From an uncultured Bacilli bacterium (lineage in GTDB: Bacteria; Bacillota_I; Bacilli_A; RF39; UBA660), in contig CANQTE010000007.1 of the NCBI GenBank assembly GCA_947626695.1, forward strand, positions 1-34,543: a DNA stretch of 34,543 nucleotides. Reading direction: 5' to 3'. Of this stretch, positions 1 through 34,543 are shown in pieces. Position 1 is the first letter of the stretch. Each line of letters opens with the position of its first letter. Below the pieces are notes generated by a model. It was given only the letters and a program-made list of their open reading frames with translations, ran no database searches and was not told the DNA's origin. The position numbers and the translations under genes are program-made.

Positions 1-1
1 A

Positions 2-940
2 AACATAAATAAAAAAGGCACTAAGTGTTATGTTTATTTAGATATCAAAAATGGCATATCTGGAACAGAATTATTAGGAAAATATACTGTAAATAGTACA
101 AGTGATGGATGTCCTGAATATGCTGATACTCCATCAGTAACAAGTGTAAAATCTTCAGGAAGTTTGCTCTGTAAAGGAAAAGATGATTTTGGAGATACAT
201 ATTATTTTAGAGGAAATCCAACAAATAACTGGGTTAAAATTGGAAACTTTTACTGGAGAATAATAAGATTTAATGGAAATGGAAGCATAAGATTAATATA
301 TTCTGGAAATGGTAGTGCTCAGACAAGTGGAACAGGTACTCAATTAAGTTCTACCTCTGCATATAATAGTTCAAATAATAATGCACAATATGTAAAATAT
401 GATAATAGTACTATAAAAGGTGTATTAGACAGTTGGTATGATACTAATTTAAAGAGTACTTATGGCAGTAAGGTGGATGGATCTGCTGGTTTCTGTAATG
501 ATGTAGACAATGGCTCAACTTCTAGCAGTTATCAATATTTTAAACCATATGTCAGAATAATAACTAATAAAAGACCAACATTTAAATGTAATACTAAAGA
601 TAATTTATTTACAACAAGTGGTAATTCAAATGGAAATCAGAAATTAACAAACCCGATAGGATTGATTACAGTGGATGAAGCAAATTTTGCTGGAGGTCTT
701 GGAAGTACAAATAATAAGGGTTATTACTTATATACTGGTCAAGCCTACTGGACCATGTCTCCTAATTTTTTGAGTGGCAGTTATGCTCACATGTTTCCTG
801 TGCTTAACGATGGCACCCTCAACGGTGACTACTATGTGGACAGCTCGTTGGGTGTCCGTCCTATCATAAATTTAAGGGCTGATACTCTATTTAAAGAAGG
901 TGGAACTGGTATTTCTTCTAATCCATACATCGTAATTTAG
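2..940 (+). CDS. Exported protein with C-terminal variable patch, 5' end outside window
   Basis: The reading frame is open to the window edge, so the TTG at 164 in the ORF track is not the real start; 312 codons are visible. The visible part matches the paralogue at 1650-2939 throughout: LLGKYxVNSTSxGCP, a CKGKD...TYYFRG segment, the block GNFYWRIIRFNGNGSIRLIYSG, and the end YWTMSP...GVRPxINL. The C-terminal arrangement (YWT.SP, then YA..F.V...G, then GVRP) resembles DUF6273-like and C-type-lectin-fold domains; that is a motif-level inference. The gene ends in GTG...NPY, as such surface proteins often do. Codons for roughly residues 255-289 form a GC-rich patch unlike the rest of the gene. 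A 34-bp hairpin element follows the stop. The function is unknown; a surface adhesin or ligand-binding role is possible. Confidence 0.8.
   Translation, partial: NINKKGTKCYVYLDIKNGISGTELLGKYTVNSTSDGCPEYADTPSVTSVKSSGSLLCKGKDDFGDTYYFRGNPTNNWVKIGNFYWRIIRFNGNGSIRLIYSGNGSAQTSGTGTQLSSTSAYNSSNNNAQYVKYDNSTIKGVLDSWYDTNLKSTYGSKVDGSAGFCNDVDNGSTSSSYQYFKPYVRIITNKRPTFKCNTKDNLFTTSGNSNGNQKLTNPIGLITVDEANFAGGLGSTNNKGYYLYTGQAYWTMSPNFLSGSYAHMFPVLNDGTLNGDYYVDSSLGVRPIINLRADTLFKEGGTGISSNPYIVI
764..868 (+). other. GC-rich variable patch in first paralogue
   Basis: By hand count 49 of 105 bases are G or C (about 47%), against well under 30% in the rest of the gene. The flanks are about 85% identical to the paralogue, but inside the patch only the scaffold positions Y-A, F, V, G and GVRP agree. 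Confidence 0.65.
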
Positions 941-974
941 CTTGCTTAAGTAGCTCTAATTCATACTTAAGCAT
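941..974 (+). repeat. 34-bp hairpin element, copy 1
   Basis: The 34 bases after the stop are identical to 2952-2985. They contain a perfect 10-bp stem (TGCTTAAGTA / TACTTAAGCA) with an 11-base loop. No T-run follows this copy directly, so it is not a standard terminator by itself. It sits about 75 bases downstream of the variable patch in both genes. Confidence 0.75.
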
Positions 975-992
975 GATAGTGAATATTTCTCA

Positions 993-1041
993 AAAAAATA
1001 CTGTTATAATTATTTTTTAATAATTAATCGCAGTATTTTTT
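993..1041. terminator. Bidirectional AT-rich terminator
   Basis: An 11-bp inverted repeat AAAAAATACTG / CAGTATTTTTT encloses a 27-base loop between the convergent first paralogue and the XRE gene. The A-run and T-run at its ends give a U-tract in either direction. The minus-strand stop of the regulator lies at its right edge. Confidence 0.55.
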
Positions 1042-1492
1042 ATTTTAAATATTTAGGATTATCTATTCTTCCAAGTAAATAATCCGCAGAAATATTAAAT
1101 TTATGACATATTGCATATAAAAAAGAAGTAGGTATAGTAGTTTTACCTAACTCATATCTACACCAAACTGAGTGGTCAATATTTAAAAATTCTCCCATTT
1201 TTACTTGAGTATAATTTTTTTCAATACGTAATTCTTTTAAACGTTTCTTTAAAATTTCTTTATTAAAACTTTTTAATGTCTTATTATAATTTTTATTATT
1301 TGTTAGCTCAAATATATAATCAATAGATATATCAAATATATCACAAAACTTAATTAAATTTTTTAAAGTTATTGTGTCATGACCTTCTTCGTTCATCCCA
1401 TATGTTCCAATAGCTATATTTAATTTTTTAGCAACTTCTTTTTGAGTTAGTTCCATTTCTTCCCTTATATCACGTATTTTTGTTAATTCCAT
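1040..1492 (-). CDS. XRE-family regulator with two tandem HTH domains
   Basis: This 150-aa protein holds two Cro/CI-type helix-turn-helix units. The first (residues about 4-62) has RDIREEMELTQKEVAKKLNI and a degenerate recognition region. The second (about 82-142) is well formed, with RLKELRIEKNYTQ, a RYELGKTTIP turn and the ending ISADYLLGR typical of XRE proteins. There is no other domain, so it is a DNA-binding protein that probably acts as a dimer or pseudo-dimer. It lies between two surface-protein paralogues, convergent with the first and divergent from the second. A 16-bp palindrome overlapping the presumed start site of the second paralogue is a candidate operator. The ribosome site (GGTGAAGAAG) is weak. 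Family assignment is firm; the target is inference. Confidence 0.85.
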   Translation of the reverse strand: MELTKIRDIREEMELTQKEVAKKLNIAIGTYGMNEEGHDTITLKNLIKFCDIFDISIDYIFELTNNKNYNKTLKSFNKEILKKRLKELRIEKNYTQVKMGEFLNIDHSVWCRYELGKTTIPTSFLYAICHKFNISADYLLGRIDNPKYLK

Positions 1493-1566
1493 ATCTTCTT
1501 CACCAATTTAATTCTATCAACATTTTTTAGTCAATAGTTTATTTATAGGAAAATAACACATTTTTA

Positions 1567-1595
1567 TTGACAATTTATAATTGAAAGATTATAAT
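1567..1595 (+). promoter_or_regulatory. Consensus sigma-A promoter of second surface-protein gene
   Basis: TTGACA at 1567-1572, a 17-base spacer and TATAAT at 1590-1595 match the vegetative consensus at every position. Transcription should start near 1602, giving a leader of about 48 bases. Confidence 0.85.
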
Positions 1596-1605
1596 TTTAG
1601 TATAA

Positions 1606-1621
1606 ATTAGAAATTTCTAAT
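1606..1621. promoter_or_regulatory. 16-bp palindrome, candidate operator
   Basis: ATTAGAAATTTCTAAT is a perfect palindrome placed over the predicted start site of the strong promoter at 1567-1595. A half-site (AATTAGAAAG) recurs just before the ribosome binding site. A protein bound here would block the promoter; the adjacent XRE protein is the obvious candidate, by inference only. Confidence 0.45.
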
Positions 1622-1649
1622 ATTATTGATAATTAGAAAGAAGGAAAAA

Positions 1650-2939
1650 ATGGAAATTGAAAAGTTAAGTAAAGGATATTTTAAAAAATTTATTATAATA
1701 GTCATAGCTATAAGTATATTTGGAGTTATATTTATAAATAGAAGTAAAGCTAAGTATAGAGTAACACAAAGTATACAAGTAGTGAGTGGTGAGGTTAATT
1801 ATACCAACCCTGATTTTAGTATGCTAGGTGTAAAATTACAAAGTGCAAACGGTAGTAGTGATTATGTTTCGGCAAGTAATAATGAAGTACCTACAAGTGG
1901 TTATAAATTAAAACCTTTAGGTGATGGCGCAACTGATAGTTATTGTACCATTAATGGAACAAGAAATAATACAGGAATTACAATTGCTTATGAAAACGGA
2001 ACTGTAACTTTTAAAGGCATAGCAGACCAAGGAACTAGATGTTATTTGTTTTTTGACTTACAGACTAATTCAGAGTTATTAGGTAAATATGCAGTAAATA
2101 GTACAAGTGAGGGATGTCCTAATTATGAAGATGCACCATCAGTAACAAGTGTAAAATCTTCAGGAAGTTTATTTTGTAAAGGAAAAGATAACGATAATAA
2201 AGATACATATTATTTTAGGGGAACCACAACAAACAACTGGGTTAAAATTGGAAACTTTTACTGGAGAATAATAAGATTTAATGGAAATGGTAGTATAAGA
2301 TTAATTTATTCTGGGAATGGTAAAGCCGAAACAAGTGGAACTGGCACACAGATAAGTACCTCTGAATATAATAAATCATATGATAATGCACAATACGTAA
2401 AATATGATAATAGTACTATAAAAAGTGTATTAGATAGTTGGTATAATACTAATTTAAAAAGTGCTTATGGCAGTATGATGGATGGAGAAGCAGGTTTCTG
2501 TAATGATGCTGATACTGGTTCTTCTATCTATTATTTTAAACCATATGATAGAATATTTACTAATAAAACACCAACATTTAAATGTAATACTAAAGATAAC
2601 TTATTTACAAGAAGTGGTTATTCAAATGGAAATCAAAAATTAGCGAACCCAATCGGTTTAATTACTGCGGATGAAGCAAGTTTTGCTGGAGGACTTGGAG
2701 GCTCAAATAATACTGAATATTACTTGCATACTGGTCAAAATTACTGGACAATGTCTCCGGCTTATATTCATAGCAGTGGTTATGCGAACGTGTTCATTGT
2801 ACATAGCAGTGGCAGTTTCGACAACTACATTTTGCATAACACTATGCCTGGCGTCAGACCTGTCATAAATTTAAAAGCTAATACAACATTTAAATCAGGT
2901 GGAAATGGCACTTCTAATAATCCATACGAAGTCGAATAA
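1650..2939 (+). CDS. Exported/anchored protein with C-terminal variable patch
   Basis: This is a 429-aa paralogue of the truncated gene at the window start. The ORF track starts at a TTG (1626), but the ATG at 1650 has an AAGAAGG ribosome site five bases upstream and gives a clean signal: a basic N-terminus, then a hydrophobic segment at about residues 13-30. The following AKYRVTQSIQVVSGEVNY stretch resembles the start of TasA/camelysin-like exported proteins. The middle carries several cysteines, likely disulfide-bonded. A conserved block, GNFYWRIIRFNGNGSIRLIYSG, precedes the C-terminal YWTMSP...GVRPVINL domain, which resembles DUF6273/C-type-lectin folds. Residues about 371-406 are the variable, GC-rich patch. 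It is transcribed from a near-perfect promoter and is probably monocistronic, ending at a hairpin and a terminator. Ligand unknown. Confidence 0.8.
   Translation: MEIEKLSKGYFKKFIIIVIAISIFGVIFINRSKAKYRVTQSIQVVSGEVNYTNPDFSMLGVKLQSANGSSDYVSASNNEVPTSGYKLKPLGDGATDSYCTINGTRNNTGITIAYENGTVTFKGIADQGTRCYLFFDLQTNSELLGKYAVNSTSEGCPNYEDAPSVTSVKSSGSLFCKGKDNDNKDTYYFRGTTTNNWVKIGNFYWRIIRFNGNGSIRLIYSGNGKAETSGTGTQISTSEYNKSYDNAQYVKYDNSTIKSVLDSWYNTNLKSAYGSMMDGEAGFCNDADTGSSIYYFKPYDRIFTNKTPTFKCNTKDNLFTRSGYSNGNQKLANPIGLITADEASFAGGLGGSNNTEYYLHTGQNYWTMSPAYIHSSGYANVFIVHSSGSFDNYILHNTMPGVRPVINLKANTTFKSGGNGTSNNPYEVE
2760..2867 (+). other. GC-rich variable patch in second paralogue
   Basis: By hand count 46 of 108 bases are G or C (about 43%), inside a gene otherwise under 30%. 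From the shared Tyr-Ala to the shared Gly-Val-Arg-Pro the two paralogues align without a gap over 24 codons, yet most codons differ, often at more than one base. Confidence 0.65.
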
Positions 2940-2951
2940 GCATATAAATAA

Positions 2952-2985
2952 CTTGCTTAAGTAGCTCTAATTCATACTTAAGCAT
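2952..2985 (+). repeat. 34-bp hairpin element, copy 2
   Basis: Identical to 941-974, with the same 10-bp stem and 11-base loop. The sequences on either side of the two copies differ, so identity is confined to the element. Confidence 0.75.
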
Positions 2986-2990
2986 ATATC

Positions 2991-3018
2991 TAGGTGATTA
3001 CTCTCACCTATTTTTATT
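2991..3018 (+). terminator. Intrinsic terminator after second paralogue
   Basis: A TAGGTGA / TCACCTA stem with a 6-base loop is followed at once by TTTTTATTT. It is separate from the 34-bp hairpin just upstream. Confidence 0.85.
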
Positions 3019-3145
3019 TACTCATAAACTCTAAATTATAAACAATAAATTATTTTTTGGTCAACCCTTTTTTTTCCTAATTTTTCATTATAAACTAAAT
3101 ATTTACATCAATATAAATAATCTTTCTTATTTAATCAACTTTTTC

Positions 3146-3174
3146 TTTTCATAAACAATAATTTATAATATAAT
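3146..3174 (+). promoter_or_regulatory. Probable cysS promoter
   Basis: TTTTCA at 3146-3151, 17 bases, then TATAAT at 3169-3174; an overlapping TATAAT lies at 3164-3169. The predicted leader is about 16 bases and includes the AAAAGG ribosome site. The rest of 3019-3196 is AT-rich and holds nothing else I can name. Confidence 0.5.
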
Positions 3175-3196
3175 ATAAATAGAAAAGGTGATAATC

Positions 3197-4582
3197 ATGA
3201 AAATATATAATACAGAAACTCACAGAATAGAAGAATTTATTCCTTGGGAAGAAAACAAAGTTAAAATGTACACCTGTGGTCCTACTGTTTACAGTTATGC
3301 TCACATAGGTAATCTTCGTACCTACATCATGGAAGATATTTTAGAAAAAACACTTCGCTTTCTAAACTATGATGTAACTCGTGTTATGAATATCACGGAT
3401 GTTGGGCACTTAAGTAGTGATTCTGACACAGGTGAAGATAAAATGGTTAAAAGTGCTAAAAAAGAACATAAAACAGTTTTAGATATTGCCAAATTCTATA
3501 CTGACGCTTTTTTCCAAGATTTATCTAAATTAAATATTAAACGTCCTGAAATAGTAAGCCCAGCAACAGAAAATATTCCTGAATATATTAAAATTATTTC
3601 TAAATTATTAGAAACAGGCTATGCTTATGCCTCTGGTGGTAATATCTATTTTGATACATCTAAATTAAAAAACTACTATCGTTTATCTAATCACATTAAA
3701 GAAGATTTAATAAGTGGTGTAAGAGAAACTGTTGAAGAAGATACCAACAAAAAAAATAAAACAGACTTTGTTCTTTGGTTTACAAAATCAAAATTTGATT
3801 CTCAAGACTTAAAATGGGATAGTCCTTTTGGAGTAGGTTATCCTGGTTGGCATATTGAATGTTCTGGTATATCTTTAAAATATCTTGGACCCCATTTAGA
3901 TATTCACTGTGGAGGAGTAGATAATATATTCCCTCATCACACCAATGAAATAGCTCAATCTGAAAGCTACACAGGAGAAACTTGGTGTAAATATTGGGTT
4001 CACGGAGAACATTTAAATGATTCTACTGGTAAAATGAGTAAATCAAAAGGCCAAACTTTAACTGTATCTTATCTAGAAGAGCTCGGCTATAATCCTTTAA
4101 GTTATCGTTTTTTAGTCTTACAAAGTCATTATCGCAAACAACTAACATTTACTTTTGATGCTTTAAAATATGCGGAAATTGCTTATAATAAATTAAAAAA
4201 TAAAGTACTTAGTTTAAATGAAAATGAAGAAATTGACCAAACTATTAAAGAAGAATATCTAACTTCATTTAAAAGTTACATAAGTGATGATTTAAATACT
4301 GCAAATTGTATAACTCTTATTTATGAAGTTTTAAAAAGTAATACTAATGATACTACTAAAAAAGATATTATTAAAGAATTTGATAAAGTTTTATCTCTAA
4401 ATTTAACTGTAAAAGAAAAAAAAGAAATTGACGAAAATTATATTAATGATATGATTGCCAAAAGAAATAAAGCTAAAGAAAATAAAGATTACGCTCTTGC
4501 AGACTCTATTCGCGAGGAATTATTAACAAAAGGTATTATCTTAAAAGATACACGTACTGGTACTATTTATGAAATAAAATAA
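3197..4582 (+). CDS. cysS: Cysteinyl-tRNA synthetase
   Basis: This class I aminoacyl-tRNA synthetase charges tRNA-Cys with cysteine in the cytoplasm. The 461-aa length fits the bacterial family. The N-terminus has the zinc-site cysteine and the HIGH-type motif (CGPTVYSYAHIGN). The other zinc ligands appear in WHIECSG and the segment GGVDNIFPHHTNEIAQ. The KMSKS loop is present as GKMSKSKG, and the C-terminal anticodon-binding region ends with ALADSIREELLTKGI. I chose the ATG at 3197 over the GTG at 3188 because AAAAGG lies eight bases upstream and the protein then starts MKIYNTET, as in relatives. It is followed 17 bases later by the YugP-like gene, probably in the same transcript. No T-box leader is present. 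Confidence 0.96.
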   Translation: MKIYNTETHRIEEFIPWEENKVKMYTCGPTVYSYAHIGNLRTYIMEDILEKTLRFLNYDVTRVMNITDVGHLSSDSDTGEDKMVKSAKKEHKTVLDIAKFYTDAFFQDLSKLNIKRPEIVSPATENIPEYIKIISKLLETGYAYASGGNIYFDTSKLKNYYRLSNHIKEDLISGVRETVEEDTNKKNKTDFVLWFTKSKFDSQDLKWDSPFGVGYPGWHIECSGISLKYLGPHLDIHCGGVDNIFPHHTNEIAQSESYTGETWCKYWVHGEHLNDSTGKMSKSKGQTLTVSYLEELGYNPLSYRFLVLQSHYRKQLTFTFDALKYAEIAYNKLKNKVLSLNENEEIDQTIKEEYLTSFKSYISDDLNTANCITLIYEVLKSNTNDTTKKDIIKEFDKVLSLNLTVKEKKEIDENYINDMIAKRNKAKENKDYALADSIREELLTKGIILKDTRTGTIYEIK

Positions 4583-4599
4583 ATTAAAGGAGGTTTTTA

Positions 4600-5232
4600 A
4601 TGTCAATATTTATTGAAATATTATTTATTTTTTCTATCTTAATAATTATACTTGCCCATATAGGAATACGTATAATATATAATGAACTTAAAGAAACACC
4701 CAATAAAAGTAAATTATCTGGTTTTGAAATAGCTCGCTTTGTCTCAGATAAAGTAGCAAAAGAAGAACCCCATATTATAAAGAAAAAGGGCCATCTTTTA
4801 GACCATTATAACTATGAAAGAAATGTTATTAAATTATCAGAAGAAGTATTTGATGGTACAGATATTTATGCTGGTATCGTGGCATTCACGGTGGCTCTAG
4901 AAACAGACCCTAAAAGAACTCGTGCAAGTGTTGGTCATAAAATGTCTGCCTTTTTGTGTTGCACATCTTACATAATGATTACCATCGGAGCTTTTCTAAA
5001 TGATGCTAAGTTTATTCACTTTGGCTTTGTCCTTTTTATCTCTGCTCTTGTTTTAGAATTATTAATACTAAATTTATTTGGTAAAACAAAAAAAGAAATG
5101 GAAGAAACTTATAAATTAGCAAAAGAAGAAAAGTTAATTGTTCCCTATGAAGAAAATAAAGAATATCTTATATTAATTATTCTAATAAGTATTGCTAACC
5201 TTCCCTATCGCTTCATTAACTATTTTAGATAG
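4600..5232 (+). CDS. YugP-like membrane protein lacking the HExxH zinc site
   Basis: This 210-aa protein follows the layout of the YugP/zinc metallopeptidase type 2 family: an N-terminal membrane helix (about 5-25), then LSGFEIARFV, then KGHLLDHYNYERNVIKLSEE, then a helix region and further membrane segments (about 125-165 and near 188-205). In active relatives the next block is AAHEVGHA, the zinc-binding HExxH. Here the same position reads VAFTVALETDP, so both zinc histidines and the catalytic glutamate are gone. It is therefore probably a pseudoprotease, keeping a structural or partner-binding role. A strong AAAGGAGG site supports the start. It lies 17 bases after cysS. The family call rests on motif order, not a database search. 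Confidence 0.7.
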   Translation: MSIFIEILFIFSILIIILAHIGIRIIYNELKETPNKSKLSGFEIARFVSDKVAKEEPHIIKKKGHLLDHYNYERNVIKLSEEVFDGTDIYAGIVAFTVALETDPKRTRASVGHKMSAFLCCTSYIMITIGAFLNDAKFIHFGFVLFISALVLELLILNLFGKTKKEMEETYKLAKEEKLIVPYEENKEYLILIILISIANLPYRFINYFR

Positions 5233-5234
5233 AA

Positions 5235-5258
5235 ATAGTTTAAAAACTATGCTATAAT
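5235..5258 (+). promoter_or_regulatory. Extended -10 promoter with adjoining inverted repeat
   Basis: TGCTATAAT (5250-5258) is an extended -10. Just upstream, ATAGTTT-AA-AAACTAT (5235-5250) is a perfect 7-bp inverted repeat abutting it, which could bind a regulator. The predicted start leaves a leader of about 17 bases to the polymerase-like gene. Confidence 0.55.
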
Positions 5259-5281
5259 TAAATTAAGAAAGGTATATCAAA

Positions 5282-7873
5282 ATGAAACACATAACAAAAA
5301 AAACATTAATTGAACTATTTATTATAATAATGCCTATCATAGATATCTTAAATACTATAACTGGTATAAGCCTCTCTCTTTATTTTAGAGGTTTGTTTTT
5401 AGGTATAGTTTTATACTTATTCCTATTTAAAACTAATAGTAAATATAAAAAAATATCTTATGTTTTCTTACTTATAATAGCCATTTTCTCAGGGATTTAT
5501 ATTTATCACTATTATACTTTAAATGGAACATATGAAATAGTAGAAGAAATAACTACTTTAATTAAATTTATTTATCTTCCTATATTGATATCTAGTTTAT
5601 TAAATGTTTATGATGAAGAAAAATTAAATATCAATAAAATAATGCTTAATCTATCTCTAATATATATTGCTTTAATAATACTACCAACACTATTTGGTAT
5701 ATCTTTACCTAGTTATGAATATGCTAAAAAAGGTTACAGTGGTCTTTTCTATTCTCCCAATGAACTTGGAAGTATATTAGCAATATTATCTCCATTTGTT
5801 ATTTTAAATATTCAAAATAAAGATAAAAAAATTATTAATATAATAATTTCTGTTTTATTTATCATTACAAGTTTTATTTTAGGTACTAAAGCTCCTATCA
5901 TTGGATTAAGTTTAACTTTAATCGCGGCTATATGTATCTCTATTTTACGCCTAAAAACTAAATCTAAAAGTATATCTAATATATTTATTAATATAAGTTT
6001 ATTAATAGTAATGCTTTTAATCTATAATAATTCTTATCTCCATTATAATTTAACTTATCAACAAAATAATTATAATGAAAATAATATTTTAGAAGAAATA
6101 AACCCTGATGAAGTAGATGAACTTTTAAGTAATAATAATTATATAAATTTCCCTGTTAATACTTATAATACTAAATATATTGATAATAAATTATTAAATT
6201 TAATTTTTAGTAGTCGTAATGTTTATATGAAAGAAAATATAGCTAAATATCAAAATACTATATTATCTAAACAAATATATGGCTTAACTCTTGGTAAAAC
6301 TCCTAATAATTTTGGTCGTACTAATATGTCTGAATTAGATATAATAGATATCTTTATTTATTATGGTATCGTGGGTGTTTTAGTTTTATTGTTATATATT
6401 TTTGTCATCGCATGTTTAACTTTTATTAAATTTTGTAAAAGGTTCTTTACCAATATCGAAAATAATTTCCTATGTGAAGTAATATTAAGTTTTGCTATTG
6501 GCCTTGCTTTATCTATTACCGCCGGACATACTATAAGTGCTCCAGCAGTAAGTACAATACTTGCTCTATCTATAATATATATTGTTAATGAATTTAAATT
6601 ACTTGCTAAATTTAAAAAAGTTAATTTTAAACCTGTAATAATAGTTACTATTCTTATTCTAACCACATCTTTTATTATCATTAATAGTAGCAATAAAGAA
6701 TATTATCTAAAAGCTTCTTTAAAAAATAATACCCTTTCTTTTAATAAAGAAATTATGAAACTTAATGAAGAAACAATTAGTTATAATGGTATTACTGATA
6801 AACTAACTTATTATGTTCCCAAACAATATAAAAATTTACAAATAATTCATGTTTTAAGAACTTTTAATGATAATACTATAAATTACTTTACTGTAATTAA
6901 TAATGATAATATTAATGCTAAAATAGATATTCTATTAGAATATGATTATGATACTACAGAATATTATAAAAATAGTTTATATATTAAAGGAAAAGAAAAT
7001 ATTCAAGTATCTAATACTTATCACTATATATTAAATAAAAATGATATAAGTAGCATTAATAAATATTCCATAAAAACTCTTTTAAATGAAAGTAAAGACT
7101 ATCTTGTTAAAGATAAATTAATTACTAAAAGTATTGAAACAAAAGCTTATTCTTCCGCGGATACTTATATAATTTCTTCTCCTCATTTACTTATAAACAG
7201 TAATGAAGAACTAAACTGGAACTCTTTTAATGGTACTTATGAAAATATAACTAAAAATGTTTATGCTAAAACTTTAAGTAATGTTTTCCTAGATTATACT
7301 TCTTCTTACTATAATGATATTATTTTAAATAATTATTTAATGAGTTTATATAAATACTCTAACTATCGTAAATATATCTGGTATCAAGATTGGGACTTAA
7401 CAGGTAAACATGATAATCTATACTTAGATTTAAATTTAAATTATAATATAGCTCATACTTTAAATAACTTAAATATTAATAATGAAATATCATCTAATAT
7501 TGTAAATTTAGTTAAAAGTAATTATGAAAATAACACTTATACAACAACTAAAAATGGTATTATATTTAGTAATATTTATGACCCAACTTTTAAAAATCAA
7601 GTTATCTTATTAAATATTTTAATAGAATATAACAAAATAAACCCTGATAAAGAACTAAATAATATTATTACTAGTTTATTAAAAGAATTAGAAAACCCAA
7701 GTTGGCAGACTAAAACTAAAATTCATGAATATTATGAAGATAATAAATATAAAGGAGAAATAAAAAAAGAAGATATCTTAAATGAATTAACTATTCTAAA
7801 AGATAATTTAAAAAAGATAAATAAAAATACAACTAAAATAGAAGAATATCTAAAACTATTAGAAGAAAATTAA
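5282..7873 (+). CDS. O-antigen ligase/polymerase-like membrane protein with large C-terminal domain
   Basis: The first ~460 of 863 residues form about a dozen membrane segments in the pattern of Wzy/O-antigen ligase proteins, including the family-typical YSGLFYSPNELGSILAIL and GTKAPIIGLSLTLI and a long extracytoplasmic loop (about 250-350). Such enzymes polymerise or transfer lipid-linked glycans outside the membrane. After a last helix (about 447-465) comes a soluble region of nearly 400 residues, expected outside the cell. It has no motif I recognise; parts look alpha-helical (WYQDWDLTGKHDNLYLD onward). That makes the protein about twice the usual length. It heads the polysaccharide locus, with its own promoter and a 9-base gap to the GT26 gene. 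Whether it acts as polymerase or ligase cannot be told from sequence. Confidence 0.7.
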   Translation: MKHITKKTLIELFIIIMPIIDILNTITGISLSLYFRGLFLGIVLYLFLFKTNSKYKKISYVFLLIIAIFSGIYIYHYYTLNGTYEIVEEITTLIKFIYLPILISSLLNVYDEEKLNINKIMLNLSLIYIALIILPTLFGISLPSYEYAKKGYSGLFYSPNELGSILAILSPFVILNIQNKDKKIINIIISVLFIITSFILGTKAPIIGLSLTLIAAICISILRLKTKSKSISNIFINISLLIVMLLIYNNSYLHYNLTYQQNNYNENNILEEINPDEVDELLSNNNYINFPVNTYNTKYIDNKLLNLIFSSRNVYMKENIAKYQNTILSKQIYGLTLGKTPNNFGRTNMSELDIIDIFIYYGIVGVLVLLLYIFVIACLTFIKFCKRFFTNIENNFLCEVILSFAIGLALSITAGHTISAPAVSTILALSIIYIVNEFKLLAKFKKVNFKPVIIVTILILTTSFIIINSSNKEYYLKASLKNNTLSFNKEIMKLNEETISYNGITDKLTYYVPKQYKNLQIIHVLRTFNDNTINYFTVINNDNINAKIDILLEYDYDTTEYYKNSLYIKGKENIQVSNTYHYILNKNDISSINKYSIKTLLNESKDYLVKDKLITKSIETKAYSSADTYIISSPHLLINSNEELNWNSFNGTYENITKNVYAKTLSNVFLDYTSSYYNDIILNNYLMSLYKYSNYRKYIWYQDWDLTGKHDNLYLDLNLNYNIAHTLNNLNINNEISSNIVNLVKSNYENNTYTTTKNGIIFSNIYDPTFKNQVILLNILIEYNKINPDKELNNIITSLLKELENPSWQTKTKIHEYYEDNKYKGEIKKEDILNELTILKDNLKKINKNTTKIEEYLKLLEEN

Positions 7874-7882
7874 GAGGTAATT

Positions 7883-8605
7883 ATGAATAAAGAAAATATA
7901 TTAGGTATAGATGTATCTATAACAAGCTATGAAGAGTTAAAAAATAATATTGAAAAAGATATTAAAAATAACAAAAAATCTTTTATCGTAGCCATAAATC
8001 CTGAAAAAATATTAAAAGCTAGACAAGATGAAGATTTAAAAAATTTATTAAATAATGCTACCTATCAAATACCAGATGGCATTGGAGTAGTATATGCATC
8101 AAAAATTAAAAAAGGAAAAATAACTTCTCGTATTACAGGTATAGATTGTATGGATATGTTATGTAATCTTGCAAATGAAAAACAGTATAAAATATTTATG
8201 TATGGTGCCAAAAAAGAAACAATTCTTAAAGCTAAAGAAAATCTTATAAAAAAGTATCCTAATATCAAAATAGTAGGAACAGTAGATGGTTATGAAAAAG
8301 ATAATGAAAAAATAATTAAAACTATTAATAAAAGTAACGCAGATATTATTTTTGTCGCTTTAGGTTCTCCTAAACAAGAAAATTGGATAACATCTAATAT
8401 GGATAAATTATGTGTTAAAATATATCAAGGAGTTGGAGGCTCATTTGATGTTTTAAGTGGAAATATTAAAAGAGCACCTAAAATTATGCAAAAACTCGGC
8501 TTAGAATGGTTATACCGTTTAATAAAAGAACCCAAAAGAATATTTAGACAATTAAAATTAATTAAATTTTTATTCTTAATTATCTTTAATAAGAAATCAA
8601 AATAA
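7883..8605 (+). CDS. WecG/TagA/CpsF-family (GT26) glycosyltransferase
   Basis: This 240-aa protein has the family blocks in order: an N-terminal ILGIDVSITSYEEL, AINPEKILKARQDEDL, the signature PDGIGVVYASK, RITGIDCMDMLC, FMYGAKKE and the C-terminal ALGSPKQENWI...GVGGSFDVLSG. The PDG aspartate is the proposed catalytic base in TagA. The family adds ManNAc (TagA, teichoic acid linkage) or ManNAcA (WecG, enterobacterial common antigen) to undecaprenyl-PP-GlcNAc on the inner membrane face. The basic, hydrophobic C-terminal tail fits membrane attachment. The next gene is a WecC-like dehydrogenase, which makes ManNAcA the more likely donor sugar. That choice is inference; the family call is firm. 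Confidence 0.92.
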   Translation: MNKENILGIDVSITSYEELKNNIEKDIKNNKKSFIVAINPEKILKARQDEDLKNLLNNATYQIPDGIGVVYASKIKKGKITSRITGIDCMDMLCNLANEKQYKIFMYGAKKETILKAKENLIKKYPNIKIVGTVDGYEKDNEKIIKTINKSNADIIFVALGSPKQENWITSNMDKLCVKIYQGVGGSFDVLSGNIKRAPKIMQKLGLEWLYRLIKEPKRIFRQLKLIKFLFLIIFNKKSK

Positions 8606-8613
8606 TAAAAAGA

Positions 8614-8642
8614 TTGCAATAACTAAAATAATAATATATAAT
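8614..8642 (+). promoter_or_regulatory. Probable promoter of the UDP-sugar dehydrogenase gene
   Basis: TTGCAA at 8614-8619, 17 bases, TATAAT at 8637-8642. The predicted leader is about 17 bases and includes AAGGAAG. It suggests an internal promoter within the polysaccharide locus. Confidence 0.5.
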
Positions 8643-8665
8643 TAAAATAAGGAAGTGAAAAAGTT

Positions 8666-9865
8666 ATGAAAATAAATGTTATAGGTTTAGGTTATATAGG
8701 ATTACCTACTGCTCTAACACTAGCAAATGCAGGTTTTAATGTTATAGGAACAGATTATAATAAAGAATTAGTAAAAACTTTAAATGAAGGAAAAATAACT
8801 TTTAAAGAAGATGGTTTAGAAGAATTATTTAATGAAGTTATTAATAATAAAAATATAAAATTTACAACTGAATATCAAGATGTAGATTATTATATAATAT
8901 CTGTACCTACACCATATGATAAAATGAGTAAAAAAGTTGATGCTAAATATGTTATTAATGCTGTAAAAGAAGTATTAAACTATTGTCATGAAGACTCAAC
9001 AATAATTATTGAATCCACAGTATCTCCTGGTACAATTAATAAAAAGATTAAGCCTTTAATTAATAAAAAAGTCCATTTAGTACATGCTCCCGAAAGAATT
9101 ATTCCTGGTAATATGATGTATGAATTAAAGCATAACTCTAGGACTATTGGTGCTGATGAAAAAGAAATAGGGGCTAAAGTAAAAGAAATATATCAAAAAA
9201 CAACTGATGGTGATATTATTCTTACTGATATTAAAAGTGCTGAGATGACTAAAGTAGTTGAAAATACTTTTAGGGCAGTCAATATTGCTTTTGCAAATGA
9301 ACTTGCCAAAATATGTAGTTATGATAACTTAGATGTTTATGAAATTATAAAAATATGTAATATGCACCCACGTGTAAATATCCTAGAACCAGGTCCAGGA
9401 GTAGGAGGTCATTGTATTTCAGTTGACCCATGGTTTTTAGTTGGCGACTACCCTTTTTTAGCAAAATTAATAAATGAAGCAATGAATATTAACGATTCTA
9501 TGCCTGAATATGTTCTAAAACGTGCTCGTGAAATTATGGAAGAAAATAATATCACTGATTTTAAACGTGTAGGCTTATATGGCATAACTTATAAAGAAAA
9601 TGTTGATGATTATCGCGAAAGTCCAACATTACAACTTCTAGAAGCTCAAAAAAATCATCTTGCCGAACCTCTAAAAGTATATGACCCATTTATTAAAGAA
9701 GACTTAGTAGCTAATCAGTATCATAATTTAAAAGATTTCTTACAAGATATAGACTTAGTTATTATTATGGTAAAACATAATGAAATAGTAAATAATTTAG
9801 ACTTATTAAAAGATAAAATAGTATTAGATACTAAAAATATTATGAAAGGTGCTTATAAATTATAA
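8666..9865 (+). CDS. wecC: UDP-N-acetyl-D-mannosamine dehydrogenase-like protein
   Basis: This is a 399-aa nucleotide-sugar dehydrogenase of the UDP-Glc/GDP-Man family, which oxidises the C6 hydroxyl of the sugar twice with NAD. The Rossmann motif VIGLGYIGLPTALTLANAGF opens the protein. The central dimer domain has the lysine-containing SAEMTKVVENTFRAVNIAFANE. The catalytic cysteine is in GPGVGGHCISVDPWF (about residues 248-262). The C-terminal NAD-independent domain has YGITYKENVDDYRESP. The VGGHCIxVDPWF and CNMHPRVNIL wording matches WecC, the UDP-ManNAc enzyme, better than UDP-glucose dehydrogenase. Product would be UDP-ManNAcA. No WecB-type epimerase is in the window, so UDP-ManNAc must come from elsewhere. 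The start has GGAAGTG upstream. Confidence 0.87.
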   Translation: MKINVIGLGYIGLPTALTLANAGFNVIGTDYNKELVKTLNEGKITFKEDGLEELFNEVINNKNIKFTTEYQDVDYYIISVPTPYDKMSKKVDAKYVINAVKEVLNYCHEDSTIIIESTVSPGTINKKIKPLINKKVHLVHAPERIIPGNMMYELKHNSRTIGADEKEIGAKVKEIYQKTTDGDIILTDIKSAEMTKVVENTFRAVNIAFANELAKICSYDNLDVYEIIKICNMHPRVNILEPGPGVGGHCISVDPWFLVGDYPFLAKLINEAMNINDSMPEYVLKRAREIMEENNITDFKRVGLYGITYKENVDDYRESPTLQLLEAQKNHLAEPLKVYDPFIKEDLVANQYHNLKDFLQDIDLVIIMVKHNEIVNNLDLLKDKIVLDTKNIMKGAYKL

Positions 9866-9866
9866 T

Positions 9867-11393
9867 ATGAGAACAAATAAAGTAATTAAAGCGTCAATTA
9901 TTGAAATAATACCTACTCTTATAATTGCTGCCTTAGGCTTTATTAGAACTAAAGTTTTTATTAGTTTTTTAGGTTCTGAATTAAATGGGTATTATCAATT
10001 CATAGTTCAATTTGTATCATATTTATTTTTAGCAGAAGCTGGCTTTGGCACCGCAATATCTTATAAGTTATATAAACCAATAGCACAGAAAGACGAAAAA
10101 AAAATTTCAGAAATATATAAAGGCAGTCTAAAAATATTTAGAAGAATAGGCATTTTAATAAGCGGATTGGTAGTATTATTAGCACTATTAATGAATTTTA
10201 TAATTAAAAGTAGTATGTCAACAAAAATCATTGTTATATTATCTTTTATATTAATTTCATTAAGCAATATTTTATCATTTTTCTTTTATTCAAGAGCATA
10301 TCAATCTTTATATAATGCTAATCAAGAAAAATATATAGCTTCAAGCATAATCAATTTTGCCAAAATATTAAGTGAAATATTTGTAATAATTGTAACAATA
10401 TATCTAAAATCATTAATAGCCATAGCTATTTCTATGTTTTTAAGCAAAGTACTTGAAGAAATATTATTTGTAATAATATCTAAAAAAAGATTTAAAAATT
10501 TAAAAGTAACTAAAGATACAAAAGAAGATTTAACGGCTTCTAAAATGACTTCAGAACTAATTTTTAATCAAATTGGCTATACAGTATTTAACAATATAGA
10601 TACAGTTGTATTGATGACTTTTTCTCCTCAAGGAGCTATTGGAGTTAGTATTTATACCGCGTATTATTATATTCATCGTTTTGTAATTAATATTATTGCT
10701 AAAATATCTACTAGTATTCTTCATGTCTTAGGAAATGTATATGCAACAGAAAATAAAGAAAAAAGCAAAAAAGTATTTGACGAGTATATTATATTCACAA
10801 TAATAATATCAATTATATGTGGTTTACTATATTATTTTGGCTCAAGAGCATTTGTAAATATTTGGATTAATAAAAGTGAATATATAATTAGCAATTTCTG
10901 TGTAAGTTTATTTTCTTTAGTACTCCTACTAGCTATTTTAATGGAACCGTTAATTAATGTAATTGCCGCCAATGGTTTATTCAAAAAAAGTAAATATTTT
11001 ACCCTTATTAGTTCAGCAGTTAATTTAACTTTATCAATAATTTTAGCAAAAAAATATGGCATTAATGGTGTTCTTATTGCTACATGTATAGGTTATCTTC
11101 TTGATATTGCCTTCCGCTCTATTTTAGTATCTAAAAATTTATATATTGAAACTAAAAAAAGTAGTATATTTATAAAATATTTTCTAGCATTACTAAGTTT
11201 TGTTGGAATAATATTTTTAACAAGTTCGTTTGAAAAATTGTTTTTAAATAATATTAATAATTATATAAGTTTCTTTATATCAATGAGTTTTGCTGCGGTT
11301 ATTATTTTAATCATAACTTCAGTAATATTTTTAATAATAAGTCCCAATGCTAGAAATTTATATAAAAGATGTTTAAAATTAATTAGAAAGTGA
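9867..11393 (+). CDS. Wzx-type polysaccharide flippase (MOP superfamily)
   Basis: This 508-aa integral membrane protein has roughly 12-14 hydrophobic helices and the typical opening of polysaccharide exporters: SIIEIIPTLIIAALGFIRTK, then a GSELNGYYQF loop and LAEAGFGTAISYKLYKPIA. It would flip lipid-linked oligosaccharide from the inner to the outer face for polymerisation. The ORF track begins at a GTG inside wecC (9849); the ATG at 9867, one base after the wecC stop, is more likely, with AAAGGTG some 14 bases upstream, suggesting translational coupling. It ends in TGA, which confirms that TGA is a stop here. Ten bases separate it from the GT32 gene. Exact substrate unknown. Confidence 0.87.
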   Translation: MRTNKVIKASIIEIIPTLIIAALGFIRTKVFISFLGSELNGYYQFIVQFVSYLFLAEAGFGTAISYKLYKPIAQKDEKKISEIYKGSLKIFRRIGILISGLVVLLALLMNFIIKSSMSTKIIVILSFILISLSNILSFFFYSRAYQSLYNANQEKYIASSIINFAKILSEIFVIIVTIYLKSLIAIAISMFLSKVLEEILFVIISKKRFKNLKVTKDTKEDLTASKMTSELIFNQIGYTVFNNIDTVVLMTFSPQGAIGVSIYTAYYYIHRFVINIIAKISTSILHVLGNVYATENKEKSKKVFDEYIIFTIIISIICGLLYYFGSRAFVNIWINKSEYIISNFCVSLFSLVLLLAILMEPLINVIAANGLFKKSKYFTLISSAVNLTLSIILAKKYGINGVLIATCIGYLLDIAFRSILVSKNLYIETKKSSIFIKYFLALLSFVGIIFLTSSFEKLFLNNINNYISFFISMSFAAVIILIITSVIFLIISPNARNLYKRCLKLIRK

Positions 11394-11402
11394 GAGATTA
11401 TT

Positions 11403-12107
11403 ATGATTCCCAAAAAAGTTCATTATGTATGGGTTGGAGATACTCCGATACCAAAAGATATAAAAAAATGTATGAAAAGTTGGAAAAAACATTTACAAGG
11501 CTATGAAATAAAAGAATGGAGTGAAAAAAATTTTGATATAAATAGTCATCCATTTGCAAAAGCCGCATATGAAGCTAAGAAATGGGCTTATGTAAGCGAT
11601 TATATAAGAGCTTATGCTATTTTTACAGAAGGTGGAGTATATTTAGATACTGATAATATAATTGTCGATAACATTGATGATTTATTAAAAAACAGAGCAT
11701 TCGTAGGTTACGAAAATGATGAAAGTCCTTTTACAGCATGTTTTGGTGCAGAAAAACATCACCCATTATTAAAAAGAATACTAGATTATTATGATAAAAC
11801 TCCTTTTAGATTTGATCCAAATGATCAAATGAAAGAAGTAAATACAAAAATAGTTACTAACATTTTAACAGAAGAATATAATTGCAAAAAAGGAAATATT
11901 GAACAACTTTTAAAAGATGATATAAAAGTATATCCCAAAGAAGTACTTTGTAATCCTTCAAAAGAATCTAAAGTCATTCATGTATTCACGGGTACTTGGA
12001 TGGAAGGAGCAAAACCTTTAAAAAGAAAAATAGTTAAATTTTTAAAGGTAAGAATAAAAACAAAAAAAGGAGCAGAATTATACAAAAAATATATAGCTCA
12101 TAAATAA
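11403..12107 (+). CDS. GT32-type (Gly_transf_sug/OCH1-like) glycosyltransferase
   Basis: This 234-aa cytoplasmic GT-A enzyme opens with IPKKVHYVWVGDTPIP, the family's nucleotide-binding start. The conserved helix SDYIRAYAIFTEGGVYLDTDN carries the metal-binding DxD as DTD (about residues 97-99). These features place it with capsular polysaccharide synthesis proteins and the toxin-like GT32 group. It transfers a sugar from a nucleotide donor to the growing lipid-linked chain, though donor and acceptor cannot be read from sequence. The basic C-terminus (KRKIVKFLKVRIKTKKG) could hold it to the membrane. It lies between the flippase and a GT4 gene with short gaps, clearly in the operon. Confidence 0.88.
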   Translation: MIPKKVHYVWVGDTPIPKDIKKCMKSWKKHLQGYEIKEWSEKNFDINSHPFAKAAYEAKKWAYVSDYIRAYAIFTEGGVYLDTDNIIVDNIDDLLKNRAFVGYENDESPFTACFGAEKHHPLLKRILDYYDKTPFRFDPNDQMKEVNTKIVTNILTEEYNCKKGNIEQLLKDDIKVYPKEVLCNPSKESKVIHVFTGTWMEGAKPLKRKIVKFLKVRIKTKKGAELYKKYIAHK

Positions 12108-12124
12108 AAGAAAGGGTTAATAAC

Positions 12125-13177
12125 ATGATTAAATTAGCTATATTTTCTAATGATTTAAGTGTTGGGGGTATCCAAAAATCTCTTTATAATTTATTAAGAA
12201 ACCTTAAGTTTACTAAATATGAGGTAGATTTATATTTACTAAAAGATAATAACTTTTATCAAGATAAAATACCACCAGAGGTAAATATATTTTATTTAAA
12301 AAAACATTCTAAAATTCTAAAATATATTCCCTTTAATCTCTTAAAAAAATTCTTAAAATATGAAGGAAAAGAAAAAGAATATGATTATGCAATAGACTTT
12401 GATTCTTATCAAGCACTAACAGCACTAAATGCCCTAAAATGTCCTGCTAAAACTAAAATAATGTGGATACATAATGATTTAGAAGAAAGAAAAAAATATG
12501 ATAGAAAATATAGAATTAATAGTTTTTTAACTAAAAATAAAAATAAATATTTTGATATTTATGTTGGAGTTTCAAATGGTGTTATAAAGCCCTTTAAAAA
12601 AGTAAATAATTTATCAAATATTAAATATAAAGTAATTCCTAATTTAATTGATACAAAAGAATTATTAACTAAAAAAGATGAAAAATGTGATTTAAATGTT
12701 AATGAAAATTTATATAATCTTTGCTCTGTCGGAAGTGTTAATGTTGCTAAAAACTTTGATGAAACAATTAAAACTCTAAAAGAATTATCTAAGTATAGAC
12801 AAGATTTTCACTTTTATTTAATTGGCGATGGACCAGAAATGACCAAGATAAAAAACTTAACTAAAGAATTAAACTTTGAAAATTATGTTACCTTTTTAGG
12901 TTATCAAAAAAACCCTTATAAATATATGAATTTAATGGACGGCTTTATTTTAATGAGTAGATATGAAGGACAAGGAATGGTTATCATGGAAGCTAAAGCT
13001 TTAGGACTTGAATTATTTATTCATAAAAGATTAGAAAAATATAATACTAACATTAAAGGTTATGATAATATTGTTGAAGAATTAAAAGATATTCACAAAA
13101 AACCTAAAAAATATGATAAACTAGATAAATATAATTCTGATATTTTAAAGAAAATAGATGATTTATTTAATGAATAA
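12125..13177 (+). CDS. GT4-family glycosyltransferase
   Basis: This is a 350-aa GT-B enzyme. The N-terminal half has the acceptor-side glycine motif (LSVGGIQKSLYNLL), and the C-terminal half the donor-binding fold: VGSVNVAKNFDETIKTL, then FYLIGDGPEMTKIK, VTFLGYQKNPYKYM, and the EGQGMVIMEAKALG segment with the E-x7-E pattern of GT4 enzymes. It is retaining by family. The sugar is unknown. The C-terminus seems short after the E-x7-E helix, but a further ~60 residues are present, so it is not truncated. The AAAGGG site upstream fits the ATG at 12125. The next gene starts 12 bases after the stop. Confidence 0.9.
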   Translation: MIKLAIFSNDLSVGGIQKSLYNLLRNLKFTKYEVDLYLLKDNNFYQDKIPPEVNIFYLKKHSKILKYIPFNLLKKFLKYEGKEKEYDYAIDFDSYQALTALNALKCPAKTKIMWIHNDLEERKKYDRKYRINSFLTKNKNKYFDIYVGVSNGVIKPFKKVNNLSNIKYKVIPNLIDTKELLTKKDEKCDLNVNENLYNLCSVGSVNVAKNFDETIKTLKELSKYRQDFHFYLIGDGPEMTKIKNLTKELNFENYVTFLGYQKNPYKYMNLMDGFILMSRYEGQGMVIMEAKALGLELFIHKRLEKYNTNIKGYDNIVEELKDIHKKPKKYDKLDKYNSDILKKIDDLFNE

Positions 13178-13189
13178 GGAAGTGGTGAT

Positions 13190-15520
13190 ATGCAAAAAAT
13201 AATAACTTTTTTTAAAAAATATTGGTTAAATATAATTATATTAATATTTCTAATATTTATTAGCACTAAATTTCCTTTAACAGGTGATGATTTTGGTAAA
13301 GGTAGCACCGGCTTAATTGAGGCCTTTAAAAATGCTTTATTACTCTGGAAAAATTATAATGGGCGTATATTTGGCAATATTCTTGTAAATCTTCTAAATT
13401 ATAATAAAATATTTAAAGCATGTTTAACAGCCCTCACTATCTATGGTATTATAATATTATTAAATAAATTAAAGAAAAATTCATCTATCTTATCTTTATG
13501 TTTTATTATAATAATGCTTATGCCCATTCCTATGTTTAGAGAATCTATCTCATGGCTAAGTGGCTTTGCCAACTTTGGTATCCCAGCTTTAATGTTAATA
13601 TTATTAATATATAATTTTAGGAGTATATTTGAAAGTGAATGCTATTTTAAATGGTATCACTATATAATTGCTATAATATGTGCAATATTTATGAATTTAT
13701 TTAGTGAACATACAAGTTTATTTAGTGTTTTAATAGGAATAGGCTATATAATCGCTGCTAAAATAAATCATAAAAAAATTCCTAAAATTTTATATCTATA
13801 TCTATTAGTATCTGTTATATTCTGTGCTATTATGTTTGCGTCCCCTGTCTATTGGAAAACTATGCCCAGACTAGAAAATGCTGGTAATTTCAATAATTAT
13901 AATATCTTTGAAAAAATATATTATAATTTAAAAACTAGTTCTTGGTTAAAAAATATAGTATGTGATAATATTATTATAAATATTTTAATATCTTGCATTC
14001 TCTTAAAAGATTTTAAAAATTCTTCTCTAATAACTAAAGTTATAAACATAATTTTACTATTAACATGTTTTATTATTTTACCATTTATTTCTTATGAAGC
14101 ATTCCCTATTTTTACTAGCAAAAAAATTCAAATTCTTGCTCTTATAATTTATTTTACATCAATTACTTATTTAATAATAAAAAAGAATAATTTCTCTAAT
14201 ATTATTAAGCTTATGTGTTACTTTCTAGGGGCTTTTATCGCCGCCCTACCTTTATTAATCGCATATGGTATAGGTCCTAGATGTTTTCTTGCTTCTTATA
14301 TTCTATTCAGTGTCTTTTTAATTGAATTACTAAATGTCGAAAATATTGAATTACCTAAAATTATTAAAGTCCTAAATATAATTATTTGCTTTATTATAAT
14401 TGGAATATATAGCTATATGTATAATGAAAATTATCAAATATTTAAACAAAGAGAAGAAATCATAAGTGCTAACCAAAATAATTTAGTTATAAATTTACCA
14501 ATCTATAAATATCCTTATTTAATCCATCAAACAGGAACACCACCATATGGAGGATATCATTATAATGCTTTTAAAAAATATTATCATATTAGTGAAAATA
14601 CTTACCTTAAATTTGCTAATTATAAACCTCTAAATATAGATTTATATGAAGGCTTCATAAATACTCCTTCTTACGATGGCTCTAATGAAACAACTCACCC
14701 TAATGTTATAAAAGTAAATAATTCTAAATATAAATATTGGATAACCCTAACTCCTTGGCCTAACAATAATAATCTTTATGAAAATCCCTCAATATTAGCT
14801 TCTCATGATGGCATAACCTGGGAAAATCCCCCTGAAATTATTAACCCTATATCAGGAATACCTAAAAATAAAGGTGATTATTATTCTGACCCATATTTAT
14901 ATTATGATGAAAACAAATTTACTTTAATATACCGTTATAATCCTTATATATATAATAAAACAATTAGTAAAACAGAAAATAATTTAATTCTTTATAAAAC
15001 AAGTCTTGATGGTTATAAATGGTCTAATTCTAAAGTTCTCTTAGATGATGGAATAGAAGCTTATATGAGCCCAAGTATTACTATAAATAATGATATTAAA
15101 AGAATTTATTATGTCAATTATGATAAAAATATATATTATAAAGAATTAAATAACTCTAAATGGACAGAAGAAAAATTATTAAATGTTGAGGGCTTAAATA
15201 CTAAAATATGGCATGCTGAAATGAAAACAATTAATAATATTTATATTCTCTTAATGTTTGCAGATGATAAATTATATATCGCAAGCTCTAAAGATGGAAA
15301 AAGCTTTAATAATAGTAAAGAAATAGATATATCTTTTTTAAGTTTAAAAAAAATAAATAGTAAAGTTTATAATAGAGTTTATAAAAGTTCAATATTATTT
15401 GATGAAAAAACAGTTAATCTATATATTCCATATAATGAAAAAACTTTAACTAAATCAACTTGGAGCTTATACTTAAAACAATATAATTTAGAAGATTTTA
15501 ATTGGTTATTTGAGGTGTAA
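13190..15520 (+). CDS. DUF6056-like membrane protein fused to an Asp-box beta-propeller
   Basis: The first ~420 of 776 residues hold about ten membrane helices and resemble DUF6056 proteins, with the early extracytoplasmic TGDDFGKGSTGLIEAF, WKNYNGRIFGN and a later GGYHYNAFKKYYHI. These are thought to be GT-C-like membrane enzymes. From about residue 480 a soluble domain follows, predicted outside the membrane, with repeated Asp-box (BNR) units: SHDGITW, SLDGYKW and SKDGKSF. Such repeats mark sialidase-like or GH43/GH32-like propellers; blocks such as THPNVIKV and YYSDPYLYYDENKFTLIYR fit that fold. The fusion suggests a membrane glycan enzyme with a glycan-binding or hydrolytic outer domain. 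I cannot assign catalytic residues. Gaps to its neighbours are 12 and 2 bases. Confidence 0.68.
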   Translation: MQKIITFFKKYWLNIIILIFLIFISTKFPLTGDDFGKGSTGLIEAFKNALLLWKNYNGRIFGNILVNLLNYNKIFKACLTALTIYGIIILLNKLKKNSSILSLCFIIIMLMPIPMFRESISWLSGFANFGIPALMLILLIYNFRSIFESECYFKWYHYIIAIICAIFMNLFSEHTSLFSVLIGIGYIIAAKINHKKIPKILYLYLLVSVIFCAIMFASPVYWKTMPRLENAGNFNNYNIFEKIYYNLKTSSWLKNIVCDNIIINILISCILLKDFKNSSLITKVINIILLLTCFIILPFISYEAFPIFTSKKIQILALIIYFTSITYLIIKKNNFSNIIKLMCYFLGAFIAALPLLIAYGIGPRCFLASYILFSVFLIELLNVENIELPKIIKVLNIIICFIIIGIYSYMYNENYQIFKQREEIISANQNNLVINLPIYKYPYLIHQTGTPPYGGYHYNAFKKYYHISENTYLKFANYKPLNIDLYEGFINTPSYDGSNETTHPNVIKVNNSKYKYWITLTPWPNNNNLYENPSILASHDGITWENPPEIINPISGIPKNKGDYYSDPYLYYDENKFTLIYRYNPYIYNKTISKTENNLILYKTSLDGYKWSNSKVLLDDGIEAYMSPSITINNDIKRIYYVNYDKNIYYKELNNSKWTEEKLLNVEGLNTKIWHAEMKTINNIYILLMFADDKLYIASSKDGKSFNNSKEIDISFLSLKKINSKVYNRVYKSSILFDEKTVNLYIPYNEKTLTKSTWSLYLKQYNLEDFNWLFEV

Positions 15521-15522
15521 AT

Positions 15523-16488
15523 ATGATGAATAAAGAAAAAAGTATATCATTAATAATTCCCTGTTATAATGAAGAAGAAAATGTTAAACTATTTTATGAA
15601 GAAACTATTAAAGTTTTAAAAGACTATAATATAGAATTTGTTTTTATAAATGATGGTAGTAAAGATAAAACATTAAATGAATTAAAAGAAATTTATAATA
15701 CAAGTAAATATAATATTAAAATAATAGATTTTTCAAGAAATTTTGGCAAAGAATCCGCGATTTATGCTGGGCTTTTAAATACGAGCAATGATTATATATG
15801 TCTTATTGACGCCGATTTACAACAAAATCCTAAATATATTATAGATATGCTAAAAGTATTAAATAATAATGAAGAAATAGATATTGTTGCTATGTATCAA
15901 AAAACAAGAAAAGAAAATTTCTTTATAGCTAAATTAAAAAACTTCTTTTATAAAATTATCAACAAATTATCTGAAGTAGATTTTGTAAGTGGTGCCAGTG
16001 ATTTTAGAATGTTCCGTAAAAACGTTAAAGACGCTATGCTTGAATTAAAAGAACAAAATAGATTTTCTAAAGGTATATTCTCTTGGGTTGGTTTTAACAC
16101 TTATTTCATGGAATATACAGTTGAAGAAAGAAAATATGGTAAAAGTAAATGGTCCTTAATAAAATTATTTAAATATGCTTTTAAAGGTATCATGTCTTTT
16201 TCTACTGCTCCCCTAAAACTTGCCTCCATAACTGGCTTTTTAACATCTCTCATTTCTATAATATATTTAATTGTAGTTATTATCGAAAAATTAACTCGTG
16301 GTATCGAAGTATCAGGATATGCAACAATAGTTGTTTTAATCTTATTTTTAGGAGGCTTACAACTGTTAGTTATAGGTATTATTGGCGAGTATATTGGGGC
16401 AATGTATATTGAAAATAAAAATAGACCTTTATTTATAACTAGAAAAATATATAATAATCAAGATAAAAAAGAACTACCTAAAAAATAA
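15523..16488 (+). CDS. GT2 polyprenyl-phosphate glycosyltransferase (GtrB/DPM-like)
   Basis: This 321-aa protein has an N-terminal GT-A domain starting SLIIPCYNEEENV, the NDGSKDKT motif, the GKESAIYAGL helix and the DADLQQNP aspartates that bind metal and nucleotide. LVSGASDFRMF-like and RKYGKSKWSLIKLFKYA segments follow, as in GtrB, CsbB and dolichyl-phosphate mannose synthase relatives. Two C-terminal membrane helices (about 230-255 and 265-292) anchor it. The family makes undecaprenyl-phosphate sugars, which GT-C enzymes then use outside the cell; two GT-C-like genes lie downstream. The stop codon sits inside the terminator hairpin that ends this block of the locus. The sugar is unknown. 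Confidence 0.9.
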   Translation: MMNKEKSISLIIPCYNEEENVKLFYEETIKVLKDYNIEFVFINDGSKDKTLNELKEIYNTSKYNIKIIDFSRNFGKESAIYAGLLNTSNDYICLIDADLQQNPKYIIDMLKVLNNNEEIDIVAMYQKTRKENFFIAKLKNFFYKIINKLSEVDFVSGASDFRMFRKNVKDAMLELKEQNRFSKGIFSWVGFNTYFMEYTVEERKYGKSKWSLIKLFKYAFKGIMSFSTAPLKLASITGFLTSLISIIYLIVVIIEKLTRGIEVSGYATIVVLILFLGGLQLLVIGIIGEYIGAMYIENKNRPLFITRKIYNNQDKKELPKK

Positions 16489-16502
16489 TAGGTAATTTTT
16501 TT
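16475..16502 (+). terminator. Intrinsic terminator overlapping the GT2 stop codon
   Basis: TACCTA / TAGGTA stem with an 8-base loop, followed by ATTTTTTTT. The stop codon lies in the loop. Confidence 0.75.
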
Positions 16503-16516
16503 GTTAAGTAAAATGT

Positions 16517-16546
16517 AAAAGCTTTTATATATAAGGCTTTTTTTTC
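16517..16546 (+). terminator. Second tandem intrinsic terminator
   Basis: AAAAGCTTT / AAGGCTTTT stem (one G-T pair) with a 7-base AT loop and a run of T. With the hairpin at 16475 it closes the first polysaccharide transcript. Confidence 0.75.
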
Positions 16547-16557
16547 CATACTAAATA

Positions 16558-16566
16558 TGATATGAT
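16558..16566 (+). promoter_or_regulatory. Extended -10 promoter of tagO-like gene
   Basis: TGATATGAT gives a TGn extension and a 5/6 match to TATAAT. It lies after two terminators and about 20 bases before the start codon, so the leader would be very short. Confidence 0.5.
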
Positions 16567-16585
16567 TGTTATGAAGGTGGTATAA

Positions 16586-17629
16586 ATGAATTTACAAGTA
16601 AATGGCTATTCTATATATTTAATTTTATTGGTAACAATCGTTTCTAGTTTTATATTAACATTTTTAGCTAAAAGAATTGCCGAGCATGTTCATGCGATAG
16701 ACTTGCCTAATGAGCGTAAAGTTCATAAAATACCTATGCCAAGATGTGGAGGCCTAGCAATATTTGGTGCTTTTATAATTGGCTACATGATATATGGTGA
16801 CCCTACAACCCAAATGCTATCTATTTTAATTGGTAGTTTTATAATAGTTTTATTAGGATTTATTGATGATATTAACCCAATTCGTGCTCGCACTAAATTC
16901 TTTTTCCAACTTGTTGCGTCCAGTATAGTTGTTTTTTATGGTAATACTTATTTTAATGAAATAACATTTTTAGGCTTACACTTAAACTTTCCTTATTGGA
17001 TAAATACTATTATCTCAGTTATTTATATCACCGCGATTGCTAATGCTATAAACTTAATTGATGGCTTAGATGGCCTTGCCGCTGGTATTAGTTCTATTTA
17101 TTTTGCAACCATTGCTATAATTGCTTTTATCTTAAATAAAATTGGAGGCTTAGATATTATTCTTTCTCTTATTATGTTAGGCTCAACTGTTGGCTTTTTA
17201 GGTCATAATTTTCCCCCAGCTAAAATATTCATGGGTGATTCTGGAAGTTTATTTCTAGGCTTTATGATTGCCGTTATTTCTCTTCTAGGCTTTAAAATAA
17301 CGACTATTACTTCTTTAGTTGTTCCCCTTTTAATACTTGCTATTCCAATATTTGATACTATATTTGCTATTTTAAGAAGATTATTAAAAGGAGAATCTAT
17401 TGGTAAACCCGATAAAGAACATTTTCACCATCAATTATTAAAAATGAACTTTGGACCTAAAAAAACTATTCTTATAATTTACTTTATTAATATACTTTTC
17501 TCTATTGTTTCTATTTTTTATGTAATTGGTGATAATAAACAAGCCATTGCTTTATACATAATTTTAATGATATTTCTTCTCTTTTTAGTATTAAAAACAG
17601 ATATATTATTTAAACATTCAAAAAAATAA
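16586..17629 (+). CDS. tagO: TagO/WecA-type undecaprenyl-phosphate GlcNAc-1-phosphate transferase
   Basis: This 347-aa polytopic membrane enzyme belongs to the MraY/WecA/TagO family. It moves GlcNAc-1-phosphate from UDP-GlcNAc to undecaprenyl phosphate and so starts wall teichoic acid or polysaccharide synthesis. Visible signatures are PNERKVHKIPMPRCGGLAI near the N-terminus, the DD motif in GFIDDINPIRARTKF, NAINLIDGLDGLAAG, the MGDSGSLFLGF segment and the cytoplasmic HFHHQLL loop with its histidines. All expected catalytic aspartates are present. It follows two terminators and has its own promoter, so the starter enzyme is transcribed apart from the upstream genes. The downstream GT-C-like gene begins 12 bases after its stop. 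Confidence 0.93.
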   Translation: MNLQVNGYSIYLILLVTIVSSFILTFLAKRIAEHVHAIDLPNERKVHKIPMPRCGGLAIFGAFIIGYMIYGDPTTQMLSILIGSFIIVLLGFIDDINPIRARTKFFFQLVASSIVVFYGNTYFNEITFLGLHLNFPYWINTIISVIYITAIANAINLIDGLDGLAAGISSIYFATIAIIAFILNKIGGLDIILSLIMLGSTVGFLGHNFPPAKIFMGDSGSLFLGFMIAVISLLGFKITTITSLVVPLLILAIPIFDTIFAILRRLLKGESIGKPDKEHFHHQLLKMNFGPKKTILIIYFINILFSIVSIFYVIGDNKQAIALYIILMIFLLFLVLKTDILFKHSKK

Positions 17630-17641
17630 GTGGAGGGTTAT

Positions 17642-19696
17642 ATGATTTTGTTATTATTCTTAATTCTTGGGTTTATTTTAATTTTTACTTGTAAAAACTT
17701 TAAAAATATTTATTTAAAGATTTTTTTAAAATATTTATCTTTTACTCTTTTAATAAGTTCTCTACTTGAAATAACTATCTTTAATTATCGCCATTATGAA
17801 TCTTTATTTTTTACTAATCATAAAGTTTTAACTAACTATAAATTAACCAATATAACATGTAATAACAATAATTGCACAGTTACTAATAAAGAAAAAGCAT
17901 ATATTGAAATTAAAAACATAAAAGAAAAAGTTGCAAATCTTTATTTAGACTTAAATAATAATGAAACTCCTCTTAATTTAGAAATATATTTTACTGACTC
18001 TGCTAATAAATTATATCTTAAAGCAGGTAAAAGAACTTATTTAGATACAGTTAAAAATAGTAAATATTTAAGAGTTCACCCAAGTAATAAACTAAATAAT
18101 TTAAAAATTAAAATAAACTCTAATTTTACTTTAAATAGCATTGAAATAAATAAAAAAGTTCCTCTTATTATAAATAATATACGATTAATATTAGTAGCAT
18201 TATTTATTTTAGTAATTACTTTAATTAACCCTAAATCTAAACTTCAAGAATTAAAATATAATACTAGAATTTCCAAAATATTAGTTTTAATAACAATTGT
18301 TATTTTATGTCCCCTATTTTATAAATTAACAGTTTATAATCGCATAATAAATAATAATGTAGGTATATATTCTAATCAATCACAATATAAAAATTTAGCC
18401 CATTCTTTATCTAAAGGTAAGTTTAATCTTGATTTACCAGTAACAAAGAAACTATTAGAATTAAAAAATCCCTATGACGCCCATTATCGTGACTTCAAAC
18501 TAACAAGACACATTGATTATTTTTGGGACTATGCTTTTTATAATGGTAAATATTATTCTTATTTTGGTATTGTTCCTTGTCTTTTAATGTATTTACCAAC
18601 ATATCTTATTACTCATCAAGATTTACCAAATAATATTGCTATTACGATTACAAGTATATTATTTTTAATATCAAGCTTCTATCTAATATATCAAATACTA
18701 ACTAAATATTTTAAAAATACTTCTCTTGTTTGGTATTTTCTTATAACTATGTTTTATGTATTATCAAGTGGAGTAATATTAATGTTAGGTAGTCCAAGTT
18801 TTTATTTTATACCTATTCATTTTGCTTTAACATTTATGAATTTAGGCTTATCTTTTTGGCTTAAATCAACACTTAATTCTAAATTAAACTCTAAATATTT
18901 ATTTTTAGGAAGTCTTTGTATGGCTCTTATCGCTGGTTGTCGTCCTCAAGTTTTATTAAGCATTTTTACTAGTATTATTATCTTCCACGATTATATATTC
19001 CATAAAAGAGAATTATTTAGTAAAAAACATATTAAAGAAACAATTTGCTTTCTATTACCCTTTATAATTATTGCTATTTCTTTAATGTATTACAATTATG
19101 CTCGCTTTGGTAGTCCATTTGACTTTGGTGCTAACTATAACTTAACAACTAATGATATGACTAAACGTGGCTTTAAATTTGACCGTATCCCAACAGGTAT
19201 CTATCATTATTTAATTGCTCCGATAAGTATTAGCCCAATATTTCCTTTTATAACAAGATATAATATTACAACTACTTATTTAGGCACAACTATAAGTGAA
19301 AGCATGTATGGAGGCTTTTTATACACAAATATTATTTGTATTTTAGGCATATTATCTTATAAATTTAAAAAAATAATTAATAATAAAGAATTATATCATT
19401 TAAGTATTTTCTTTGTTATTGCTTCTTTAATAATTCTTATCGTTGACACTGAGATGGCAGGAATACTTCCAAGATATATCGCTGACTTTGGCCCTTTTAT
19501 TTCTTTAAGTACTATTATTGTTATATTATCTTTATTAAAAAAATATCATAATATACATTTAAAAAAAGTATTAACAACATTTCTTATGCTAAGTATAACT
19601 TTTAATCTTATCTTATACTTTAATAGTGAACATTTATTAAGTGGAAATAATATTTTATTTATTAAACTTTATTATTTATTTAATTTTTATTTATAG
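17642..19696 (+). CDS. GT-C-like multi-pass membrane protein
   Basis: I place the start at the ATG at 17642, five bases after GGAGG, rather than the GTG at 17630. The 684-aa protein begins with two membrane helices, then a soluble outer segment of about 130 residues (roughly 50-180) with a CNNNNC pair, then about ten more membrane helices. Loop motifs such as HYRDFKLTRHIDYFWDYAFYNGKYYSYFG after the third helix, and CRPQ and YNYARFGSPFDFG later, resemble GT-C glycosyltransferases of the PMT/ArnT/RgtA type, which use polyprenyl-phosphate sugars outside the membrane. It probably takes its donor from one of the two GT2 enzymes here. The N-terminal insertion is unusual and its role is unknown. Confidence 0.68.
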   Translation: MILLLFLILGFILIFTCKNFKNIYLKIFLKYLSFTLLISSLLEITIFNYRHYESLFFTNHKVLTNYKLTNITCNNNNCTVTNKEKAYIEIKNIKEKVANLYLDLNNNETPLNLEIYFTDSANKLYLKAGKRTYLDTVKNSKYLRVHPSNKLNNLKIKINSNFTLNSIEINKKVPLIINNIRLILVALFILVITLINPKSKLQELKYNTRISKILVLITIVILCPLFYKLTVYNRIINNNVGIYSNQSQYKNLAHSLSKGKFNLDLPVTKKLLELKNPYDAHYRDFKLTRHIDYFWDYAFYNGKYYSYFGIVPCLLMYLPTYLITHQDLPNNIAITITSILFLISSFYLIYQILTKYFKNTSLVWYFLITMFYVLSSGVILMLGSPSFYFIPIHFALTFMNLGLSFWLKSTLNSKLNSKYLFLGSLCMALIAGCRPQVLLSIFTSIIIFHDYIFHKRELFSKKHIKETICFLLPFIIIAISLMYYNYARFGSPFDFGANYNLTTNDMTKRGFKFDRIPTGIYHYLIAPISISPIFPFITRYNITTTYLGTTISESMYGGFLYTNIICILGILSYKFKKIINNKELYHLSIFFVIASLIILIVDTEMAGILPRYIADFGPFISLSTIIVILSLLKKYHNIHLKKVLTTFLMLSITFNLILYFNSEHLLSGNNILFIKLYYLFNFYL

Positions 19697-19709
19697 AAGG
19701 AGAACTATT

Positions 19710-21089
19710 ATGAATACATTAACAAAAATAAAACAAATTAATCTAAAACAAATATTTATTAATCTATCATTAATTTTTTTACTATTTATTTTTTTAAATT
19801 CATTTTTTAATATATATGCTTTAATAATAGGAATACCTTTAATATTACTTTTAAACTATCTAAGTAATAAAGAAATCTCTAAATTTCCCTTAAAGTTATT
19901 TATTATAATGTTTATATTAAGAATATTAATAATAATTATGTTTGATACTCCTGTTATCTCTGATTTTGCTACTATCTTAAATGCTGCCCAAAATTTATTA
20001 AACAAGAAAAACATTTTAAATACTTCAACTTATTTTTATAATTATGCATATCAAACAGGACCTGTTATTTATACTTATCTTTTACTTAAAATATTTAACT
20101 CCGTTTGGTTTTTAAAAATAATAAACTGTGTATTATCAAGTCTAAATTGTGTTTTAATCTATTTTCTTTGTCTAAAATTTACATCACAAAAAAGTGCTCA
20201 AAAAGCTTCTCTATTTTATGGCTTTCTCATGTTTCCATTATTGTTTAATACAGTTTTATCAAATCAAATACCTGGTTCAACTTTATTTTATTTAGCTCTC
20301 TTAATTTTATTAAATAACCCTAAATCTTTAAAAAATTATCTTATATGTGGTATTTTATTAAGTTTAGGAAATTTAATACGAACAGAAGGAATTATTTTTC
20401 TTGGTGCTATCATAGGACTATATCTATTCTATATAATAACTAAAAAAGCCACAATTAATAATCATAAAGGAATAATAATTTTAATATTAACTTACTTTAT
20501 ATTAGGCTTTAGTTATAATACTCTTATTAAAATAACCCATTTAAATAATGAAGGCTTAAATAATAATACTCCTAGTTGGAAGTTTATATTAGGCTTTAAT
20601 ACTAAAACTTGTGGTACTTACAATACTAATGATTTTATTTACATGAAAGATGAAAAAACAGCTCAAAAAGAAATATTAAATAGAATTAAAAGCTTAACTC
20701 CTAGAACAACTTTAGAATTAATAAGTTGTAAAAGCAATATTATGTGGCGTGGAGGTACTTTAGAATGGACTTTTGCTAATTTAAAAGATAAAGAATATCA
20801 TATTTTAGGCTTAACATTAAATAATAAAAGCTTAGAAGACATTTTAACATCTTTAAATAAATTAATCTATTATTATATATTTATAATTATGCTTATTGGT
20901 TTATATAAATATCAAAAAGATAAAAATCAAAACATAAACGTTTTATTATTTATAAATATTTTAGCTCTAAATTTTATCGCCTATTCTTTAATAGAAGTTC
21001 AACCTCGTTATACATATTTATTTCAAATATCAATCTTTATTCTATCAAGTCTTGGCTTTGAAGCATTAGAAAAAAGAAAACTAAAATAA
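19710..21089 (+). CDS. GT-C-like (PMT/ArnT-type) membrane glycosyltransferase
   Basis: The ATG at 19710 follows AGAAGGAG and comes 13 bases after the upstream stop; the GTG at 19641 in the ORF track would overlap the previous gene by over 50 bases and is unlikely. The 459-aa protein has about eleven membrane helices. The first outer loop begins FDTPVISDFATILNAAQ, matching the acidic loop of PMT-type enzymes, and later loops read YAYQTGPVIYTYLLLKIF and NLIRTEGIIFLGAIIG. These fit a GT-C transferase that moves a sugar from a polyprenyl-phosphate donor outside the cell. The outer C-terminal region holds a cysteine pair that could form a disulfide. Acceptor unknown. Confidence 0.75.
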   Translation: MNTLTKIKQINLKQIFINLSLIFLLFIFLNSFFNIYALIIGIPLILLLNYLSNKEISKFPLKLFIIMFILRILIIIMFDTPVISDFATILNAAQNLLNKKNILNTSTYFYNYAYQTGPVIYTYLLLKIFNSVWFLKIINCVLSSLNCVLIYFLCLKFTSQKSAQKASLFYGFLMFPLLFNTVLSNQIPGSTLFYLALLILLNNPKSLKNYLICGILLSLGNLIRTEGIIFLGAIIGLYLFYIITKKATINNHKGIIILILTYFILGFSYNTLIKITHLNNEGLNNNTPSWKFILGFNTKTCGTYNTNDFIYMKDEKTAQKEILNRIKSLTPRTTLELISCKSNIMWRGGTLEWTFANLKDKEYHILGLTLNNKSLEDILTSLNKLIYYYIFIIMLIGLYKYQKDKNQNINVLLFINILALNFIAYSLIEVQPRYTYLFQISIFILSSLGFEALEKRKLK

Positions 21090-21115
21090 AAAATATTTAA
21101 GTTTAATATATTAAG

Positions 21116-21124
21116 TGATATACT
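21116..21124 (+). promoter_or_regulatory. Extended -10 promoter before GT2 gene
   Basis: TGATATACT, with an expected start near 21131. That places the ATG at 21128 upstream of the transcript and supports the ATG at 21146 as the real start codon. Confidence 0.4.
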
Positions 21125-21145
21125 TTAATGCAAGTGAGGTACAAT

Positions 21146-22081
21146 ATGAAAAAGAAAATAGCAATTTTAATACCCTGTTATAATGAAGAAAAAACAATTA
21201 AAAAAGTAATAATGGATTTTAAAGAATACTTACCAGAAGCAGATATATATGTATATGATAATAATTCTACTGATAATACTGCCAAAATTGCAGAAGAAGC
21301 TAATGTTTTTGTAAGACATGAATATATGCAAGGAAAAGGTAATGTTATAAGACGTATGTTTCGTGAAATAGACGCAGATTGTTATTTAATGGTTGATGGA
21401 GATGATACTTATCCTGCTAAACAAGCAAGAGAAATGTGTGATTTAATATTAAATGGTAAAGCCCAGATGGTTATCGGGGACCGTCTATCTAGTACATATT
21501 TTACAGAAAATAAAAGAATGTTTCATAACTTTGGTAATGTATTAGTTAGATTTTTAGTTAATAAAACATTTAATAGTAATGTTAGAGACATCATGACTGG
21601 TTATCGTGCCTTTAGTAAAACTTTTGTTAAATCATTTCCTATCATATCTGGTGGCTTTGAAATAGAAACAGAAATGACTATTCATGCTTTAGATAAAAAA
21701 ATGAAATTAGAAAATGTTTTAATTGATTATAAAGACCGTCCAAAAGGCAGTGCCTCTAAACTTAATACTATTAGTGATGGTATCAAAGTCTTAAAAACTA
21801 TTGCTTCTTTATTTAAACAATATCGTCCCCTTTTATTTTTTAGTATCTTATCAATAATTAGTCTTTTAATTGGTATAGCTTTCTTTATTCCAACATTAAT
21901 AGGTTATCTAAATACAGGTTTAGTAGAAAAATTCCCTTCTTTAATCGCGGCTTCTTTCTTTGGTATTATCTCTATTAATTTATTTATTGGGGGCTTAATT
22001 CTAGAAAGTATTGCTCGTAAAGATAGACAAGCTTTTGAATTACACTTAATTACTTTATCTGAAATAAATAGAGGTAAATAA
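21146..22081 (+). CDS. GT2 glycosyltransferase with C-terminal membrane helices
   Basis: The ATG at 21146 has GTGAGG seven bases upstream and gives the typical start MKKKIAILIPCYNEEKTI; the ORF-track ATG at 21128 adds six unlikely residues. The 311-aa protein has a GT-A domain with VYDNNSTDNTAKIA, the metal-binding DGDDTYPA and, later, DIMTGYRAFSKTF. Residues FEIETEMTIHAL and YKDRPKGSASKL follow the pattern of polyprenyl-phosphate glycosyltransferases. Two hydrophobic helices (about 225-250 and 262-285) end it. It probably loads a second sugar on undecaprenyl phosphate for one of the GT-C-like proteins just upstream. It appears to have its own promoter. Sugar specificity cannot be read. Confidence 0.87.
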   Translation: MKKKIAILIPCYNEEKTIKKVIMDFKEYLPEADIYVYDNNSTDNTAKIAEEANVFVRHEYMQGKGNVIRRMFREIDADCYLMVDGDDTYPAKQAREMCDLILNGKAQMVIGDRLSSTYFTENKRMFHNFGNVLVRFLVNKTFNSNVRDIMTGYRAFSKTFVKSFPIISGGFEIETEMTIHALDKKMKLENVLIDYKDRPKGSASKLNTISDGIKVLKTIASLFKQYRPLLFFSILSIISLLIGIAFFIPTLIGYLNTGLVEKFPSLIAASFFGIISINLFIGGLILESIARKDRQAFELHLITLSEINRGK

Positions 22082-22124
22082 TAAAAATTATATTCATGTA
22101 CAAATAAATTTTAATTAAAAATAC

Positions 22125-22153
22125 TTTAAAAATAAAATAAATAATGATAGAAT
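22125..22153 (+). promoter_or_regulatory. Probable murT-gatD promoter
   Basis: TTTAAA, 17 bases, then TAGAAT preceded by TGA (extended -10). The predicted start near 22160 leaves a leader of about 20 bases that holds AGGAGG. Confidence 0.5.
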
Positions 22154-22179
22154 TATCCTATGTATAATAGGAGGTAAAA

Positions 22180-23520
22180 ATGAAATTTATTGCCATAATA
22201 ATAGGAAAAATTTTAATAGTAATAGGAACAATTTTTCATCGTGGAAGTACTCTTCCAGGAAAAGTTGCATTAAAAATAGATAAAAAACTTTTAAGTAAAT
22301 TAAAATACCCTGAAAATGTTATCGCAATTACAGGTTCATCTGGTAAAGGTAGTACATCAAAACTAATCGCAAACACTCTAAAAAGAACAAATGCTTCTGT
22401 AACATTTAATGAAAGTGGCTCTAATCTTGACCGTGGAATAACATCTTCTCTTTTAAAGAATTGTACTTTAACAGGTAAAATAAAAACAGACTATGTAGTC
22501 CTCGAAATAGATGAAAGATACACTAAAAAAGCATTTTGTTACTTAAATCCTAAATATATAGTCATAACTAACCTAACTAAAGACCAACCCCCAAGACAAC
22601 ACTATATAGACATAGTATATGAAGATATTTTAAATAGTATCCCAAAGTCTTCTAAAATAATAACTAATATGGACGACCCCTTTATGCGTAATTTTTCTAA
22701 AGACTTACCAAATGAAATAATATACTATAGTATCTTAGAAAATAAATATAGTTATAAAAAACAAATATTTGAAAATTTAAATATCTATCGTTGTCCTTAT
22801 TGTAATACTAAATTAAAATATAAATATTATAACTTTGAAACATTAGGTAATTATTATTGTCCTAACTGTGATTTTAAATATGAAGAACCAACCTATACAG
22901 CAAGTTCTATTGATTTAACTAGCTATTATTTAACATATAATAAAGATAATTATTTAATCGGAGGAGATATGCTATATAATGCTTATAATACTATGTCCGC
23001 GATATCTACTCTAAAAGAATTAAATATTCCTAATAAAATAATTTATAAAAGTATCAATGAATTAAACGAACTAAATAAATTAGAATTTATAAGCTCTAAT
23101 AAATTATTTAAACCAATATCTTGTAAAGCTGAAAATGCCACTACTTATAATCAAGCTATATTTAAAGTTATTAATGATACCGATATAAAAGATGTTATAA
23201 TTGGCTGGAAAGAAATATCTCGCCGTTATAATTATTATGATGTATCATGGCTTTATGATGTTGAATTTGAATTACTAACTAAAAACACCAGTAAATTCTA
23301 TGCCTGTGGAATAGATGCTTTAAATATCAAAAAAAGATTAATACTCGCAGGTATTCCTGATACCAAAATTATAACTTGTAATTCTTTAGAAGAAATAAAA
23401 GACCAAGTCTTAAATGATAATGTTAAAAAAGTATATGGTATCTTAAACTTTGATTATATAGAGCCTTTTAAAGACACTTTTAAAAATATTAATAGAAAGG
23501 ATTTTAAAGATGAAAATTAA
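22180..23520 (+). CDS. murT: Lipid II isoglutaminyl synthase subunit MurT
   Basis: MurT is the Mur-ligase-like subunit that, with the amidotransferase GatD, converts D-glutamate of lipid II to D-isoglutamine using ATP. The 446-aa protein has the ATP loop ITGSSGKGSTSKLIANTL (about residues 49-66), DYVVLEIDERY and VITNLTKDQPPRQHY in the central domain, and a zinc ribbon CPYC...CPNC (about 205-230) as in known MurT. The C-terminal DUF1727 domain has the RYNYYDVSWLYDVEFELL segment that includes the conserved catalytic aspartate. So MurT itself looks intact. It overlaps gatD by 11 bases. Its partner, however, lacks the glutaminase residues, so how ammonia is supplied is open. Confidence 0.94.
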   Translation: MKFIAIIIGKILIVIGTIFHRGSTLPGKVALKIDKKLLSKLKYPENVIAITGSSGKGSTSKLIANTLKRTNASVTFNESGSNLDRGITSSLLKNCTLTGKIKTDYVVLEIDERYTKKAFCYLNPKYIVITNLTKDQPPRQHYIDIVYEDILNSIPKSSKIITNMDDPFMRNFSKDLPNEIIYYSILENKYSYKKQIFENLNIYRCPYCNTKLKYKYYNFETLGNYYCPNCDFKYEEPTYTASSIDLTSYYLTYNKDNYLIGGDMLYNAYNTMSAISTLKELNIPNKIIYKSINELNELNKLEFISSNKLFKPISCKAENATTYNQAIFKVINDTDIKDVIIGWKEISRRYNYYDVSWLYDVEFELLTKNTSKFYACGIDALNIKKRLILAGIPDTKIITCNSLEEIKDQVLNDNVKKVYGILNFDYIEPFKDTFKNINRKDFKDEN

Positions 23521-24118
23521 TATAGCTCATTTATTCCCGGATATCTTAAATTTATATGGTGAAAATGGTAATATAAAAGCCCTAAAATATGCTTTAGAAC
23601 AAAATGGTATAACTGTAAACATAACAAACGTTACTCTAGAAGATAATCTTGAATTACTTAAATATGATTTTGTTTATATTGGAAGTGGAAGAAAAAAGAA
23701 TTTAGACCAAGCTAGAAATAAATTATTAGAATATAAAAATGATTTTTTAAATTATATTAAGAAAGAAAAAATAATGCTAGTAACAGGTAATGCTCTAAGT
23801 ATTTTTGACTTTTTAAATTTATATGAAATAGAATACACCGATTTTAAAGTTGCCGATGTAAACGCCACTACATCTTTATGTAAAGGAACTATAAAAGCTT
23901 TTCAAAATACTGAATATTTAATTAAATCTACTACTAATTTAATATTTAATTTAGAAACAGGATTTGGCAATAATAATACTATGTTAGAAGGTTATCAAAA
24001 AAATAACTTTTATGTAACTTCTCTAATTGGTCCCCTTTTAGCTCGTAATGATAATTTAACTAAATACTTTACTAAAATTTTAATTGATTACATATCAGTA
24101 AATAATTTTAAAAAATAA
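23510..24118 (+). CDS. gatD: GatD-like amidotransferase subunit without catalytic Cys and His
   Basis: GatD is a class I (triad-type) glutamine amidotransferase that feeds ammonia to MurT. This 202-aa protein keeps the family frame: HLFPDILNLYGENGNIKALKYAL at the start, YDFVYIGSGRKKN, then the nucleophile-elbow region and a C-terminal GFGNNN...GPLLARN block. In active GatD the elbow reads ICGGYQ; here it reads VTGNALS, so the nucleophilic cysteine is threonine (about residue 92). The active-site histidine in YLHGP is isoleucine (SLIGP, about 173). It is also shorter than the usual ~240 aa. It should therefore be unable to hydrolyse glutamine, though it may still stabilise MurT. It overlaps murT by 11 bases and has an AGAAAGG ribosome site. 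Confidence 0.85.
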   Translation: MKINIAHLFPDILNLYGENGNIKALKYALEQNGITVNITNVTLEDNLELLKYDFVYIGSGRKKNLDQARNKLLEYKNDFLNYIKKEKIMLVTGNALSIFDFLNLYEIEYTDFKVADVNATTSLCKGTIKAFQNTEYLIKSTTNLIFNLETGFGNNNTMLEGYQKNNFYVTSLIGPLLARNDNLTKYFTKILIDYISVNNFKK

Positions 24119-24127
24119 AAACAATTT

Positions 24128-24158
24128 AAAATCAGCTAAACTAACTAGCCGATTTTTT
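24128..24158. terminator. Bidirectional terminator between gatD and hipA-like gene
   Basis: AAAAATC-GCTA / TAGC-GATTTTT type stem (11 positions with one A-C mismatch), a 7-base loop, and A/T runs on both sides. It serves both convergent transcripts. Confidence 0.75.
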
Positions 24159-25347
24159 AATTTATATCATATAACTTTTTTAATTTATTTATTTGCCTAT
24201 TTAGTAAAATACATATTCTTTCTATTCTTTTATCACTTATTTTAGTAATATCCTGATATTTATGTAATAAATCATCAAACCACTCTACTATACCATCTAA
24301 TTTACTAATATCTATTCTTTTTATATTTTTAACTACTTTTATAATATCGTCAAAAGGCTTCACCTCATAAAAAAATCTTCCATTCCCTGAAATATGAACT
24401 TCATCTTCATCATAATATTCTATATTTAAACTTTGACCATTATCAAATATTGGTGCAACATCAAGCCACTTTAAAGTATTAACATCTCTTATAATTCCAA
24501 AATTATTTAAATGTCTATCTTCATTCATAATTAGAAAATCTAAAATAAACATATTTTCTACCTTTTCTCTAGCATTTTTAATATTATGTTCTTCAAGCTT
24601 TTTAATGTATTCTTCATAGTCCTCTAAATTATCATGCCGTCTCATATCATTTCTAATTTGATAACAAGTTACAAGTTCCGTATCTTTAGTAATAAAACAT
24701 GGACATTTAGAAACTACTATATCTTTATATGTATCTATTGTATATTCTACATGATTAAATCCTAAACGCTCACATATCTCACTAGCTAGCACTTCATTAA
24801 AAGGTTGCAATACTTCATTTTTATAACCACCCTTTAATAAATATCTTATACCATTTTCAATAATCCAAGCTTTTTTAAGCATTCCATCTGTTGTATTATT
24901 AGGAGTTTTTAAAGATGTTTCTTTAGTTATAGGTTTACTATTTATTGATAAAGAAGCTTCCATAAACTCAGCATAATCAAAATCATTATCAAAAAAATTA
25001 ATATCATCATATGAAATATTACTATCATAAGGCTTTAACCAATACTGGTCTGATAAAGATAAGCCAAAAGCTTTATCTAAAATTTCATAAGGAGCAGTAA
25101 TATTTAACCTATGTAATAATAAATCTAATTTATCACGCCATGAAGGAATTCCTCTTTTCTTAAACCATTCACTTAAATTAGTTCTAAACGGAGTATCATT
25201 AATGTCATTTTTAATATAAAAACTTTTTAAAATATAAGGAGCATAATTTATATCTTTAACTTCATATATTCTAGTAAAAACACTTGTTGCAGTATCATAC
25301 TCCGCAATTAATACTTCTACATTTTTATTCATTAAAATACATTTCAT
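24157..25347 (-). CDS. HipA-like serine/threonine kinase
   Basis: The ATG at 25347 has GAGG seven bases upstream, better than the GTG in the ORF track. The 396-aa protein has a HipA-type kinase core in its C-terminal two-thirds: the ATP-binding lysine in YLLKGGYKN (about 172), the helix glutamate in FNEVLASEICERLGF, the catalytic loop MNEDRHLNNFG (Asp about 277) and the metal-binding aspartate in PIFDNGQSL (about 302). All the main catalytic residues are present. The N-terminal ~150 residues differ from HipA and lack its usual subdomain order. No HipB-like HTH antitoxin precedes it; instead an unknown 516-aa gene lies 14 bases upstream. Known HipA kinases phosphorylate aminoacyl-tRNA synthetases; the target here is unknown. 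Confidence 0.83.
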   Translation of the reverse strand: MKCILMNKNVEVLIAEYDTATSVFTRIYEVKDINYAPYILKSFYIKNDINDTPFRTNLSEWFKKRGIPSWRDKLDLLLHRLNITAPYEILDKAFGLSLSDQYWLKPYDSNISYDDINFFDNDFDYAEFMEASLSINSKPITKETSLKTPNNTTDGMLKKAWIIENGIRYLLKGGYKNEVLQPFNEVLASEICERLGFNHVEYTIDTYKDIVVSKCPCFITKDTELVTCYQIRNDMRRHDNLEDYEEYIKKLEEHNIKNAREKVENMFILDFLIMNEDRHLNNFGIIRDVNTLKWLDVAPIFDNGQSLNIEYYDEDEVHISGNGRFFYEVKPFDDIIKVVKNIKRIDISKLDGIVEWFDDLLHKYQDITKISDKRIERICILLNRQINKLKKLYDIN

Positions 25348-25361
25348 AAACACACCTCATT

Positions 25362-26912
25362 TTAAAGATGATAATATTTCATTGAATTTTTATAGTCTTC
25401 TTCAACAATTTTAATAAAATCATTACCAAATTTTAAACTCAAAGTTACAAAAATACTATCATATATTAATACATTTTTAAATGGAATAATTGATGTTATT
25501 ACTGGTAATGGTAAATCTTTATAAGATATAATATTATCTAAGTTATCATTTATACCTTTAATCATATATACTCTATCTTTAGATACTAAACCTGTATATT
25601 CTTCCTCAAATTTAACAATTATTATTAAATCTCTAAAACCTTTTTTAAATTCACTTGCTATATCTAATTCTTCTTCATTAAATTTATAAGGATTAGTTGT
25701 ACAAAATTCTAATATAATCTTATCTTTATTTTTCCAAAAGCAATCTATAATATCTGTTAATTCATTAGGATTAAGACCAGTTCTTTTATATATTTTAAAA
25801 CTCTTTTTAATTTTATATTTATTATTAGTAAATTCTAGTAAAGCAAAATAAATCTTATAAAATAGATTAGCCTCTTTTTTAGATAAACAAGCATTTTGTT
25901 GTTTAATATATTTTTCTTCTCTTTCTCGCTCCATTTCTTTGCTTTCTATTTCTATTTTTTTAGCTTGATTAGGAGTAAATCCATTTAAAGCTCCCGATGG
26001 CATTTCATCCATTGCCTCATCCATTATTTCAAAAAGTTCACTTAAATCATAATTTTTTAAATTAGGAACATTTTTAATAGCCTCTTTTAAAGGTTCTCTA
26101 TCAATATTTAATAAAGCATATATTCTTGCCTCTTTAAGTGCTTCATGCCAAAAAAATGGAAGCTTTTTTATTTCATCTAAGAATTTTTTAATCTTTATAT
26201 TATTAATATCAAAGTCATTATAAAATAATGTTTTAAACATTTTAAAATCAATCGGTATAGAAGACGCTAAACCTTGTTTTTTTCTTTCTTCCTCTAATTC
26301 ATCTTCTATATCATAATAGTCTTGATATACTGCAATTTCTAAATTCTCACTTAAATGGCTTTCTACACTATATATATAAACATAATAATTAAAAACTTTA
26401 TTATAATACATATGAGTTCTTAATAAATCTTCATCTATATGGGTCAAAGATGAAAATAAACTAATAACACTATAAAGAAGAGCACTACCCTGTATTTTAC
26501 AATAACTAACTAATATTTCATTTATTGCATCTAATTTTTTAGCAGTATCCCAATTAACTTTTTTAATGGCCTCTTTAACATTACCTATTATTTCACTCGG
26601 TATAAATAAATCATTTACTTCCCTCTCAATTAAAAATTTATCTTTTAATGTTTCTCTTTCCCATTCATATTTATCGCTTAATAACTCATCTTTATTCTTA
26701 CTTTTTTTAAGTATAAGCTCTAAATATTTTAATTCTCTTACTGTACAAATATCAATAATATTTTCATAGCTGTAAACTTTGTATATTTCTTCAAGCATTT
26801 TTTTCTTAGAGATTCTCTCATAATTCTTAAAATTTGGAACTATTCTAGTATATTGTTCAAAAACATATTCTTTCTTATACCAATTTATTCTTTCACTCAT
26901 ATTTTTATTCAT
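25362..26912 (-). CDS. Unknown 516-aa protein encoded with HipA-like kinase
   Basis: I do not recognise this protein with certainty. It has no signal peptide or membrane helix. The first half is rich in charged helices; a stretch near residues 205-215 (DIEDELEEERKKQG) and one near 310-325 (IEIESKEMEREREEKYIKQQ) look like short coiled coils. The C-terminal ~170 residues appear to be a separate alpha/beta domain (KDKIILEFCTTNPYKFNEEELDIA, then FKNVLIYDSIF). That pattern resembles C-terminal domains I have seen in uncharacterised Firmicute proteins, but I cannot name it. It starts with AAAGAGG upstream of the ATG and lies between a YkgJ-like gene and a HipA-like kinase with gaps of 16 and 14 bases. 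A partner, substrate or inhibitor of the kinase is a reasonable guess. Confidence 0.8.
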   Translation of the reverse strand: MNKNMSERINWYKKEYVFEQYTRIVPNFKNYERISKKKMLEEIYKVYSYENIIDICTVRELKYLELILKKSKNKDELLSDKYEWERETLKDKFLIEREVNDLFIPSEIIGNVKEAIKKVNWDTAKKLDAINEILVSYCKIQGSALLYSVISLFSSLTHIDEDLLRTHMYYNKVFNYYVYIYSVESHLSENLEIAVYQDYYDIEDELEEERKKQGLASSIPIDFKMFKTLFYNDFDINNIKIKKFLDEIKKLPFFWHEALKEARIYALLNIDREPLKEAIKNVPNLKNYDLSELFEIMDEAMDEMPSGALNGFTPNQAKKIEIESKEMEREREEKYIKQQNACLSKKEANLFYKIYFALLEFTNNKYKIKKSFKIYKRTGLNPNELTDIIDCFWKNKDKIILEFCTTNPYKFNEEELDIASEFKKGFRDLIIIVKFEEEYTGLVSKDRVYMIKGINDNLDNIISYKDLPLPVITSIIPFKNVLIYDSIFVTLSLKFGNDFIKIVEEDYKNSMKYYHL

Positions 26913-26928
26913 AATTACCTCTTTACTA

Positions 26929-27408
26929 TTACTTAAAATTATATATAACTTTTAAATCTTCTAATATTTTATATACAACAGGACATACTTCACTATTTTT
27001 TACTATTGTAAGTAAGCTATAAAGTCGTTCACTTTTATTTGTATAAGGATATTCTTTACAAGTCCTAGGTAAACAATCTTTAATTTTACAACTATTATCT
27101 TCATCTAAAAAAGGACAAGGATGAGCAATATATTCTCCATAACTCTCTTTTAAAATATTATTTTTTAATTCATTAACATCAAAATTATAGCATTTACAAA
27201 TTTCATTTACTTCCCGTTCATCCATAGATACACCTAAAACTTTACAACAATTGCGACATTTACTACAATCAAAATCTTTAAAGTATTTATTATGTAACTT
27301 TTTAAATTGTCTATCTAAAATTTTTTCATCTGCATTCATTTTTAAATAAGTTCTAAATCTATAATTTTCATCTAATTTCTTTTTACTTATTTGTTTTACT
27401 TCAATCAT
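26929..27408 (-). CDS. YkgJ-family cysteine-cluster protein
   Basis: This 159-aa protein carries the UPF0153/YkgJ cysteine pattern: DFDCSKCRNCCKVLG (about residues 45-59), EICKCYNF, then HPCPFLDEDNSCKIKDCLPRTCKEYPY (about 97-123). Such clusters bind zinc or an iron-sulfur centre; the family function is not settled. The N-terminal ~40 residues are basic and helical. An AAAGGAGA site precedes the ATG. It is the first gene of a three-gene minus-strand operon with the 516-aa protein and the HipA-like kinase. Its transcript starts back to back with the tracrRNA/cas9 region. A redox- or metal-sensing role in the operon is only inference. Confidence 0.85.
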   Translation of the reverse strand: MIEVKQISKKKLDENYRFRTYLKMNADEKILDRQFKKLHNKYFKDFDCSKCRNCCKVLGVSMDEREVNEICKCYNFDVNELKNNILKESYGEYIAHPCPFLDEDNSCKIKDCLPRTCKEYPYTNKSERLYSLLTIVKNSEVCPVVYKILEDLKVIYNFK

Positions 27409-27422
27409 AATTTCTCCTTTTT

Positions 27423-27442
27423 TAGATTATATCATAAATCTA
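27423..27442 (-). promoter_or_regulatory. Extended -10 promoter within an inverted repeat
   Basis: On the minus strand TGATATAAT (an extended -10) ends at 27426, within the inverted repeat TAGATT / AATCTA. The predicted leader is about 11 bases. The repeat could be an operator for the ykgJ-like/hipA-like operon. Confidence 0.45.
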
Positions 27443-27520
27443 AGTATTTTGATATAAAAAGTAATAATATCCTTGTTATTTTATTTTTTATATGTTAAAC
27501 TTAATTAAAATTTAGATGAT

Positions 27521-27614
27521 AAAAAAATGCTGCACTAAGCAGCTTCTCTAATAAGAGTATTTAGGGTTAAACCTTTATTTTAACTCTCTATGTCATCTTA
27601 AATGGTATTAAGAC
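27521..27614 (-). ncRNA. tracrRNA of the type II-A CRISPR system
   Basis: Read on the minus strand, this ~94-base stretch has every part of a tracrRNA. The anti-repeat (GTCTTAATACCATTTAAGAT onward) is followed by GAGAGTTAAAATAAAGG, which closely matches the AGCAAGTTAAAATAAGG of Streptococcus pyogenes. A nexus hairpin GGT-TTA-ACC follows, then a CTCT-TATT-AGAG stem and a terminator hairpin GCTGC-TTAGT-GCAGC with a U-run at 27521-27527. A promoter with correct spacing lies upstream. It is divergent from cas9. The complement predicts a repeat containing TCTATGTCATCTTAAATGGT. The 3' end is firm; the 5' end is predicted from the promoter. Confidence 0.88.
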
Positions 27615-27620
27615 ATATTG

Positions 27621-27649
27621 ATAGTATCATAATTTAAGGAAGGAGTCAA
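27621..27649 (-). promoter_or_regulatory. tracrRNA promoter
   Basis: On the minus strand TTGACT (27649-27644), 17 bases, TACTAT (27626-27621); the start should fall near 27614. Its -35 overlaps the cas9 ribosome binding site GGAAGGAG on the other strand. Confidence 0.6.
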
Positions 27650-27656
27650 GACAATT

Positions 27657-30600
27657 ATGAAAGAAAAATATACCTTAGGCTTAGATATTGGAACAAATTC
27701 AGTAGGATGGGCTGTAATATATGATAATAATTTTAAAGTTATGAAAAAAAGAAGAAAAGCTTTATGGGGAGCTAGTTTATTTAATGTGGCAAAAACCGCG
27801 GAAGCAAGAAGATTATCACGTAGTTCAAGAAAAAGATATGATAGAAGAAGACAGCGTATAAAATTATTACAAGAAGAATTTAATGAAGAAATGGATAAAG
27901 TTGATAATTTATTTTTTGCTAAACTTAAAGAATCAAAATATAGAAAAGATGATATTGAAAATAAAAAAATAGAAATTTCTAAATTAGAAAAAGAAAAATA
28001 TAAAGAATTATTTGGCATGCATTCTGGCGAATATAAAACTATATATCATCTTCGAAAAAGATTAATTGAAAACACAACTAAAGAGGATATTCGTCTAGTT
28101 TATTTAGCTATTCATCATATAATTAAATATCGTGGTAATTTTTTATATGGAACAGGAAAGTTTGAGATTAATAATATTCCTATAAAAGAAAAACTAGAAA
28201 ATGTTTTTGAAGATCTAATGGGAGTTTACAATATAGATTATGAAGAATTAGAGCAAGCTTTATATAATAAATCTAAAAATGATAAAAAAATATTTATTGA
28301 AAAAGAATTAAAAAATAACTTTGATAGTAAAATTGCTAAAGAACTTACTAAAGCTTTAATTGGTGATAAATTTGATATTGCAACTATTTTTGATATTGAA
28401 TTAGAAGAAAAACTAAAAATAAGCTATAAAGGATCAGAATATGACGATAATCTTTCTAAAATAGAACAAAATTTAAATGAGGAACAAATAGAAATATTAA
28501 ATGGTTTAAAAGAAATATATGATAATGTGTATTTAAAATTATTATTTAAGGGTAGTAATGCCGAAAATATTTCTTCCCTAATGGTTGAAAAGTACAATAT
28601 TTTTAAAGAAGATTTACAAAATTTAAAATCTTTATATAGACTTAATAAAAAGTTATATAAAAGAATGTTTAAAACTACTAATAAAAAAATTTGTGACTAT
28701 GATAACTATATTAAAAAAGGAAATTATGAAGAATTTACTAAAATTATATTAAAAGATTTTGAGTTAATTAATGATAATTTATTAGATGAAAATTTAAGAA
28801 TTATTGAAAATAATATTATAGAAAAAATTAATAATAATACTTTTATGCCTAAAATAACCGATGTAGATAATGGTAAATATCCTTTTCAATTAAATGAAGA
28901 AGAATTAGTAAAAATTATTGAAAATCAAGGAAAATATTATAATTTTCTTTTAAATAAGTGTAATGATGGAACATATAAAATAGTTAAATTATTAAAGTTT
29001 TGCATTCCTTATTATGTAGGTCCTTTAGGAAATACTACTTCATCTCCTTTTTTTACTAACCCTAATTATTGGCTTAAGAAAAAAATCGAAAATGTAAAAA
29101 TAACACCATATAATTTTAATGAAGTTGTAGATTTAGATACTTCCGCAGAAAATTTTATAAACAGAATGATTGGAAACTGTAGTTACCTTTTAAATGAAAA
29201 AGTAATTCCAACTAATTCCATACTTTATTCTAAATTTAAAGTATTAAATGAATTAAAACAAATAAAAGTAGGAGATAAAGGAGAAGAGGAAAGATTAACT
29301 ATAGACATGCAAAAAAGAATTTATCAAGAATTGTTTTTAAAAAATAATACAGTTATAACAGATAAAAAATTTAAAGAATATTTAAAATCTACTAATGAGT
29401 TTTCAATGTATGAAGATATATCTGTTACAGGTTATTCAGGAGATGATAGATTTGCAAATAATATGGCCTCTTTCGTGGACTTTTTTGGAGAAAATGGCTT
29501 CTTTAAAGATACTAACTATAAAATAGATGATGCTGAGGAAATAATAAGACTAATAACAATTTTTGAAGATAAAGAAATACTTAAAAGAAGAATAGATAAA
29601 GAATTTGTAAATTTAAGTGAAGATGTTAAAAAAAGAATTTGCAATAAAAAATATAAAGGTTGGAGTAATCTTTCTAAAAAGTTATTAACAGGAATATATT
29701 ATCAAGATAAAGAAACAAGTATAAATAAATCTATTATAACTCTAATGGAAGAAACACCTGAAAATTTTATGCAAATAATTAATAATAAAGAATATAATTT
29801 TGATAAAAAAATTAAAGAGTGCAACATAATAGATAATAATGCTAAATTAAATTATAGTCTAGTTAAAGATTTGGTTACTTCACCTGGAGCAAAAAGAGGA
29901 ATATATATAGCTTTAAAAATAGTTAAAGAAATAGTTTCTTATCTAGGTTATGAACCAACTAATATAGTCTTAGAAATGGCAAGAGGCGATGAGAAAAAAG
30001 TAAGAAGTTATGATAGAAAAAAATATATAGAAAATTTGTATAATAAGCATATAAATGAAATTGGTAATTATCAAAAATTAAAAAGAGAATTAAATAATTT
30101 AAATTCAAAAGATATAGATGATAAGTTATTTTTATATTTTATTCAAGAAGGTAAAAGTTTATACTCTAATACTCCATTAGATATTAATAGATTAGATGAA
30201 TATGAAATTGACCACATAATACCTAGAACTTTAATTAAAGATAATTCGCTTGAAAATAAAGCCCTTGTCTTAAGAGAGGAAAACCAAATCAAGGCCGCAA
30301 ATTATGTTTTACCAGAAAGTTTTAGAAATATTAACAATAAAGGTTGGTGGCAACATTTAAAGAAAATAAATTTAATTTCAACTAAAAAATATAATAATTT
30401 ATGCCGTTATAAATTTGACCAAAAAAGTATAGAAGGATTTATTAATAGACAATTAGTTGAAACAAGACAAATATGTAAACACGTTGCCCATATTTTAGAA
30501 AACTTTTATAAAGAATCTAAAGTTATATATTTATCAGCTTCTTTATCTCATAATTATAGAGAAAAATATGAGTTATATAAATTTAGAGAAATAAACAATT

Positions 30601-31718
30601 ATCATCATGCTCATGATGCTTATCTTGCCGCAGTTTTAGGTGTTTATAAAGAAAACTATTTAAAACTAAATGTAGATTATGACGCTTTAAAAACTTTAAA
30701 TAAAAAATTATTTAATGAAAATAGATATAGAGAAATTAAAGATGGATATGTTATTAATAGCCTAGACCCTACTTTAAATGAATACTTTGTAAATAATGAA
30801 ACTGGTGAAGTTTTTGATGCTCTAAAATTTAAAGAAACTATTGAAAATACTTTATATCGTAATGACATTCTTATAAGTAAAAAAACTGAATTTAATACAG
30901 GAGAATTATTTGGAAAAACTATGCAACCACACCCTAAAGAAGAAAAGAAAAAATTATCAAAAAGTAAAGGCGTACCTTTAAAAAAAGGAATGGATATAAA
31001 TAAATATGGCTATTATACTGGTATTATATCTGCTTATGTATGTTTAGTAAAATACGAAAAAAATAATAAAGAAGAGCAAAGGATGGTACGTATCCCTATA
31101 TATATAGATATAGAATCTAAAAAGAATATAAATTCTAAAATTGATTATTTAAAAGATTTATTAAAATTAGATAGTAATAATAAAATAGAAATAATTAAAG
31201 ATAAAATACCTTTTAATACCCTTTTAGATTGGAAAGGTCAAATATGTTATTTAGTAGGAGCAACAGAAGATACAGTTGAAGTTTGCAATGCTAAAGAATT
31301 TAATATTAATAAAGATAATATGATTAAATGGAAATATACTTTTAAACGTTTATTTAGTGAAAATAAAAATAAAGAAAAAATTATTGATGATGTTTCTTAT
31401 CATGTCCAAATAGATGAAATAATTAAATATATTATAGAAAAAATAGAAAAAAAGTATGAGTTATATAAAGACTTATTACCTAAAATAAACAAAATGTTTG
31501 GAGAACAAGAACTCCCTAATACAACTTTAGAAAATAAAGAAAAAATCATAAAAGAAATGTTTAAACTTTTAAATACTAGTAGCCTTACTGCAAATATGAA
31601 ATCTTGGAATAAAGATTATTCCACTGCCTTCGGTAGAAAAAATAAAAAAACAATTAATCATGTCAAAATTATAAATAAATCTATTACAGGAATATGGGTA
31701 AAAGAAAATGAGTTTTAG
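27657..31718 (+). CDS. cas9: Cas9 RNA-guided endonuclease, type II-A
   Basis: At 1353 aa this matches the long type II-A Cas9 proteins. RuvC-I has the catalytic aspartate at residue 10 (LGLDIGTNSVGWAV). The arginine-rich bridge helix follows (LSRSSRKRYDRRRQRIK, about 58-74). RuvC-II is VLEMARGD with Glu773, the HNH domain is EIDHIIPRT with Asp852 and His853, and RuvC-III is HHAHDAYLAA with His986 and Asp987. All nuclease residues are intact, so it should cut both strands. The C-terminal ~250 residues form the PAM-interacting region; its PAM cannot be read by eye. Guided by crRNA and the adjacent tracrRNA, it cleaves invading DNA. AGGAG lies 11 bases before the ATG. It overlaps cas1 by 11 bases. 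Confidence 0.97.
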   Translation: MKEKYTLGLDIGTNSVGWAVIYDNNFKVMKKRRKALWGASLFNVAKTAEARRLSRSSRKRYDRRRQRIKLLQEEFNEEMDKVDNLFFAKLKESKYRKDDIENKKIEISKLEKEKYKELFGMHSGEYKTIYHLRKRLIENTTKEDIRLVYLAIHHIIKYRGNFLYGTGKFEINNIPIKEKLENVFEDLMGVYNIDYEELEQALYNKSKNDKKIFIEKELKNNFDSKIAKELTKALIGDKFDIATIFDIELEEKLKISYKGSEYDDNLSKIEQNLNEEQIEILNGLKEIYDNVYLKLLFKGSNAENISSLMVEKYNIFKEDLQNLKSLYRLNKKLYKRMFKTTNKKICDYDNYIKKGNYEEFTKIILKDFELINDNLLDENLRIIENNIIEKINNNTFMPKITDVDNGKYPFQLNEEELVKIIENQGKYYNFLLNKCNDGTYKIVKLLKFCIPYYVGPLGNTTSSPFFTNPNYWLKKKIENVKITPYNFNEVVDLDTSAENFINRMIGNCSYLLNEKVIPTNSILYSKFKVLNELKQIKVGDKGEEERLTIDMQKRIYQELFLKNNTVITDKKFKEYLKSTNEFSMYEDISVTGYSGDDRFANNMASFVDFFGENGFFKDTNYKIDDAEEIIRLITIFEDKEILKRRIDKEFVNLSEDVKKRICNKKYKGWSNLSKKLLTGIYYQDKETSINKSIITLMEETPENFMQIINNKEYNFDKKIKECNIIDNNAKLNYSLVKDLVTSPGAKRGIYIALKIVKEIVSYLGYEPTNIVLEMARGDEKKVRSYDRKKYIENLYNKHINEIGNYQKLKRELNNLNSKDIDDKLFLYFIQEGKSLYSNTPLDINRLDEYEIDHIIPRTLIKDNSLENKALVLREENQIKAANYVLPESFRNINNKGWWQHLKKINLISTKKYNNLCRYKFDQKSIEGFINRQLVETRQICKHVAHILENFYKESKVIYLSASLSHNYREKYELYKFREINNYHHAHDAYLAAVLGVYKENYLKLNVDYDALKTLNKKLFNENRYREIKDGYVINSLDPTLNEYFVNNETGEVFDALKFKETIENTLYRNDILISKKTEFNTGELFGKTMQPHPKEEKKKLSKSKGVPLKKGMDINKYGYYTGIISAYVCLVKYEKNNKEEQRMVRIPIYIDIESKKNINSKIDYLKDLLKLDSNNKIEIIKDKIPFNTLLDWKGQICYLVGATEDTVEVCNAKEFNINKDNMIKWKYTFKRLFSENKNKEKIIDDVSYHVQIDEIIKYIIEKIEKKYELYKDLLPKINKMFGEQELPNTTLENKEKIIKEMFKLLNTSSLTANMKSWNKDYSTAFGRKNKKTINHVKIINKSITGIWVKENEF

Positions 31719-32574
31719 AACAGTAGTAATAACAGAACAAGCAAAATTAAATTATAAAAATAGATTTTTAGTCGTAAAAAAAGGAATAGATGAAAAATAT
31801 GTTCACTTATCAGAAATAGATACTCTTATTATAGATTCAATATCTGTATCTATTTCCACTTATTTATTAAAAGAACTTGCAGATAATAAAATTAATGTTA
31901 TATTTTGTGACGAAAAACATAACCCTTTTAGTGATTTAGTTCCTTTATATAGTAGGCATAATACTAGCAAGCAAATACTTAAACAAATTAAATGGAAAGA
32001 TAAAACAAAAAATGAGCTTTGGACTTTAATAGTTAAAAATAAACTTATTAACCAAGCTCAATTGTTGAAAAAAATTAAAAATTCTAATCTAGATTTAATT
32101 TTAGACTATATTAATGAAATTAAAATTGGAGACAAAACAAATAGAGAAGGACACGCTGCTAAAGTATATTTTAATTCTTTATATGGCAAAAAATTTAGTC
32201 GTGATTCTGAAAATAACATAAATTCTGCCCTAAATTATGGCTATGCAGTTCTTTTATCAACAGTTAATAAAGAAGTTATAAATAATGGATACTTAACTCA
32301 AATAGGAATTCATCATAAAAATGAATTTAACCCTTTCAATTTAAGTTGTGATTTAATGGAACCATTTAGAGTAATTATAGATAGCTTTGTTTATTATAAT
32401 CAAAAAAGAGAGTTTGATTCTAAATATAAATTAGATATAATTAACATTTTTAATACTAGTTTTAAATATAAAAATAAAGAATATACATTAAAAGATATAA
32501 TAAAACTATATGTTAAAAATACTTTAGAATACTTTGATGAAAATAAATACCAGGAGTTTATTTATGAGGGATAG
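31708..32574 (+). CDS. cas1: Cas1 spacer-integration endonuclease, type II-A
   Basis: Cas1, with Cas2, integrates new spacers at the leader end of a CRISPR array. The 288-aa length is normal for type II. The protein starts MSFRTVVITEQAKLNYKN, close to other type II-A Cas1 proteins (VISKRAKLSYKN-like). The metal-binding active-site residues are visible: the glutamate in NREGHAAKVYFNSLYG, the histidine in GIHHKNEFNPFNLSCDLMEPFR and the aspartate/glutamate pair of that same segment. It overlaps cas9 by 11 bases and cas2 by 11 bases, so the three are translationally coupled. Nothing suggests inactivation. Confidence 0.96.
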   Translation: MSFRTVVITEQAKLNYKNRFLVVKKGIDEKYVHLSEIDTLIIDSISVSISTYLLKELADNKINVIFCDEKHNPFSDLVPLYSRHNTSKQILKQIKWKDKTKNELWTLIVKNKLINQAQLLKKIKNSNLDLILDYINEIKIGDKTNREGHAAKVYFNSLYGKKFSRDSENNINSALNYGYAVLLSTVNKEVINNGYLTQIGIHHKNEFNPFNLSCDLMEPFRVIIDSFVYYNQKREFDSKYKLDIINIFNTSFKYKNKEYTLKDIIKLYVKNTLEYFDENKYQEFIYEG

Positions 32575-32884
32575 ATTTATGAGAACGATAGTATTTTTTG
32601 ATTTACCTAATGTTTATGCTAAAGATAAAAGAAATTATTTATTGTTTCGAAAATTTTTAGTTAATGAAGGTTTTATTATGATGCAAGAATCAGTCTATTC
32701 TAAAATTGTTATGAATAGTGAACAAAGTAATTTACTTGCTAAAAGAATTAGAAAAAATGCTCCTAGTAAAGGATTAATTCAACTTCTTACTATAACAGAA
32801 CAACAATATGCAAAAATTGAAAATATTATAGGAGAAGTTAATACCAAAATTATTAATTCAGAAGAAAGGTTAATAGTTTTATGA
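32564..32884 (+). CDS. cas2: Cas2, type II-A
   Basis: The ATG at 32564, seven bases after CAGGAG, gives a 106-aa protein starting MRDRFMRTIVFFDLP, matching the MSYRYMRMILMFDMP start of type II-A Cas2. The longer ORF-track start at 32534 would overlap cas1 by 41 bases. The ferredoxin-like fold is clear: the FFDLP strand with the conserved aspartate, KRNYLLFRKFLVNEGFIMMQESVY, and the C-terminal GLIQLLTITEQQYAKIE. Cas2 bridges two Cas1 dimers in the integrase. It ends in TGA, overlapping the ATG of csn2 by four bases. Confidence 0.93.
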   Translation: MRDRFMRTIVFFDLPNVYAKDKRNYLLFRKFLVNEGFIMMQESVYSKIVMNSEQSNLLAKRIRKNAPSKGLIQLLTITEQQYAKIENIIGEVNTKIINSEERLIVL

Positions 32885-33078
32885 ATATTAAGTTTAGTTT
32901 TATAGAAAGTATTATTAATATAGATAATGAAAATATTATGTGTTTAGAAATAGAAAATAAAAAATATTTTTATCGTATAGTTGATATTTTAAATAAATAT
33001 TCTCAAGGAATAATCATTGAAGATAATCTTTTTTCAATAATAAATTATGTAGAATTCTACATAATTGTTTTTATGTAG
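32881..33078 (+). pseudogene. csn2: csn2 5' fragment, interrupted by recombinase element
   Basis: The position, directly after cas2 with an ATGA overlap, and the start MNIKFSFIESIINID...CLEIENKKYFYRIVDIL match the N-terminus of Csn2, the ring-shaped DNA-end-binding protein needed for spacer acquisition in type II-A systems. Csn2 is normally over 200 aa, but this frame ends after 65. Only about 54 codons look native; the last eleven are read from the palindrome and first bases of the recombinase element (from about 33043). The rest of csn2 is expected beyond the element, outside the window. Acquisition should therefore be impaired while interference by Cas9 is not. The identification rests on context plus the N-terminal motif. 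Confidence 0.75.
33043..33066. repeat. Perfect 24-bp palindrome at the csn2 junction
   Basis: The half-site AATTATGTAGAA is followed immediately by its exact reverse complement. It begins where the csn2 frame loses its native sequence. It is probably the recombinase recognition site or the element's left end. Confidence 0.7.
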
Positions 33079-33152
33079 AAAATTTAGTTATGTAGAAAAA
33101 ATGAAAAAGAAGCCCTTAAATAAAGGCTTCTATCAAAAATTTTTCTACATAA
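33071..33152. repeat. Recombinase-site cluster with nested hairpins
   Basis: TTATGTAGAAAA recurs at 33071-33082 and 33088-33100, the latter facing an exact 13-bp inverted copy (TTTTTCTACATAA) at 33140-33152. Inside that pair is a hairpin AGAAGCC / GGCTTCT (33108-33131). With the palindrome upstream there are five copies of the ATGTAGAA core within 110 bases. The inner hairpin may also end cas transcription, but no T-run follows it directly. Confidence 0.65.
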
Positions 33153-33202
33153 TTTTATGTTAAAATAGTATTGTATTCATAAAAATAAGGAGTGTGATAA
33201 AA

Positions 33203-34183
33203 ATGGATACAATACAAATTAAAGGCTCACATAAAAGAGTAAATCAATTTTTAAAGGAAGGAGGACAATTATCAGAAGATAAAATTGATAATAAAATAAT
33301 TATATCTTATTTCAATTATTTAAAGTCAATAAATAATAAGGAAAATACAATATGTGAAAAATTAAAATTCATATGTTTATTAGAACGATATCTTATATTA
33401 AAAAGCAAAAATTTTAAAACATTTAATAAAGAAGATATTTATGATTATTTTAATGAGTGTTCAAGATTATCTTGGGGATTATCATATAATAATGAAAACA
33501 AATTAAATATTAAATTATTTTTAAACTGGACTTATCAAAATAAAATGACTAAAATATCAGGAGATATGATTTTACCTAAAATAGTTTGGCATAGAAATAC
33601 TAATATAAGAACTTATTATACAAAAGATGAAATAACTAAAATGTTAAATGCAATAGACATAAGAACTAAACAGGGAAAAGAAGATTATTTGATATTAAGT
33701 TTAATTTGTTATTTAGGGTTAAGAATAAGTGATGTAATTAATTTAAAGTTAAGTAATATTGATTTTAATGAAAATAAAATTTCTATAATTCAATATAAAA
33801 CTGATAATTTATTAACTTTACCTCTTATAGATAAAGTTAAGTACCCTTTACTTGATTATTTAAAAAATGTAAGGCCTAAATGTAATTTAGATTATGTTTT
33901 TATAACTAACAAAGAGCCATATAGACACCATATTGAATTAAAAACATATAATCATAAAGTTAAAAATTATTTTATAAAAGCAGGAGTAAATATTAATGGA
34001 AGAAAACATGGCTTTCATAGTTTAAGACATAGTTTTAGTACATCACTTTTAAAAGAAAATATATCTTTATATTCTATATCAACTATATTAGGTCATCAAA
34101 ATATTAAAACAACAATGTTTTATTTAGATATAGATACTTCTAAACTTAAAGAACTAGCTTTGGAGGTACCATATGTTAAATAA
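33203..34183 (+). CDS. Tyrosine recombinase (first of a tandem set)
   Basis: The ATG at 33203 follows AAGGAG; the ORF-track GTG at 33194 adds three residues. The 326-aa protein has a SAM-like N-terminal domain (about 25-120) and the catalytic domain with every active residue: Arg in CYLGLRISDVI, Lys in QYKTDNLLTLPL, HxxR as HSLRHSFSTSLL, the second His in LGHQNIKTTMFY, and the Tyr nucleophile in that FYLDID segment. It cuts and rejoins DNA through a phosphotyrosine link. It overlaps the next recombinase gene by 11 bases. Tandem overlapping recombinases occur in RIT (recombinase-in-trio) and Tn554-like elements. The cluster of ATGTAGAA sites upstream is its likely target. Confidence 0.92.
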   Translation: MDTIQIKGSHKRVNQFLKEGGQLSEDKIDNKIIISYFNYLKSINNKENTICEKLKFICLLERYLILKSKNFKTFNKEDIYDYFNECSRLSWGLSYNNENKLNIKLFLNWTYQNKMTKISGDMILPKIVWHRNTNIRTYYTKDEITKMLNAIDIRTKQGKEDYLILSLICYLGLRISDVINLKLSNIDFNENKISIIQYKTDNLLTLPLIDKVKYPLLDYLKNVRPKCNLDYVFITNKEPYRHHIELKTYNHKVKNYFIKAGVNINGRKHGFHSLRHSFSTSLLKENISLYSISTILGHQNIKTTMFYLDIDTSKLKELALEVPYVK

Positions 34184-34543
34184 TTATAATTTTAAAAGCA
34201 TTTTTAAAAATGAATTAAATTACTTTATTAAATATAGAAGAAGTTTAGGACTTAAGTATGAAAATGAAATATATAGATTATATAATATAGATAAAATTTT
34301 ATATAAATTGAAACTTAAAAATAAAATAATAAATAAAGAAACATTTTATAAATTAACCAAAAGAAATAGTATGCAGGGTGAAAATTATGCTAGACAATAT
34401 GGTGTAACAAAAGATTTTTGTAAATTTTTAATATCTAATGAATATAAAAATATATATTATGAAGAAAAGAAATTTAATGTTGTAAATAATTATAAGCCAG
34501 TTATATTTACTGATAAAGAAATTAATTTATTATTTGAAACAAT
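34173..34543 (+). CDS. Second tyrosine recombinase, 3' end outside window
   Basis: The frame opens with ATG at 34173, six bases after TGGAGG, inside the end of the first recombinase, and runs to the window edge (123 codons); it is not in the ORF track. It begins MLNNYNFKSIFKNEL with FIKYRRSLGLKYENEIYRLY, then YARQYGVTKDFCKFLIS and YKPVIFTDKEINLLFET. That is the N-terminal core-binding domain pattern of the second recombinase in tandem recombinase elements; the catalytic domain lies beyond the window. The 11-base overlap implies coupled translation and joint function. A third recombinase after it is predicted but not seen. Confidence 0.82.
   Translation, partial: MLNNYNFKSIFKNELNYFIKYRRSLGLKYENEIYRLYNIDKILYKLKLKNKIINKETFYKLTKRNSMQGENYARQYGVTKDFCKFLISNEYKNIYYEEKKFNVVNNYKPVIFTDKEINLLFET

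Follow-up and report, generated by a model that had tools for sequence, protein, structure and literature searches.

The window, by which we mean the whole 34,543-nt stretch of DNA that was analysed, begins with two paralogous genes of a variable family, each having a short patch of divergent sequence and an inverted repeat downstream (Table 1). Gene 1 gave a weak Pfam match to DUF6273 (16.6 bits; cut-off 23.5). In both genes the variable region (VR), as we interpret the patch below, lies at the 3' end.

Table 1. Features of the two window genes and their surroundings.
Feature	Position	Strand	Remarks
Gene 1, DUF6273-like protein of the variable family	2..940	+	5' end cut off by contig start
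Gene 1 patch, 5' border TCTCCT	758..763	+	Templates begin TCTCCG
Gene 1 variable patch	764..850	+	87 nt, 46% G+C
Gene 1 patch, 3' border GGTGTCCGTCCT	851..862	+	Without the CGYCCA|GTAAT border of recent recipients
Inverted repeat TGCTTAAGTA-N11-TACTTAAGCA downstream of gene 1	943..973		Candidate target-site hairpin; no T run after
Gene 2, full-length paralogue	1650..2939	+	429 aa; N-terminal hydrophobic helix, C-terminal DUF6273/C-lectin-like domain
Gene 2 patch, 5' border TCTCCG	2754..2759	+	Templates begin TCTCCG
Gene 2 variable patch	2760..2849	+	90 nt, 40% G+C
Gene 2 patch, 3' border GGCGTCAGACCT	2850..2861	+	Without the CGYCCA|GTAAT border of recent recipients
Inverted repeat of the same TGCTTAAGTA-N11-TACTTAAGCA type downstream of gene 2	2954..2984		

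Codon alignment of the two genes gave 84.3% DNA identity over the 197 codons from about position 160 to the patch, in agreement with the roughly 85% estimated in a preliminary description of this DNA, and 82.6% over all 247 aligned codons upstream of the patch. Within the patch (29 aligned codons) identity was 49.4% for DNA and 20.7% for amino acids, and over the 29 codons 3' of the patch DNA identity was 72%. The same description had placed the patches at 43-47% G+C within surroundings of under 30%. This was right in kind but slightly off in its values, which we measured as 40-46% for the patches against 30-31% before and 36% after them. Of the family genes examined, more than half are followed by a 10-bp-class version of the inverted repeat. 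In the window genome a conserved hairpin follows many family genes and is missing after some active VRs.

The window genome has about 56 loci of the family, which include many paralogues and truncated 3' pieces, and hence the variable patch is no accident of this one pair. In an alignment of 29 member proteins the stretch from YWTMSP to GVRPVINL largely lacked a consensus, and patch length among the paralogues ranged from 28 to 37 residues between TMSP and P[VI]INL. Part of the family has a recurrent codon skeleton (GCG NNC GTG TTC NTT GTG .. GGC NNC CTC NNC NNC .. GGT GTG CGC CCA), which is the imprint of an AAC-rich template. The structure prediction places the variation on a hairpin at the surface of a domain that is probably a receptor. 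A full-length structure search returned mainly DUF6273 phage proteins plus one DUF6273-bearing peptidase. When the domain model was submitted to Foldseek the C-type lectin matches were below significance, and the description of DUF6273 as C-lectin-like comes from the literature; a sequence profile search of the Protein Data Bank gave no match.

Two intergenic AAC-rich templates that match only the patch are present in the window genome, both on contigs other than that of the window, and a search of the window itself with an RNA model (filters off) found no template (best E 0.4). Templates were present in 32 of the 36 species of the genus, with up to 24 per species and many as tandem arrays; the VR border motif was not found in the four template-less species. 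AAC is the commonest template codon, and the values for template adenines were 36% at codon position 1, 36% at position 2 and 5.5% at position 3. The templates are embedded in cassettes of conserved folded architecture composed of a promoter-like TATAAT box, a closing helix with compensatory changes, the template, a 3' hairpin domain and often a terminator. Each cassette thus looks like a stand-alone RNA gene; none matched Rfam. The RNA model of the cassette is tuned to this genus and gave few hits in other genera. Two of the hits in genome G137 have surrounding sequence unlike that of a cassette. Genome G004 has 18 templates, yet nearly all of the family genes fetched from it carry AT-rich patches devoid of the skeleton, and for this reason clean template-VR pairs were drawn from G026, G018 and others.

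The differences between templates and VRs are biased to adenines. In the window genome they were found at 288 of 551 template adenines (52%) against 175 of 1176 other bases (15%), and across the genus adenines differed at 49% whereas C, G and T differed at 15-20%. When templates were compared with one another the values were 21% for adenine and 14-16% for the other bases. A cis pair of G026 differed at 11 of 30 adenines and at none of the 55 other positions over 85 nt. In the best pairs template adenines accounted for 11/11 (G026), 16/17 and 13/17 of the mismatches, but for only 617/1176 (52%) of the pooled mismatches because exact templates are often missing. In surveyed DGRs (diversity-generating retroelements) at least about 75% of mismatches fall on template adenines (PMC8144416), a share that only our best template-VR pairs met, although the bias was clear everywhere. 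Substitutions at adenines followed the order G > T > C, as reported for known DGRs (PMC3521204). Twelve loci of the window genome retain the exact active border together with strong adenine bias. We tried assigning each VR of this genome to one of its two templates and abandoned the scheme, as most VRs fitted neither exactly. Some good template-VR matches run between species and demonstrate kinship rather than direct descent.

The gene 1 patch differed from template C19 at 18 of 33 adenines and 13 of 68 other positions (Fisher p = 5e-4). C19 was also the best template for the gene 2 patch (73% identity), although here the adenine bias was not significant (12/34 adenines, 16/71 other positions). 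The window genes are probably past DGR recipients with drifted borders; current targeting of them has not been demonstrated.

Relatives of the window's organism have an operon encoding a reverse transcriptase (RT) of the DGR type together with bAvd-like and MutS-domain-I-like proteins. The RTs carry GLPIGNMTSQ and YMDD, and the type was assigned, without an RT tree, from the SQ of GxxxSQ, a dipeptide that is a hallmark of DGR RTs (PMC3521204). The operon also gave matches to bAvd PF22296 (40.3 bits; cut-off 40) and MutS_I PF01624. Several of the RT genes look frameshifted. The main-type operon is present in 23 of the 32 template-bearing species and in none of the four template-less species; it is not in the assemblies of the other nine template-bearing species, two of which have a related type. 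The fetched flanks of the RT operons (up to about 6 kb) contained no template cassette. The DGR-type RT of this operon is likely to be the enzyme that serves the templates. The assembly of the window genome (116 contigs, 93.7% complete) contains neither the operon nor a DGR-type RT that would fit the dispersed templates. A concatenated query of the operon genes and their neighbours found nothing in this genome, a result that is only suggestive in the absence of a positive control.

The preliminary description had noted the likeness of the patches to DGR targets and pointed to an RT and an A-rich template as what to look for. The likeness is supported by the A-rich template repeats and by the concentration of differences on template adenines. 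The search succeeded for templates, two in this genome and up to 24 in relatives, but not for a fitting RT in the window's own assembly. We consider it highly likely that the patches are VRs of a chromosomal DGR whose many templates are each a small RNA gene of its own, with no linkage to the RT. We infer that the promoter of each template cassette would drive transcription of an RNA of about 200-300 nt, the ends of which would pair (helix P1) to present the AAC-rich template and the 3' hairpin domain (P2/P3). The RT of about 370 aa would then, with its bAvd-like and MutS-domain-I-like partners, copy the template with errors at adenines, and the resulting cDNA could replace the homologous TCTCCG-to-CGYCCA stretch shortly before the 3' end of a target gene, distant loci included. 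Such retrohoming in trans, as yet an inference, would rewrite the surface hairpin of the DUF6273/C-lectin-like domain of an anchored protein that is probably surface-exposed. The differing lengths and fixed bases of the templates may add a combinatorial layer to adenine randomisation. Surface display and any role of the MutS-I protein are likewise inferred.

Three other readings were weighed first. In one, patches would be exchanged between paralogues and silent fragments by ordinary gene conversion, with no reverse transcription and with the intergenic templates as silent donors. It could draw on the many paralogues and truncated 3' pieces, and a G004 VR that agrees with a template over its 5' half, though not its 3' half, looks chimeric. 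However, swapping would copy donors unchanged, whereas it is at adenines that VRs depart from the nearest template, and the G026 pair (0/55 non-adenine) is a clean adenine-only case. Nor would it account for templates that have adenines at the first two codon positions only, for donors having conserved RNA helices and promoter-like boxes or for their co-distribution with the DGR-type RT operon. We regard swapping as very unlikely. The preliminary description had considered a DGR, silent cassettes and different templates equally possible; we favour a DGR with different templates over silent cassettes, and non-adenine differences such as those between the two window genes are to be expected on comparing VRs made from different templates, plus later drift. 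It is also very unlikely that another RT acts on the dispersed templates. The only RTs in the window's assembly are a prophage DGR RT (contig 4) and a group II-type RT (contig 10), and the former sits in a DGR-like locus, the target of which has DUF6273. That locus, however, has its own, different template, and the contig 10 enzyme was rejected as a partner on account of its match to TIGR04416 (E 2e-69), which marks it as a group II-type maturase. Moreover, in G018 (99% complete) templates coexist with the operon RT as the only RT found. Point mutation with strong diversifying selection on a binding loop would suit the predicted location of the variation, a surface hairpin in what is probably a receptor domain, but leaves unexplained the G+C-rich patches, the shared codon skeleton and the intergenic AAC-rich templates, as well as the concentration of differences on template adenines and the adenine-only G026 pair. 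We give selection alone practically no credence.

A fourth reading, that a past DGR diversified the family but the RT was lost from the window's lineage and the patches now only drift, is a minority possibility that must be taken seriously. The operon is not in the assembly, only two templates are present, the borders of the window genes have drifted and gene 2 lacks significant adenine bias. Against this, twelve loci in the same genome combine the exact active border with strong adenine bias, and the operon's usual MYG1-like and DUF378 neighbours were also not found, which fits a missing stretch of an incomplete assembly of 116 contigs. As the assembly lacks the operon and both window genes have the look of older recipients, DGR activity in this genome today remains unproven.

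Returning to the reading of a DGR with detached templates, we somewhat favour the broader view that this is a new DGR architecture, in which a trans-acting RT-bAvd-MutS-I complex would draw its templates from autonomous RNA genes that make up a library spread over the genome. These would form one helix-closed RNA class with interchangeable templates, tandem expansion and template evolution of its own. Template choice and adenine mutagenesis would then be two levels of diversification for dozens of surface receptors, and the MutS-I protein may protect cDNA with mismatches against repair. If true, such detached, interchangeable templates would demonstrate that within one cell many separate RNAs can program a single RT. 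To our knowledge, the RNA structure needed by a DGR RT has so far been studied mainly in phage BPP-1, and the many natural variants of the cassettes provide an alignment for asking which structure is required. With templates far from the RT the system is largely invisible to searches for repeats around the RT gene, the means by which a published pipeline finds DGRs (PMC8144416), so that counts of DGRs in gut Bacilli may be too low.

Like the system proposed for the genus, the DGR of Bordetella phage BPP-1 (brt, avd, TR, mtd) combines an RT with Avd and a non-coding template rich in AAC, and rewrites, with a bias to adenines, the 3' end of a target gene whose product is of the C-lectin type, an assignment that for the genus rests on the literature. 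An inverted repeat lies downstream of the BPP-1 VR, as the candidate hairpin does after many family genes of the window genome (PMC3240598, PMC6642488). BPP-1, however, is one compact locus with one template, whereas the genus has many templates far from the RT and an extra MutS-I-like gene. The BPP-1 hairpin (7-10 bp stem, 4 nt loop, 4-34 bp distance) is also shorter and closer than that of the window genome (10-bp stem, 11-13 nt loop, 62-113 nt from the motif end). A template adjoining the RT is usual, although not strictly defining, for DGRs, and this was not so in the flanks of up to about 6 kb. Dispersed paralogous variable proteins, some diversified in trans, are known from the remote-target DGRs of cyanobacteria (PMC7517822), Thiohalocapsa (PNAS 2024, PMC10907252) and Treponema denticola (PMC4891356). 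These keep their templates at the RT locus, and Thiohalocapsa has several DGR loci, each with its own RT and TR (PMC10907252), whereas the genus has dispersed cassettes resembling autonomous RNA genes. More than one template for many VRs was described by Yan et al. 2019 (PMC6642488), although a single template serves about 80% of their multi-VR DGRs and their extreme case (6 templates, 91 pairs) is, according to the authors, without adenine bias. The genus system, in contrast, shows adenine bias, and its templates, as many as 24 in one genome, share an RNA scaffold. Adenine bias also distinguishes it from silent-cassette gene conversion, in which blocks are copied unchanged from donors. Finally, the DUF6273 targets of phages (tentaclins, PMC10743442; Faecalibacterium prophages, PMC11792537) have the same Pfam domain with a C-terminal VR that forms a surface beta-hairpin, but those are phage structural proteins, whereas the targets here are anchored proteins of the cell, a large family that an unlinked DGR appears to serve.

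The two paralogous genes at the start of the window, which are separated by a helix-turn-helix gene, have 84.3% DNA identity over the 197 codons upstream of the patch (the variable region, VR, near the 3' end) and 49.4% DNA identity (20.7% amino-acid identity) within it. The G+C content of the patch is 46% in gene 1 and 40% in gene 2 versus 30-31% in the preceding sequence, and thus the preliminary description of paralogues alike except for a GC-richer 3' patch was borne out. Relatives of the gene 2 protein are encoded by about 56 loci of the same assembly (1.48 Mb in 116 contigs, 93.7% complete, with the window as the entire contig C7), many truncated at contig ends. The stretch from YWTMSP to P[VI]INL varied in sequence and length among the 39 patches collected, a subset of which has in common an exact codon skeleton of fixed GCG, GTG, TTC, GGC, CTC and GGT GTG CGC CCA between NNC/NNT codons. 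Randomisation of AAC and AAT codons in a template would be expected to leave such a skeleton. Many family genes of this genome are trailed by an inverted repeat without a T run, which among the fetched loci was seen only in those of this genome. Beside a prophage lies an orphan 3' piece that carries the active border and belongs to a family gene; it may be a donor fragment, or the prophage may have split the gene.

The gene 2 protein has a hydrophobic helix at its N-terminus, from which surface exposure is inferred. Its C-terminal domain was modelled with a mean pLDDT of 93, and the patch (residues 207-236 of the modelled domain) falls in a beta-hairpin region of the predicted structure. Pfam DUF6273 was matched in 11 of 29 family members and the best solved-structure match was a gut bacterial IgA peptidase, the N-terminal domain of which has been described as DUF6273 (PMC12402451). 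In papers on phage targets of diversity-generating retroelements (DGRs), VRs lie at the C-terminal end of DUF6273, which those papers find to be C-lectin-like. In our structure search canonical C-type lectins appeared only below significance. The family domain is likely to be lectin-like, but this is not proved here.

A hypothetical template composed from the codon skeleton served as the search query and matched family genes plus two intergenic copies, so that the A-rich template for which the preliminary description called was found twice in the genome. The two copies have flanks in common, and a covariance model of the 3' flank matched exactly these two in this genome. The flank is present in 32 of the 36 species of the genus with up to 24 matches per genome, often in tandem at about 300-bp spacing and in one case as a five-copy array. 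Template adenines amount to 36% at codon positions 1 and 2 and 5.5% at position 3, AAC being the commonest codon. In two species templates lie 3' of an apparent uvrA gene, as one copy in this genome (L061, on contig C75) and as five in species G018 (L163, contig 25), which points to a fixed locus that has expanded in tandem.

Coordinates of features in the window and in other contigs of the same genome
Feature	Location	Coordinates	Strand	Remarks
Inverted repeat	window, downstream of gene 1	943-973		TGCTTAAGTA-GCTCTAA..-TACTTAAGCA, no T run
Inverted repeat	window, downstream of gene 2	2954-2984		TGCTTAAGTA-GCTCTAA..-TACTTAAGCA, no T run
Intergenic template	C19	11243-11353		skeleton-derived query; homology limited exactly to patch
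Intergenic template	C75	3512-3611		skeleton-derived query; homology limited exactly to patch
Orphan 3' piece	L033 (G000:C4:18987-19247)	4988-5248	minus	beside prophage
Prophage DGR-like locus	L033 (G000:C4)	~10466 down to 7191	minus	conventional layout
Prophage template	L033 (G000:C4)	~8665-8575		A-rich
exoIII-RT/maturase pair	L034 (G000:C10)	2678-5478		genes 5 bp apart
cas-like genes, integrase	window	27657-34183

Alignment of 61 cassettes (template plus flanks) gave a helix P1 that pairs the two ends around the template, with P2 (UAUCCU/AGGAUA) and P3 forming a 3' domain. Standard pairs occupied 99.5% of 1281 paired cells and two-sided changes were seen in 80 paired cells versus 22 in shuffles, a signal lost when the pairing was shifted by 1-3 columns. 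Cassettes were chosen partly by P1 match, which favours a high pairing percentage but not the P3 compensatory pattern. P2 is invariant within the genus; a few cassettes of other genera (e.g. G137 and G041) seem, by eye only, to have this layout with different P2 sequences. A TATAAT box within 26 nt upstream of P1, mostly 4-7 nt off, was present in 61 of 90 cassettes versus 7 of 88 control segments, and a downstream hairpin with a T-rich tail in 58 of 90 versus 14 in shuffles. An Rfam scan of two cassette loci matched no family.

Differences between template and VR are biased towards template adenines. Between the C19 template and the VRs of its own genome 52% of adenines differed versus 15% of other bases; the Fisher value of 2e-57 exaggerates this contrast, as neither VRs nor sites are independent. 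Across the genus, with the best template for each VR picked by plain identity, the differences were 49% for A, 20% for C, 17% for G and 15% for T, whereas between templates A differed at 21% and other bases at 14-16%. The cleanest pair, within 600 nt in species G026, differed at 11 of 30 adenines and none of 55 other bases over 85 nt and has an unusual TTC codon in common. A contig 48 VR of G018 agreed with a contig 10 template at 53 of 57 sites other than adenines, and 13 of the 28 adenines were changed; no other pair is a better candidate for trans action, but the fit is not exact. Some matches, such as G011 with G009 (1 of 60 non-adenine and 16 of 25 adenine differences), join a VR and a template from different species; they show template kinship rather than direct descent.

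Most template-bearing species have a three-gene operon encoding a reverse transcriptase (RT) of about 370 residues with GLPIGNMTSQ and YMDD, a protein of about 117-119 residues matching bAvd (PF22296, 40.3 bits, cut-off 40) and one of about 135-140 residues matching MutS domain I (PF01624, 26 bits, cut-off 20.6) over residues 5-48 only. In the loci read it is flanked by a DUF378 gene and a gene we take to be MYG1-like, and no template cassette was present in the flanking sequence fetched, which reached up to about 6 kb. In G018 (99% complete) this RT was the only one detected with the Pfam RVT_1 family. By our count the main-type operon is present in 23 of 32 template-bearing and none of 4 template-less species (hypergeometric p = 0.012, computed by hand with ancestry ignored); template-less G029 has a related second-type operon. 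The VR border motif is missing in the same four species and in G017. Public records with the operon come from metagenomes, and these assemblies have the labels uncultured Bacilli, Tenericutes, Mycoplasmatota or Candidatus Caccenecus. The RT frame is apparently broken in four species (L225 in G001, L218 in G007, L220 in G009 and L226 in G013) with partner genes mostly intact, whether through sequencing error, decay or recoding. Operons of the second type (L209, L210, L212, L213, L219 and L232) encode an RT that shares about 42-44% identity with that of the main type, mostly with Avd-like and MutS-like partners.

In the assembly that contains the window the RT query matched only a prophage RT on C4 and a group II-type RT on C10, and the usual operon neighbours were not found. 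The simpler reading is that the operon falls in a stretch absent from this fragmented assembly. Its loss is not ruled out, however, and the case is therefore weaker for this species than for the genus. The C4 prophage locus comprises a DUF6273 tail-type target gene, a 139-residue gene, a template that by eye differs from its VR mainly at template adenines and a 374-residue RT. On C10 an exodeoxyribonuclease III gene precedes a 684-residue RT/maturase that has a CxxC motif in its C-terminal tail and, elsewhere noted, ISLGNN in place of the customary QG.

Gene 1 showed adenine bias against the C19 template (p = 5e-4), with p values of 0.002-0.06 for its three best templates. For gene 2 the bias against its best template, also C19, was not significant, and the two have a distinctive 3' stretch in common. 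Neither gene has the border (CGYCCA then GTAAT) that marks recent recipients. Judged from sequence alone, both look like older recipients with drifted patches. Elsewhere in the window cas9-, cas1- and cas2-like genes are followed by a tyrosine integrase (PF00589) gene; no direct repeats of at least 20 nt were found in 32800-34543.

The open-access literature yielded no description of a DGR with a MutS-I-like partner, or of one whose templates form numerous autonomous, folded RNA genes and arrays apart from the RT. A role of the MutS-I protein is speculation, but shielding from repair is worth testing because a recent study deleted mutS with the aim of better preserving DGR substitutions (PMC12875486). 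DGRs themselves are already known, as are remote targets, action in trans, multi-template systems and the transcriptional separation of the RT from its template. The adenine replacements in this genus (302 to G, 188 to T and 127 to C) agree with the G > T > C order reported for known DGRs (PMC3521204).
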